A stretch of 64,000 nt of DNA, from the NCBI GenBank assembly GCA_016124645.1, contig WGNE01000016.1, positions 1-64,000 of the forward strand. The letters are read 5' to 3'. Under the pieces are notes generated by a model, which saw only the letters and a list, made by a program, of their open reading frames with translations, was not told the origin of the DNA and did no database searches. This document shows, one piece after another, positions 1-64,000 of the stretch. Position numbers and translations under genes: made by a program. The first letter of the stretch is position 1. Each line of letters opens with the position of its first letter. The DNA is from Alphaproteobacteria bacterium (GTDB lineage: Bacteria; Pseudomonadota; Alphaproteobacteria; Micavibrionales; UBA2020).

Positions 1-654
1 GATGCGGACTTTTTCCGGCCAGCCGTCCATGGTCTTCAGCGCGTCCAGCAGCTCGTCCGCGAATTCGGTAATCTTGAGGAACCATTGGGTGAGCTTGCGC
101 CGCTCGACGATGGCGCCCGAACGCCAGCCGCGCCCGTCCACCACCTGCTCGTTCGCCAGCACGGTGTTCTCGACGGGGTCCCAGTTCACGAAGGCCTCTT
201 TTTGGTAGGCAAGGCCGTTTTCGAGGAAGTCGAGGAAGAATTTCTGCTCATGGCGGTAATATTCCGGCCCGCAGGTCGCGACTTCGCGCGACCAGTCGAT
301 GGCGAGGCCCATCATGTTCATCTGGTCCTTCATGACCTCGATGTTCTGGTAGGTCCATTTGGCGGGGTGGGTCTGGTTCTCGATCGCCGCGTTCTCCGCG
401 GGCAGGCCGAAGGCGTCCCAGCCCATGGGGTTCAGCACGTTGAAACCCTGCGCCCGCTTGAAGCGCGCCACCACGTCCGACAGCGTATAGTTGCGCACAT
501 GGCCCATGTGCAGCCGGCCGGAGGGATAGGGGAACATCGCCAGCGCGTAGAACTTCTTTTTCGAAGGGTCCTCGGCAACCTCGAAACAGCGCTCCTCGCG
601 CCATTTTTGCTGCCAGCGGCTTTCGGTTTCCTTGACGTTGTAACGGTCCTGCAT
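1..654 (-). CDS. leuS: Leucyl-tRNA synthetase, N-terminal part (runs off window edge)
   Basis: Reverse strand from ATG at 654 reads [26 protein letters not shown]...[37 protein letters not shown] class I signature and LeuRS-type N-terminus. Confidence 0.93.
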
Positions 655-780
655 GTCGGCCTGCCATACTATATATATACGGCGGAAAAATTCCCGCCGG
701 GTTTCACGGAATAAGCGGGGGTCAGTCTAGCAGGCCGCGCGGCGGGCGCAAAGCCCTGCGGGGCGTGATTCAGGCAAAAG

Positions 781-808
781 CGTCATTCCCGCTTTCGCGG
801 GAATGACG
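781..808. repeat. Extragenic palindrome CGTCATTCCCGC-TTTC-GCGGGAATGACG
   Basis: Perfect 12-bp inverted repeat; related copies at 13386-13464 and 22656-22739. Confidence 0.85.
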
Positions 809-851
809 GGAGAACGAAGATATTTGGTGAGGCAGGGGGTTATACGGCTAA

Positions 852-899
852 CCCTCTCCCCCGCCCTCTCCCGTCTGCGGGAGAGGGTCAGGGAGAGGG
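852..899. repeat. CCCTCTCCC/GGGAGAGGG dispersed extragenic palindrome (half element)
   Basis: CCCTCTCCCCCGCCCTCTCCCGtctgCGGGAGAGGGTCAGGGAGAGGG; related copies at 3404, 13521, 50774. Confidence 0.85.
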
Positions 900-919
900 A
901 AAACTTTAAAGAGGGATTT

Positions 920-1489
920 TTATTCGCCCAGCGGCCCGGCCTGCGCCACCCGCAGCTCGCGCGCGCGGGTCAGGATGGCGTTTTCGATATCCGTCGCCAT
1001 TTGGGTGGGCACCTTGTCGTCGTGCCAGCCGCCGGTCTTGTCCTTGCTTTGCTTGAAGACGGCCACGCGCACGCCGTCGGCGCGCAGGTGGCGGTCGAGG
1101 ATATAGACGTTGACCTTGAAGCGTTCGCCCAGCTGGTCGGGGTTTTCATACCAGTCGGTCAGGATGACGCCGCCGAAGGGGTCGGCCTGCGCGATGGGCA
1201 TGAAGGAAACGGTATCGAGCGAAGCGCGCCACAGGAAGCTGTTGACGCCGATGCCCGCCGCGCCCGCGCCCTTGTCTTCGTCGTCGCGGCCGAAAAGCTT
1301 GTCGCCCAGCGTCTTGCCCTCGCCCCATACGGTGTCGGGCTTCTGGTCGCTGTAAAGGATTTTATCCGTGCCGTGCTGGCGGGTCGGGTAGCTGGCCTCT
1401 TTCTTGATCTTTTCGCCGCAGGCGCCCAGCGAAAGCGCGACGGCGCAAAGCAGCAGGGCGGAAAGGGTGGCGCGGAACATGTTCTTCAT
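920..1489 (-). CDS. DUF3576-type lipoprotein
   Basis: Lipobox-like LSLGACG after signal peptide; located upstream of leuS on the same strand, as recalled for DUF3576 proteins in alphaproteobacteria. Confidence 0.75.
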   Translation of the reverse strand: MKNMFRATLSALLLCAVALSLGACGEKIKKEASYPTRQHGTDKILYSDQKPDTVWGEGKTLGDKLFGRDDEDKGAGAAGIGVNSFLWRASLDTVSFMPIAQADPFGGVILTDWYENPDQLGERFKVNVYILDRHLRADGVRVAVFKQSKDKTGGWHDDKVPTQMATDIENAILTRARELRVAQAGPLGE

Positions 1490-2022
1490 TTTTCCAGACC
1501 TCTTGTGAAAGGCTTTTTTTGACGGTTGTTTTTATTGTTGCCGTGTTCTGGTGTAGCACGGCGCGGGGGTTGCCGACAACGGTGAAGAGCCGCGAAAACG
1601 CGATGCGGCGGCGGCGTTTTTCCTGAGTCGCCCGGGGCGCTTCGCGGGGCGGAATCCGCCGGTTCGCGGCAAAAACACGCCGTTATTATGTTTATAGAAA
1701 CAATATGGTAAAATGAAGAGGCTTCCCGCCTTCCGCAATCCGCCGAAACCCGAGGAAAACCGCCAAAAAATGAAAACCGCGCCGCAGGACATATCGCCGG
1801 AAACGGGAATATTACGAAAAAACGCTGTTGCACGGGCGCAACACACGGCCCCGTTTGTCGCGCCAAAGGCCCCGCCATCGTTGACCGATGAGGCGTTTCG
1901 AAGTTATTTCTCAATGTGTAACGGCGTCTTTCGTCCATTCCGGGCGGTCGCCTGTATCAAGAACGCCTCAAGGACAAGCGGCATGGCCGTCAAAAATCCG
2001 GGGCAATTTGGAGGAAGATAGA

Positions 2023-3246
2023 ATGAAAAAAGTACTTCTCGCAGGTACGGCTATCGTGGGCGCAGCTTTCGTTGCATCCCCCGCGCATGCTGACGGCCTG
2101 AAACTGGACCTCGGTGGCTACTTCCGTGGCTACGCGGTCTATTCGGACAACGACGAGCAAACCGGTAGCTCTGATCGCAACTTCGACTTCAAAAAAGACG
2201 CCGAAGTTTCTTTCGGCGGTGAAACCACCACCGACAGCGGCCTGACCGTTGGTGTCCACAGCGAACTGAAATTGGGTTCCTATGACTACACGAACGCTTC
2301 GGTGTTCAACCCCGCCAACGCAGTCTTCTCGGCGCCTGGAACAAGCTACTCCGGCGCGAACACCAGCGCTTCCAACAGCCAGACGGATGAAGCTTACGCT
2401 TACTTCTCCGGCGGCTGGGGCCGCGTGAACTTCGGTCAGGAAGACGGCGCAGCTTACCTGCTGCAAGTTGCCGCTCCCTCGGCTGACAGCAACGTCGATG
2501 GCCTGCGCGTTTCGGTTCAGTCCTTCGACACCAAGCAGTGGACCAGCATCACCACGCTGTCCAACATCGTTCTGGGCTACGACAACGCTGACTTCCGTCA
2601 AGTTGATCGCATCACCTACCTGACGCCGAAATTCAACGGCTTCCAGGCAGGCCTGTCCTACGCACCCAAAGCCATCACCAGCGGCTGGAACTGGAGCACG
2701 GCTTCGGCTCCCTCCGACCTGGGTTCGACGACGGCTGCTGACTTCGAAAACCTCTGGGAACTGTCCGCACGTTGGGACGGCGAATTCCAGGGCTTCGGCA
2801 TCAGCGTCGGCGGTGGCTATGCAGACGCATCGACCATCAAGGACACCGGTACCGGCACCATGGGTTCCGACGACCTGCAGACCTGGGATGCAGGCCTGAA
2901 CGTCGCGTTCCAAGGCTTCAGCCTCGGTGCTGCATACAAGCAAACCAACACGGCTGTTGACAACAACGGCGACATCAAGACTTGGGTTGTCGGCGCTGGC
3001 TGGGATAACGGTCCCTACCACGTTGGCGCAAGCTGGATGAACATGGATCTGGACTCGAACGTTTACGGTATCGGCTTTGCTGATAGCGTGAAGCTGAACC
3101 GCTACACGGTTGGCGGCGGTTACACCTTCGGCCCCGGCATGACCTTCCGCGGCGCTGTTGGCGTTCTTGACGTTGACAACGGTACGGACACGACGCCGGA
3201 ACCCAACCAGTACGAAGTTACTGTTGGTACCGACATCAACTTCTAA
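2023..3246 (+). CDS. Gram-negative outer-membrane porin
   Basis: Signal peptide MKKVLLAGTAIVGAAFVASPAHA, beta-barrel alternation, terminal ...YEVTVGTDINF; RBS ggagg; ATG at 2023 preferred over ORF start 1888. Confidence 0.9.
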   Translation: MKKVLLAGTAIVGAAFVASPAHADGLKLDLGGYFRGYAVYSDNDEQTGSSDRNFDFKKDAEVSFGGETTTDSGLTVGVHSELKLGSYDYTNASVFNPANAVFSAPGTSYSGANTSASNSQTDEAYAYFSGGWGRVNFGQEDGAAYLLQVAAPSADSNVDGLRVSVQSFDTKQWTSITTLSNIVLGYDNADFRQVDRITYLTPKFNGFQAGLSYAPKAITSGWNWSTASAPSDLGSTTAADFENLWELSARWDGEFQGFGISVGGGYADASTIKDTGTGTMGSDDLQTWDAGLNVAFQGFSLGAAYKQTNTAVDNNGDIKTWVVGAGWDNGPYHVGASWMNMDLDSNVYGIGFADSVKLNRYTVGGGYTFGPGMTFRGAVGVLDVDNGTDTTPEPNQYEVTVGTDINF

Positions 3247-3289
3247 TATCCGCCCGGTCTAACCACCGGACAGATATGTTGATAAAGAG

Positions 3290-3320
3290 GGGCGCCCCGC
3301 CAAGGGGCGCCCTTTCTTTT
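3290..3320 (+). terminator. Rho-independent terminator of porin
   Basis: GGGCGCCCC-gccaa-GGGGCGCCC perfect 9-bp stem followed by TTTCTTTT. Confidence 0.88.
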
Positions 3321-3400
3321 GGGCGTCCCTCATCAAAAACATGCGCCCTTTCTTTTGCGCCCCTCATACAAAAACATGCGCCCTTTCTTTTGGGGCTTTT
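3307..3400. repeat. Short tandem repeat (about 35-36 bp, ~2.6 copies) of terminator 3' arm
   Basis: GCGCCCTTTCTTTT recurs at 3307, 3343 and 3378, with CCCTCAT(A)CAAAAACAT between copies. Confidence 0.85.
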
Positions 3401-3403
3401 ATC

Positions 3404-3531
3404 CCCTCTCCCTTCGGGAGAGGGTCAGGGAGAGGGGCGGGCCAAAGGCCCGCGAGACAGCTGGCAAACAAGATGCCTGACCGTTCCCGCTTTCCCTCTC
3501 CCCCCGCCCTCTCCCGCTTGCGGGAGAGGGA
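3404..3531. repeat. Full composite CCCTCTCCC-type extragenic element
   Basis: Left hairpin + GGGCCAAAGGCCCGC + spacer + right hairpin; same architecture at 50774-50904. Confidence 0.85.
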
Positions 3532-3760
3532 GCTGCGGGTCTTGCACGGTAAAGCCTTCAAATCCCTTTTGAAAAGCCGCGCGCCGCGCCGTATCATGTA
3601 GTGCCGCGCGATTCTCCGGTTGCTTTCGTCGCCCGGCATGATTAAATCAATAGCGAATATTTGTGCAGTGCCCCATGGCGTCCGTGACCATAAAGGCCTG
3701 CGCCCCCCGTGCGGCAGCCGCCGCCCCGTATAACAGCGTGTAACAGAAAAGGAATTTATT

Positions 3761-4954
3761 ATGTCCAACCAGCAAGATCCCATCGTCATCGTCGGCATGG
3801 CCCGCACCCCCATGGGGGCGTTTCAGGGCGAGCTGTCCGGCTTTTCCGCTTCCGACCTCGGGGAGGTCGCGATCAAGGGCGCGCTCGAGCGCTCGACCCT
3901 GAAGCCCGAGGACATCGACGACGTCATCATGGGCTGCGTCCTCTCGGCGGGGCAAGGCCAGGCGCCCGCGCGTCAGGCCGCCATCAAGGCGGGGCTGCCC
4001 GAATCCACCGGGGCCACCACGGTCAATAAGATGTGCGGCTCCGGCATGAAGGCCGTGATGTTCGCGCATGACAACATCCTCGCCGGCACCGCCTCCATCA
4101 TGGTCGCGGGCGGCATGGAAAGCATGACCAACGCCCCCTACCTGCTCGACAAGGCGCGCGGCGGCTACCGCATGGGCCACGGCCGCGTCATGGACCACAT
4201 GTTCCTCGACGGCCTCGAGGACGCCTACAACAAGGGCACCCTGATGGGCGTCTATGCCGACCAGACCGCGACCAAGTGCCAGCTGACCCGCGAGGATCAG
4301 GACAATTTCGCGCTGGCGTCGCTGACCCGCGCGCAGGACGCGACCAAGAAAGGCGATTTCACCGGCGAGATCGTGCCGGTCACCGTCAAGAGCCGCAAGG
4401 GCGAAACCGTGGTGAGCGAGGACGAAGGCCCGAAGCGCGCCATGCCGGAAAAAATTCCGCAACTCAAACCCGCCTTCACGCCCGACGGCACGGTGACGGC
4501 GGCCAACGCCAGCTCCATCTCCGACGGCGCGGCCGCGCTGGTGCTGATGCGCAAGTCCGAGGCCGAAAAGCGCGGCCTGAAGGTGCTGGCCGAGATCAAG
4601 GCCCACGCCACCCACGCGCAGACCCCGGCGGAATTCACGCTGGCCCCCATCGGCGCCACCAAGAAGGTGCTGGAAAAAGCGGGCTGGGCGGCGAAAGACG
4701 TCGATCTCTTCGAAATCAACGAGGCTTTCGCCGTCGTCACGCTGGCGGCGATGAAGGAACTGAACCTGCCGCATGACAAGGTCAACGTCAATGGCGGCGC
4801 CTGCGCCCTCGGCCATCCCATCGGCGCTTCGGGCGCGCGCATCCTCGTCACCCTGCTGGCGGCGATGGAAAAGCGCGGCGTGACGCGCGGCGTCGCCTCG
4901 CTCTGCATCGGCGGCGGCGAAGGCACGGCGGTCGCGCTGGAAAGGGCCGCATAA
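3761..4954 (+). CDS. Acetyl-CoA C-acetyltransferase (thiolase)
   Basis: NKMCGSGMKAV active-site Cys, GGACALGHPIGASGAR and CIGGGEG motifs. Confidence 0.95.
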   Translation: MSNQQDPIVIVGMARTPMGAFQGELSGFSASDLGEVAIKGALERSTLKPEDIDDVIMGCVLSAGQGQAPARQAAIKAGLPESTGATTVNKMCGSGMKAVMFAHDNILAGTASIMVAGGMESMTNAPYLLDKARGGYRMGHGRVMDHMFLDGLEDAYNKGTLMGVYADQTATKCQLTREDQDNFALASLTRAQDATKKGDFTGEIVPVTVKSRKGETVVSEDEGPKRAMPEKIPQLKPAFTPDGTVTAANASSISDGAAALVLMRKSEAEKRGLKVLAEIKAHATHAQTPAEFTLAPIGATKKVLEKAGWAAKDVDLFEINEAFAVVTLAAMKELNLPHDKVNVNGGACALGHPIGASGARILVTLLAAMEKRGVTRGVASLCIGGGEGTAVALERAA

Positions 4955-4960
4955 AAGGCC

Positions 4961-6982
4961 TTGGCACCGCGCAAGAAGAAAACCACGAACAAGAAGAAGA
5001 CCGGAAGAAGCCGCGCCGCGCCCAAAAGCGCGGGCGGCTCTTCCTCTTTCCTCGGCGCGTTTTTCGGGCGCGTCTTCCGCTTCCTCTTCGTGCTGGGTCT
5101 TCTGGCGGGGCTTGCGCTCACCGCTTTCGTCGGCTGGTGCGCCTGGGGGCTGCCGAACGCCGACCAGGTCAACCCGGTCGATGCGCAGCCCAGCATCACC
5201 ATCCTCGCCGACGACGGCAGCGTGGTCGCGCGCTACGGCGGGCTGACGGGCAACCTCGTGGACGTGAAGAAGCTTCCGCCCTATGTCTCGCAAGCCGTGC
5301 TGGCGATCGAGGACAGGCGGTTCTACGAGCATTTCGGCATCGACCCCTTGGGCCTCGCGCGGGCCATGTGGGTGAACATCCGCGCGCGCCACTGGGTGCA
5401 GGGCGGTTCCACCATCACCCAGCAGCTGGCGAAAAACCTTTTCCTCACGCCGGACAAGACCCTGCGCCGCAAGGTGCAGGAAGCGCTGCTCGCGCTCTGG
5501 ATCGAGCATAAATTCACCAAGGCGCAAATTCTTTCCGCCTACCTCAACCGCGTCTATTACGGCGCGGGGGCTTACGGGGTGGACGCCGCCGCGCGCACCT
5601 ATTTCGGCAAGCCGGCGCATGACCTTTCCATCTGGGAAAGCGCGGTGCTGGCGGGGCTTTTGAAGGCGCCCTCGCGCTATTCGCCGGCCTCCAACCCCAA
5701 GCTGGCCGCCGCGCGCGCCAAGACCGTCATCAAGACCATGCGCGAGGCGGGGTTCATCTCCGCCCAGCAGGAAAAGCAGGAGATGCGCCACAAAACGATC
5801 GCGGTCACCGGCAGTTCCGAATCCGACATCGGGCATTATTTCGCCGACTGGGTCATCGACCAGATCGACAGCTACGTCACCAACAACGACCGCGACCTCG
5901 TCATCCGCACCACCTTCGACCCGCAGCTGCAAACGCTGGCGGAACAGAAGGAGAAGGCACTTTTCGCCAAGATGGACAAGCGCGACAAATCGGCGCAGAT
6001 CGCGCTCGTCACCCTGTCCAAGGACGGCGCGGTGCTGGCGATGATCGGCGGGCGCGACTACGCGAAAAGCCAGTTCAACCGCGCGACGCAGGCCATGCGC
6101 CAGCCCGGTTCCTCCTTCAAGCCCTTCGTCTATCTCGCCGCGCTGGAATCGGGCTATACGCCGAACGACATGCTGCTCGACGCGCCCTTCACCGAAGGCA
6201 AGTACCGGCCCGAAAATTACGACCACGAATACATGGGCGCGGTGAGCCTGACGCAGGCGCTGGCCCATTCGCTCAATACCGCCACGGTGCGGCTGCTGCA
6301 AAGCGTGGGCATTCCGCGGCTGATGGACGTGACGCGCAGGCTCGGCTTTTCCCATGCCTTCAAGCCCGAGCTTTCGACGGGTCTGGGCGCGAGCGAGGCG
6401 AATTTGCTGGAGATGACAAACGCCTACGCCACGATCGCCAACGGCGGCTATGCCGTCTGGCCCTATGCCGTGCTCTCGATCGAGGACAAGAACGGCTCCG
6501 TCCTCTACCAGCGCGACCACATGCAGCACGAGCGGGTGTTCTCCCCGCGCGACATCGCGAACCTCGACGGCATGATGGTGCAGGTCATCGCGCAGGGAAC
6601 GGGGCAGGCGGCGCAGCTTTCAAAAGGCCATACCGCGGGCAAGACCGGCACCTCGCAGGATTACCGCGACGCGTGGTTCATCGGCTATACCAATACGCTG
6701 GTGACGGGCGTCTGGATGGGCAAGGACGACGACACGCCCATGCGCTGCGTGACGGGCGGAAAATACCCCGCGCGGCTCTGGCACGACTACATGAACGAGG
6801 CCATCGACGTCACCCTGCCGCCGCAGCCTTCCTTCATGCCCTATGGCGACAGCGGGGACAGCTTTTCGAAGATGCTGGGACGCTGGTCCGAGGGCGATTT
6901 TTCCGGTCCGCACAACAGCGGCGGCGGCATCAACCTGCGCGAGTTCAAGGGCAGCACCGCGCCGCCGCAGTACAACAGGTAA
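4961..6982 (+). CDS. Penicillin-binding protein 1A family (transglycosylase/transpeptidase), TTG start
   Basis: EDRRFYEHFGID, GGSTITQQLAKNLFL, QPGSSFKPFVY, KTGTSQDYRDAWF motifs. Confidence 0.95.
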   Translation: MAPRKKKTTNKKKTGRSRAAPKSAGGSSSFLGAFFGRVFRFLFVLGLLAGLALTAFVGWCAWGLPNADQVNPVDAQPSITILADDGSVVARYGGLTGNLVDVKKLPPYVSQAVLAIEDRRFYEHFGIDPLGLARAMWVNIRARHWVQGGSTITQQLAKNLFLTPDKTLRRKVQEALLALWIEHKFTKAQILSAYLNRVYYGAGAYGVDAAARTYFGKPAHDLSIWESAVLAGLLKAPSRYSPASNPKLAAARAKTVIKTMREAGFISAQQEKQEMRHKTIAVTGSSESDIGHYFADWVIDQIDSYVTNNDRDLVIRTTFDPQLQTLAEQKEKALFAKMDKRDKSAQIALVTLSKDGAVLAMIGGRDYAKSQFNRATQAMRQPGSSFKPFVYLAALESGYTPNDMLLDAPFTEGKYRPENYDHEYMGAVSLTQALAHSLNTATVRLLQSVGIPRLMDVTRRLGFSHAFKPELSTGLGASEANLLEMTNAYATIANGGYAVWPYAVLSIEDKNGSVLYQRDHMQHERVFSPRDIANLDGMMVQVIAQGTGQAAQLSKGHTAGKTGTSQDYRDAWFIGYTNTLVTGVWMGKDDDTPMRCVTGGKYPARLWHDYMNEAIDVTLPPQPSFMPYGDSGDSFSKMLGRWSEGDFSGPHNSGGGINLREFKGSTAPPQYNR

Positions 6983-6997
6983 TATAAAAGGTGATCG

Positions 6998-7411
6998 TTA
7001 CGCCCTGTGGCGTCTGCGGCGCGGGGGTTGGCGCGCCGGGCGTTTTTGCGGCGGCGGCGCGTTTTCTTTCCACTGCGCGACCAGTTCGGCCTGCTGCGGG
7101 GTGAGCCCCGCGATGTTCCAGCTGGGCGCGGGCTTGCTGTTCTCGATCGCGGAAACGAAGGCCTGCGGGAAAGACTCTTTGCCCGCGCGAAGGCCGCTGT
7201 CCACCAGCGTCTTCGCCACCGTCTCGGGCGGCGCGCCGGTTTTTTGCCCGGTGAGGACGATGGCGTGATAAACGCGCTGCTGCGTATCGCTCTCGCGCCG
7301 CGACTGGAAGGCATGCATGAATTCCGCGTGGAAGTGGCGGGTCAGCGTGTCGGCGGTGGCGGCAAGGACGGGCAGGGAGAAATCTTCTTGTCCGGGTGAA
7401 AGAAGCTTCAT
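6998..7411 (-). CDS. Hypothetical protein with basic C-terminal tail
   Basis: Coherent 137-aa ORF; no recognised family. Confidence 0.6.
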   Translation of the reverse strand: MKLLSPGQEDFSLPVLAATADTLTRHFHAEFMHAFQSRRESDTQQRVYHAIVLTGQKTGAPPETVAKTLVDSGLRAGKESFPQAFVSAIENSKPAPSWNIAGLTPQQAELVAQWKENAPPPQKRPARQPPRRRRHRA

Positions 7412-7570
7412 GGCGCGGGCCTCCTGTGCTGCGTTGAGACGGGTTAAAGCCGGTCAGGTGCAGGCCGGGCATGTCATCCCCGGGCCAGAGTCCATGATGC
7501 GCCCGAACAGGCTAACATTCCCTTAACGAAAACCTATTCAGGAAGAAAAAACAGCGGGTTAGCGGTGAAT

Positions 7571-8053
7571 TCAGGCGGAATCGTCACCCGTTTGATACAG
7601 TTCGGCTTCCTCTGGCAGCGTGTCGCCCTTGGGGATGCCGGCGCGGGCCAGCGCGTCCACCCGCTCGTTCTCCGCATGGCCGGAATGGCCCTTGATCCAG
7701 ACCCAGTCGATCTTGTGCAGGGGCAAAAGCTCGTCCAGCTTCTGCCAGAGATCCTGATTTTTCACCGGCTTCTTGGTCGATGTCTTCCAGCCCTTGGCTT
7801 TCCAGCCCGCAAGGTATTTCGTCACCCCGTCCATCACGTATTTGCTGTCCGTGTGCACCGTGACGTGGCAGGGCGGGGCGATGGCGGACAGCCCTTCGAT
7901 CACCGCCTGCATTTCCATGCGGTTGTTGGTGGTGGCCTCGTCCCCGCCGGAAAGCTCTTTTTCATGCGCGCCGTAGCGCAGCAGCGCGCCCCAGCCGCCG
8001 GGGCCGGGGTTGCCGGAACACGCGCCGTCGGTGAAAAGGTCCACGCGCTTCAT
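7571..8053 (-). CDS. rnhA: Ribonuclease HI
   Basis: [28 protein letters not shown]...[13 protein letters not shown]...[18 protein letters not shown]; internal start at 8053. Confidence 0.95.
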
Positions 8054-9033
8054 GCCGGTTCCTCCACCCCGTAGTCCGCGGCGAGACGCGCGTCCTGCGC
8101 GGCTTTCCGGTGGTAGCGCAGGATGCGCACGTGCTCCATCGGGTCCTTGGGCGTGACCATCGCGCCCTCGGCGGGGTTGAGCATGTCGTAAAGCCGTGTC
8201 GCGATGATGCGCATGGCCGCCGCGCGGCCGAAGAAGGGCAGGGCTTTTTTCTCCGCCGCGCTCAGGGGCCGCACTTCCTGGTACCCCTCGAAAAAGGCGC
8301 GGGCGCGCAGGCTGCTGAGATGCCCGTCCGCATCGAAGCACCAGGGGTTGAAGGTCAGCATCAGGTCATAGGCCAGCGTGTCCCAGCAGGCGAAGTAGAA
8401 GTCGATGACGCCCGAAAGATGCGCGTCCTTGAAAAACACGTTGTCCGGGAAGAGATCGGCATGGACCGCGCCGTGGGGCAGGTACTTGGGCCAGCTTTTT
8501 TTGAGATAGGCGAGCTCTTCCTCCAGCATCGCGGTCAGGCCTTGCTCCAGCGCGTCGGGTTTCGCGCCGCAGGCCTGCACGAGGCTTTGCCACGCGGGCA
8601 GGCCCATGCTGTTGTGACGCTTCATGGAAAAGCTTTGCCCCGCGATGTGCATGCGCGCCAGCACCCGCCCGACCTCGAGGCAATGGGCGGGCAGAATCTC
8701 GCGCGGCCATGCGCCCTCGAGGAAGGTGGTCAGCAGCGCGGACTTGCCCGCGACGTTGAAGATGGCGCCGCCCTTGCGCGCGGCCACGACGTCGGGGCAG
8801 GGGATGCCCTCCGCGCGCAGCCACGACATGAAGCCGGTGTAGAACGGCAGCTCTTCCGTCTTGGTGCGTTTTTCGATGAGGGTGAGGATGTATTTGCCCT
8901 TGGCGGTCACGACGAGGTAGTTGGTGTTCTCCACGCCTTCCGCGATGCCCTCGAAGGACACCAGCTTGCCGACGTCGAACTGCGCCAGCGCGTCTTTGAG
9001 GACGCTTTCCTCTATTTTGGTATAGACAGCCAT
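8050..9033 (-). CDS. thrB: Homoserine kinase (APH-fold ThrB type)
   Basis: [41 protein letters not shown]...[11 protein letters not shown]...GVIDFYFA; 4-bp overlap with rnhA. Confidence 0.9.
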
Positions 9034-9079
9034 TTTACCGGCTCAAGATTAGCCGAAAGCCGTTTTTCCCGCCAGTGCT

Positions 9080-9622
9080 TTAAGGGCGGGGGCCGGAAGG
9101 TTTTTTGCGGGCATGTCTTTTCGGCGCAGGTTTTTCCGGCACGGATTCTTGCGTAAAGGGGAAATCGCGCGCGGCGGGGATGCAACCCGTATGCCCGTGC
9201 GCGGTGATCTTCAGGTCCGGCGCGGGGCCGTAATGGGCCTTGGTGCGTTTTCGCACGGTGAAATGCCCGTCCTTGCCGGTGAAGTCGATGTCGATGCGCG
9301 GATCGTAGTAATTGCTGGAGCGCACCTGCACGGCGGGCAGCCCGTCCCCGCCGCCGATCTGGATGGCGTGGCAGGCGTTTAATGCGGCCAGCTCGTTCAT
9401 CAGCTCGGCCACGGCCAGCTTGGCGGCATAGGGGTCCGCGTCGAAAAGCTTGTCGCCCGCGCGCAGCACGGCGTGCGTCACGTCGCGCCGCCAGTCGTCG
9501 AAACCGGCCGCCTGCTGCGGGGTTTGCGCGCCAGCGGGCAGGGTGAAACCGATCATGTAGCCAAGACCGTTCTCGATGGCCTCGCTTTCCACTTCGACCG
9601 TCAGGCAATAGCGGGTCGTCAT
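9080..9622 (-). CDS. Hypothetical protein
   Basis: 180-aa ORF between thrB and ispH; no recognised family. Confidence 0.6.
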   Translation of the reverse strand: MTTRYCLTVEVESEAIENGLGYMIGFTLPAGAQTPQQAAGFDDWRRDVTHAVLRAGDKLFDADPYAAKLAVAELMNELAALNACHAIQIGGGDGLPAVQVRSSNYYDPRIDIDFTGKDGHFTVRKRTKAHYGPAPDLKITAHGHTGCIPAARDFPFTQESVPEKPAPKRHARKKPSGPRP

Positions 9623-9794
9623 ACGCAGGTTCCTTTCGTCCTGTGTTGGCGTCACCCTCATGACCACAGTTCTTTTGTTGTGCGGTAGAATCAAAATACG
9701 AAAGTATCTGACTATAGATTTTCGCATGATGGAAAATCAAGCCCTAAACGTGCGGGGACGCACGGCGGCAAAGATAAGGAAAAAATGTTTTAAA

Positions 9795-10766
9795 TCAGCC
9801 TGCTGCGCTCAAAATGCGGGGGATCTTGAAGGTCAGGGTCTCCTTGGCGACCGTGGTGGTCTGCAAGGTGACCGCGTAGCGGGCCCGCGCTTCCTCGATG
9901 ACGCGCTGCACGAGGATTTCCGGCGCGCTGGCCCCGGCGGTGAGGCCGAGGGTGGAAATGCCCGAAAGCGCGTCCCACGGAATATCCTCCGCCGCGTCCG
10001 CCAGCAGCGCGCGTTTCGCGCCATAGGCCTTCGCGACCTCCACCAGACGGTTGGAGTTGGAGGAATTTTTGGAGCCGATGACGACGACGACGTCGGCGCG
10101 CGGCGCGATATCCTTCACCGCCAGCTGGCGGTTGGTGGTGGCATAGCAAATGTCTTCTTTGCGCGGCGCGGTCACGGCGGGAAAACGCTTCATCAGCGCG
10201 GCCACGATCTCCTGCGTGTCATCGACCGACAGCGTCGTCTGCGTGACATAGGCGATCTTTTCGGGGTCGGCGACTTCTATCTTTTCGACGTCCTCGACGC
10301 TTTCGACCAGCAGCACCCGTCCTTCGGGCAATTGCCCCATGGTGCCGATGACCTCGGGGTGGCCGGCGTGGCCGATGAGTATGATCTGGTGGCCGGTCTT
10401 CGCGTGCATCTCCGCCTCGCGGTGGACCTTGCTGACGAGGGGGCAGGTGGCATCGACATAGATCATCTCGCGCCGCTGCGCTTCTTCGGGCACGCGCTTG
10501 GGCACGCCGTGGGCGGAGAAGATGACGGGCGCGCCTTGCGGCACCTCGTCCAGTTCCTTCACGAAGACCGCGCCCTTGGCGCGCAGGTCTTCGAGGACGT
10601 GCTTGTTGTGCACGATTTCATGGCGCACATAGACGGGCGCGCCGAACTTCTCCAGCGATTTTTCCACGATTTCGATCGCGCGGTCCACCCCGGCGCAAAA
10701 GCCGCGCGGGCTGGCGAGCAGGATGGTCAGCGGGGGTTTCGTTTCCTGTACGGTTTCACCTGTCAT
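9795..10766 (-). CDS. ispH: 4-hydroxy-3-methylbut-2-enyl diphosphate reductase
   Basis: [52 protein letters not shown] motifs. Confidence 0.97.
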
Positions 10767-10840
10767 GGGCGGACTATATCGCTCTCAAAGCCCTTGAGTC
10801 GAGTGCTCAAGAGGTCTATTTTTGGCAAAAAGGTGAATGC

Positions 10841-11455
10841 ATGAAAAAATCCACGCCGCTTGCCGCTTTTGCGCTCTGCGCCCTGTTTTTAGGGGGCTGC
10901 AGCATGTTCGGCCACAAGGACGACAGCGTCGCCTGTCCCGATACCGGCATCATCAAGGAGGCCTCCCGCCTGCCCGTCACGGGCGCGGCAACGGGCAAGG
11001 AAAAGGCGTCGCTGAAGGTTGACGCGCGAATCGTCGATTTCTCCGGCGGCTGCCGCGAAAAGACCCCGGGGCAGGTGGACATGGACCTCAACGTCGTCTT
11101 CGCGGGACGCACGACCGCGGCGGGCAAGGACATCACGACGCAGGATTTACCATATTTTATCGCCGTGCTCTCGCCGGACAACGACATCTTGCAACGCACG
11201 GGCTTTTCCACTAGCCTCGCTTTCGATAATGCGGCCGCGCCCGCGCCGGAGCCGAAAAGCGCGGCGGACGCCGAGCCCGGCCCGAAAGCGGGAGAAGCTC
11301 CGCAAGGCCCGCAGGGCGTGACGACCGAGCAGCATACCATCCGCCTGCCGCTGGCGGAGGGGACGAACCCCGCGGATTATAAAGTCGTGATCGGCTTCGC
11401 CCTCACGCCCGAGCAACTTCAATACGACAGGGAACAGGAACAAAATGACCGTTGA
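10841..11455 (+). CDS. Putative lipoprotein, hypothetical
   Basis: MKKSTPLAAFALCALFLGGCSMFG lipobox; overlaps start of next gene. Confidence 0.7.
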   Translation: MKKSTPLAAFALCALFLGGCSMFGHKDDSVACPDTGIIKEASRLPVTGAATGKEKASLKVDARIVDFSGGCREKTPGQVDMDLNVVFAGRTTAAGKDITTQDLPYFIAVLSPDNDILQRTGFSTSLAFDNAAAPAPEPKSAADAEPGPKAGEAPQGPQGVTTEQHTIRLPLAEGTNPADYKVVIGFALTPEQLQYDREQEQNDR

Positions 11456-12071
11456 CGTCAACCAATTCTGGGATTTCGAATTTTCCGAGCATGAGGACGT
11501 GACCGCGCGCACGCGCAAGCAGCTCGCCGCGCCCTTCGCCAAATTGCTGCAGGTCTCGACCGACAGCATTCAGGCGGGCGGCAAGATCATGTTCTTCGGC
11601 AACGGCGGCAGCGCGGCGGATTCGCAGCACCTCGCGACCGAGCTTGCCGTGCGCTACAAGAAGGACCGCGCCCCCATCGCCGCCGTCGCGCTCACCACGG
11701 ACACTTCCGCGCTTTCCGCCATCGGCAACGACTTCGGCTTCGAGCATCTTTTCGCGCGGCAGGTCGCCGCCATCGGCAAGAAGGGCGACGTCGCCATCGG
11801 CATCACCACCTCGGGCAACAGCGCGAACGTCATCAAGGCCTTCGAGGAATGCCGCAGGCTGGGCATCACCACCGTCGGCTTCACCGGGGAGACGGGCGGC
11901 AAGATCGCGCCCTTGTGCGATATCCTTTTGAACGTACCCTCCACCACCACGGCGCGGATTCAGGAAATGCACATCACGCTGGGCCAGATGTTCTGCGGCG
12001 CGCTGGAGCTGAACCTCGGCCTGCTGGACGCTAAAGAGGACGCAGCGCAAAAAACCGCTGCCGTCGGCTAG
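11445..12071 (+). CDS. gmhA: SIS-domain phosphoheptose isomerase / DiaA-like
   Basis: GGKIMFFGNGGSAADSQHLATELAVRY...ITTSGNSANVIKAFEECRRLGI; GmhA and DiaA cannot be separated by eye. Confidence 0.85.
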   Translation: MTVDVNQFWDFEFSEHEDVTARTRKQLAAPFAKLLQVSTDSIQAGGKIMFFGNGGSAADSQHLATELAVRYKKDRAPIAAVALTTDTSALSAIGNDFGFEHLFARQVAAIGKKGDVAIGITTSGNSANVIKAFEECRRLGITTVGFTGETGGKIAPLCDILLNVPSTTTARIQEMHITLGQMFCGALELNLGLLDAKEDAAQKTAAVG

Positions 12072-12081
12072 GGAGGAATTT

Positions 12082-12345
12082 ATGGCAAAGCAGGAAGCCG
12101 CCGCCGCGACGGCGGGCATCGAAAAACTGAGCTTCGAGGAAGCACTGACCGAGCTCGAGAAAATCGTCCGCCAGCTGGAAACCGGCGCGGCGGACCTCAA
12201 GACCCCCATCGATTCCTACGAGCGCGGCATGGCGCTGCGCCAGTACTGCGATTCCAAGCTGAAGGAAGCGCAGGGCCGCATCGAGAAAATCACCGTTTCG
12301 GCGGACGGCAAGGCCTCGACCGAAGACTTCAAGATTTCCGAATAA
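12082..12345 (+). CDS. xseB: Exodeoxyribonuclease VII small subunit
   Basis: LSFEEALTELEKIVRQLETGAADLKTPIDSYERGMALRQYCDSKLKEAQGRIEKI. Confidence 0.95.
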   Translation: MAKQEAAAATAGIEKLSFEEALTELEKIVRQLETGAADLKTPIDSYERGMALRQYCDSKLKEAQGRIEKITVSADGKASTEDFKISE

Positions 12346-12461
12346 TCCCCGCGCGGCGCATCCCCCGCCAAAAACGTAAAAAAGGTGACTTTTTTCGGTC
12401 ACTTAGGGTATAACTGTGGGCAGTTGAATTTCCACAGAACCTAACCTTCGAGGGCACGCAT

Positions 12462-13370
12462 ATGGCGCCGTCACCAAGAGAGGCCTCCCCCAAACTCAGT
12501 CAGGCAATGGAAGACTGCCGCGAGAAGGTCAACAAGACCATCTCCAGCCTCTTGCCGCAGACCGATCTGGCGGAAGCCCCGCTGTTCGACGCGATGCGCT
12601 ACGCGGCGCTGGGCGGCGGCAAGCGGCTGCGCCCCTTCATGGTGCTGGAAGGCGCGCGGGTTTTCGGCGTGGACGCGGGGCGCGCAAGGCGCGTGGCGGC
12701 GGCGGCGGAATTCGTGCATTGCTATTCGCTGGTGCACGACGACCTGCCCGCGATGGACAACGCGGACCTGCGCCGCGGCAAGCCCTCCCTGCACAAGGCC
12801 TATGGCGAGGCGACCGCGCTGCTCGCGGGCGACGCGCTTTTGACCCTCGCTTTTGAAATTTTGTCCGACACCGAAACCCATGAAGACCCGCGCGTGCGCA
12901 TCGAGCTCGTCTCCAACCTCGCGGGCGCGATCGGCATGCACGGCATGGTCGGCGGGCAGATGCTCGACCTCATCGGCGAGAAGCAGGAATTCGACGTCGG
13001 CACCATCAGCCGCCTGCAGCGCCTGAAGACCGGCAAGCTCATCGCTTTTTGCTGCGAGGCGGGGGCGATATTGGGCAAGGCGAACCCGGCGCACCGCCAG
13101 TCGCTGCGCAACTACGCGCATGACCTCGGCCTCGCCTTTCAGGTCACGGACGACCTGCTGGATGTCGAGGGCGATGCCAAGGACCTCGGCAAGCCCACGG
13201 GACAGGACGCGAAAAAAGCCACCTTCGTTTCCGCCATGGGCCGCGACCAGGCCCGCGCGCGCGCCGAAATGCTGGTCGAGCAGGCCATCTCCCACCTGCG
13301 CGTCTTCGACGAAGGCCGCGTGGACCTCCTGAAAGACCTCGCGCATTACGTGCTGGAACGGCGCGTCTGA
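12462..13370 (+). CDS. ispA: Polyprenyl synthetase (farnesyl diphosphate synthase)
   Basis: GGGKRLRPFMVLE, HDDLPAMDNADLRRGKPSLHK, FQVTDDLLDVEGD. Confidence 0.95.
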   Translation: MAPSPREASPKLSQAMEDCREKVNKTISSLLPQTDLAEAPLFDAMRYAALGGGKRLRPFMVLEGARVFGVDAGRARRVAAAAEFVHCYSLVHDDLPAMDNADLRRGKPSLHKAYGEATALLAGDALLTLAFEILSDTETHEDPRVRIELVSNLAGAIGMHGMVGGQMLDLIGEKQEFDVGTISRLQRLKTGKLIAFCCEAGAILGKANPAHRQSLRNYAHDLGLAFQVTDDLLDVEGDAKDLGKPTGQDAKKATFVSAMGRDQARARAEMLVEQAISHLRVFDEGRVDLLKDLAHYVLERRV

Positions 13371-13385
13371 TTTTTTCCGTCCCCG

Positions 13386-13464
13386 CGTCATGCCCGCGAA
13401 GGCGGGCATCCATCTTGCAGTCCGTGTTGAAAGTTTTTGGATTCCCGCTTTCGCGGGAATGACG
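13386..13464. repeat. Composite inverted pair of CCCGC(GAAA/GAAG)GCGGG extragenic palindromes
   Basis: CGTCATGCCCGCGAAGGCGGGCATCCA ... TGGATTCCCGCTTTCGCGGGAATGACG; same layout at 22656. Confidence 0.85.
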
Positions 13465-13520
13465 AGAAAAGAAAAACGTCCCGCCATAAGGCCGGGGCGT
13501 TTTTCGTTCCGGCGAATGGC

Positions 13521-13559
13521 TCCCTCTCCCGCTTGCGGAAGAGGGCGGGGGGAGAGGGA
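13521..13559. repeat. CCCTCTCCC-type half element (inverted orientation)
   Basis: TCCCTCTCCCGCTTGCGGAAGAGGGCGGGGGGAGAGGGA. Confidence 0.8.
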
Positions 13560-13579
13560 AAAGCATGGGTCAAACAAAC

Positions 13580-13606
13580 AAACCCCCTCCTGCAAGAAGG
13601 GGGTTT
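13580..13606. terminator. Bidirectional terminator between ispA and ankyrin gene
   Basis: AAACCCCCT-cctgcaaga-AGGGGGTTTT between convergent genes. Confidence 0.8.
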
Positions 13607-13626
13607 TGCTTGTTAAAAAGTTTTCA

Positions 13627-14055
13627 TTACTTCGCCGCCGCCGCTTTCGCTTTCCTGCGCGCGGGGGCTTTGCGTTTTTTCGGTTTCTTGTCCGCGACGG
13701 CTTTTTCCAGCAGGCGCAGCACGGCCTTGGCCTCGTATTGTTTCGCAAGGTCGATGGCGGTGCGGCCTTTCACGTCCTTCATCAGCGGGTCGGCGCCGGC
13801 TTTCAAAAGCGCCTTGGCGACTTCGGTGTCCTTCATCGCGGCGGCGGCGCCCAGCGGCGTCCAGTTCCCGCCCATGCTGCGCACGTTGGGGTCGAAGCCG
13901 CCCGCGTTGATCTCGCGCAGGGCGGCGATGTGCTGGCCGGTCAGGATGATGTTGACGAGCTGCATCCCCTTCACGATGGATTCGCGCGCGGCGCGGTCGG
14001 CGAAGGTATCCACCAGCGAGGCGCGGTAGAAATTGTTTTGCTCGGTCGTGCTCAT
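13627..14055 (-). CDS. Ankyrin-repeat protein with basic tail
   Basis: GNWTPLGAAAAMKDTEVAKALLKAGADPLMKDVKGRTAIDLAKQYEAKAVLRLLEKA. Confidence 0.8.
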   Translation of the reverse strand: MSTTEQNNFYRASLVDTFADRAARESIVKGMQLVNIILTGQHIAALREINAGGFDPNVRSMGGNWTPLGAAAAMKDTEVAKALLKAGADPLMKDVKGRTAIDLAKQYEAKAVLRLLEKAVADKKPKKRKAPARRKAKAAAAK

Positions 14056-14133
14056 GGGCGTTCTCCCTTCGTCGTCTGGCGGTATTCCATGACAAAGGGT
14101 AGCGCAAAAGGGTAAAGAATATGTAAACCTGTA

Positions 14134-14820
14134 CTAGAGCCCGAAGCCGTCGCGCCGCGGCGGGGTGATGAGCGGCTTGGCCACGGTTTTTTCCGGCGCA
14201 TCCGGCTTTTCCTGCTGCGCGGCCTCGGCGAAGGCGCGGGCCACTGCGATCTTCAGTTCCGGCCGCCAGCGCAGCATGTCCTCGAAGGATTTGCTTTTTG
14301 CCAGCTCGGCGATGTTCTTTTCCTCGATATCGGCAAGGGCCGTTTCCGCCGCGGCGGCATAGTGGTCGATCAACGCGTAATCCGCCGCCATCGCGGCCAT
14401 GACCTTTTTCTTGCCGAAGCTGCTTTTTTGCAGTTCAGAAGAGATGATCGGCGCGGGCGTATAGGCGATGACCCCCGTCCAGAGCGTCTTGCCCACGGCG
14501 GCCAGCGTCAGGCTCCAGCTGACGGGCTCGAGACAGATGAGCCCCGCGGCCAGCGGCGTCGCGTAAAGCAGGCCGGATTTCGTGCACTCCTTCCGGCGGC
14601 GGTTTTCCGCGTCCATATCCAGATCCATGCGGGCCGAGCGCAGCTCGGTACGGCAATTGATGAGGCGAAGGTAACGCAGTTCCGCCGTCGGCTCCTTCAG
14701 CGCGGCGTCCAGCCGTCCCTGCCACCGGTCTTTCGTGGCCTGCACTTCCTGCGCGCGCTTGTCGGCCTTCGCCTGCCGCCTTTTGGCCAGCTGCTTCTTT
14801 ATGTTGAGTTTTTCGAACAT
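14134..14820 (-). CDS. Hypothetical charged protein with central hydrophobic hairpin
   Basis: MFEKLNIKKQLAKRRQAKADK...; hydrophobic stretch LLYATPLAAGLICLEPVSWSLTLAAVGKTLWTGVIAY; C-terminus RRDGFGL. Confidence 0.65.
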   Translation of the reverse strand: MFEKLNIKKQLAKRRQAKADKRAQEVQATKDRWQGRLDAALKEPTAELRYLRLINCRTELRSARMDLDMDAENRRRKECTKSGLLYATPLAAGLICLEPVSWSLTLAAVGKTLWTGVIAYTPAPIISSELQKSSFGKKKVMAAMAADYALIDHYAAAAETALADIEEKNIAELAKSKSFEDMLRWRPELKIAVARAFAEAAQQEKPDAPEKTVAKPLITPPRRDGFGL

Positions 14821-14850
14821 GGTTTCCCTCATCACCCGGGTGGAGGGCGC

Positions 14851-14879
14851 ACAATATAATATGAAAAAGAAAGAGTCAA
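14851..14879 (-). promoter_or_regulatory. Sigma70-like promoter, GANTC overlapping -35
   Basis: Reverse strand TTGACT-17-TATTGT upstream of 14134..14820; GAGTC at 14873-14877. Confidence 0.5.
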
Positions 14880-15020
14880 TGAAATACGCATTATTCCTTA
14901 TCTGTCGGCAAGACTCTGGATTTATGTAAATAATTGCACGATAACGTCACCGAAACATAGCAAATCCGGCATTTAAAATTTTACGGAACAGGGGTATAAA
15001 GAATCCAAAAAGGAAAAAAC

Positions 15021-16943
15021 ATGACCAAGATCCCCCTGCTGGACAGCGTGACCGTCCCGGCCGAGCTTCGCCAACTGGACAGGAAAGACCTCCAGCCCTT
15101 CGCGGACGAGTTGCGGCAGGAAATGGTGGACGCGGTGTCGATCACCGGCGGGCACCTCGGCGCGGGTCTGGGCGTGGTCGAGCTCACCACCGCCATCCAT
15201 TACGTTTTCAATACGCCGGAAGACAAGCTCATCTGGGACGTCGGGCATCAGGCCTATCCGCATAAAATCCTGACCGGAAGGCGCGATCGCATCCGCACCC
15301 TGCGTCAGGGCGGCGGGCTTTCCGGTTTCACCAAGCGCAGCGAGAGCGAATACGACCCCTTCGGCGCGGCGCACAGCTCCACCTCCATCTCCGCCGGGCT
15401 CGGCATGGCGGTCGCGCGCGATTTTTCGGAGGGCGACAACAACGTCGTCTGCGTCATCGGCGACGGCGCGATGAGCGCGGGCATGGCCTATGAAGCCATG
15501 AACAACGCGGGCGCGCTGAAGAGCCGCCTCATCGTCATCCTGAACGACAACGACATGTCCATCGCCCCGCCCGTGGGCGCGATGAGCGCGTATCTCTCCC
15601 GCCTCATTTCCTCCAAGCCGTACCTGACGATGCGCGAGATCGGCAAGAAATTCTCCGGCAAGCTGCCAGCCCCGCTGCAAAAGGCGGCGCAGCGCGCGGA
15701 GGAATACGCGCGCGGCATGGTCACCGGCGGCACGCTGTTCGAGGAGCTGGGTTTTTACTACGTCGGCCCCATCGACGGCCACAACCTCGACCACCTTCTG
15801 CCCGTGCTGGAAAACGTGCGCGACAGCGCCTATGACGGCCCCTTCCTCGTCCACGTCGTGACCCGCAAGGGCTACGGCTATTCCCCCGCCGAGACCGCAG
15901 CGGACAAGATGCACGGGGTTGCGAAATTCGACGTGCTGACCGGCGCGCAGAACAAGCCCAAGCCCGCCGCCCCCGCCTATACCAAGGTTTTCGCGCAAAG
16001 CCTGATTTCCGAGGCCAAGGCGGACGACAAGATCGTCGCCGTCACCGCGGCCATGCCGTCGGGCACCGGGCTTGACTTGTTTGAGAAGGAATTCCCCGCG
16101 CGCATGTTCGACGTCGGCATCGCCGAGCAGCACGCCGTGACCTTCGCCGCCGGCATGGCGGCCGAAGGCATGAAGCCTTTCGTCGCCATCTATTCCACTT
16201 TCCTGCAGCGTGCCTACGATCAGGTCGTGCATGACGTGGCCATTCAAAATCTTCCCGTGCGCTTCGCGATGGACCGCGCGGGGCTGGTCGGCGCGGATGG
16301 CGCGACCCACGCGGGGGCCTTCGACGTCGCCTATCTCGGCTGTCTGCCCAACATGGTGCTGATGGCCGCCGCCGACGAAGCCGAACTGCAGGACATGACC
16401 GCGACCATGGCCGTGCATGACGCCGGCCCCATCGCCCTGCGCTACCCGCGCGGCGAAGGCACGGGCGCGGCTTTGAAGCAACGCGGCGCACCGCTGCAAA
16501 TCGGCCGCGGACGCATTCTGCGCGAAGGCGCGAAGATCGCCCTGCTCAGCTACGGCACCCGCCTTGGCGAAGCCTTGAAGGCGGCGGAGCAATTGAACGC
16601 CCTCGGCCTTTCGACCACGGTGGCGGACGCGCGTTTCGCCAAGCCGCTGGACGAAGACCTCGTCCTGCGCCTCGCCCGCGAACATGAAGCGCTGGTCACC
16701 GTCGAGGAAGGTTCCGCCTGCGGCTTCGGCGCGCTGGTGCTGCACCTGCTGGCGGAAAAGGGCGCGCTGGACGCGGGGCTGCGCATCCGCACCATGACGC
16801 TGCCGGATCTCTACCTCGACCACGACGCGCCGCAGAAGCAATACGACGCAGCGGGGCTGAACGCGCCGCATATCGTTTCCCGCGCGCTCGAGGCGCTGGG
16901 CATGCCGCAGGAGCTTGCCGCGCGCAAGTCCGTCGCGGTTTAA
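15021..16943 (+). CDS. dxs: 1-deoxy-D-xylulose-5-phosphate synthase
   Basis: [82 protein letters not shown]. Confidence 0.97.
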
Positions 16944-16955
16944 GGGGCGCGCGGT

Positions 16956-18061
16956 TTGTCGGCCCCGAAAAAGAAAAAGCCCTCCTTCGGCGAGCGGCTG
17001 GATACGCGCATCGAAAAACTTTCCGATGCCTTCGACGACATGCGCGTGCAGCTGAAGAACGGGCGGCACAAGAAACGCCTGAAACGCATCCTCTCGCATA
17101 TCGAGACCATGCCGGGCGGCGCGAAGATGCTGGAAACCGCGCGGAAGAACGGCGTCGCCATACAGGTTTTGCGCCCGCAGGCCATGAAGGGCGCGGCGGG
17201 CAAGCTGACCCGCTACAGCAAGTCGCCCTCCACCGTCAGCATCGCCAACAACGGCGACGACGTGCAGATGGCCCTGACCCTCTGGCACGAATTGCGCCAC
17301 GTGCAGCAGATGCACGACTGGGGCCGGCTCGACCCCGGCAATACCGGGCGCATCAAGGACACGAAGCGCATGCACGTGCTTTCCATGATGATCGAGGCGG
17401 ACGCCTATACCTCCCAGACCCTCATGGCCCTGAAAGCCAAAGAGCAGGGCCAGGGCGAATACCTCGATGCGCTCATGCGCCGCAGGACCCGCGCCTTCAA
17501 CGCCATCAAGGGATTTCTTGAAAAGAACCCCTACGACCCGAAAGGGGACGAGGGCGCTTTTTCCCGCGCGCTTTTCGCGGAGGTCATGAAAAAAGGCCTT
17601 TCCGGCTACAGCGTCAGTTATCAAAAGAATTACGCGCAGGTCTTCAACGCCGCCGCCTCGGCAAAAAGCTTCCACGGCAGCGTGAAGCGCGTGAGGGAGC
17701 CGCCGGCCTTCAAGCCTTCCAACCTTATCCTGCAGGTCTATCGCTCCGACGCGCTGGGCGAAATCTCGCTCGACGATCTGGTGCTCAAGCATTTTCAGGC
17801 CCAGCCGGAAGAACTGCAAAAAACGCTGGAGCTCATCGACATGACGGTGAACGCCGCGCCGAGGCTGGACGAAGAGCTCTACCAGAAATCACGCAAGTTC
17901 ATCCTCTCCCGCCTGCCCAAACCTGATGAGAAGGAAGAGGAAAAGACGCCGCGCCAGAAACTCGCGGATGCCTTCAACCGCGCGGTGCGAAAACTCAACC
18001 CCGCCAACCTCTGGCGCAAGAAGGCCCCGCCGCAGGATCCTAAAAACCGCAAGCCCGCGCC

Positions 18062-18065
<4 letters not shown>
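16956..18065 (+). CDS. Putative zinc metallopeptidase (DUF6782-like), copy 1, TTG start
   Basis: LWHELRHVQQ (HExxH) and downstream EADAYT; paralogous to 18920..20188. Confidence 0.7.
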
Positions 18066-18814
<749 letters not shown>

Positions 18815-18856
18815 CTTGCAAGTTATTGATATATTTCAATAGGTGATTCTTATATA

Positions 18857-18886
18857 TTGACATAATACATATATATCCGCTATAAA
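18857..18886 (+). promoter_or_regulatory. TTGACATAA-type promoter
   Basis: TTGACA (18857-18862) -18- TATAAA (18881-18886), 33 nt before ATG at 18920. Confidence 0.65.
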
Positions 18887-18919
18887 GGCAGACTTCGCAA
18901 CAAAAAGGCAGGCCTTCGG

Positions 18920-20188
18920 ATGAAACGCGCCGAACCCTACAGGAAACCCGCAAAAGACGAAACCGCGCCGAAAAGCTTCTGGCGGCGGCAGGGCGGGCGC
19001 GCCTGGTCGGGCATCAAGCGCGGCGCGACGGCGACGGCGGGCGCGTTCCAGCGGGCCCTGTTCGGCGACAAGGAGACACGCCGCATCGAAATCCTGCAGC
19101 GCCTTTCCGCCATGCCGGAGGGAAAGGAACTTTTGGAGGTCGCGGCGGAAAACGATATCGGCTTGCGCATCACGGGCTGGAACCCGCTGAGCGGAATCGC
19201 GGGCTATGTCGGTCGCGATGAGGGCGCGGCGGAATCCCACGTCGGCGTGATGAACGACGGCAAGGTGCCGGCGATGGTGATGACCCTGTTCCACGAGCTG
19301 CGCCATGTCGCCCAGCAGGCGGACAACGGCACGCTGAAGGATGCGGAATACGACACGCTCATGCCCGGCACGAAGGGCTATATAGAAATGCTGCTGACCG
19401 AGGCCGACGCCTTCACGGCGGAAATCCTGCAGGCCAAGCGGCTTGAAAAGCGGGGGCAGCCGGAATATTTCTCCGCCCTGCGCCAGCGCGGCGGGGGCGT
19501 GATGCGCGAGGCGGAAAAGTTCCTGCGCCGCCAGCCCTATGAAATATTCCACGACGACGCGGAATTTTCCCGCGCGCTTTTCACCCACCTCATGCTCGAC
19601 GGGCTGAACTCCTACGCCGGGCTTTACCTGCACCAGATCGAAAAGGATTTCCGGCAGGCGCATACGCTGGAGGAATTCAAAAAACTGGCGAAGGAAATCA
19701 CCGCGCCCCCGCCCTATGAGAGCATGGGCGAAATCCTGGGCGCGCAATACGGCAAGGATTACGCGGCGGGCGTGTCGATGACGGGGATCGCCACCGTCTT
19801 CATGCACACGCGCCCCGACGCCGAGCAAAGGCTGATGAGGGACATCGACAAGGTGGTGAAACAGGCTGTCGCGGACGTCATGACGACCGAGGGTTTCGCG
19901 CGCGCCTGCGCGAAAATCGAGGCCGGGCTGTCGGGCGTGATGGAGCAACTGCCCGAGCTTTCCGACTGGCAGGAATACGAGGAGGATTTCGGGGCGGAAA
20001 AGATCTACAGCGACAAGACCAAGGCGCTGCGCCAGACCGTCCGAATCGCCTCCCACGGCACGAAACCCATGCTGCGCGACTCTTTCCGCAAGGCCGCCGC
20101 GGACCGCCGCGCGGGCGAAAAACGGCGCGGGACGACGGCAGGCAAGCGAATGAAAAACAAGAATAAAGGCCCGGACGCGGCCCCATGA
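18920..20188 (+). CDS. Putative zinc metallopeptidase (DUF6782-like), copy 2
   Basis: LFHELRHVAQQ (HExxH), EADAFTAEIL, DDAEFSRALFTHLM aligned by eye with copy 1. Confidence 0.7.
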   Translation: MKRAEPYRKPAKDETAPKSFWRRQGGRAWSGIKRGATATAGAFQRALFGDKETRRIEILQRLSAMPEGKELLEVAAENDIGLRITGWNPLSGIAGYVGRDEGAAESHVGVMNDGKVPAMVMTLFHELRHVAQQADNGTLKDAEYDTLMPGTKGYIEMLLTEADAFTAEILQAKRLEKRGQPEYFSALRQRGGGVMREAEKFLRRQPYEIFHDDAEFSRALFTHLMLDGLNSYAGLYLHQIEKDFRQAHTLEEFKKLAKEITAPPPYESMGEILGAQYGKDYAAGVSMTGIATVFMHTRPDAEQRLMRDIDKVVKQAVADVMTTEGFARACAKIEAGLSGVMEQLPELSDWQEYEEDFGAEKIYSDKTKALRQTVRIASHGTKPMLRDSFRKAAADRRAGEKRRGTTAGKRMKNKNKGPDAAP

Positions 20189-20207
20189 TACCGCTTTTCC
20201 GTAAAAA

Positions 20208-20240
20208 TTAAGACTCTGTTAAGATTTATTCCCATATAAT
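20208..20240 (+). promoter_or_regulatory. CtrA-type box (TTAA-N7-TTAA) plus TATAAT -10
   Basis: TTAA(20208)GACTCTG TTAA(20219), TATAAT 20235-20240; GANTC site (GACTC) inside the spacer. Confidence 0.6.
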
Positions 20241-20276
20241 GCACATAGTCTAATGTTTATGGGAACAATAAAAACA

Positions 20277-20783
20277 ATGTCAAAACAAGATCCCGAAAAA
20301 AAGGACGAAACCCTTTCCGAAACCTTCGGCAGCGCGGGCAAGCGCAAGCCGCTGGTTCATTTCTCGGCGCGGCCCATGCTGCCCAGCTGCGACATGAAAG
20401 TGTCGCGCGAATCGGGAAACTGGCTGACCCGCGCGATCTCTCCCGTCAAAAAGGCGCTGAAGATCTTCGGCAGAAAAGCGCGCGCGGCCAAGAACGCCTT
20501 CGCTCGCGCGGCGGTCAAGGTCGGCAAATTCGCGGTCTCCACCCTTTCGGGCGAGGCGCTGTATGAGAAGATTCAGGAAGTCAGCGCAAACCTGCGCGAC
20601 CATAAATTCGCTTCCGCCGTCGCCCTCACGCTGGCGGCAGGGGTCGAGGTCGCGGGGATGCTTACGGGCCAGCACCTTCTGGGCTTCGCGCTCAGCACCG
20701 GCATCGTGGTTGCGACCCACGCGCTTTTGCAGGAAGACGAAAAGCCCAAGCTCAAACCGGCTTACGCTTTCGCGCGGCCTTAA
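20277..20783 (+). CDS. Hypothetical protein with C-terminal hydrophobic hairpin
   Basis: MSKQDPEKKDETLSETFG...; hydrophobic ASAVALTLAAGVEVAGMLTGQHLLGFALSTGIVVATHALL; ORF could start at 20253. Confidence 0.6.
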   Translation: MSKQDPEKKDETLSETFGSAGKRKPLVHFSARPMLPSCDMKVSRESGNWLTRAISPVKKALKIFGRKARAAKNAFARAAVKVGKFAVSTLSGEALYEKIQEVSANLRDHKFASAVALTLAAGVEVAGMLTGQHLLGFALSTGIVVATHALLQEDEKPKLKPAYAFARP

Positions 20784-20808
20784 CCCTTCGATTCATGAAT
20801 GAAGACGC

Positions 20809-22035
20809 TTACGCCGTTTCCTTGAACAGCTCGCGGCCGATGAGCATGCGGCGGATCTCGCTCGTGCCCGCGCCGATCTCGTAAAGCTTCGCGTCGCGCA
20901 GGAAGCGGCCGGTCGGGTACTCGTTGATATAGCCGTTGCCGCCAAGGCACTGGATGGCCTCGAGCGCCATCCAGGTCGCTTTTTCAGCCGCGTACAAAAT
21001 CGCGCCCGCCGCATCCTTGCGGGTGATCTCCTTGCGGTCGCAGGCCTGACCCACGGCATAGACATAGGCGCGCGCGGTATTGAGCGCGACGTACATGTCC
21101 GCAAGCTTTCCCTGCATCAGCTGGAATTCGCCGATGCTCTGGCCGAACTGCTTGCGTTCGTGCAGGTAGGGCACCACGACGTCCATGCAGGCCTGCATGA
21201 TGCCGAGCGGCCCGGCGGCCAGCACCGCGCGCTCGTAATCCAGCCCGCTCATCAAGACGTTCACGCCCTTGCCGACCGCGCCCAGCACGTTTTCTTCCGG
21301 CACTTCGCAGTCCTGAAAGACCAGCTCGCAGGTGTTGGAGCCGCGCATGCCCAGCTTGTCCAGCTTCTGCGCGGTCGAAAACCCTTTGAAGCCTTTTTCG
21401 ATGATGAAGGCGGTGATGCCTTTCGGGCCCGCGGCGGGATCGGTCTTGGCATAGACGACGAGAACGTCGGCGTCCGGCCCGTTGGTGATCCACATCTTGT
21501 TGCCGTTGAGCACGTATTTGTCGCCCTTCTTCTCCGCCTTCAGCTTCATGGAGACGACGTCTGAGCCCGCGCCCGGCTCGCTCATGGCGAGCGCGCCGAT
21601 CTTCGTGCCCCCACAAAGTTCGGGCAGGTATTTTTTCTTCTGCGCTTCCGTGCCGTTGAGGTGGATCTGGTTGACGCAGAGGTTCGAAAACGCGCCGTAG
21701 GAAAGCCCGATGCTGGCCGAAGCGCGGGAGATTTCCTCCATCGCGATGATGTGCTCGATATAGCCAAGGCCGGAGCCGCCGTATTCTTCCGCCACCGTCA
21801 TGCCCAGCAGGCCCAGCTTGCCGAATTCGGGCCAGAGGTCGTTGGGGAATTCGTTCGCCCGGTCCACCTCGGCGGCGATGGGGGTGATGTTGTCCTGCGC
21901 GAAGCGGCGCACCGTCTCGCGGATCATCTCGGCATGCTCGCCGAGGCTGAACTTCAGCGTCGGGTAGTCAAGCGCCACGGGGGTGTAGGACTCGTTGCTC
22001 ATCACGGTTTCTTTCGTCTGGGTGTTGGTTTTCAT
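20809..22035 (-). CDS. ivd: Acyl-CoA dehydrogenase, isovaleryl-CoA dehydrogenase-like
   Basis: [94 protein letters not shown] before ATG. Confidence 0.9.
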
Positions 22036-22122
22036 CGGCGATTCTCCTTGCAGGAAAAGTAGCGGAAATGAGCGCGCAGGGCGATATTTTAGGCGATGTT
22101 TCCGCTTCTTTGCGGGATTTTA

Positions 22123-22151
22123 TTGACATAAATCGGCAAAGCGGGCATAAA
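22123..22151 (+). promoter_or_regulatory. TTGACATAA-type promoter
   Basis: TTGACA (22123-22128) -17- CATAAA (22146-22151). Confidence 0.55.
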
Positions 22152-22180
22152 AGGGCGGCACAAACCGCAAAGGGGCATCC

Positions 22181-22618
22181 GTGGCAATCGTAGAAGACGA
22201 CATGATGATTCCGGGCGAGATCCGGCAGGCCTTCACCGCCGCCGCCGCACGCGGGGACCGCTACCTGCTTTTAATCACGGAAAACGTCAACGATGTCTAT
22301 GTGTGCCGTTCAACGCAGTTCACGCGCGGCGTGAAAGCGCAATCCGCCATCGTGCCCCTGCTGCGCGAAAGGCAATTCGGCTACAAATCGACCTTCCTGA
22401 CGGCCGTTTTCGACACGGCGGCGGATATCGACGCCCAGCTGAAAATGACCCATGACGAAACGCTGGCCAGAAACCTCTGCGCGCAAACGAAAAGCGAGCT
22501 GACCGCGCATTACGCCGCCGTTGCCGCGGAAGACGAGCGCCGCAAGCAGGCGCGGGCGGAAGAAGAAAAAGCCGCAAAGCAGGGCATTTTCGGAAGGCTC
22601 TTCAGGCGCAAGCCCTGA
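22181..22618 (+). CDS. Hypothetical protein, GTG start
   Basis: 145-aa ORF MAIVEDDMMIPGEIRQAFTAAAARGDRYLLLITENVNDVYVC... Confidence 0.6.
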   Translation: MAIVEDDMMIPGEIRQAFTAAAARGDRYLLLITENVNDVYVCRSTQFTRGVKAQSAIVPLLRERQFGYKSTFLTAVFDTAADIDAQLKMTHDETLARNLCAQTKSELTAHYAAVAAEDERRKQARAEEEKAAKQGIFGRLFRRKP

Positions 22619-22655
22619 GAACCATCTTTCAAGGTTATTCATTTCATCGTCTCAT

Positions 22656-22739
22656 CGTCATTCCCGCGAAAGCGGGAATCCAAAGGCCGGCAGCGGGACT
22701 TGCCGCAGGCATGGATGCCCGTTTTCGCGGGAATGATGA
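22656..22739. repeat. Composite inverted pair of CCCGCGAAAGCGGG extragenic palindromes
   Basis: CGTCATTCCCGCGAAAGCGGGAATCCA ... TGGATGCCCGTTTTCGCGGGAATGATGA. Confidence 0.85.
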
Positions 22740-22755
22740 AGTCAGGGCGTGATTG

Positions 22756-23262
22756 TCAGGGTTTGCGCGGCGCGACCTTCAGCGGCTTCTTGTTCACGGC
22801 GATGTCGCGGCCGAGGCCTTTGCCGATTTTTTCCGCCTCCTGCAGCCGCGCCGCGCGCGCGCGGTCGGCCTGCGCCTGCCGTTCCTTTTCCTCGCGCTCC
22901 ATCCGTCTTGCGCGGTAATGCGCCGCATCCGCAATCATATCGACGACGGGCGCGAAGTTTTGCCGCGCGGCCTGCTGCGCGGCGGTGTAGCCCGCGCCGT
23001 CTTTTATATCCGTGCGCGCGCCGCGTTCCAAAAGCAGCTCCACCGCGCCCGTCTGCGCCCAGCTCGCCGCGTGGTGCAGCGGCGTCCAGCCCGCTTCGTC
23101 CGCGGTGTCCAGCAGCGCGGGTTCGGCGGTCAGGATTTTTTCCATCGTCCCGGTGTCGCCCGCATCGCAGGCCTCGAACAGCCGCGCCTGCGCTTCGGCA
23201 TCGGAGCCGGTCGCGGCGGGCGTCTGTTTCGGGAATTTCTTGCTGAGGGACATGGGGGGCAT
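22756..23262 (-). CDS. Ankyrin-repeat protein
   Basis: LFEACDAGDTGTMEKILTAEPALLDTADEAGWTPLHHAASWAQTGAVELLLERGARTDIKDGAGYTAAQQAAR. Confidence 0.85.
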   Translation of the reverse strand: MPPMSLSKKFPKQTPAATGSDAEAQARLFEACDAGDTGTMEKILTAEPALLDTADEAGWTPLHHAASWAQTGAVELLLERGARTDIKDGAGYTAAQQAARQNFAPVVDMIADAAHYRARRMEREEKERQAQADRARAARLQEAEKIGKGLGRDIAVNKKPLKVAPRKP

Positions 23263-23353
23263 ACAGGCTGGTTTTCAGGTGCCCTCCAGTATAGGCCGCT
23301 GTCGCATTATGTCTATTTATAAAAAATAAAAATATTTATATCAATAGAATAGG

Positions 23354-24781
23354 TTACATCAGGAACAGCGTCGCCAAGCCGAGGAAGGCGAAGAACCCCA
23401 CGATGTCGGTGACGGTGGTCAAAAAGACCGCGCCGGAATGCGCGGGGTCGAAGCCCGCGCGGTCGAGCCAGATGGGGATGACCGCGCCGGTGAAGCCCGC
23501 GGCGGCGAGGTTGAAGATCATGGCCGCCGCCATGACGAGGCCCAGCCGCAGGTCATGGTACCAGAACATGATGATGCCGATCATCGCCGCCCCGAACAAA
23601 AGCCCGTTGATGCTGCCGACCAAAAGCTCCTTGCCGATGATGCGCCAGGCGTTGGCGGCGGTCAGTTCCTTGGTCGCGATACCGCGCACGGCGACGGCGA
23701 GGGTCTGTGTGCCCGCGTTCCCGCCCATGGAGGCGACGACGGGCATGAGGGCGGCCAGCGCGATGACTTTTTCGATGGTGTTGGAGAAAAGATTGATGAC
23801 GAAGGTATCGGCGAAGGCGGTGAAAAGGTTGATGCACAGCCACCAAAAGCGCGAGCGCACCGTGGCGACGGTCGGGCGGAAGATGTCCGAATCCGTCACG
23901 CCCCCCAGTTTCAGGAAGTCTTCCTCCGCCAGTTCGTCGATGACATCGACGATGTCATCGACCGTGATCATCCCGATCAGCCGCCCGTCCGCGTCGATGA
24001 CGGGGGCGGAAAGCAAGTCCTTGCGGCGGAAGAGGTGCGCGACCTGCTCGCGGTCCATATCGACGGGGATGGTCACGTGTTCCTCGCCCACCAGCGTGTC
24101 GATCTTCACGGGCCGCTGCGCGCAGAGCAGGTCGTTCAGCATCACCGCGCCGGTGAAGCGGTGCATGGTATCCACGATGAAGATGTCGTAGAAACGGTCC
24201 GGCAGGGCATGGGCGGCGACGCGCAGGTAATCGACCGTCTTGCCCACCGTCCAGAACTGCGGGATGGCGACGAACTCGCGCTGCATCATGCGGCCCGCGC
24301 TTTCCTCGGGGAAGGTCAGGCCTTCCTCCACCGCCGCGCGCACCTTGCGCGAGAGGTGGCGCATGATGCCGTCGCGCCGGTCCTCGTCGAGGTCTTCCAC
24401 CATGCGGATGGCGTCGTCGCTTTCCAGCGCGCCGACGATGGCGGCGATCTGCGGGTCGGGCATGTGGCTGAACAAATCGTTCAGCACCTCGTAATCTAGG
24501 TAGGAAAAGGTCTCGGGGTCCAGCTGGTCTTCGAGGATATGCACCAGCTCGCGCCGGTCCTCCTTGTCCGCCTTGACCAGCAGGTCGGCGGCGTCGGGCG
24601 CGGAGATGTCGCGGCACAGCTCCTGTATCCGGTCGGTGTAGTTGTTCTCCAGAAGCTCGAGGATCTCGCGGATGAAGGCGTCGGAAGGGCCCACGCCGTC
24701 CGCATCGTCGCTGTCGCCCTGTTGCTGGATGATAGCGTCGTCGAACTGGAGCGCGTGCTGTACTTCCTTTTCTTCTTCCAT
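23354..24781 (-). CDS. mgtE: Magnesium transporter MgtE
   Basis: MgtE N domain, CBS pair (GMITVDDIVDVIDELAEEDFLKLGG), VVASMGGNAGTQTLAVAVRGIA membrane domain. Confidence 0.95.
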   Translation of the reverse strand: MEEEKEVQHALQFDDAIIQQQGDSDDADGVGPSDAFIREILELLENNYTDRIQELCRDISAPDAADLLVKADKEDRRELVHILEDQLDPETFSYLDYEVLNDLFSHMPDPQIAAIVGALESDDAIRMVEDLDEDRRDGIMRHLSRKVRAAVEEGLTFPEESAGRMMQREFVAIPQFWTVGKTVDYLRVAAHALPDRFYDIFIVDTMHRFTGAVMLNDLLCAQRPVKIDTLVGEEHVTIPVDMDREQVAHLFRRKDLLSAPVIDADGRLIGMITVDDIVDVIDELAEEDFLKLGGVTDSDIFRPTVATVRSRFWWLCINLFTAFADTFVINLFSNTIEKVIALAALMPVVASMGGNAGTQTLAVAVRGIATKELTAANAWRIIGKELLVGSINGLLFGAAMIGIIMFWYHDLRLGLVMAAAMIFNLAAAGFTGAVIPIWLDRAGFDPAHSGAVFLTTVTDIVGFFAFLGLATLFLM

Positions 24782-24833
24782 GTCTTCTCGTCAGCGGCGG
24801 GGGTGCGGGTTGCCGCGCGGGCGGGTTTCAGGT

Positions 24834-27266
<2,433 letters not shown>

Positions 27267-27425
27267 GATGCGAAAAAAACTCCTGACGGTGCCTTGCGTG
27301 CGGGGCGGTGGCGCGGCGGGGCTTTTCCTTCGCGGAAAAGCCCGTCATTGACCGTCAACCCCTTGCCGCAAAGGGTAACACGGTTTTTTCAAAATGGGGA
27401 TTTCAAAAAGAAAAGGATTTCAAAA

Positions 27426-27512
27426 TGGTGCGGCCAAGAAGACTCGAACTTCCACGGGAGTTACCCCACAACGACCTCAACGTTGCGCGTCTACCAATTC
27501 CGCCATGGCCGC
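27426..27512 (-). tRNA. tRNA-Leu (anticodon GAG), CCA encoded
   Basis: GCGGCCATGGCGGAATTGGTAGACGCGCAACGTTGAGGTCGTTG...GTTCGAGTCTTCTTGGCCGCACCA; stem CAACG/CGTTG, loop TTGAGGT, long variable arm. Confidence 0.95.
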
Positions 27513-27642
27513 ACGGTATTTTGATGGTAGCGTTTCGACGGGCGAACCCGTCAAATCGAGGTATTTCAATAACAGATAGCGCGATGCCGCGCAAGTGGAG
27601 TCTGGAGGCGTCTCCGCGGCATTATTTGCATAATATGCAAAA

Positions 27643-27671
27643 CACCCGCCCGTCGGCGCGGCGGGCGGGTG
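27643..27671 (-). terminator. Terminator-like hairpin downstream of 27716..28345
   Basis: CACCCGCCCG/CGGGCGGGTG 10-bp stem followed by TTTT on the minus strand. Confidence 0.6.
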
Positions 27672-27715
27672 CATGGCATATCGCTGTCGCCCGGACGGGA
27701 GCCGCCCGGAACCTT

Positions 27716-28345
27716 TTATTTCGGGGATTGCCCTGCGGAAGGCTTTCTGCGCGGCTTTTTCCGGGGGGCCGCTTTTTTCGGCGCGGCGGGCTTTTCGGTC
27801 GCGACGGCGGCGGGCGCGGGTTCCTGCCTGGGCAGGAATGCGTCGTTGACGACGCGGCCGAGATCCTGACGGAGTTTTTTCTCCATGTCGTGAATTTCCT
27901 TGCGGCCTTCGTTCAGCCGGGTCGCGCCGGCGATGACGGCCTTCAGCTGCGCGTGGCTCATGTTGTCGATGATGCGGTCGTGGGACAGGGAAAATTCCTT
28001 GCCGTCCAACGCAGGCAGCGCATCGACGACGGCTTGCGCGGGCTTGAAGGCGCTGCTGTCCTCGACCGGTTTATAGCCCTCGTGGAAGAAATGCACTTTC
28101 AGGCGGTGTTGCGCAGAGTCGAGTTCGTGCGGGAAGGCGACGGCAAAACGGTCCGTCTTCTTGTCCCAGATGACGACGGCATAGGGCAGGACATCCGACT
28201 CATCCTCGAACCCCAGATCGACGAGGCAGCTGTATTTGTCGGCATAGGGGCTTTTCTCGCTGTTGCCCAGCGGCCGGTCGCAAAGCTTCCTGAAATCCGT
28301 TTCAGGGGCCGCCGTGCCATAGAAAACTGCGCCGAGGTTGCTCAT
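27716..28345 (-). CDS. Hypothetical protein with Ala/Pro/Lys tail
   Basis: MSNLGAVFYGTAAPETDFRKLCDRPLG...; start at 28345. Confidence 0.6.
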   Translation of the reverse strand: MSNLGAVFYGTAAPETDFRKLCDRPLGNSEKSPYADKYSCLVDLGFEDESDVLPYAVVIWDKKTDRFAVAFPHELDSAQHRLKVHFFHEGYKPVEDSSAFKPAQAVVDALPALDGKEFSLSHDRIIDNMSHAQLKAVIAGATRLNEGRKEIHDMEKKLRQDLGRVVNDAFLPRQEPAPAAVATEKPAAPKKAAPRKKPRRKPSAGQSPK

Positions 28346-28445
28346 GTCCGTTGTCCTTTCTGACGTCGAATGTATTTTTTGAAATCTTTCCGGTCGCTTC
28401 ATCCGCGCGCTTGCAAAGGTCGCGTGAGGAACCATGGCACCGAGT

Positions 28446-28472
28446 TTTATACCCCTTCTGACATTATGTCAA
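28446..28472 (-). promoter_or_regulatory. TTGACATAA-type promoter with overlapping palindrome
   Basis: Reverse strand TTGACATAATGTCAG...TATAAA (15-bp spacer); palindrome TGACATTATGTCA at 28459-28471. Confidence 0.45.
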
Positions 28473-28543
28473 GTATGCCATGCGGAAAACAGCCGGGGCC
28501 GCATCAAAAGCATCGTTAATACACTGTTATATATGAATATTTA

Positions 28544-29008
28544 TTATTTTACGGGCGCGTTCAGGCAGTCGCTGTTCACAAAGCCGACGAGGTCGGCTGC
28601 AGTGGACGTTTCGGCGCGGACGTCGATTTTCAGGGGGGCCGTCGCGCCGCCAAGACAGACGAGCGCCTGCGCCGTCCTGGTCTTGCCCGTGAAATCGCAG
28701 ATGCCGCCGAAGCCGTGGGCGGTTTTCCCGCCGCCCGCACTGTCCGCAGGCGCGAGGTCGATGACGCGGCTGCAGGAACCGATATGCCCGCCGTTGGAGG
28801 CTTGCAGCGCCTTGTTGAAGCCCGCGATCTGCGCTTGAGCCGCCGCGTCCTTCAGGAACAGCAGGTCGTAGCGCTTGCCTTCCACCAGCACGGAGCCGGA
28901 GATGTCGTGTTTTTGCGCGGGGTTTTTCGCGGGCGTATCGGCGGCATAGGCGGCGCCCGCCAGCGCGAGCGCGGACAAGACCACGCAAGTGATGAGCTTC
29001 GTTCTCAA
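28544..29008 (-). CDS. Secreted hypothetical protein
   Basis: Signal peptide MRTKLITCVVLSALALAGAAYAAD. Confidence 0.65.
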   Translation of the reverse strand: MRTKLITCVVLSALALAGAAYAADTPAKNPAQKHDISGSVLVEGKRYDLLFLKDAAAQAQIAGFNKALQASNGGHIGSCSRVIDLAPADSAGGGKTAHGFGGICDFTGKTRTAQALVCLGGATAPLKIDVRAETSTAADLVGFVNSDCLNAPVK

Positions 29009-29060
29009 AGCCTGTCTCCTATAAGCTGGGAAGTTCCATCGGTTCGCAGGACCGGAACTT

Positions 29061-29594
29061 TTAATTCGCGGGTCCGCCGCGGCCCTTGAAGGCGCCCGGC
29101 TGCGGTTTCGCTTCCGGCTGCGCGCGCGGCTTGGGCTCCATCAGGCGGCCCTTCAGCTCCGTGCGCTTGAACAGCAGATCGTCCAGCCCCTCGCGGAACT
29201 GCTTGGGCAGCAGGCGGTAGGCGTGCATGAAATGGTGTTTCGGCTCGTCGCCGGGCGTGGTGCCGGTGCGCGACAGCAGGCTGTCTTCCATGTCTTTCAA
29301 AATCAGGAAGGCGGTGTCGAAGTTCATGCTGAAGCTGTCGCCGGGGCTCAGCTTGCGGTCCGCGTGCTTTTCCGCCGCCTTGTGGTAGGCGCGGCTGACG
29401 GACTGGAAGCCCGCGGTGATATTCGTCATGTTGTGCTTGCTGGAAATGGTCCAGTAGCCGTCCTTGCCGCGCTGGGCGGTGAACTGCACGTATTTCTTGG
29501 TGCCTTCCAGATCGGGCACGGGCAGCTTGCGCGTGACCATCCAGTTGACCTTGTCGAAAGAATCGGCGACGCGGTTGAAAATTCTTCTCAGCAT
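29061..29594 (-). CDS. Hypothetical protein
   Basis: 177-aa ORF MLRRIFNRVADSFDKVNWMVTRKLPVPDLEGTKKYV... Confidence 0.6.
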   Translation of the reverse strand: MLRRIFNRVADSFDKVNWMVTRKLPVPDLEGTKKYVQFTAQRGKDGYWTISSKHNMTNITAGFQSVSRAYHKAAEKHADRKLSPGDSFSMNFDTAFLILKDMEDSLLSRTGTTPGDEPKHHFMHAYRLLPKQFREGLDDLLFKRTELKGRLMEPKPRAQPEAKPQPGAFKGRGGPAN

Positions 29595-29660
29595 GAAAAC
29601 CTGCTTTCCAGTTTACAGAAGCCTGTAATTTTCTAATATAATGAGGTAGATGCAGCGTTT

Positions 29661-29689
29661 TTTTTAATCTTGCGGCACGGATATGTCAA
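29661..29689 (-). promoter_or_regulatory. TTGACATA-type promoter
   Basis: Reverse strand TTGACA-17-TAAAAA upstream of 29061..29594. Confidence 0.45.
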
Positions 29690-29763
29690 GAGGGGCTTTT
29701 CACGGGTTTCGCTCTGTATTATGTTACGCCCATTCATTACGCATATATCAGAAAGTGATTTTC

Positions 29764-30507
29764 ATGGGCCTCGCACAAAAAGTTGCGCCGACGAAGAAGG
29801 CCGTGCCCGCCAAAACGGCGGCCGCCAAACCCGTTTCCGCAAAACGCATTCCTTACAAGAAAGTCGATTGGCATATCGACGACCGTCCCGTTCCCTACGA
29901 CCGCGCGCTCGCCTTCATGGAAGCGAAGGTCGGGCTCATCCGCGAGAAGAACGAGAACGATTACGTCTGGCTGCTCGAACACCCGCCGGTCTATACCGCG
30001 GGCACCAGCGCCGACCCGAAGGATCTGCTGGACGCGCGCTTTCCCGTCTATAACGCGGGGCGCGGCGGGCAATACACCTACCACGGCCCGGGCCAGCGCG
30101 TGGCCTACGTCATGATGGACCTGCAAAAACGCCAGCGCGAGACGGGGCCGGACCTTCGCGCCTATGTCCACCAGCTCGAGCAATGGGCGATCGAGACGCT
30201 GTCGCATTTCGACGTCAAGGGCGAGCGCCGCAAGGACCGCGTCGGCATCTGGATCGACATGAAGAAACACGGCGGCAAGAAGGGCGAGGAAGCCAAAATC
30301 GCCGCCATCGGCGTGCGCGTGCGCAAATGGGTCGCCTTCCACGGGATCTCTTTAAACGTGAACCCGGACCTTTCGCATTTCGCGGGCATCGTGCCCTGCG
30401 GCATTTCGCAGCACGGCGTGACCTCGCTTTCCGCGCTCGGCATCGCCGCGCCGATGGGCGAAGTGGACAAGGCGCTGAAACTTTCCTGGCAAAAAGTTTT
30501 CGGCTGA
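29764..30507 (+). CDS. lipB: Lipoyl(octanoyl) transferase
   Basis: [74 protein letters not shown]; Lys/Ala-rich N-terminal extension. Confidence 0.95.
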
Positions 30508-30735
30508 ACGGCGCAAGACCGAATCGGCGTGAAAAACGGAACGGGAAATGCGGGGGAGAATCGCGCGCGGCGATGGGCGCGAAACCCGTTTATAGCATAA
30601 TAATTTTCCCTGTCCGCGGTTATCGCGCCGGTTTTCGGCGAAAAATCATTTTTTATAACAATGATATAAATCTAATGATTTGAAAGTAATAATCTTACCT
30701 ATTTTCCACATTGATTTTACAAAAATTATACAGTA

Positions 30736-32193
30736 GTGTTTCCTCGTGTTCAAAAAGCAAGACGGAGTATCACGCTGGTGAAACGGGTTTCCGCCGAGAC
30801 GATCACTGAAATAACCTCTGCCGCAGGGTTTTTCGATCCTGCCCACCCGCCATCGCCCGCCACCCCGCCTTCCGTCGAAGACATCTGCGACATGATCCGC
30901 GCCGACCTTAAGCAAAGGCTGGAAGATACCCGCGCCCGCGAAGCCGCCGGGCAGCCGCCCGTCAAATACGCGCCGACGGCCGCGCAGCTTGAAAAACAGC
31001 AGCAAGAATTCGAAGAGCTTATCAAGGACATTCCCGAGGGCTTCGCCCTCGCCCCCGTGCTCTATTCGCGCATCAGCCGCGAGGAGAATGCGGAGATTCA
31101 CAGCGAATACCAGTTCATCGCCCGCCCGCGCTTCCTGCGCTTCCTGGGCGAGAACCACGCCGACGACCTGCGCGCGCTGGGCATCGCCGAGCACGGTATC
31201 GAGCGGATGAAGAACGGCCTCGACCCCGCCGACGAGAACGGGCGGATGTACGACGTCAACATCGACCATATCACCGAGCGCGCGGGCAGCGGCCTCTGGG
31301 GCAAGAGCAAGGAAGTCGATCCCGACCAGCCGGACGGCCCCGCGGTTTCCCACGCCAACCATTTCGGCAACTTCATCTTGCTGCCCAAGCAGGTGCACGA
31401 ATACAAGAACAAGCTGAACGACATCCAGCACATCACCCGCACCGAGCCGGGCGAATGCATGTGGACCATCATGATCGTGCCCGAGCGCAACGATCTGCAC
31501 GCGGGCTTCGTCTGCCAACCCCAGCCGGACGGCCACGTCTATTCCGGCCTCGCCCGCCGCAAGGACGAGGCGCAGAACCAGATCAACCACGGCATCTTCC
31601 TGTTCTCGACCGTGGCGGAGGAAATCGCGCAGGTCAGCAAAACGCCGGGTCTTTCCACCGTGCTTGTGGACTTCAAGAAAGCCGCGGCGCAGGAAGGCAA
31701 GAGCGTTTCCAAGGCCGCGAACGACGACATACGCGATAACAAGGCGCCCGGCTTGCGGCGCCTTTTTAATGACGCGGTTTCGAAATACCCCGAAGCGCAG
31801 CGCGACCTCGACACGCTGGTGCGCCCCGGTCTTGTCGATACCGCCAGCCACATGGGCAAGCTCTTCGACCGCGTGGCGAAGAACCGCCACAACGGCAAGC
31901 GCGGCCGCGAGGCGTGGGAGCGTTTCGTGCGCACCATGAAGGGGCGCAACATGCGCGACTTCCGCGAGAAGGCCGAAAGCCTGCCCCTGAGGGAATCGAC
32001 CGATCTTTACTTCGCCCTGCGCCGCATCGATATGGGTATCCGCGACGCGCGCCAGCAGGACGGGATCGGCAAGGTCCAGCCCGGCCAGCCCGCCAACGCA
32101 AACGGCCAGCAGCCCTGGCAAAAGAAGCAGGACGCAAAACAGGATAAAAACCGGGGCAAAGGCAAGAAAAAGCACCGTCGCCACGGCGGCTGA
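30736..32193 (+). CDS. Uncharacterised 485-aa protein with possible HNH-like core and basic C-terminal tail (start uncertain)
   Basis: VNIDHITERAGSGLWGKSKEV...SHANHFGNFILLPKQVHEYKNKLN; C-terminus KQDKNRGKGKKKHRRHGG. Confidence 0.6.
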   Translation: MFPRVQKARRSITLVKRVSAETITEITSAAGFFDPAHPPSPATPPSVEDICDMIRADLKQRLEDTRAREAAGQPPVKYAPTAAQLEKQQQEFEELIKDIPEGFALAPVLYSRISREENAEIHSEYQFIARPRFLRFLGENHADDLRALGIAEHGIERMKNGLDPADENGRMYDVNIDHITERAGSGLWGKSKEVDPDQPDGPAVSHANHFGNFILLPKQVHEYKNKLNDIQHITRTEPGECMWTIMIVPERNDLHAGFVCQPQPDGHVYSGLARRKDEAQNQINHGIFLFSTVAEEIAQVSKTPGLSTVLVDFKKAAAQEGKSVSKAANDDIRDNKAPGLRRLFNDAVSKYPEAQRDLDTLVRPGLVDTASHMGKLFDRVAKNRHNGKRGREAWERFVRTMKGRNMRDFREKAESLPLRESTDLYFALRRIDMGIRDARQQDGIGKVQPGQPANANGQQPWQKKQDAKQDKNRGKGKKKHRRHGG

Positions 32194-32291
32194 GCGCCGC
32201 CTGTTTTAAGAAGCCGTTTTTAGAAGTTGGAAAACGCGCGAAAATGCCCGAAAATGGGCGGGCATGAAAACGGCCTGACGGGAATATTCCA

Positions 32292-32699
32292 TTGTCTTCC
32301 ATCATCACATACCTCTGGATCGGCCTCGGCAGCGCGCTGGGCGGCATGATGCGCCACGGCGTGGGGGTGAGCGTCGCGCGGGCGGCGGGCGAAACATTTC
32401 CCTGGGGGACGATGGTCGCGAACGTCACCGGCTCCTTCATCATCGGTTTCCTCGCCGCCGTCATGGGGCCGGACGGGCGGCTGCTCGTCAGCCCGAACGT
32501 GCGCCAGTGCCTGCTGGTCGGCTTTTGCGGCGGCTACACGACCTTTTCATCCTTCAGCCTGCAGACCCAGAACCTCGCGCGGCAGGGGGATTATCTTTAC
32601 GCGGGCGGCAACGTCGTTCTTTCCGTCGTGCTCTGCCTTGTCTCCGTCTGGCTGGGCACCGCCGCCGCCGCCGCGTTCAATCATTTAAAAGGAGCCTGA
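32292..32699 (+). CDS. crcB: Fluoride efflux transporter CrcB
   Basis: GSALGGMMRHGVGV...FPWGTMVANVTGSFIIGFL...GFCGGYTTFSSFSLQ. Confidence 0.95.
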   Translation: MSSIITYLWIGLGSALGGMMRHGVGVSVARAAGETFPWGTMVANVTGSFIIGFLAAVMGPDGRLLVSPNVRQCLLVGFCGGYTTFSSFSLQTQNLARQGDYLYAGGNVVLSVVLCLVSVWLGTAAAAAFNHLKGA

Positions 32700-32703
32700 C
32701 GCC

Positions 32704-33051
32704 ATGACGCTTCCCGAAAAATGCCTTTCCCTGCGCATCTTCATCGGCGAAAAGCGCCGCTTTTCCGGCAAGCCGCTGTTCGAGGCCATCGTGCTCTCCG
32801 CGCGCGAAAACCACCTCGCGGGCGCGACGGTCCTGCGCGGGCCGATGGGCTACGGCCACGCCAGCCTTTTGCACACCTCCAACATCCTCGACCTTTCCGA
32901 CGACTTGCCGATGCTGGTCGAGATCGTCGATACGGAAGAAAAGATCAACGCCTTCCTGCCCGTGCTCGACAAGATGATGGAAGGCGGCGGCCTCGTCGTC
33001 ATCGAGGACGTGCTGGTCAAGCGCTACGGTAAACCGGCGGAAGCGGGATAA
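32704..33051 (+). CDS. DUF190 domain protein
   Basis: LFEAIVLSAREN HLAGATVLRGPMGYGHAS...LSDDLPMLVEIVDTEEKINAFLPVL; adjacent to crcB. Confidence 0.85.
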   Translation: MTLPEKCLSLRIFIGEKRRFSGKPLFEAIVLSARENHLAGATVLRGPMGYGHASLLHTSNILDLSDDLPMLVEIVDTEEKINAFLPVLDKMMEGGGLVVIEDVLVKRYGKPAEAG

Positions 33052-33075
33052 GCTTTTTCTTTATTTCATTGCCGC

Positions 33076-33165
33076 CACCCCGGCGAAGGCCGGGGTCCGG
33101 TCCGTGCGCGTTAGCGCACAGATATTTATTTATGTGACGCGCCGACGCGCTGCCGGACTCCCGCG
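33076..33165. repeat. Extragenic palindrome cluster CACCCCGGCgaagGCCGGGGTCCGG...CCGGACTCCCGCG
   Basis: Hairpin CCCCGGC/GCCGGGG with inverted TCCGG/CCGGA flanks; divergent relative of the 13386/22656 elements. Confidence 0.55.
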
Positions 33166-33232
33166 TAATATGCTTTGCATGATAGACATGCTGCGGGGGC
33201 GGCGGGTTTGTTTTCCGGGGATTTCTTAAAAC

Positions 33233-33613
33233 TCAGAAGAAGAACCCCGGCCCGCGCGGTTTCCTGGGCGCGGGTTTTTTCGGGTCCGGGTTTTTGGGCG
33301 GCGAGGCCGGGCTGGGGCTCGAAGGCGCGGTGAAGTATTTCTTGATGCGCGCGTTGCGCTCGGTTTCCAGTGTGCCGGAGGTTTCCTCCACGCTTTTCAC
33401 GCCGGACATCTTTTTTATTTGCTCCAGCAAGACGTCGCCGCATTCGACCATGATGACGGGCGCACCCGCGACGGGGTCTTTATAGTCGTGGAACCAGACG
33501 CCCACGCCATGCGCTTCGGCCAGCTTGGCGATGGCGCGGCCCAGCGTGTCGCGCCGCGCCACGGTTTCGAAGATGCTGCCGCTTTGTTCGGGGGTGACGG
33601 TATAGGTTTTCAT
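33233..33613 (-). CDS. Hypothetical protein
   Basis: 126-aa ORF MKTYTVTPEQSGSIFETVARRDTLGRAIAKLAEAHGVGVWFHDYKDP...; C-terminus RGPGFFF. Confidence 0.6.
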   Translation of the reverse strand: MKTYTVTPEQSGSIFETVARRDTLGRAIAKLAEAHGVGVWFHDYKDPVAGAPVIMVECGDVLLEQIKKMSGVKSVEETSGTLETERNARIKKYFTAPSSPSPASPPKNPDPKKPAPRKPRGPGFFF

Positions 33614-33817
33614 GACGGCTCCTGTGCTTTGCGGCCCCCTTTGTCGGGGTCTTTATAAATTCGGTCAAAAATGGATTTCTATAGACATAACAGGTTTGAC
33701 GGGCGCGGAAAAGCCCCCATGCGGAATGCGCTTTTCGCGGCCCATTTCCGACTTTGCTTTCATTTCAGGGCTATGTTAAAAAGCGGAAGACTTTGAAACC
33801 CCGTCAGGAGCCGTCCC

Positions 33818-35194
33818 ATGACCGCCCAGCCGCAAAAACCGCAAGCCGCCGATGCCTCGCCGGAAGCCGATATCGACGCCCTTTGCCAGGCCTTCATCAA
33901 GCGCAAGGCGAAGATCGGCATCATCGGCCTCGGCTACGTCGGGCTGCCGCTGGCCTGCGCAACCTGCGCGGCGGAATTCTCCACCACGGGTTTCGACATC
34001 GACCTCTCGAAGATCGAGAAGCTCTCGCGCGGGCAGAGCTATATCGGCAACATCCACAACGACAAGGTCGCGGAATTCGTGAAAAGCGGCAAGCTGCGCC
34101 CGACCAGCGATTTCGGCCTGCTGGGCGAGATGGACGCCATCATCATGTGCGTGCCCACCCCGCTCAACCGCAACCGCGAGCCGGACATGACTTACGTGGT
34201 TGAGACGACCAAGTCCATCGCCCGCCACCTGCGTCCCGGCCAGCTCGTCGTGCTGGAATCGACGACCTACCCCGGCACCACGCGCGACCTCATCATCCCC
34301 ATCCTCGAAGAGGCGAGCGAGCTGACCTCGGGGCAGGATTTCTTCGTGGCTTTCTCGCCCGAGCGCGAGGACCCCGGCAACCCCAAATACCACACCGCCA
34401 TCATCCCGAAGGTCGTGGGCGGCGACGGGCCGGCGGCCCTGCGCCTCGCGCAGACCATGTACAGCCAGTTTTTATCGGCCGTCGTCACGGTGTCTTCCCC
34501 CGAAACGGCGGAGGCGGTGAAGCTGACGGAAAACATCTTCCGCTCCGTCAACATCGCGCTGGTGAACGAGCTGAAGGTGATCTATGACGCCATGGGCATC
34601 GACATCTGGGAGGTCATCGAGGCCGCCAAGACCAAGCCCTTCGGCTACATGCCCTTCTATCCCGGCCCCGGCCTTGGCGGGCATTGCATTCCCATCGACC
34701 CTTTCTACCTGACCTGGCGCGCGCGCGAGTTCAACATCTCCACCAAGTTCATCGAGCTGGCGGGGGAGATCAACGTCTCCATGCCGCGCCACGTGGTGAA
34801 CAAGCTTTCCGAGGCGCTGGACGCGCGCTTCGCCAAATCCCTGAACGGCGCGAAAATCCTCATCATCGGCATGGCCTACAAGAAGAACGTGGCGGATATC
34901 CGCGAAAGCCCGTCCTTCGCCGTCATGGAGCTTTTGCAAAAGCGCAACGCCGACGTCTCCTTCCACGACCCCTATGTGGAAACCATTCCGCCGACGCGCG
35001 AGCATGCCGCCTTCAACGGCATGGCCTCCGCCGCGCTCACGCCGGAGATGCTGGCGGCGCAGGACGCCGTGGTCATCGTCACCGACCACGACAATATCGA
35101 CTACGCCATGATTTCCGATAATGCGCAGCTCATCGTCGATACCCGCAACGCCATGGCGGGCATCGCCCGGCCGGAAATCGTGGTCAAGGCCTAG
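33818..35194 (+). CDS. Nucleotide-sugar (UDP-N-acetylglucosamine-type) dehydrogenase
   Basis: IGIIGLGYVGLPLACATCAAEF, VVLESTTYPGTTRDL, FSPEREDPGNPKYHT, YPGPGLGGHCIPIDPFYL, ILIIGMAYKKNVADIRESP. Confidence 0.93.
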   Translation: MTAQPQKPQAADASPEADIDALCQAFIKRKAKIGIIGLGYVGLPLACATCAAEFSTTGFDIDLSKIEKLSRGQSYIGNIHNDKVAEFVKSGKLRPTSDFGLLGEMDAIIMCVPTPLNRNREPDMTYVVETTKSIARHLRPGQLVVLESTTYPGTTRDLIIPILEEASELTSGQDFFVAFSPEREDPGNPKYHTAIIPKVVGGDGPAALRLAQTMYSQFLSAVVTVSSPETAEAVKLTENIFRSVNIALVNELKVIYDAMGIDIWEVIEAAKTKPFGYMPFYPGPGLGGHCIPIDPFYLTWRAREFNISTKFIELAGEINVSMPRHVVNKLSEALDARFAKSLNGAKILIIGMAYKKNVADIRESPSFAVMELLQKRNADVSFHDPYVETIPPTREHAAFNGMASAALTPEMLAAQDAVVIVTDHDNIDYAMISDNAQLIVDTRNAMAGIARPEIVVKA

Positions 35195-35296
35195 GCGCGC
35201 GCGTTACGGCAATCCCCTTTCCATTTACGCGCTTCTTTTTTGCCGCGGGCTTCGTTACACTGATAGACGGAGTGTAACGGGCTGAAAGGACTGGGG

Positions 35297-35824
35297 ATGG
35301 GGATATTCAGCAAGAAGGAACAGGCGCCGACGCGGGTCGGGGCCAAGGAAAAGATCGCCAAGGCGCGCGCCCTGCACGGCGGCCCGGCGGCGCAGATCGA
35401 ATCGCAGCGCGAGGGCGGCAAGGGCAAGACCTCGCCCACCGTCGTCGTCGTCACCTATTACGTCATGGCCAGCGCGCTCGCCTTCGTGCTGATGCAGGGG
35501 CCGTTGAAGGACGGGTTGCAGGGGGTCAGCATCGGCGTTGACGGGCTGGATACCGTTTTCTTCGGCGGCAGCAACCAGAACTTCTTCGGCGACCCGCTCA
35601 TCGATTCCATCATCCTCAGCATGATCCGTGGCATCCCGATCCTGTTCGTCGCGGGCGTTTTGCCGCTTCTCGCGATTCTCTGGACGAAGGTGCGCGACAA
35701 CCCGAACATGAACCCCTATATGACCGTCTGGGGCGTGTCGATCGGCACGGTGCTGCTGTTCTTCGCATCCAAGATGTACATCTTCCCGTTCCTGGGGGAT
35801 ATTTTCACGCAAATCACGTCCTGA
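35297..35824 (+). CDS. Hypothetical membrane protein
   Basis: Two or three hydrophobic segments (VVVVTYYVMASALAFVLM, IPILFVAGVLPLLAILW, VSIGTVLLFFASKMYIF). Confidence 0.6.
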   Translation: MGIFSKKEQAPTRVGAKEKIAKARALHGGPAAQIESQREGGKGKTSPTVVVVTYYVMASALAFVLMQGPLKDGLQGVSIGVDGLDTVFFGGSNQNFFGDPLIDSIILSMIRGIPILFVAGVLPLLAILWTKVRDNPNMNPYMTVWGVSIGTVLLFFASKMYIFPFLGDIFTQITS

Positions 35825-35894
35825 CCGAAACCCACACGGCGCCCCGGGCAGGCGGGCGGCATGGCGCAGGCATAACCTGAGGGGAAAAACCGCG

Positions 35895-36923
35895 ATGGCA
35901 CCATTATGGATGTGGGCTGTTTTCTTCGTCGTCGTTTTCGCGCTGCTGGTCTTCGACCTCGGCATCCTGAACAAGAACGACCATGAAATGGGCATTCGCG
36001 AAAGCCTGCGGATGAGCGCGGGCTACGCCTTCCTGGCCGTGCTCTTCGGCGGCTGGGTCTGGTACGAGCTGGGCCCGCAACAGGGCAGCCTGTTCTACAC
36101 CGGCTACCTTGTGGAACAATCGCTTTCGCTCGACAACATTTTCGTCATCTCCCTCGTGCTCAACTATTTCATGATACCGCGGCAATACCAGCACCGCGTG
36201 CTGTTCTGGGGCATCATCGGCGTGCTGGCGCTGCGCGGCCTCATGATCGGCCTCGGCGCCAGCATCGTCGCGGAGGTGCATCAGGTGCTCTACTTCTTCG
36301 CCGCCTTCCTCGTCTATACCGGCGCGAAGATGATGTTCATCGAGGAGGACGAGGAACAGGACATCGAGAACAACGCGGTGCTCAAGTTCTTCAAGAAGCG
36401 CGTGCACGTGACCCCGCAGATCCACGGCAACGCCTTCTTCGTCATGCAGACCGACCCCGAGACGCAAAAGCCGGCGCGCTATTTCACGCCGCTCATGCTT
36501 GCGCTCATCGTCGTCGAATGCGTGGACCTCATCTTCGCGGTGGACAGCATTCCCGCCGTGCTCTCCATCACGCAGGACACCTTCATCGTCTATACCAGCA
36601 ACCTTTTCGCCATCATGGGGCTGCGCTCTCTCTACTTCACGCTCAGCGTCATGCTCGACCGCTTCAAGTACCTGAAATACTCGCTCTCCCTCGTGCTGGT
36701 CTTCATCGGCGCGAAGGTCTTCGCCAACGGCTTCATCGAGCCCGACCCGTTCCCGCCCGTGACCTCTCTGCTCGTGACCGTCGGGCTTTTGGCGGGGGGC
36801 GTGCTGTTTTCGCTGCACCGCACCAAGGCGGAGCTGCGCAAGGAGGTCGAGGAGCACGGTGCGGCGGAAAAGCGCGAAGACAAAGAAGATAAAAAGGACG
36901 ACGAAGACGCGGACGCGGCGTAA
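35895..36923 (+). CDS. TerC/Alx-family integral membrane protein
   Basis: LVEQSLSLDNIFVISLVLNYFMIPRQYQHRVLFWGIIGVLALRG...VECVDLIFAVDSIPAVLSITQDTFIVYTSNLFAIMGLRSLYF. Confidence 0.95.
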   Translation: MAPLWMWAVFFVVVFALLVFDLGILNKNDHEMGIRESLRMSAGYAFLAVLFGGWVWYELGPQQGSLFYTGYLVEQSLSLDNIFVISLVLNYFMIPRQYQHRVLFWGIIGVLALRGLMIGLGASIVAEVHQVLYFFAAFLVYTGAKMMFIEEDEEQDIENNAVLKFFKKRVHVTPQIHGNAFFVMQTDPETQKPARYFTPLMLALIVVECVDLIFAVDSIPAVLSITQDTFIVYTSNLFAIMGLRSLYFTLSVMLDRFKYLKYSLSLVLVFIGAKVFANGFIEPDPFPPVTSLLVTVGLLAGGVLFSLHRTKAELRKEVEEHGAAEKREDKEDKKDDEDADAA

Positions 36924-37233
36924 AAACCCGCGCAGATTCGCGCCGTTTTATATGGAATCCGCCAAAGCGCGCGAAGCCCCGCCGTTATTGGACATATACA
37001 CGTAATATCATTTTTAAAATATGAAAACCGTTTGCTGCGAAGCCGCAGAAAACAAGGCCTCGCGAAAATCATAAAAATTTCATTTTCAAACTTTACGGCA
37101 AGGGTTCAATCCTTCATACTCATCGCGAAACCAACAAAAGCATAATAAAAGCGTAAAAGGTTTTCCGGGATTTCGTTCGAAGTCCCGTAAGGGGTGTGGC
37201 CGAATTCAACCGTTCAACAGTGAGGCTCGAATT

Positions 37234-38442
37234 ATGACTGAATCGAAAAAAGTAGTGATCGCCGGCTACGTGCGTTCCCCCTTCACGCCTGCGGGCAAGG
37301 GCGAGCTGGCTTCCGTGCGCCCCGACGACCTGGTGGCGCAAACCGTCTCGGGCCTCGTCGAAAAGACCGGCGTCGATCCCAAGCTCATCGACGACCTGAA
37401 GCTGGGCTGCGCGATGCCGGAAGGCGAGCAGGGCCTGAACATGGCGCGCCTCGTCGTTTTCGAGGCCGGCCTGCCCGAGGAAGTGGGCGGCGTGACCATC
37501 AACCGTTTCTGCGGCTCTTCCATGCAGGCCATTCACGACGCCGCCGGCGCCGTTTCGATGGGCATGTCGGATGCCGTGATCTGCGCGGGCGTCGAAAGCA
37601 TGACCCGCGTGCCGATGGGCGGCTTCAACCCGCAGCCCAACCCCGAGCTCTACAAAGCCGTTCCCGGCGCCTACATGGGCATGGGCGAAACGGCGGAGAA
37701 CGTGGCCGACAAATACAAGGTCACCCGCAAGGAGCAGGAAGAATTCTCCTTGAAATCGCAATTCAAGGCCGCGGCCGCGAAGAAGGAAGGCCGCTTCGAC
37801 AATGAAATCGTGCCGATCAAGACCCCCTCGGGCAAGATCGTCAGCGAAGACGGCTGCCCGCGCCCGGACAGCACGGCCGAAGGCCTCGCCAAGCTGAAGA
37901 CCGCGTTCAAGTCGGACGGTTCGGTCACCGCCGGCACCTCCTCCCCCGTCACGGACGGCGCGGCGGCGGTTCTGGTCTGCTCCGAGGAATTCGCGCTCAA
38001 GCACGGTCTGGAAATTCTGGCGGAAGTGAAATCCTTCGCCGTCACCGGCCTCGACCCCACCATCATGGGCATGGGCCCCGTTCCCTCGACCCTGAAGGCG
38101 ATGGACAAGGCCGGCATCACGATGGACGACGTCGCCGTCGTGGAGATGAACGAGGCTTTCGCCTCCCAATCCATCGCCAGCCAGCGCGAGCTGGGCATCC
38201 CCGAGGAAAAGCTCAACAAGGACGGCGGCGCCATCGCGCTCGGCCACCCGCTGGGCGCTTCGGGCGCGCGCATCACCGGCAAGGCGGCGCAGCTGCTGCA
38301 CGACGACAAGTCGGAAAGCGAATACGCCGTTTCCACCATGTGCATCGGCCAGGGGCAGGGCATCGCGACCGTGTTGAAGAAATACACGCCGCCGGCGCCT
38401 TCCAAAAAACCCGCCGCCGCGCCCGCGACCCCCAAGCAGTAA
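37234..38442 (+). CDS. Acetyl-CoA C-acyltransferase (thiolase)
   Basis: NRFCGSSMQAIHDAAG, GGAIALGHPLGASGARITGKAAQLL, CIGQGQG. Confidence 0.94.
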   Translation: MTESKKVVIAGYVRSPFTPAGKGELASVRPDDLVAQTVSGLVEKTGVDPKLIDDLKLGCAMPEGEQGLNMARLVVFEAGLPEEVGGVTINRFCGSSMQAIHDAAGAVSMGMSDAVICAGVESMTRVPMGGFNPQPNPELYKAVPGAYMGMGETAENVADKYKVTRKEQEEFSLKSQFKAAAAKKEGRFDNEIVPIKTPSGKIVSEDGCPRPDSTAEGLAKLKTAFKSDGSVTAGTSSPVTDGAAAVLVCSEEFALKHGLEILAEVKSFAVTGLDPTIMGMGPVPSTLKAMDKAGITMDDVAVVEMNEAFASQSIASQRELGIPEEKLNKDGGAIALGHPLGASGARITGKAAQLLHDDKSESEYAVSTMCIGQGQGIATVLKKYTPPAPSKKPAAAPATPKQ

Positions 38443-38499
38443 TCAAGGGGCCGCAAGGCACGACGCATTGACGATATTTTCCTGAAAGGATGAAAAGCC

Positions 38500-41064
38500 A
38501 TGACGATTAAAAAAGCAGCCGTGATCGGCGCCGGCGTGATGGGGGCGGGCATTGCGGCCCAGCTCGCCAACGCGGGCATCGAGGTCGAGCTTCTCGACCG
38601 CGTGGACCCCAAAAATCCCGACAACCGCAGCGCCATCGCCGAAGGGGCGATCGCGAAGCTGCTGAAGAACAAGCCCGCGTCCTTCATGCACAAGAAATTC
38701 GCCAAGCGCGTGCGCCCCGGCAATACCGAGGACGATATCGCAAGGCTGAAGGACTGCGACATCATCATCGAGGCCGTGTTCGAGGACCCCAAGGTCAAGC
38801 ACGACATCTTCAAGAAGATCGACGCGAACCGCAAGCCGGGCGCGGTCGTCGCCTCCAACACCTCGACCATTCCGTTGCACGATTTGCTGGACGGCCAGTC
38901 GGACGCGCTGAAGAAGGACTTCGTCATCACCCACTTCTTCAACCCGCCGCGCTACATGCGCCTTCTGGAGCTCATCACCTCCCAGCACAACAGCCAGGAA
39001 ACCATCGACACCGTCACGCGCTTCATGGACGAGACCGTGGGCAAGGGCGTGGTGCATTGCCACGACACCCCGGGCTTCATCGCCAACCGCATCGGCACCT
39101 TCTGGATCCAGTGCTCGATCAACGAAGCCATCGACCGCGACCTCACCGTCGAAGAGGCGGACGCCATCGTCGGCAAGCCGATGGGCGTGCCCAAGACCGG
39201 CATCTTCGGCCTCGTCGATCTCGTCGGCCTCGACCTCATGCCGCACATCAGCGCCAGCCTGCTCTCCAAGCTGCCGCCCGAGGACGGCTACGTGAAGATC
39301 GAGAAGACCTATCCCGTCATCGAGAAGATGATCGCCGACGGCTATACCGGCCGCAAGGGCAAGGGCGGCTTCTACCGCCTGAACGACAAGCGCGAGAAAA
39401 TGGCCGTCGATCTCAAGACCGGCGCCGTGCGCCCGTCGAAAAAGGCGAAGATGCAGGCCGCCGAAAACTCCAAGAAGAGCGGCATCAAGGCCCTCGTCGA
39501 AACCAAGGACAAGGGCGGCGATTACGCCTGGGCCGTCTTGAAGCAGACCCTCGCCTATACCGCCGAGCACGCGCATGAAATCGCGGCGGACATCAACGCC
39601 GTCGATGAAGCCATGAAGCTCGGCTACAACTGGGAAAAAGGCCCGTTTGAACTCATCGACGCGCTGGGCGTGGACTACGTCATCAAGCGCATGAAGCAGG
39701 ACGGCGACAAGATCCCCGACCTGCTGCAAAAAGCGGCGGGCAAATCCTTCTACAAGGTCGATAACGGCAAGCTGCACTGCATGAACGCGGCGGGCGGCTA
39801 TGACGAGGTCAAGCGCCCCGAAGGCGTTTTGCTGCTCTCCGACATCAAGCGCGGCTCCAAGCCGCTCGCCTCCAACGCCCGGACCATCAAGATCCCCGGC
39901 GTGGGCAAGATGGACATGGGCGCCCGCATCTGGGACATCGGCGACGGCGTGCTCTGCGTCGAGTTCGCATCGACCGGGAACTCGCTGGAGTTCCTGACGA
40001 TGAAGATGCTCAACAAGGCGGCCGACATGATCGAGAACGGCAACGGCAAGTACAAGGCCATGGTCATCCACAACGAAGGGGAAAACTTCTCCGTCGGCGC
40101 CAACCTGAAACTGGCGTCCATGGCCGTGAAGGCCAAGCAGTACTGGATCGTCGATAAGCTTCTCAACAAGGGCCAGGAAACCCTGAAACGCCTGAAATAC
40201 GCGAAGTTCCCCGTCGTCTCCGCCCCCTCGGGCATGGCGCTGGGCGGCGGCTGCGAGATTTTGCTGCACAGCCACCACGTTCAGGCCCATGCGGAAACCT
40301 ATGCGGGCCTCGTCGAGGCCGGCGTCGGCCTGCTGCCCGCCTGGGGCGGCACGACCGAGCTGCTGACCCGCGCGACGCAGAACCCGAAACTTCCCAAGGG
40401 TCCGATGCCCCCGGTGGCGACGGTCTTCGAAACTATCTCGACCGCCAAGGTCGCGACCTCCGCCTTTGAGGCCAAGGACCTCATGTATCTCCGTCAGTCC
40501 GACGGCGTGACCATGAACAAGGCCCGCCTGCTCTCCGACGCCAAGACCAAGGCGCTGGAAATGGTGAAGGACCTCAAGCCCGAGCTGCCGCACGACATGG
40601 TGCTGCCGGGTCCCTCCGGCGCGGCCGCGCTCAACATGGCGGTGGACGGCTTCTTCCTGAAAGGCGCCGCGACCTCCTACGACGTCGTCGTTTCGGACAA
40701 GATGGCAAAGGTCATGACCGGCGGCGACAAGGCCGGGCCGGGCATCATCATCACGCAGGACTACCTGCGCAGCCTCGAGCGCGAGAACTTCATGGCCCTC
40801 GTGCACGACAAGCGCACGCTGGCGCGCATCGACAAGATGATCACCACCAACAAGCCCCTGCGCGAGCCGCCGATGACCGGCGTTCCCGCGCAAAAGCTGC
40901 GCGACGACGCCGACAAGAAGGGCTTCGTCGCCCGCGCCTTCGCGCCGGTGAAGAACGTCTTCAACAAGGTCTGCCATCGCAAGCCCTCGAACGACAACAA
41001 GAACAAGGGCCTGACGAAAGATACGAAAGCCAAGGTCAACTGGCCGAATATCAAGAAAGGCTGA
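38500..41064 (+). CDS. 3-hydroxyacyl-CoA dehydrogenase / enoyl-CoA hydratase multifunctional protein
   Basis: AAVIGAGVMGAGIAAQLANAGIEVELLDR, ASNTSTIPLHDL, HFFNPPRYMRLLE; hydratase-like FSVGANLKL and APSGMALGGGCE in the C-terminal half. Confidence 0.93.
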   Translation: MTIKKAAVIGAGVMGAGIAAQLANAGIEVELLDRVDPKNPDNRSAIAEGAIAKLLKNKPASFMHKKFAKRVRPGNTEDDIARLKDCDIIIEAVFEDPKVKHDIFKKIDANRKPGAVVASNTSTIPLHDLLDGQSDALKKDFVITHFFNPPRYMRLLELITSQHNSQETIDTVTRFMDETVGKGVVHCHDTPGFIANRIGTFWIQCSINEAIDRDLTVEEADAIVGKPMGVPKTGIFGLVDLVGLDLMPHISASLLSKLPPEDGYVKIEKTYPVIEKMIADGYTGRKGKGGFYRLNDKREKMAVDLKTGAVRPSKKAKMQAAENSKKSGIKALVETKDKGGDYAWAVLKQTLAYTAEHAHEIAADINAVDEAMKLGYNWEKGPFELIDALGVDYVIKRMKQDGDKIPDLLQKAAGKSFYKVDNGKLHCMNAAGGYDEVKRPEGVLLLSDIKRGSKPLASNARTIKIPGVGKMDMGARIWDIGDGVLCVEFASTGNSLEFLTMKMLNKAADMIENGNGKYKAMVIHNEGENFSVGANLKLASMAVKAKQYWIVDKLLNKGQETLKRLKYAKFPVVSAPSGMALGGGCEILLHSHHVQAHAETYAGLVEAGVGLLPAWGGTTELLTRATQNPKLPKGPMPPVATVFETISTAKVATSAFEAKDLMYLRQSDGVTMNKARLLSDAKTKALEMVKDLKPELPHDMVLPGPSGAAALNMAVDGFFLKGAATSYDVVVSDKMAKVMTGGDKAGPGIIITQDYLRSLERENFMALVHDKRTLARIDKMITTNKPLREPPMTGVPAQKLRDDADKKGFVARAFAPVKNVFNKVCHRKPSNDNKNKGLTKDTKAKVNWPNIKKG

Positions 41065-41098
41065 TACCTTATCATTCCTGACTTACACACAGGAAAAC

Positions 41099-41127
41099 AA
41101 AAGCCCGCCGGAAACGGCGGGCTTTTT
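41099..41127. terminator. Bidirectional terminator
   Basis: AAAAGCCCGCCG-GAAA-CGGCGGGCTTTTT between convergent genes. Confidence 0.9.
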
Positions 41128-41142
41128 AATGCGCGCGCCGTC

Positions 41143-42105
41143 CTACGGTTTTCGCAGGGTGGAGCTGAAAAAATCCCAGATGATCTCTCCCGCATCGACG
41201 TCGTTGGACGAGCCGCCCAGAAACCGTAAAATGAACCCGCCGCGCTTCATGCCGGGCCATGTATGCCCGTCGCCGTGCAATATATACTGCAATGATTGCG
41301 TGCCGCCATCGCAGCCCTTGCGCCTGCGTTCCTCCGCCCAGTCGTCCCCGCCGCCGCCGTTCAACTGGCGCCAGTCGTATTCCTTTGCGCAGCCCGCGCG
41401 GTCGGCCATGAAATTGAAGGTCTCCGTCGCGCTCATCAATGCGGGCTGGGGCTTGCCGTGCTTCACCGTGCCTTCCGCCTGCCCGTTAAAGGGCATCAGC
41501 GGGTCTTCCGTGCCGTTCACGCTCATCCACGGCATTTTGGCGTCCATGTTGCAGTCCTTCGCGGTCTTGACCGGAAGATCGGCGATGACCGCCGCCGCCG
41601 CGCGTAAATCGCCCGCGTATTTGCCGCAGGCATAGCTGATGGTCATGAGCCCGCCGTTCGACGCACCCGTCATGAAGACCGCGCGCGCATCGCCGTTGTC
41701 GTTTTTCACGACCTGCCCGATGAGCGCGTGCAGGAAACCAATGTCGTCCGCCGTCGAGGGCCCTTGGCTCGAGATCGTCGTGCCGCGCCCGTCGTTCCAG
41801 TGGTTGTTCTCCCCCTCGGGCGCGACGAGGATGAATTTATTCTCCCGCGCCAGCGCGGGCAAATCCGTCTGCCCCCATGTCTTCTCCGCCGTGCCCGTGC
41901 CCCCGTGCAGCAGGATGACGACGGGATGCCGCGCGCCGTCCCCGACCGGCTGGATGAGGTAGCGGCGCGTCTGCCCGTCCACCGCCATTTGCCGCTTCTG
42001 CGCGCCCTGCGGTACGGCGCTTTCCCCGCGCCCGAACGCGTATGCGGGCGCAGCAAGGGTGAGGCAGCACAGTAAAAGCGCGGTCAGAATCGTGAAGTGT
42101 TTCAT
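41143..42105 (-). CDS. Secreted polyhydroxybutyrate depolymerase-family esterase (LpqC-like)
   Basis: Signal peptide MKHFTILTALLLCCLTLAAPAYA; HPVVILLHGGTGTAEKTWG; VFMTGASNGGLMTISYACG; DGHTWPGM. Confidence 0.85.
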   Translation of the reverse strand: MKHFTILTALLLCCLTLAAPAYAFGRGESAVPQGAQKRQMAVDGQTRRYLIQPVGDGARHPVVILLHGGTGTAEKTWGQTDLPALARENKFILVAPEGENNHWNDGRGTTISSQGPSTADDIGFLHALIGQVVKNDNGDARAVFMTGASNGGLMTISYACGKYAGDLRAAAAVIADLPVKTAKDCNMDAKMPWMSVNGTEDPLMPFNGQAEGTVKHGKPQPALMSATETFNFMADRAGCAKEYDWRQLNGGGGDDWAEERRRKGCDGGTQSLQYILHGDGHTWPGMKRGGFILRFLGGSSNDVDAGEIIWDFFSSTLRKP

Positions 42106-42347
42106 GGTCTTCTCCCGTATCGGCACCCGTATATGATACACGGCGCGCCGCCCGAATCCTTCGCGGGCGGCGTTCGGACGGTGAAAAATTTTTACAAGCT
42201 GTTGAAATTCAATGATATAATAAAGGGGTGAAACGGGCGCGGCGGCTTTTCAGCCTGCTTGACAAGCTTCGTGAAATGCAATATCCATAGTTTCACCCCG
42301 CAGGAAGGCAGATTCTCTGCTTTTTCGCGGCGTCTCGATAATGAGAT

Positions 42348-42422
42348 GCGGATGTAGCTCAGGGGTAGAGCGCAACCTTGCCAAGGTTGAAGTCGAGGGT
42401 TCAAATCCCTTCATCCGCTCCA
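42348..42422 (+). tRNA. tRNA-Gly (anticodon GCC), CCA encoded
   Basis: GCGGATGTAGCTCAGGGGTAGAGCGCAACCTTGCCAAGGTTGAAGTCGAGGGTTCAAATCCCTTCATCCGCTCCA. Confidence 0.97.
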
Positions 42423-42502
42423 TTCTCCCACGGGTTTTCAGGCCTTCCGGTTGCGGAAGGCTTTTTTATTGCGCGCGGCGGGCGCGGCTGCGGCGGGGGG
42501 GC

Positions 42503-43183
42503 TTAAAGCGTAAACCCGTCCCCGCCCTTTTTCTTTTCGGGAGATTTCCGTTCCGGTTCCGCCGCGTCGTTGGCGGGTTTTTGGGGTGCGGGGGGTTTTT
42601 GTTCCGGGTCTTTTTGCTGCTTTTGATAGACCTCGGCGAAACGCTCGCTCAAGCCCGGCACGCTTTCAAGCGCGGCGCCGAAGCTGGAGGATTTCATGAC
42701 GCCGGCGATGTCCTGATGAATCGTTTTCGCGATCGCGGCGGCGGCTTTTTTCTGGGTGGCCTGCAGCGCGTCGAAATAGGGGGCGATTTCCGCCTGCGCT
42801 TCCTTCACCGCTTCCTCGACCTTCATCCCGGCATAGGGAATGGCCGCGGCGATGACGGGCAGGGCCAGAACGGCGATGACGGGCACATGCAGCGCGATGG
42901 CGATGCCGACCGCGCCGACCGTGCCGCCGCCGCCCATCTTGGCGAAGGAGGCGACCCATTCGTCGCGCATCGCGTCGGGCGATATCCCGGCCTTTTTCTC
43001 CTCGATCAGCATCTCGATCTTGCGGTCGATCTTCTGCAGTTCCAGCAGGCGTTTCGCCGGGTCTTCCATCTGCGCGGCGGTTTCGACCTGCAGCGCGAAA
43101 GCGTCCGCCACGGCCTGCTGCTCGTCGCTCATGCGCCGGGCAGGGGATTGTGACGCGGGTTTGGATTTCCTGAAAAGACCCAT
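42503..43183 (-). CDS. Hypothetical charged protein with central hydrophobic hairpin
   Basis: MGLFRKSKPASQSPARRMSDEQQAV...GGGGTVGAVGIAIALHVPVIAVLALPVIAAAIPYAG...; Pro/Lys tail ending GGDGFTL. Confidence 0.65.
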   Translation of the reverse strand: MGLFRKSKPASQSPARRMSDEQQAVADAFALQVETAAQMEDPAKRLLELQKIDRKIEMLIEEKKAGISPDAMRDEWVASFAKMGGGGTVGAVGIAIALHVPVIAVLALPVIAAAIPYAGMKVEEAVKEAQAEIAPYFDALQATQKKAAAAIAKTIHQDIAGVMKSSSFGAALESVPGLSERFAEVYQKQQKDPEQKPPAPQKPANDAAEPERKSPEKKKGGDGFTL

Positions 43184-43256
43184 GATCTTGATACCTTGCT
43201 CCTGAAAAAAACGGCGGCGCTCCCGCGCCTTTCAGCGCGGGGAGAACCTGTCCGGT

Positions 43257-43341
43257 ATATAAGACGGATTCCTGATTTATGTCAATAAAAACCGGACAGG
43301 CGGGGATTTTTACTTGACATAAAAACAAAAGAAGCTATTGT
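43257..43341. promoter_or_regulatory. Divergent promoter pair with 9-bp inverted repeat TTATGTCAA...TTGACATAA
   Basis: Minus: TTGACA (43280-43285) -17- TTATAT; plus: TTGACA (43314-43319) -16- TATTGT; arms 43277-43285 and 43314-43322. Confidence 0.6.
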
Positions 43342-43382
43342 GACGGCCTTGGATTATATTTACGAGAAAATGGAACTAAAAA

Positions 43383-43871
43383 ATGCAGGAAAAACAAGAA
43401 GATGCTTTGAGCCAGCCCGTCGTCGCGGAAATGCGCGCGGCCAGCCGCGGCGAATACCTGAAAAAAGCGCGCGGCGGCAAATGGATGACCGGCATGGAAA
43501 TTGCCGGGCTTGCGCTTTTCGCCATCGGCCTTGCCGGGCTGGTCGGCACGATGGCTTTCGTCGCAATTCCCGTGGCGGCCATGGCCGTGCCCACGGTCGT
43601 AATCGCGGCGGGCATGGCGACGATGTCCCATGCGGAGAAGAAGGTCGGGCAAAAAGCCGATGCGCTTTTCACGGAAGACCTGAAAAAGGGAACGATGCTG
43701 GAAGAATACAAGACCACGGCGGTTTCCGCCCTGAAATCGAAGCTGGCGCAGGTCAGGAAGCTGAAAGAAGCTTTCCGCCTTTCCGCGCCGCGCAAGACGG
43801 CCGATACCGCCCCCGCCCCGGACGCGGTTCCCGCCGTCGCCAAGGCGCCGGACGCGAAGCCGCAGGGCTGA
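43383..43871 (+). CDS. Hypothetical membrane-hairpin protein
   Basis: MQEKQEDALSQPVVAEM...MEIAGLALFAIGLAGLVGTMAFVAIPVAAMAVPTVVIAAGMATM...; Pro/Ala tail. Confidence 0.65.
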   Translation: MQEKQEDALSQPVVAEMRAASRGEYLKKARGGKWMTGMEIAGLALFAIGLAGLVGTMAFVAIPVAAMAVPTVVIAAGMATMSHAEKKVGQKADALFTEDLKKGTMLEEYKTTAVSALKSKLAQVRKLKEAFRLSAPRKTADTAPAPDAVPAVAKAPDAKPQG

Positions 43872-43916
43872 CCGCAAGAACCGCAGGGCCTTCTTTAAAG
43901 GCCCGCGCGCCGAAAA

Positions 43917-43948
43917 ACGCCCCGTGCGAAAGCCGGGGCGTTTTTTTT
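43917..43948. terminator. Rho-independent terminator
   Basis: ACGCCCCG-tgcgaaagc-CGGGGCGTTTTTTTT. Confidence 0.9.
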
Positions 43949-43957
43949 CGTTCCGTC

Positions 43958-45235
43958 TCAGGTTTCCGGTACGGCCACGGCAGCGATATGGATGGCGGGC
44001 GCCTCTTTCAGCGCCGGCGGCTCGAGCTTGCGCAGGATGACGCAGTTGCGGCCCGCGTCCTTGGCCTGATAGAGGCATTCATCCGCCTGGATGAGCAGGT
44101 TGTCGAGCGTCCAGCCCTTCGCGCTCACCGCGACAACGCCGAAGCTGGAGGTATAGCGCAGGAACTGGTTGCGTCCTTCCTTGTCCACATAGGGGCAGGG
44201 GGTTTCCATCACCGACTTGCGCAGCCGGTTGATGATGCCCTGCGCCTGTTCCGCGGTGGTCTGGGGCAGGAAGATGGCGAATTCCTCCCCGCCGACGCGG
44301 CCGATGATGTCATAGCCGCGCAGGGATTCAAGCACGATGGTCGCGTAATGCTGCAGCACGAGGTCGCCCACCTTGTGCCCGTAGGTGTCGTTGACCGACT
44401 TGAACTTGTCCAGATCCGCCAGCACCAGCGCGAAGGGCTTTTCGTGACGCGAGAATTCCGACATCTCCGCCCCCGCCAGCTGCATGAAGGCGCGGCGGTT
44501 CTTCAGCCCCGTCAGCTCGTCCATGAGCGCGAGGCGCAAAAGCCTTTCATGGTAGCCGCCCATGCGCCGCACCATCGGGCGGAAGATGAACAGCGCCTCC
44601 GTCAAAAGCGCGGAGAGCACGAGGATGCTGCTCATGTATTGAAATTCGGAGGCCAGCGCGATGTGCTGCGTCACCTCCGCGCGGTATTTTTCCAGCGCGA
44701 GGTCGATGTTGAGGTCGAGCAGCTTGGCGCTCTTCGACAGGTCGGCGAAGGCTTGCGCCTGCAGGTCCGGGTTCATCGTGTCGGCGAATTTGTCGGCGGC
44801 GGCGGTGAAATTGTCCATCATCTTGCCGAGGCGGAAGGGCGGTTCCTCGAAGATGGCGGAAAGGTTGCCGTTCAGCCGTCCCTTGATGCCGAGGCTGGTC
44901 TTCTTCATCTGGTCGAGGCTGAGGCCCAGCATGTTCAGGTCCAGCTTGTTCTGCGAGGCGTGGTAGGCGGAAGCGCGCGAGACGATGACGTCCGCCTGCG
45001 AGCGCAGGTCGGTCATGGTGAAGGTGACGGCGGTGTTTTCCTTTTGCACGTTGATGGTATAGACCGCCAGCAGGTGGCCGATGACGACCAGCGCGGCGAT
45101 GATGCCGAGCGCGGCGATATAGGCGCGGGTCAGCGCCTTTTGCGGGTTTTCCTGCAGCAGCGTATTGAAACGCGCATGGGCCTTGCGGATTTTGTCGAGG
45201 AAGTTTCTCAAGGGCGGGCCGATCAATATAAACAA
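43958..45235 (-). CDS. Membrane diguanylate cyclase (GGEEF)
   Basis: LMDELTGLKNRRAFMQL...LADLDKFKSVNDTYGHKVGDLVLQ...IGRVGGEEFAIFLP; two TM segments. Confidence 0.93.
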   Translation of the reverse strand: MFILIGPPLRNFLDKIRKAHARFNTLLQENPQKALTRAYIAALGIIAALVVIGHLLAVYTINVQKENTAVTFTMTDLRSQADVIVSRASAYHASQNKLDLNMLGLSLDQMKKTSLGIKGRLNGNLSAIFEEPPFRLGKMMDNFTAAADKFADTMNPDLQAQAFADLSKSAKLLDLNIDLALEKYRAEVTQHIALASEFQYMSSILVLSALLTEALFIFRPMVRRMGGYHERLLRLALMDELTGLKNRRAFMQLAGAEMSEFSRHEKPFALVLADLDKFKSVNDTYGHKVGDLVLQHYATIVLESLRGYDIIGRVGGEEFAIFLPQTTAEQAQGIINRLRKSVMETPCPYVDKEGRNQFLRYTSSFGVVAVSAKGWTLDNLLIQADECLYQAKDAGRNCVILRKLEPPALKEAPAIHIAAVAVPET

Positions 45236-45376
45236 TAAAAAACGCGCCCGCGCCGAGGCGGATGCGTCTTCATTGTCGCACCCGCGCGGGTTTTTCTCAA
45301 CATGACTTATTCCTTTTTCCGAATATTCGGGGCGGGGATATTCATGGCAGGGCGTTCACGAACCGCCACGCTTCAT

Positions 45377-45408
45377 CCGGCCTGTCTCTGTGCCGGCCTG
45401 TCTCTGTG
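45377..45408. repeat. Perfect tandem duplication of 16 bp
   Basis: CCGGCCTGTCTCTGTG x2. Confidence 0.9.
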
Positions 45409-45497
45409 TTTGTCTCCGGCGCGCGCTTTGGCTAGACTGTTGCCAGCGGGCGGCGCGCCGCCCTTCGTTCATTTTTCCTTTCATAAGGGGGTTCACC

Positions 45498-45863
45498 ATG
45501 ATTTCACTCGTCAGCGGCTTCAGCGGCAATATCGTCGGGGTTTCGGCCAAGGGCCGGCTCACGCGCGAGGATTACGAGGGCGTGCTCATCCCCGCCGTCG
45601 AAAAAGCGCTGGCCGACCATGAAAAAGTCCGCCTCTACTACGAGCTGGGCGCGGAATTCGCGGGCGTCGATGTCGGCGCGATGTGGGAGGATTTCAAGGT
45701 CGGCATGGCCCATTACTCCAAGTGGGAGCGCATCGCCATCGTCACCGACGTCGAATGGCTGGCCCATTCCGTCAACGCCTTCGCCTTCATGATGCCTTGC
45801 CCGGTCAAGGTGTTCAAAAACGGCGAAGCCTCGGCCGCGAAGGAATGGATTGCCGAAGCCTGA
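45498..45863 (+). CDS. SpoIIAA-like (STAS/SpoIIAA fold) protein
   Basis: VVGVSAKGRLTREDYEGVLIPAVEKAL-type pattern...WEDFKVGMAHYSKWERIAIVTDVEWLAHSVNAFAFMMPCPVKVF. Confidence 0.75.
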   Translation: MISLVSGFSGNIVGVSAKGRLTREDYEGVLIPAVEKALADHEKVRLYYELGAEFAGVDVGAMWEDFKVGMAHYSKWERIAIVTDVEWLAHSVNAFAFMMPCPVKVFKNGEASAAKEWIAEA

Positions 45864-46096
45864 CGCATATCTGCCCATAATCTTGTTCGAAAGTTTTGCG
45901 GCAGTGCAAAACAGCGCATAAAACATGGCTTCAGGGCGATTGGGCCATTGACAGAAACTGGCGGAATCTGGATGATGGGGCCCGTCAAAGATTCTTGAAA
46001 AATAACCGGATAAACCGGAACCGGAGCGGCACTCCGGCGCGGCGCGTGTAGTAAAGGGTGTCTGTACGAAATGCACACGCAAAGGATGATCTGATT

Positions 46097-47383
46097 ATGG
46101 GTATTCTCAAGAAGTTTCAGGAAATGAAGCAGGAAATGACGCGCTGGCGCCAGCGCCTGCACGCCGAGCCCGAGCTCGCCTTCGACGAGACCAAGACCTC
46201 GCGCTTCCTCGTGCGCCAGCTGAAGTCCTTCGGCATCAAGGATTCCGACATCCACGTGATGGCCAAGACCGGTCTCGTCGTCGAGCTGCACGGCAAGAAC
46301 GGGCCGGGCGGCAAGGGCATCATGCTGCGCGCCGACATGGACGCGCTGCCCATTACCGAGGACACGGGCGTGCTTCATTCCTCGCGCAATCCCGGCGTCC
46401 ACCACGCCTGCGGCCACGACGGCCACATGGCCATGCTGCTGGGCGCGGCCAAGCATCTTTCCCAGACGCGCGAATTCGACGGCACCGTCTATTTCGTCTT
46501 CCAGCCGGCCGAGGAGCATATCGGCGGCGCGAAGGAGATGATCAAGGAAGGCATCTTCACCAAGTTCAAGATCGACGAGGTCTATGGCATGCACAACTTC
46601 CCCGGCCTGCCGCTGGGGATGATGGCGACCGGCCCGGGGCCCATGCTCGCCGCCTCCGACGAGTTCGAGATCGTCATGACCGGCACCGGCGGCCATACCG
46701 CCCGGCCCGAGAACACCAACGACGTGCTGGGCGCGGCGGCGGAAGCCATCGTGCGCATCAAGCAAATGGCGGGCAAGGAGATCCCCGAGGACGAGGTCGC
46801 GGCGCTCACCGTCTGCTCCCTGCAGACCAAGGGCGAGGCGCCCAACGTGCTGGCGGACGAGGCCCGCTTCAACGGTTCCATCCGCAGCTTCGACGAAAAA
46901 CTGCATGAAAAGCTGAAGGACGAGATCGATAAAATCCTCGTCGATATGGAGGACAAATACGGCGTGGTCGTCACCATCGACTACAGGAACGGCTACCCCA
47001 TGCTGGAAAACAGCCAGACGGAGACGAATTTCGCGCTGGACGTCGCGCGCGACACGGTCGGCCCGCAGCATGTCGTCACCCCCATCCCCCGCACGCTGGG
47101 GACGGAGGATTTCGCGGAATTCCTGCAGCACAAGCCCGGCAACTACATCGCCCTCGGCACGGGCGACCCCGCCGCGAAGACGCCGCAGCCCGACATCCAC
47201 AGCGCGAAATACGACTTCAACGACGCAGCCCTGCCCGTCGGGGCGAGCTACTGGGTCAACCTCGTCGAGCGCGCGCTGCCCGTCCTGCCGGGCGCGCCCG
47301 CCGCCAATGACGACAACGACGGGCCCGACGGACATACCGGCGCTTCGCCGAAAAGCGCCGCCCCGCGCGCGCCGAAACGGTAA
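46097..47383 (+). CDS. M20-family amidohydrolase (hippurate hydrolase-like)
   Basis: RQRLHAEPELAFDETKT, MLRADMDALPI, HHACGHDGHMAMLLGAAKHL, VFQPAEEHIGGAKEM. Confidence 0.93.
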   Translation: MGILKKFQEMKQEMTRWRQRLHAEPELAFDETKTSRFLVRQLKSFGIKDSDIHVMAKTGLVVELHGKNGPGGKGIMLRADMDALPITEDTGVLHSSRNPGVHHACGHDGHMAMLLGAAKHLSQTREFDGTVYFVFQPAEEHIGGAKEMIKEGIFTKFKIDEVYGMHNFPGLPLGMMATGPGPMLAASDEFEIVMTGTGGHTARPENTNDVLGAAAEAIVRIKQMAGKEIPEDEVAALTVCSLQTKGEAPNVLADEARFNGSIRSFDEKLHEKLKDEIDKILVDMEDKYGVVVTIDYRNGYPMLENSQTETNFALDVARDTVGPQHVVTPIPRTLGTEDFAEFLQHKPGNYIALGTGDPAAKTPQPDIHSAKYDFNDAALPVGASYWVNLVERALPVLPGAPAANDDNDGPDGHTGASPKSAAPRAPKR

Positions 47384-47405
47384 CGACGAAGGGGGTCTTG
47401 GGGGT

Positions 47406-48236
47406 TTGAAGGTTATCGAGCAGTTCACGCAGGGGAAAACCGGCGACGAAAACCTGAACGAAGACCGCATCGTGGTGACGGATGACTTCGTCGCCGTCAT
47501 CGACGGGGTCACCCCCTGCGCGGACGTCACCCTGCAGGGTATGAGCACGGGGCGCTTCGCCGCCATCGTGCTGCTCGAAGGGGTGAAGGAGCTGCACCCG
47601 CTCATCACCGCCCGCGACGCCGTCACCCGCCTGACCTCCCGCATGGAAGACCACACCACCGCCGCCGCCGAAAAGGAAGGCAAGGAAAAGGAATTTTCCG
47701 ACACCGCCGTCTGGCCGGGGGCGGGCCTGCTCATCTATTCGCACCGCCTTGCCGAGATCTGGCGTCTGGGCGGCTACGGCTTTTCGCTGGACGGCGGCCC
47801 CGCCGATACCTTCACCACCCCGCAGGAGGAAAGCTGGCGGCAATTGCGCAGCAGCTACCTGCAGGCGCAACTCGAAAAAGGCGTCAGCGAGCGAGACCTG
47901 CTGGCCGGCGACCCCAGCATGAAGAAATTCGCCGAAACCGTGGTCGAGATGCGCGCGCTGGCCAACAGCGACGCGCCCGCGGGCTACGGGGTGCTCAACG
48001 GCACGCCGGTGCCAGACCGTCATATCGAGGTCATCGACATCGACGAGATCGAGGAGATCACGCTGGCCAGCGACGGCTACCCCGAGATCCTGCCCACGCT
48101 GGAAGCGAGCGAGGCGCGCCTGAAACAGCTCATCGCGCAAGACCCGCTGATGTACAAGGCCTGCCCGCAGACCAGGGGCGTGACACCCGGCGCGGTGTCA
48201 TTCGACGATCGCAGCTACATCCGTTTCAAGCTGTAA
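47406..48236 (+). CDS. PP2C-like (possibly degenerate) protein, TTG start
   Basis: GDENLNEDRIVVTDDFVAVIDGVT; LIYSHRLAEIWRLGGYGF; EITLASDGYPEILP; SFDDRSYIRFKL follow PP2C motif order. Confidence 0.5.
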   Translation: MKVIEQFTQGKTGDENLNEDRIVVTDDFVAVIDGVTPCADVTLQGMSTGRFAAIVLLEGVKELHPLITARDAVTRLTSRMEDHTTAAAEKEGKEKEFSDTAVWPGAGLLIYSHRLAEIWRLGGYGFSLDGGPADTFTTPQEESWRQLRSSYLQAQLEKGVSERDLLAGDPSMKKFAETVVEMRALANSDAPAGYGVLNGTPVPDRHIEVIDIDEIEEITLASDGYPEILPTLEASEARLKQLIAQDPLMYKACPQTRGVTPGAVSFDDRSYIRFKL

Positions 48237-48253
48237 GGGGATTTGAATTGACC

Positions 48254-48793
48254 ATGGCGCAAAACAGCCCACAGGAAGACGAGATCACCCCCGAGGTGGT
48301 GCCCACGCCCGAGCCGCTGGCTTCCGCCTTCGCCGCGCTCGGCATCGAGGCCGTGACCTACGCGCATCCGGCCGTCTTCACCGTGGAGCAGGGGCGCGGC
48401 TTCAAGGACAAGATGCCGGGCGGCCATACCAAGAACCTGTTCCTGAAAGACAAGAAGGGACAGGTCTGGCTCGTCACCGCGCTGTGGGATACGGATATCG
48501 ACCTCAAATGGCTGCCGAAAAGGATTGATGCGGGCCGCCTGTCCTTCGGCAATGCGGAGCTCATGCAGCGGCTTCTGGGCGTCACCCCGGGCGCGGTCAC
48601 GGCGCTGGGGCTCGTCAACGATACGGACCGGCAGGTGCGCTTCGTGCTGGATTCGCGAATGTTGCAATGCAGCATCGTGAACTGCCATCCGCTGACCAAC
48701 GACATGACCACCGGGCTTTCGCCGCAGGATCTGCTGAAATTCATCAAAAACATGGGGTATGAGCCCATTATTGTTGATTTCGCGGGCGGTTAG
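48254..48793 (+). CDS. YbaK/ProX-like aminoacyl-tRNA deacylase
   Basis: TYAHPAVFTVEQGRGFKDKMPGGHTKNLFLKDKKGQVWLVTAL...LGVTPGAVTALGLVND. Confidence 0.9.
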   Translation: MAQNSPQEDEITPEVVPTPEPLASAFAALGIEAVTYAHPAVFTVEQGRGFKDKMPGGHTKNLFLKDKKGQVWLVTALWDTDIDLKWLPKRIDAGRLSFGNAELMQRLLGVTPGAVTALGLVNDTDRQVRFVLDSRMLQCSIVNCHPLTNDMTTGLSPQDLLKFIKNMGYEPIIVDFAGG

Positions 48794-48885
48794 CTTATCT
48801 CATTCATAATATAAAGCCGGACCCGCGCGAAAAAGCGCGCCGAGAAACAAGACAAGAAACAAGACAAGAAGAAATCAGGACGACC

Positions 48886-49845
48886 ATGCTGGACCTTTCC
48901 GCCCCCAAGAAGCCGAACGGCTCTTCCGCTCCCTCCGCCTTCATCAGCGATACCGATACCGCGGGCTTCGAGAAAGACGTGCTCGCCCTCTCCCTGCAAA
49001 AGCCGGTCATCGTCGATTTCTGGGCGCCGTGGTGCGGCCCCTGCAAGCAGCTGATGCCCGTGCTGGAAAAGCTGGTCGCGGCGCAGGGCGGGGCGGTGCA
49101 GCTGGTCAAGGTCAACGTGGATGAAAACCCCGAGCTCTCCCAGATGCTGCGCGTGCAGTCCGTGCCCACGGTCTATGCCTTCTTTCAGGGCCAGCCGGTC
49201 GATGGCTTCATGGGCGCGAAGCCCGAAAGCGAGCTGAAGGCCTTCATCGACAAGCTGGTGAAAATGGCCCCCGAAGGGGCGGGAGAAGGCGCGGGCGCGC
49301 CGGACGCCCTGCCGCCCGAAGCGCTGGAAAAGATGATGGCGCAGGCCGAAGGCTTCTTCGCCGAGGGGCAATACATGGACGCCATGGGCGTCTATGGCAC
49401 GATCATGGAGGCCGCGCCCGAGAACATGGACGCGCTTTCCGGCATCGGCTGGTGCCTGCTGGCCACGGGCGACGGCGAAGGCCTTTCCGAGCTGCTGGGC
49501 CAGCTGACCCCGGAGCAAAAGCAACATCCGCGCCTGCAAGGGCTGCAAAAGCTGGTCGAGATGGGCGAAGCGGCTCAGGGGCTGGAAGATGCCGCCGCGC
49601 TGGAAGGCAAAATCGCGCAAAACCCCAAGGATTTACAGGCTTATTACGACCTCGCGCGGCAAAAGATCGCCCGCGCGGACCTGGAAGGCGCGGTGGACGC
49701 GCTGGTGACGCTGACCCAAAAGGACCGCGAATGGGAGGAGCAAAAGGCCCGCCGCCTGCTGCTCGACCTTTTCGAGGCCATGGGCCCGCAGCACCCGCTG
49801 ACCGCGCAGGGCCGCCGCCGGCTGTCCGCGATATTGTTTTCATGA
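48886..49845 (+). CDS. ybbN: Thioredoxin-domain co-chaperone YbbN-like
   Basis: KPVIVDFWAPWCGPCKQLMPVLEKLV followed by TPR-like C-terminus. Confidence 0.92.
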   Translation: MLDLSAPKKPNGSSAPSAFISDTDTAGFEKDVLALSLQKPVIVDFWAPWCGPCKQLMPVLEKLVAAQGGAVQLVKVNVDENPELSQMLRVQSVPTVYAFFQGQPVDGFMGAKPESELKAFIDKLVKMAPEGAGEGAGAPDALPPEALEKMMAQAEGFFAEGQYMDAMGVYGTIMEAAPENMDALSGIGWCLLATGDGEGLSELLGQLTPEQKQHPRLQGLQKLVEMGEAAQGLEDAAALEGKIAQNPKDLQAYYDLARQKIARADLEGAVDALVTLTQKDREWEEQKARRLLLDLFEAMGPQHPLTAQGRRRLSAILFS

Positions 49846-49875
49846 GGCGGCGTTAAAAGGATACGGGGCGAAAAA

Positions 49876-50532
49876 ATGGGCGACGCGTTCGAAACCGCAT
49901 TGCAAGGCCTGCCGGGTGAAATCCCGGTTTTCCCGCTGCCGCGCGTCATCCTGCTGCCCCGCGTGCAGCTTCCCCTCAATATTTTCGAGCCGCGCTACGT
50001 CGCGATGACGCAGGCCGCGCTCGCCTGCCCCGAAAGGCTCATCGGCATGATCCAGCCGCGCCCGGACGGGGACGGGGAGGCGCTGTTCAACACCGGCTGC
50101 GCCGGGCGCATCACCGCCTTCGAGGAAACGCCGGACGGGCGCTACCTCATCACCCTCACGGGGGTCTGCCGCTTTAACGTGGCGCAGGAAATTCCGGCGG
50201 ACAACAAGGGGTTTCGCAAGGTCAGGGCCGACTGGCAGCCCTATGCCGGCGACCTTCAGCCCGACACTCTCACCGACGTCTGCCGCGACGGGATGATGGC
50301 GCGGCTGCGCGTCTATCTCGACAAGATGAACATGTCCTGCGACCGCTGGGACGCCATCCGCAACATCGAATGCGAGAAGCTGATCTCGACCTTAAGTGTC
50401 GTCTGCCCCTTCGACTGCGACGAAAAACAGGCGCTTTTGGAGGCGAAAACCCTGCCCGACCGCGTGCAGATCCTGCAAGCCCTGCTGGATCTGGCGGCAA
50501 GGGAAGGCGATTGCGCCGATACCTGCCACTAG
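49876..50532 (+). CDS. LON N-terminal (substrate-binding) domain protein
   Basis: IPVFPLPRVILLPRVQLPLNIFEPRYVAMTQAAL...ERLIGMIQP...GCAGRITAFEETPDGRYLITLTGVCRF. Confidence 0.92.
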   Translation: MGDAFETALQGLPGEIPVFPLPRVILLPRVQLPLNIFEPRYVAMTQAALACPERLIGMIQPRPDGDGEALFNTGCAGRITAFEETPDGRYLITLTGVCRFNVAQEIPADNKGFRKVRADWQPYAGDLQPDTLTDVCRDGMMARLRVYLDKMNMSCDRWDAIRNIECEKLISTLSVVCPFDCDEKQALLEAKTLPDRVQILQALLDLAAREGDCADTCH

Positions 50533-50571
50533 CGCGTTTCCCCCCTTTTTTCACCTGAAAGAGAGTATCCC

Positions 50572-50754
50572 ATGGCCATCAGCCCCAAGCGCGCCGACCC
50601 GAAACTGCTGGAAATCCTCGTCTGCCCCGTCACCAAGGCGCCGCTGGAATACGACGCGGACAAGCAAGAGCTCATCAGCCGCCAGGCCGGGCTCGCCTTC
50701 CCCATCCGCGAGGGCATTCCCGTCATGCTGGTGGACGAGGCGCGCAAGCTTTAA
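50572..50754 (+). CDS. Trm112 family protein
   Basis: [52 protein letters not shown]. Confidence 0.95.
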
Positions 50755-50773
50755 GGAACGCTTGCTTCTCTTT

Positions 50774-50904
50774 CCCTCTCCCGCTCTCGGGAGAGGGGCA
50801 GGGAGAGGGGTGGGCCGAAGGCCCGCTGGCGACAGCGCGGGAACGATGGCCTGCGATATCCGCATTCCCTCTCCCCCCGCCCTCTCCCGCAAGCGGGAGA
50901 GGGA
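50774..50904. repeat. Full composite CCCTCTCCC-type extragenic element
   Basis: Same modular order as 3404-3531: CCCTCTCCC hairpin, GGGCCGAAGGCCCGC, spacer, CCCTCTCCCCCCGCCCTCTCCCGCaagCGGGAGAGGGA. Confidence 0.85.
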
Positions 50905-51037
50905 GCCTTTCAAGCCTTCTCCCGAAGGGGGAGGTCGAAGACGGGAAAATGCTGCGGCGCGAAAGCCCAATAATCGCTGTTCAACGCGCCCCGCCGTGGT
51001 AAAATGAATTATAGGATAACCAAAGGAAGATCGAGAT

Positions 51038-52579
51038 ATGTCCGACCGCGTATGGCTTTTTGACACCACCCTTCGTGACGGCGAGCAGTCTCCCGGCTAT
51101 TCCATGACGCTGGACGAAAAGCTGCGCATGGCCGCGATGCTCGACGACATGGGGCTGGATATCATCGAAGCCGGTTTCCCCGCCGCCTCCCGCGGGGATT
51201 TCGAGGCGGTCTATAAAGTGTCCGAGCAGACCCAGAACGCCATCGTCGCGGGGCTGTGCCGCGCGGTGCAAAAAGACATCGAGGCGGTGATCGAGGCGAC
51301 CAAGCCCGCGACGCGCAAGCGCATCCATACCTTCATCTCCACCTCCGAACTGCACATGAAACATAAACTCCAAGCCACGCCCGAGCGCGTGCTGGAGCTC
51401 ATCCACGAAAGCGTGTCCTTCGCCCGCAACCATTGCGAGGACGTGGAATGGAGCGCGGAAGACGCGACCCGCACCAGCCACGACTACCTTTGCAAGGCGG
51501 TCGAGACCGCCATCGCCGCGGGCGCGTCCACCGTCAACATCCCCGACACCGTCGGCTATACCGTGCCGGAGGAATATTTCGCGCTGATTAAAATGCTCAA
51601 AGACCGCGTGCCCAACATCGACCGCGCCGTCATCTCCACCCATTGCCACAACGACCTCGGCCTCGCCGTCGCCAACTCGCTGGCGGGCATCCGCGCGGGG
51701 GCGCGGCAGATCGAATGCACCATCAACGGCATCGGCGAGCGCGCGGGCAACGCCTCCATGGAAGAGATCGTCATGACCTGCCGCACAAGGCAGGACGTGA
51801 TGCCTTATGAAACCGGCATCAAGACCGAGATGATCATGCCCGCGTCCAGGCTGCTGACCGACATCACCGGCTTTTCCGTGCAGCCGAACAAGGCCGTGGT
51901 GGGGGCCAACGCTTTCGCCCATGAAAGCGGCATCCATCAGGACGGCATGCTGAAGAACGCGCAGACCTACGAGATCATGACGCCGGAATCGGTCGGGCGC
52001 GACCGCTCGGACCTCGTGCTCGGCAAGCATTCGGGCCGCAACGCGTTCCGCACCAAGCTGCAGGCGTTGGGCTACAACCTCGACGATGCCGCGCTCAATG
52101 CCGCCTTCGACCGCTTCAAGGATTTCGCCGACCGCAAGAAAAAGGTCTCGGACGACGACCTCATCCTCATCGTCACCTCCAAGGACGGGCTGCCGGAAGA
52201 GCGGGTGGAGTTCATCTCGCTGGGCGTGAAGTCCGGCTCCTACGGCCCGCAGGAGGCCGAGCTGACGGTCAAGATCGACGGCGCGAAGAAAACCGCCAAG
52301 GCCACGGGCAAGGGTCCGGTCGATGCCTGTTTCAAGGCGATGCGCGTGCTGGTGCCGCATGACGCCGCGATGCTCTCCAACTACGAGCTGCGCGCGCTCA
52401 CCCACGGCTCCGACGCGAAGGGCGAGGTCAATATCCGCCTGACCGAGAACGGGCAGAATTTCAACGGCACCGGCATCGACACCGACGTCATCGTCGCGTC
52501 CTGCCGCGCCTATATCGATGCGCTCAACCGGATGCTTTCCGCGCGCGACGCCGCGCCGCGAAAAGCGACGGCGAACTAA
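51038..52579 (+). CDS. leuA: 2-isopropylmalate synthase
   Basis: VWLFDTTLRDGEQSPGYSMTLDEKLRMA, STHCHNDLGLAVANSLAGIRAGARQIECTINGIGERAGNASMEE, C-terminal regulatory domain. Confidence 0.97.
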   Translation: MSDRVWLFDTTLRDGEQSPGYSMTLDEKLRMAAMLDDMGLDIIEAGFPAASRGDFEAVYKVSEQTQNAIVAGLCRAVQKDIEAVIEATKPATRKRIHTFISTSELHMKHKLQATPERVLELIHESVSFARNHCEDVEWSAEDATRTSHDYLCKAVETAIAAGASTVNIPDTVGYTVPEEYFALIKMLKDRVPNIDRAVISTHCHNDLGLAVANSLAGIRAGARQIECTINGIGERAGNASMEEIVMTCRTRQDVMPYETGIKTEMIMPASRLLTDITGFSVQPNKAVVGANAFAHESGIHQDGMLKNAQTYEIMTPESVGRDRSDLVLGKHSGRNAFRTKLQALGYNLDDAALNAAFDRFKDFADRKKKVSDDDLILIVTSKDGLPEERVEFISLGVKSGSYGPQEAELTVKIDGAKKTAKATGKGPVDACFKAMRVLVPHDAAMLSNYELRALTHGSDAKGEVNIRLTENGQNFNGTGIDTDVIVASCRAYIDALNRMLSARDAAPRKATAN

Positions 52580-52621
52580 ACGGCGAGAGATGATGACTGT
52601 ACCAGCGTCCTAACCCTTTAC

Positions 52622-53395
52622 ATGCGGGTCTTGCGGGCCATGATTTTGAATCTGCTGCAAAAGAACAAAAAGAAAAAAGCCAAAAAACCTTCCGCCGACA
52701 AGAAGCGCCCGCGCGCGACCATTCCGGCCGTCATCGGGGGCCTGCGCGTCAAGCCCAGCGCAAGGGCGCATTACCTCAACCTGCGGCTCGACGCGCGCAC
52801 GAGCGAGATCGTGCTGACATGGCCGCTGCGCCGCCGCGTCTCTCTCTCCAAGGCCGAGCGCTTCATCGCCGAGAACCGCGAATGGATCGCCCGCCAGCAG
52901 CGCGACCTGCCCAAGGCGCGCGTCTTCGCGCCCGGCAGCAAGCTGAGAGTGGCGGGCCGCGAATACGTCATCGAGCACGCGCCAGGCCGCGGCATCACCC
53001 GCTTCGAAGGCGGGCGGCTCATCGTCCACGGCGGGCGCGAGCACCTGCCGCGCCGCGTGCGCGATTTCCTGAAGCAGGAAGCGCTGCGCATCATGAAGGC
53101 GCTGGCCGACGAAAAGGCGGAGATGCTGGGCCTGCGCTCTTCCGAGGTGCGCATCCTCGACCCCAAGACGCGCTGGGGCTCCTGCGGGCCCGACGGCAAG
53201 ATCATGTTCTCATGGCGGCTCATCCTCGCCCCGCCGGAAGTCATGGACTACCTCGTCGCGCATGAGGTCGCCCACCGCATCCACATGAACCACAGCAACC
53301 GTTTTTGGAAGCTTTGCGGCCAGCTGACGGAAAACGTCGCCGACTGCCGCCGCTGGCTGCACGAGAACGGCAAGGAGCTGATGGTCTGGAACTAA
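52622..53395 (+). CDS. YgjP/DUF45-type (M48-like) metallopeptidase
   Basis: KTRWGSCGPDGKIMFSWRLILAPPEVMDYLVAHEVAHRIHMNHSNRFWKL. Confidence 0.93.
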   Translation: MRVLRAMILNLLQKNKKKKAKKPSADKKRPRATIPAVIGGLRVKPSARAHYLNLRLDARTSEIVLTWPLRRRVSLSKAERFIAENREWIARQQRDLPKARVFAPGSKLRVAGREYVIEHAPGRGITRFEGGRLIVHGGREHLPRRVRDFLKQEALRIMKALADEKAEMLGLRSSEVRILDPKTRWGSCGPDGKIMFSWRLILAPPEVMDYLVAHEVAHRIHMNHSNRFWKLCGQLTENVADCRRWLHENGKELMVWN

Positions 53396-53434
53396 GGGCG
53401 GTTTTACCCCGCCCCGGCGCGCGAAAAAAAGTCA

Positions 53435-53472
53435 CCCCCGACCAGACTTCCGGGAAGGGGGCTGGTCGGGGG
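53435..53472. terminator. Strong hairpin, terminator-like on minus strand
   Basis: CCCCCGACCAG...CTGGTCGGGGG 11-bp stem with inner CTTCC/GGAAG; T7 tract starts 4 nt beyond the stem on the minus strand. Confidence 0.5.
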
Positions 53473-53696
53473 CACCGCGCGGTATATATAAAACTTTATA
53501 AAAGACGTTATCGCTTGTTTTGCGGCCCGGGCAGGGCAGCCGCCATTCTTGGACCCGTTGAGACGGAAGAACCATTGTTCTTCTCCCGTCCGGTCGGTGT
53601 CGCGCGTGCGGCGCCGTTTGCCGGAAGGAGCCGGGGAGCGCCGGAAAAGAACGGTTCCGGCCCCCGCGCCAGCGCCTGCATCCCGATAAATTGTAA

Positions 53697-53740
53697 TGGG
53701 ATATATCCCATATCGTCAAGCAGCATTGGGATACATCACG
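53697..53740. promoter_or_regulatory. Candidate operator of XRE/S24 regulator
   Basis: Perfect palindrome TGGGATATATCCCA (53697-53710) and related half site TGGGATACATC starting at 53727 (30 bp apart). Confidence 0.6.
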
Positions 53741-53782
53741 ACTACTCAAGCCTGTGTTGCCTGAATAGTGTACGGGGCTGAA

Positions 53783-54505
53783 ATGTCCAAACTGAAGCAG
53801 AATCTGGAAAAGCTGATGCGACAAAAAGGCCTGTCGCAGAAAGGGCTTGCGGTCAAAGCCGGTCTCAACGAGACGGCTGTGCGCGATATTTTGCGCGGGC
53901 GTTCAAAAGACCCGCAGCTCAGCACCCTGCGCGCGCTGGCCAATGTTTTGCAGTGCAATGTGGAAGATTTCTACCGCGACCTTCCGCTGCCCGGCGCGGG
54001 CGAAAAACCCGGCGTGCGCGACAGCATCTGGCCGCCCGACATCTGCGCGGCGGCGGAAACGCTTTTGCCCTCCGCCGCCAGCGAGATGGTGGTCATCGAC
54101 GAGGTCGATATCGACAACGCGCACGGCATCGAAGCGCTGCGCGCCGGCCGCAAGCACGTGGTGCTGCGCCGCTGGTGCCTGCCGCCCGACTTCCTGCGCC
54201 AGCGCAGCACGGCGGATTTTTCCAAGCTGAAGATCGTCAGCGTCGAAGGCGACGCGATGACGCCCGAATTCCAGCCCGGCGACCGGGTGATGGTGGATAC
54301 CTCCGACGTTCTGCCGACGCCGCCCGGCGTCTTCATCGTCTGGGACGGCATGGGCCTCTCCCTGCGCCGCTGCGAGGTCAGGCCGGGCAGCAGCCCCTCG
54401 CGGCTGGTCTTAAGCGCGGGCAATCCCGACTACGAAAGCCACGAAGTCCCCTTCCGCGAAAGCGTCATCGGCGGCCGCGTCATCGCCAAGTGGCAGTGGC
54501 TGTGA
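53783..54505 (+). CDS. XRE-type HTH regulator with S24/LexA-like C-terminal domain
   Basis: MSKLKQNLEKLMRQKGLSQKGLAVKAGLNETAVRDILRGRSKDPQLSTLRALANVL; SVEGDAMTPEFQPGDRVMVDTSDVLPTPPGVFIVWDGMGLSLRRCEV; ORF could start at 53768. Confidence 0.9.
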   Translation: MSKLKQNLEKLMRQKGLSQKGLAVKAGLNETAVRDILRGRSKDPQLSTLRALANVLQCNVEDFYRDLPLPGAGEKPGVRDSIWPPDICAAAETLLPSAASEMVVIDEVDIDNAHGIEALRAGRKHVVLRRWCLPPDFLRQRSTADFSKLKIVSVEGDAMTPEFQPGDRVMVDTSDVLPTPPGVFIVWDGMGLSLRRCEVRPGSSPSRLVLSAGNPDYESHEVPFRESVIGGRVIAKWQWL

Positions 54506-54522
54506 TGCGCTGAAGCGCGCCG

Positions 54523-54996
54523 TCACTCGTCGCGGCGGCGGTCTTCCTGTTCTCTTGCAACCCGTTCCTGCGCAATTCTTTCCTGACGGCGCGCTTCCTC
54601 TATCTCGCGCTGCAGGTCGCTTTCCGTTTTTTCCGCGGGAACGGCCTCGCGGCTGTCGCCGCCGTTTCCGCTGCCGTTTCCGTTGTTGTCGGGCGGCGGG
54701 GCGGGCGGTTTCTTGGGGGGCTTCGGGGGCGGTTTGGGATCGTCCTCGTAAAGCCCGGTGAAATGCCCCGTGCCGATGACGTCGCCGCCCTTCACGCGCT
54801 CGCTCTCCGGCTTTTCCTGTGGCGGCGCGGCCATGCCGAAATACATGACGGGCCCCACCAGCGGGGTCAGCAGCACAACCAGCGTCCAGGCGGCCTGCCA
54901 GGCCGCGCCGTCTTCATTGTCCGGGCGCCAGATGCGGCGCACCGCCGCGATGCAGAGCAGGATATGGATGACGAGAACGACGGTGAATTGCGTCAT
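54523..54996 (-). CDS. PLD-nuclease N-terminal-type small membrane protein with charged tail
   Basis: MTQFTVVLVIHILLCIAAVRRIWRPDNEDGAAWQAAWTLVVLLTPLVGPVMYFGMAAPP. Confidence 0.65.
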   Translation of the reverse strand: MTQFTVVLVIHILLCIAAVRRIWRPDNEDGAAWQAAWTLVVLLTPLVGPVMYFGMAAPPQEKPESERVKGGDVIGTGHFTGLYEDDPKPPPKPPKKPPAPPPDNNGNGSGNGGDSREAVPAEKTESDLQREIEEARRQERIAQERVAREQEDRRRDE

Positions 54997-55125
54997 GAAA
55001 GGAAAACCCCCCGGCTTTCGGCATATTACGGCCCCCAGCATACCACAGGCGGCTGTCGTGAAAAAAGCCGCCCGGTGAGGGGCGGCTTCTTTCCTGCGGC
55101 GGGAAACCCCGCGGGGGCGTGAGGC

Positions 55126-56949
55126 TTAGGCCTCGTCCCCGTCGGCGTCGTCTTCCGCGGTCTCTTCGTCCTTCTTGGACTTCTTGGCTTTCTTGGGAGC
55201 TTCCTCAGCTTCGTCGGAGGCTTGCGCCCCTTTCTTCTGAAGAGCCGCGCCCAGGATGTCGCCAAGGCTCGCGCCCGAGTCGGAGGAACCGTATTCGGCC
55301 ATGGCCTTCTTGTCCTCGTCGATCTCGCGCTGCTTGATGGAGAGTTCCAGCTTGCGGCCGGAGCGGTCCACCTTGGTGACTTTCGCATCCACCTTCTCGC
55401 CCACGGCGAAGCGGTCGGGGCGTTGCTCCGAACGTTCGCGCGACAGGTCGCTCTTGCGGATGAAGCCGTGGATGCCGTCGTTGACGGAAACCTCGATGCC
55501 CTTGTCGGTCACCGCGGTCACCGTGCAGGTGACGATCGCGCCCTTGCCAAGGCCGCCCAGCGCGTCCGCGAAGGGATCGCTGTCCAGCTGCTTGATGCCG
55601 AGGGAGACGCGCTCCTTGTCGGCATCGATCTCGAGGATCTTGACCTTGACCATGTCGCCTTTCTTGTAGTTCTTGATCGCGTCCTCGCCGGACTCGCTCC
55701 AGGAAAGGTCGGACATGTGGACCATGCCGTCGATCTGGTCGCCGACGCCGACGAAAAGGCCGAACTCGGTGACGTTGCGGATCTCGCCTTCCAGCACGGT
55801 GCCGGGCTTGAAATCGACGGCGAATTTGTCCCACGGGTTCTCCGTGCACTGCTTCAGGCCGAGGCTGATGCGGCGCTTGGTGAGATCGACGTCGAGAACC
55901 TGCACTTCCACTTCCTGGCTGGTCGAGACGATCTTGCCGGGGTGGACGTTCTTCTTGGTCCAGGACATTTCCGAGACGTGGACGAGGCCTTCGATGCCCT
56001 CGGCCAGCTCGACGAACGCGCCGTAGTCCGCGATGTTGGTGACGCGGCCGGTGTAGCGCTGGCCGACGATGAACTTGCCGTCAACCTCTTCCCACGGGTC
56101 GCTTTCCAGCTGCTTCATGCCGAGGCTGATGCGCTGGCTTTCCTCGTTGAAGCGGATGATCTTCACGTTCACGGTCTGGCCGACGGAAAGCACTTCGGTG
56201 GGGTGGTTGATGCGCTTCCACGAGATGTCGGTCACGTGCAGCAACCCGTCCACGCCGCCGAGGTCGATGAAGGCGCCGTAGTCGGTGATGTTCTTGACCA
56301 CGCCTTGCAGCTCCTGGCCTTCCTTCAGGTTGGAAACCAGTTCCGAGCGGGCCTCGGCGCGGCTTTCTTCCAGAACGGCGCGGCGCGAGACGACGATGTT
56401 GCCGCGCGCGCGGTCCATTTTCAGGATCAGGAAGGGCTGCGGGGTGCCGAACAGCGGGGAGATGTCGCGCACGGGGCGGATATCCACCTGCGAGCCGGGC
56501 AGGAAGGCCACGGCGCCGTTGAGATCGACCGTGAAGCCGCCCTTGACGCGGCCGAAGATGACGCCGGTGACGCGTTCGTTGGCCTTGTGCTGCTTTTCCA
56601 GCTGGACCCAGCTTTCCTCGCGGCGGGCTTTCTCGCGCGAGAGAACGGCTTCGCCGTCCTTGTTTTCCATGCGTTCGACATAGACTTCGACCTTGTCGCC
56701 CATCTTGATCTCGGCGCGCGCGCCGGCGGCGCCGAATTCGCGCAGGGGAACGCGGCCTTCGGATTTCAGGCCGACGTCGAGGGTGACGAAGTCGTCGTCG
56801 AGGCCGACGACGGTGCCTTCGACGACGGCGCCTTCGAAGGATTTGATATCCTTCAGGGTCTCGTCGAGCATGTTTTCGAAGCTGTCGCTTTCGCCCGTGA
56901 TCTCTTTCACGGAAATATCATCGATAATTTTTGCGGCTACTTTTGCCAT
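55126..56949 (-). CDS. rpsA: 30S ribosomal protein S1
   Basis: Multiple S1 domains (GTVVGLDDDFVTLDVGLKSEGRVPLREF, GVVKNITDYGAFIDLGGVDGLLHVTDISWKRINHP); start at 56949. Confidence 0.97.
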   Translation of the reverse strand: MAKVAAKIIDDISVKEITGESDSFENMLDETLKDIKSFEGAVVEGTVVGLDDDFVTLDVGLKSEGRVPLREFGAAGARAEIKMGDKVEVYVERMENKDGEAVLSREKARREESWVQLEKQHKANERVTGVIFGRVKGGFTVDLNGAVAFLPGSQVDIRPVRDISPLFGTPQPFLILKMDRARGNIVVSRRAVLEESRAEARSELVSNLKEGQELQGVVKNITDYGAFIDLGGVDGLLHVTDISWKRINHPTEVLSVGQTVNVKIIRFNEESQRISLGMKQLESDPWEEVDGKFIVGQRYTGRVTNIADYGAFVELAEGIEGLVHVSEMSWTKKNVHPGKIVSTSQEVEVQVLDVDLTKRRISLGLKQCTENPWDKFAVDFKPGTVLEGEIRNVTEFGLFVGVGDQIDGMVHMSDLSWSESGEDAIKNYKKGDMVKVKILEIDADKERVSLGIKQLDSDPFADALGGLGKGAIVTCTVTAVTDKGIEVSVNDGIHGFIRKSDLSRERSEQRPDRFAVGEKVDAKVTKVDRSGRKLELSIKQREIDEDKKAMAEYGSSDSGASLGDILGAALQKKGAQASDEAEEAPKKAKKSKKDEETAEDDADGDEA

Positions 56950-57198
56950 GGGTAGGTTCTCACTTTCGTCAGGCATGCCGCATCCGGTCATTGCGGGGCG
57001 GTCATGCGCTGTTTTGTAAAATACGGAAAGGGGGCTGCCATGCGGCACCCGGGCCCCGGTTCCGTTGACTGCAAGTGATAGGGGGGATGGGGGCAAGAGT
57101 CAACCTGAATCAGGCCCGAAACGGCCTGAAAGAGGCTGAAAACACAGGAAAACTTCTAAAAACGGGGGTAAAACGGGCGAAAAGGGGGAAAAACGGCC

Positions 57199-58014
57199 TC
57201 AGACCGCCATTTTTTCGGCCTTGGTCGCGGCCGCGCCGCCGCTGCCGCCGCCCGAAGACGAACCCGCCGTACCGGCGGTTTCCGCCGTCTCGGCGAGGAA
57301 CTGGGCGCGGATGACGCCGATCGCCTCTTCCAGCGTTTCGGCGGGGGTGAGGCCCGTGGTGTCGAGGATATAGGCGTCATCGGCCGCCAGCGTGGGGGCG
57401 ATGCTGCGGGTCTGGTCGCGCTGGTCGCGGCGCTTGATGTCTTCCAGCACGGTCTCGAAACTGGTGGTCTCGAAGCCCTGCTGCAGCTCGATGAAGCGGC
57501 GGCGGGCGCGCTCATCGACCGAAGCGGTGATGAAGAACTTGATGTCGGCGTCAGGGCAGACCACGGAGCCGATGTCGCGCCCGTCCAGCACCGCGCCGCC
57601 GACGTAGCCGGGCGGGTTGACGGCGAAGGCGCGCTGGTATTCCAGCAGGGCCTGGCGTACTTGCGGCAGGGCGGCGACCTTGGAGGCGCCTTCGGAAACT
57701 TCGGGGGTGCGCAGCAGGGGGTTGGACAAAAGCTCGGGCGTCAGGTTGCGCTTGATGATGTTGATGGCGGGCTCCACATCCGTCCATTGCGCGGGGTCGC
57801 CGCCGATTTCAAGGGTCGCCATGGCGACGGCGCGGTAGAGCGCGCCCGTGTCGAGATAGGCATAGCCGAGACGGTCGGCGAGGCGCTTGGCGAGCGTGCC
57901 CTTGCCCGAAGCGGCGGGGCCGTCCACCGCGATCACGATGCGACGCGCGCCGGGCACGGCATCCGTATTGGAGGAGGGCAGGAAATCGGTTTTGCGGAAA
58001 CTGATGATGGACAT
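57199..58014 (-). CDS. cmk: Cytidylate kinase
   Basis: IVIAVDGPAASGKGTLAKRLADRLGYAYLDTGALYRAVAM...GRDIGSVVCPDADIKFFITASVDERARRR. Confidence 0.97.
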   Translation of the reverse strand: MSIISFRKTDFLPSSNTDAVPGARRIVIAVDGPAASGKGTLAKRLADRLGYAYLDTGALYRAVAMATLEIGGDPAQWTDVEPAINIIKRNLTPELLSNPLLRTPEVSEGASKVAALPQVRQALLEYQRAFAVNPPGYVGGAVLDGRDIGSVVCPDADIKFFITASVDERARRRFIELQQGFETTSFETVLEDIKRRDQRDQTRSIAPTLAADDAYILDTTGLTPAETLEEAIGVIRAQFLAETAETAGTAGSSSGGGSGGAAATKAEKMAV

Positions 58015-58260
58015 GTGAAGATACCCCCGAAATACGCGCTGCTTTACTGTGATGTCCCGTGCAAAATAGCAAAAACAAACGTTAATAATCCATTACTTAA
58101 TTATTAACATAATATTAAAAAAGGAACAAGATGAAAAATAAGTATTTGTAATTAAAGCGTAAATCAGGACGTGGGGACGGCAAAAGTTAACGATTTTTCC
58201 CGGAACCCGTCACGAATCGCCGCGCGGGCGGGATTTCGCGGGATGCAGGCTTTTCGTAAA

Positions 58261-58287
58261 TTGACAGGGCGTGCTCTTTTCTATAAT
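58261..58287 (+). promoter_or_regulatory. Sigma70-like promoter
   Basis: TTGACA-15-TATAAT upstream of 58348. Confidence 0.5.
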
Positions 58288-58347
58288 TGTCTTTTTCATC
58301 CGTTTTTCATGCCGCCGCGCCCTCAAGTACGAGGGGACGGCTTTTCA

Positions 58348-59001
58348 ATGAAAGGTTTTTTCATGCCCCGGCAAGACGCCCCCGAACACAACACGGCCAA
58401 AAACGATAACGTCAAAAATGGCAAGGGCCGCCTCATCCTCGTCAGCGGCTTGTCCGGCGCGGGCAAATCGACGCTGGCGCGCAGCCTTGCGGCGGCGCTG
58501 CCGGACGCCGTGCTGCTCGACAGCGACGTGATGCGCAAGGAGCTTTACGGCGTGCCCCCGACGCAGAAACTGCCCGAGGAAGCCTATGCCTGGGAATTCA
58601 CCAAAAAGCTCATCGCCGAAACCGAGCGCCGCATCGCGCAAGCCGTGGGCGAAGGCAAGACCGTGGTGCAGACCGTCGTCCTCGTGCGCGAGGAGCAGCG
58701 CGAAAGGCAGGAGGAATTCGCCCGTTCCCTCGGCGCGGATTTTCAGGGGCTCTGGCTGCAGGCCGAGGTCGCCACGCTTTTCAAGCGCGTGAGCGCGCGC
58801 AAGAACGACGCTTCGGATGCGGGGGTCGAGATGGTGGAACGCCAGTCCGACGGTTTTTCCGGTTCCTTCGGCGGCTCATGGGCCGTGCTGGATGCCGCAG
58901 GCACGCCGGACGAGGTGCTGCAGCAGGCGCTGGACGTCGTTTCCCCCGTCAAAAAACCCGTGCAAAAAACGCCCAAAACCGCCGGCCCTTCCTCCCCGTA
59001 A
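58348..59001 (+). CDS. AAA/P-loop small-molecule or polynucleotide kinase-like protein
   Basis: GRLILVSGLSGAGKSTLARSLAAALPDAVLLDSDVMRKELYGVPP; start uncertain (58348 or 58363). Confidence 0.8.
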   Translation: MKGFFMPRQDAPEHNTAKNDNVKNGKGRLILVSGLSGAGKSTLARSLAAALPDAVLLDSDVMRKELYGVPPTQKLPEEAYAWEFTKKLIAETERRIAQAVGEGKTVVQTVVLVREEQRERQEEFARSLGADFQGLWLQAEVATLFKRVSARKNDASDAGVEMVERQSDGFSGSFGGSWAVLDAAGTPDEVLQQALDVVSPVKKPVQKTPKTAGPSSP

Positions 59002-59098
59002 GGGTTCGACTTGTATCTATTACAAACAGGCTTCGCACCGCGCACGCCCGAAAAGTGGTAGAATATAAGGAAGATCAGGCTTTTCATCAGGGGGAGAG

Positions 59099-59404
59099 AT
59101 GGAACAGCAGGCCAGGCCGCATCTGAAACCCTATCTTTGGGCCGCCGTGTTTTCCGGCGGGGTCATCGGCCTTGCGCTGTTCTGGTTTTTGCGCGCGGGC
59201 GACAAGGCGGTCTTCGCCAGTATCCTCTACAGCACCGTCGCCCTCTTTCTTTCCGGCTTGCTTGTCTTTTTCGCCGGGGTTTTCACGAAGGGCGCGGCGC
59301 GCGAGAAATACCGCCGGCTCGGCATCGGCCTCATGGTCGCGGCGGCCATGCCCTTTCCGGTCGCGTGGTTCATCGCGCAGGCGGGGTTTTTCCTCTCGCG
59401 GTGA
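59099..59404 (+). CDS. Hypothetical small membrane protein
   Basis: 101 aa, about three TM segments. Confidence 0.6.
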   Translation: MEQQARPHLKPYLWAAVFSGGVIGLALFWFLRAGDKAVFASILYSTVALFLSGLLVFFAGVFTKGAAREKYRRLGIGLMVAAAMPFPVAWFIAQAGFFLSR

Positions 59405-59410
59405 AAAGGC

Positions 59411-60751
59411 TCAGGCAGGCTCTTGCAGTTGCGCGCCCAGCGCGTTCATCAACGCCGCGAAGTTCGGGAAGCTGGTGGCGATGGGTTCGGCGTCGTCCAC
59501 CATCACCGGCTCGCGCGTCGCCATGCCCATGACGAGGAAGCTCATGGCGATGCGGTGGTCGAGCCCGGTCTCGATGCCGCAGCCGCCCGCGGGTTTCTCC
59601 TTGCCCGCCGTGCCGTGGACCGTCAAATCGTCCTCCCCCATCTCCGCCAGCACGCCCGCGGCGGTGAGGCCTTTCGCGATGGCCAGCAGCCGGTCGCTTT
59701 CCTTCACGCGCAGTTCGGCGAGGTCGGACATATGGGTGTTGCCCTCCGCGAAGCTGGCGGCGACGGATAAAATCGGAAACTCGTCGATCATCGAGGGCAC
59801 GCGCGCGGGCGGCACGGTCACGCCTTTCAACGCGCTGGAGCGCGCGCGGATATCCGCCACCGGCTCGCCCGAAACTTCGCGGAAATTCTCGAAGGCCAGA
59901 TCCGCGCCCATTTCCTTCAGCGTGTCGTAAAGCCCGGTGCGCGCGGGATTGACCAGCACATTGGGCGCCAGTACGTCCGATTCCGGCGTGATGAGCGCGG
60001 CCACGACGATGAAAGCGGCGGAGCTGGGGTCCGCCGGCACCGCGATGTCCTGCGCGGTCAGTTTCGGGAACCCCTCCAGTGTGATGGCGTTGCAGCCCTC
60101 CGGCGTTTTTTGCGTGTCGATTTTTGCGCCGAAATAGGCCAGCAGCCGCTCCGTATGGTCGCGGGTGGGCTTGTGTTCGATGACGGTGGTCTTGCCTTCC
60201 GCATGCAGGCCCGCCAGAAGAATGGCGGATTTCACCTGCGCCGAGGCGACGGGCAATGTGTATTCGATGCCGCGCAGCTTCGCGCCACCCGTGATGCGGA
60301 TGGGCATCTTGTCGCCGTTGGTCGCCTCGAACTGGCCGCCCATTTGCGAGAGCGGCTTGATGACCCGCCCCATCGGGCGGCGGCTCAGGGAATCGTCCCC
60401 CGTGAAGGTGACGGTGAGCGGATAGCCCGACACGACGCCCATCAACAACCGCGCCGAGGTGCCGCTGTTGCCGAGATAGACGGTATTGCGCGGGCTTTGC
60501 AGCGGCGCGTCCCCCATGCCGGTGATGCGCCACGCGCCGCCGGGCGCTGAAGGCCGCTCGATCTTCGCGCCCATGGCTTCGAGCGCGCCCGCGGTGCAGA
60601 TGACGTCCTCCCCCTCCAGCAAACCGGTCACGGTGGTGACGCCATGCGCCAGCGCGCCGAACATCAGCGAGCGGTGGGAGATGGATTTGTCGCCCGGCAC
60701 GCGGGCCTGCCCCTTCAGCCCGGGCGCGGGGCGGGATACGAGACTTGTCAT
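59411..60751 (-). CDS. aroA: 3-phosphoshikimate 1-carboxyvinyltransferase
   Basis: VPGDKSISHRSLMFGALAHG, LGNSGTSARLLMG, RVKESDRL, DHRIAMSFLVMG. Confidence 0.97.
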   Translation of the reverse strand: MTSLVSRPAPGLKGQARVPGDKSISHRSLMFGALAHGVTTVTGLLEGEDVICTAGALEAMGAKIERPSAPGGAWRITGMGDAPLQSPRNTVYLGNSGTSARLLMGVVSGYPLTVTFTGDDSLSRRPMGRVIKPLSQMGGQFEATNGDKMPIRITGGAKLRGIEYTLPVASAQVKSAILLAGLHAEGKTTVIEHKPTRDHTERLLAYFGAKIDTQKTPEGCNAITLEGFPKLTAQDIAVPADPSSAAFIVVAALITPESDVLAPNVLVNPARTGLYDTLKEMGADLAFENFREVSGEPVADIRARSSALKGVTVPPARVPSMIDEFPILSVAASFAEGNTHMSDLAELRVKESDRLLAIAKGLTAAGVLAEMGEDDLTVHGTAGKEKPAGGCGIETGLDHRIAMSFLVMGMATREPVMVDDAEPIATSFPNFAALMNALGAQLQEPA

Positions 60752-60802
60752 GCCGCCATCATAGCCCAAGCCGGGGCGGGCGCGCCAGAGGCGCGAGGCG
60801 AC

Positions 60803-61144
60803 CTAGCGCCTGTAAATGATGTCCTGCGCCCAGCCCTTGATCTTTTTTCCGGCGGCGGCGACGGGACCGCGCGTCTTGTCCAGCCGCGCCTTGGTTTCGT
60901 CGTTGGTCTCGATGCGGGCGACGAAGGGCAGGGCCAGCAGCTTGCCGCGCAGGCTGTCCGTCAGCGTGCCGCTCATGTTCCAGGCCTGCGGGCGGCCGGA
61001 TATGCCGGCGACGAGATCCTTCGGCGCTTCCTCGTGCACGACTTGTTCGACTTTTTCGCGGCATTCCTCGTTGTAGCGCGCGGCCGCGCCGGTGAAAATG
61101 CGGCGCAGGCCCGCGCTCTTGAAATGAACCGTATAGCCTTCCAT
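60803..61144 (-). CDS. Hypothetical protein
   Basis: 113-aa ORF MEGYTVHFKSAGLRRIFTGAAARYNEECREKVEQVV... Confidence 0.55.
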   Translation of the reverse strand: MEGYTVHFKSAGLRRIFTGAAARYNEECREKVEQVVHEEAPKDLVAGISGRPQAWNMSGTLTDSLRGKLLALPFVARIETNDETKARLDKTRGPVAAAGKKIKGWAQDIIYRR

Positions 61145-61412
61145 GTGGTTGCTTCCTTATAAGAAAACGACGTGCGTGCGCGGAAAACGCCCCGCGTTCG
61201 GGCCGGTGTTGTTGTTCGATGTATGTCGGGGAGTTGTGCCGGTTTGCGCCATGTGCCTTGTCCTTGCGAAAGCAGCCGCCGTCAAGACAAGCGGTGAACC
61301 ATTCACCTTATCCGCGGGGCTGTTTTTGCAGGTTGTGCCGGTTGAGATGACAGGGCGTGAAACCAGAATTGGGAAAACCGCCCGGTCCCGTTCATGCACA
61401 TTGCATATGCAT

Positions 61413-61442
61413 TTTATAGACGATTCTCGATAGTTATGTCAA
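61413..61442 (-). promoter_or_regulatory. TTGACATAA-type promoter
   Basis: Reverse strand TTGACA-18-TATAAA; GATTC at 61422-61426 in the spacer; palindrome TGCATATGCA at 61402-61411 just downstream. Confidence 0.6.
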
Positions 61443-61483
61443 GCGAAACAGCGGACGGCTTGAGAAGCGGGGGGGAAGGGAAG

Positions 61484-63706
61484 TCACGCCTTGTTCGCGC
61501 CCTCGACGACGGAGAGCTTGGATTTCTTCGCGTGCTCGCGGAAATGCTCGACGACGAATTCCTCGAACTTGTCGGCGGGCAGGGGCTTGGTGTACTTGAA
61601 GCCCTGCACCTCGTCGCAGCCTTCTTCCTTCAGGAAGTCCTCGTGCTCGACGGTCTCCACGCCTTCCGCGATGACCTTCAGGTTCAGGCTGTGGCCGAGG
61701 CTGATGATGGTCTTGGTGATCATCCGGTCGTCCTGGTTGACCAGCGCGTTGCGGATGAAGCTCTGGTCGATCTTCAGGCGGTCGATGGGGAACTGGCGCA
61801 GGTAGCTCAGAGAAGAATAGCCCGTGCCGAAATCGTCGATCGCCAGCTCCACGCCGAGGCGGTGCAGCAGGTTGAGCGTGTCGATCGCCATCTGCATGTT
61901 TTCCATGAACACGCTTTCCGTGACCTCCAGCTCCAGCAGGTGCGGCTGCATCTGGGTTTCTTGCAGCACTTCGCCCACCAGCCCCACGATGTCCGCCTTG
62001 TGGAACTGCACGCCCGAAAGGTTGACGGCGAGGCGGAAGGGCGGCAGCCCTTTTTCCTGCCATTCGCGCCCGGCGGCGCAGGCGGTGCGCAGCACCCATT
62101 CGCCGATCGGCACGATGAGACCCGATTGCTCGGCCACCGGGATGAATTCGGCAGGGGAGACGAAATAGCCGCCGTCGCGGCTGTTGTCGGGCAGCCACCA
62201 GCGCAAGAGCGCCTCCGCCCCGATGAGCATGCCGGTCTTCAGGTCGAACTGCGGGTGGTAGTAAAGCTGCAGCTGGTTCTGGTCGAGCGCGGCGCGCAGG
62301 TCGCGCAGCAGCTGGAAGCGCTGCTGCACGGCGAGGTCGAAGTCCTGCGAGTAATAACGCACCGTGTCGCGCCCTTCCTCCTTCGCGCGGTTGAGGGCGA
62401 TGTCGGCGTTCTTCATGATCTGCCGCGCCTCCGCCCCGTCGTCCGGGCATTGCGAGACGCCGATGGAGACGCGCACCTGGAAGCGTTCCTGCAAGATGCT
62501 CACCGGCTCGGAAACGGCGGAGAACACGCGATCGACCAGCGCCTCGCTCTCCGGGTATTCGGGGCGCAGCACGGCCATGATGGTGAATTCGTCCGCCGAG
62601 GCGCGGGAGATGACCGCGTCGTCCGGCAAGGCCTTCACGAGGCGCTTGCCGATGGCTTCGAGCAGCTTGTCGCCGAACTCGTGGCCCATGGTGTCGTTGA
62701 TGTCCTTGAAATGGTCGAGATCGACGGACATGACGACGAGGTGGCGGTCTTCCTCCACCACCTTGTGGCGGATGGCGTCGTCCAGCTTCTCGAGGAAATA
62801 GGTGCGGTTGGGCAGGCCCGTCAGCCCGTCGTAATAGGCGAGGCGGTGGATCTTGTCCTCCGCCTGCGAGCGCAGCCTGCGAAGGTTGCTCGCGTTCTGG
62901 CGAATGAGGTCGTTGGCGATGCGCACGGCGATGCCGACCTCGTCGCGGGTTTCGCTCTCAAGCCTTTTCAGGTCCGGCTTCTCGGGGTTCTTGGCGGCGG
63001 AAAGCAGGTTGTCCTGCAAAAGCATGATAGGCTCCAGCAGCCACTTGCCGAGAATGAGCATCAAGACCGCCGTCACGAAGCAGGCGCGCAGCAAAAGCAG
63101 GGTGACGAGCTGCCGGACCTGCGCGTTGGTCATCGTGTCGATCATGCTCGCGTTCATGCGCGCGACGATATAATAGGGCTGGTTCAAATCGTCCGGCGTG
63201 AAGAGAAGGTCGAGATGCATCCCGTTTGGCGAGCGCAGCGCGCTCACCCTTTCCTCCGGGTCCTTCGAGGGCACGAGCGTGGCGAGCTGCCCGAAGCTGG
63301 AAAGCAGCCTGCTGCCCTTGTCATAGACGGAGAATCCCTCGACCGAGGTGCCGGCGAACATGTGCCGCGCCTGCTTGGCGGAAATCGGCGATTTCTGGTC
63401 GCCGGCGTCGTCGTTGATGGCGGCGATGACGGCGGTGCGCGCGATCTGCCGCAGCCCGTTCAGGATGTCGCCCCGGTAGGTCTGGATGGTGAAGAACATC
63501 ATCGCGCCCTGCACGATGATCAGGGTGGCGAAGACGGTGAGCGCGATGCGCCAGCTGATGCGCGAACGCCAGATATGCGCCCGGCCGATTTTCGGCTGCG
63601 TGGGCGATGCGCCCTCCCAAGCGACCTGCGCATGGTACGCGTCGCTTGCGACGGCAGGGTCTTTCGTGCCCGAAGGCGCCCCTGCGCTGTCTTGCCGGTC
63701 TGTCAA
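61484..63706 (-). CDS. Membrane GGDEF/EAL protein, degenerate GGDEF (SADEF), intact-looking EAL
   Basis: ISRASADEFTIMAV; IGAEALLRWW; LELEVTESVFMEN; DDFGTGYSSLSYLRQFPIDRLKIDQSFIRN. Confidence 0.92.
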   Translation of the reverse strand: MTDRQDSAGAPSGTKDPAVASDAYHAQVAWEGASPTQPKIGRAHIWRSRISWRIALTVFATLIIVQGAMMFFTIQTYRGDILNGLRQIARTAVIAAINDDAGDQKSPISAKQARHMFAGTSVEGFSVYDKGSRLLSSFGQLATLVPSKDPEERVSALRSPNGMHLDLLFTPDDLNQPYYIVARMNASMIDTMTNAQVRQLVTLLLLRACFVTAVLMLILGKWLLEPIMLLQDNLLSAAKNPEKPDLKRLESETRDEVGIAVRIANDLIRQNASNLRRLRSQAEDKIHRLAYYDGLTGLPNRTYFLEKLDDAIRHKVVEEDRHLVVMSVDLDHFKDINDTMGHEFGDKLLEAIGKRLVKALPDDAVISRASADEFTIMAVLRPEYPESEALVDRVFSAVSEPVSILQERFQVRVSIGVSQCPDDGAEARQIMKNADIALNRAKEEGRDTVRYYSQDFDLAVQQRFQLLRDLRAALDQNQLQLYYHPQFDLKTGMLIGAEALLRWWLPDNSRDGGYFVSPAEFIPVAEQSGLIVPIGEWVLRTACAAGREWQEKGLPPFRLAVNLSGVQFHKADIVGLVGEVLQETQMQPHLLELEVTESVFMENMQMAIDTLNLLHRLGVELAIDDFGTGYSSLSYLRQFPIDRLKIDQSFIRNALVNQDDRMITKTIISLGHSLNLKVIAEGVETVEHEDFLKEEGCDEVQGFKYTKPLPADKFEEFVVEHFREHAKKSKLSVVEGANKA

Positions 63707-63868
63707 ACGATCTCCCCCCAGGGCCTGTGCCGACCCCTCCCATAGTTAGCTACAATTTTACACAAATTCGTTTAATAATTTATGTAAGTCGCGGCGCTGG
63801 ATTTCACGCTTCGTTAAAAAATGTGAAAACCCCGTATAACCCCTTCATAAAAAAGAATAGATTATTTT

Positions 63869-64000
63869 TCAGCAGCAGTCCATACGCGGTACATGGGGAA
63901 GCTCTTCGTGGAAGATAGTTGCGTCTGTCAACAATTCCATGAAGGAAACAGGACGTCCGGGCGGGTACGGGCGTATGCCCGAATCGAGAATCTCGTCGTC
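63869..64000 (-). CDS. Possible C-terminus of an unidentified gene continuing beyond the window
   Basis: Open minus frame ...DDEILDSGIRPYPPGRPVSFMELLTDATIFHEELPHVPRMDCC* to window edge. Confidence 0.35.
   Translation of the reverse strand, partial: DDEILDSGIRPYPPGRPVSFMELLTDATIFHEELPHVPRMDCC

Follow-up and report, generated by a model that had tools for sequence, protein, structure and literature searches.

An XRE-type regulator with an S24 fold lacking both catalytic residues, and its putative paired operator, in a Micavibrionales genome

Locus and protein architecture

The window (i.e., the whole stretch of DNA that was analysed, 64,000 nucleotides) contains on its forward strand an open reading frame spanning 53768-54505, for which the ATG at 53783 was taken as the likely start in place of the GTG at 53768, with the stop at 54505. 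The following features were assigned to the gene and to the region upstream of it:

53783-54505, forward strand: XRE/S24-like transcriptional regulator, 240 aa (open reading frame list; Pfam HTH_26, HTH_3, and Peptidase_S24 above cut-off)
53783-53986, forward strand: helix-turn-helix domain with recognition helix LNETAVRDIL (Pfam; class-wide relatives with the identical helix)
54083-54502, forward strand: S24 (LexA/CI) fold domain, predicted to be non-catalytic (Pfam; AlphaFold2; Foldseek)
54119-54127, forward strand: former self-cleavage site Ala113-His114-Gly115, (S/A)-A-G in dyad-intact relatives (alignments)
54254-54256, forward strand: Ala158 (GCG) at the catalytic Ser position, context VEGDAM (sequence, alignment)
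54365-54367, forward strand: Arg195 (CGC) at the catalytic Lys position, context LSLRRCE (sequence, alignment)
53696-53711, no strand: putative operator O1, 16-bp perfect palindrome ATGGGATATATCCCAT (sequence; comparative enrichment)
53727-53740, no strand: putative operator O2, imperfect copy TGGGATACATCACG, 30 bp from O1
53690-53719, reverse strand: predicted leftward promoter TTGACG-18-TACAAT with O1 in its spacer (10/12 consensus matches)
53428-53472, reverse strand: terminator-like hairpin followed by a run of seven T, reading leftward (sequence, folding)

The Pfam models HTH_26 and HTH_3 (residues 7-64) and Peptidase_S24 (residues 146-233) all scored above their cut-offs, the last with 25.7 versus 23.3 bits, and both Pfam and Foldseek placed the S24 fold C-terminal to the DNA-binding domain. 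The AlphaFold2 model, built from a 31-row alignment, had a pLDDT of 86.8 (about 90-97 for residues 1-60) and resembled lambda CI, phage 186 CI, and LexA in Foldseek searches (TMt 0.80 for the LexA C-domain); the HTH domains of DdrO and CapH were also among the structural matches. Based on the model and these matches, the S24 fold is retained. The gene has a strong coding signature (GC of 0.66, 0.45, and 0.84 at codon positions 1, 2, and 3), and its GC content is 0.55 in the HTH part versus 0.69 in the remainder, which is compatible with a domain exchange.

Neighbouring genes were read as leuA, ygjP, rpsA, cmk, and aroA (from open reading frames; ygjP by Pfam), i.e., as core-genome genes, and the regulator is therefore not in a prophage setting. 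The assembly (2.85 Mb, 91% complete) encodes the regulator in a single copy, along with three further S24 proteins whose dyads are intact. As these include LexA (contig C32), SOS control exists separately in this genome. On contig C3, a 12-kb phage-like fragment (L101) encodes a capsid protein, a tape-measure protein, and DUF2460 tail proteins of the type known from gene transfer agents (GTAs).

Catalytic dyad and scissile site

An earlier reading of the sequence alone had described an XRE regulator whose S24-like domain appeared to be devoid of both catalytic residues, and alignment confirmed Ala158 and Arg195 at the two catalytic positions. These are 37 residues apart, which equals the Ser-Lys spacing in dyad-intact relatives, so that no dyad is hidden elsewhere in the protein. 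At the aligned scissile position, the Ala-Gly of relatives is replaced by His114-Gly115 (ELDVRASAG in relatives versus EVDIDNAHG here), RASAG being present in the phage-like relatives L175 and L176, and an AG at residues 121-122 lies 37 residues N-terminal of Ala158 and off the aligned site. Across the relatives, [A/C]-G in the linker was found in 41 of 47 dyad-intact and in 7 of 29 dyad-lost members (Fisher 5e-8, relatedness not being corrected for).

The protein thus has domain order, fold, and spacing of the two catalytic positions in common with LexA and lambda CI (MEROPS S24), but differs from them in having neither the Ser, nor the Lys, nor the Ala-Gly site; a Cys-Gly alternative to the latter is not present either. 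Its C-terminal domain aligns over approximately 94 residues with NCBIfam NF048000 (ECH_1013 family putative transcriptional regulator), of which it is not a member (73.5 bits versus a cut-off of 300). Judged from the residues, loss of self-cleavage, as proposed in the sequence-only reading, is well supported by the changes at Ser, Lys, and the Ala-Gly site and by their being common to members of the same order. With all three changed, RecA filaments should not trigger self-cleavage. The further claim that the protein must sense something else went beyond the evidence, since repression could equally well be constitutive and governed by the level of the repressor itself.

Relatives and history of the dyad loss

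A first scan of the genome contigs with the query protein alone as query gave no match. Relatives were then collected with a profile from 385 genomes of the class, from 142 of the order, and from named genomes, and a tree was calculated from 76 distinct S24 domains after removal of the two catalytic columns. In this tree, the query S24 domain was sister (99/88) to a family of about 26 proteins of the same order and of many genera (f3), in which Arg replaces Lys in all 26 rows and Ser is absent from 25, its position being occupied by Ala, Thr, Val, Leu, Met, or Phe. The exception, L138, has Ser/Arg. Loss of the catalytic residues, which the sequence-only reading had reported for this gene, is real and not unique to it, being shared with these relatives and, as reported, with RogA of Caulobacter crescentus (PMC9632790). 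A Micavibrio-type pair with intact dyad (L135/L136) formed the next branch after the query and f3, and outside the order Ser and Lys were present in nearly all members found in the class-wide search. Two independent losses outside the order were seen in Gluconobacter (L127, Ala/Arg) and Nitrospirillum (L128, Gly/Lys).

Parsimony on the S24 tree required three changes. Grouping of the query with the dyad-intact pair L135/L136 was not rejected in the AU test (p 0.116), hence the dyad loss in the query and in f3 is either shared or parallel. The profile search of 17 other genomes of the query's own family gave no match to the regulator.

The dyad-less f3 genes are mostly divergent to a Cro-like XRE gene of about 120 aa across two TTTCT-N5-AGAAA palindromes (L137, L140-L149, L151, L155, L157, L160, L162, and L093), and several of these pairs adjoin a gene that reads like cysQ. 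The f3 pair looks like a domesticated CI/Cro switch that was kept across many genera.

Putative operators

The palindrome TGGGATATATCCCA, which had been noted upstream of the gene at 53697-53710, is exact and forms part of the 16-bp perfect palindrome O1. Within the 2.85 Mb assembly it is unique, and allowing two mismatches adds only three further places; TGGGATANATC occurs at two other places, both within open reading frames. A second half site had been placed at 53727; its position and the 30-bp distance (start to start) were correct, yet it is more than a half site, since O2 agrees with the operator at 8 of 10 positions. O1 and O2 are located at -86 and -56 relative to the regulator gene, and the string TGGGATAYATC has three matches in the window, where 0.01 are expected.

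For a comparative assessment, the 200 bp upstream of genes from other genomes with an HTH like that of the query were scored for TGGGA-N4-TCCCA. The same-helix set consisted of 19 genes encoding xxTAVRD (the query and one near-duplicate being excluded), and 17 related genes without this helix served as control. A site with at least 8 of 10 positions was present upstream of 10 of the 19 same-helix genes (against an expectation of 1.66, and with such a count in 0 of 200 shuffles) and of none of the 17 controls, and a site with at least 9 of 10 positions upstream of 4 of the 19 (0.135 expected). One gene, L012, had been seen before the test was designed, and without it the counts were 9/18 and 3/18, respectively; because some of the genes are kin, all of these counts are indicative only. 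A good site is absent upstream of about half of the same-helix homologs. The comparison (10/19 versus 0/17) gives strong support to the earlier proposal that the palindrome is an operator, and as far as sequence comparison goes it is very probably that of the regulator.

In f3, whose HTH is a different one, most palindromes lie near -80 and -51, at a distance of 28-33 bp from each other. The same two-site geometry combined with a different helix suggests that what is conserved is the role of the S24 domain in pairing dimers.

No operator-like site was found in a clear promoter position elsewhere in the assembly, the inspected near matches being situated inside open reading frames or past the 3' end of a gene. 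Likewise, no GTTC-N7-GTTC SOS box was found between 50 and 58 kb of the window, and no consensus rightward promoter for the regulator gene.

Leftward promoter and transcript

O1 is located between the -35 and -10 elements of the predicted leftward promoter, as in relatives, and the main target may therefore be divergent transcription. Autoregulation, as inferred earlier from the layout, agrees with the sites being upstream of the regulator's own gene and recurring with the same helix, but is only part of the picture, as the leftward promoter holds O1. By chance, 0.4 promoter matches of 10/12 are expected in the region. TTGACA adjoins the operator upstream of L041, L042, L043, and L050, and a full leftward promoter match surrounds it in L042 and L043. 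The divergent gene is DUF6456-like in L042/L043 and a Cro-like XRE gene in L012, which has the helix and operator of the query.

The predicted leftward RNA would extend from about 53684 to the hairpin at 53472-53428, i.e., over about 255 nt. This stretch lacks a coding signature (GC of 0.67 at each codon position versus 0.66/0.45/0.84 in the regulator) and has a mildly low folding energy (z -1.94); Rfam returned no match. An open reading frame of 57 aa within it (53508-53681) was rejected as a gene, with GC of 0.67 at all codon positions and no Pfam match. The leftward unit may represent a small RNA, or else a remnant that is no longer functional.

Proposed function and alternatives

We consider it likely that the regulator is a CI-type repressor that was domesticated and lost its autoproteolysis, and it is probably a stable switch under a control other than the DNA-damage response. 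In such a switch, the helix LNETAVRDIL would bind TGGGA-N4-TCCCA, to which the co-occurrence of the two points, and two dimers would occupy O1 and O2, whose distance of 30 bp corresponds to about three helical turns. Fold and layout suggest that the S24 domain was retained for contacts within dimers or tetramers, which would make binding cooperative. Occupancy of O1 would block the leftward promoter, and O1 and O2 together would set the regulator's own expression. Relief would require a drop in concentration or the action of an antirepressor, a ligand, or another protease.

Repressors of this kind are known. RogA (CCNA_00080) is an alphaproteobacterial, chromosomally encoded XRE protein with an S24-like domain; it is reported to be without the key cleavage residues and to repress gafYZ directly (PMC9632790), with few target promoters. 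Phage 186 CI is inactivated by the antirepressor Tum and not by self-cleavage (as cited in PMC3121763), and the Gifsy repressors are likewise released by antirepressors rather than by cleavage (PMC3121763). Phage 186 CI (PDB 2fjr, 2fkd) also has a C-terminal domain of S24 fold, which it uses for oligomerisation, but it is a prophage gene with a known antirepressor, whereas the regulator described here has a core-genome setting and 12-14% sequence identity to it over the structural alignments. By analogy, the regulator would work like RogA, phage 186 CI, and the Gifsy repressors; lineage and operator appear to be new, and the kind of regulator is already known from phage 186 CI and RogA.

A closer relationship to RogA, in which the regulator would act at a remote promoter to repress a GafY/DUF6456-like activator of a GTA or a prophage, is unlikely. 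Apart from the architecture of RogA itself, it is favoured by the DUF6456 annotation of GafA homologs (PMC9638019), by the GTA-like tail fragment on contig C3, and by L042/L043 (named copies L123 and L122), which have an intact dyad together with the helix and operator of the query and are divergent to a DUF6456 gene, with the operator inside its predicted promoter. It is possible that these and the DUF6456 gene form a RogA-like GTA control pair. However, the query's genome, in an assembly that is 91% complete, has no DUF6456/GafY match above cut-off (best 13.5 bits, in a protein that reads as a sigma factor), and operators at clear promoter positions are lacking elsewhere in the assembly. Moreover, among nine named genomes searched, Asticcacaulis, the one Caulobacteraceae genome, gave only a dyad-intact match. 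Since no DUF6456 gene was found and RogA was compared by its published description, the regulator cannot be assigned to RogA. Control of a GTA was rejected for this genome, in which DUF2460 is present on the phage-like fragment but no DUF6456 gene was found.

The regulator could also be what remains of a former CI/Cro-like switch after loss of the Cro-like half, now simply autoregulated and without any other target, a somewhat better though still unlikely explanation. Most dyad-less relatives, and L012 as well, are divergent to an XRE gene across their operators, and here the two sites are present and the divergent coding gene is absent. The surviving promoter match and the leftward terminator, each of which could be due to chance, suggest instead that the leftward unit is still used. 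Decay of the gene, with the dyad loss reflecting relaxed constraint on a protein without a role, would fit the single copy and the lack of a match in the 17 genomes of the same family, but is very improbable given the intact reading frame with its strong codon-position signature, the conserved S24 core, the intact perfect operator, and the identical dyad loss with invariant Arg in about 26 relatives. Least probable of all is cleavage in trans, e.g., by the product of ygjP (52622-53395), a YgjP-like metallopeptidase by Pfam that is encoded directly upstream on the same strand. DdrO/IrrE and CapH/CapP are precedents for repressor cleavage in trans, and the DdrO and CapH matches noted above are in line with it. 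YgjP, however, is not an IrrE/ImmA protein, the two genes are about 390 bp apart, and their pairing was not seen to be conserved in relatives, leaving adjacency as the sole support.

Returning to the domesticated repressor, a more far-reaching and speculative version, which we regard as improbable as a whole, is that the order turned a phage-type, SOS-cleavable CI repressor stepwise into a heritable non-proteolytic switch, keeping the 30-bp two-operator layout while exchanging helix and operator sequence, and that the target of the switch here is a structured non-coding RNA (about 255 nt) in place of a Cro-like or GafY-like protein. Regarding the order of steps in such a conversion, the Ser/Arg member L138 suggests that Lys was changed to Arg first, followed by free drift at Ser.

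Implications

The biology of this single gene in the window is modest. In its wider context, it would represent a case of an SOS-responsive autoprotease repressor becoming a stable regulator, with the same residue pair lost across one order and fold and operator layout kept. In addition, a concrete candidate operator, TGGGA-N4-TCCCA, is assigned to the recurrent helix NETAVRD of many alphaproteobacterial regulators. As these include regulators adjoining DUF6456 (GafA-annotated) genes, the assignment could help to find GTA control.
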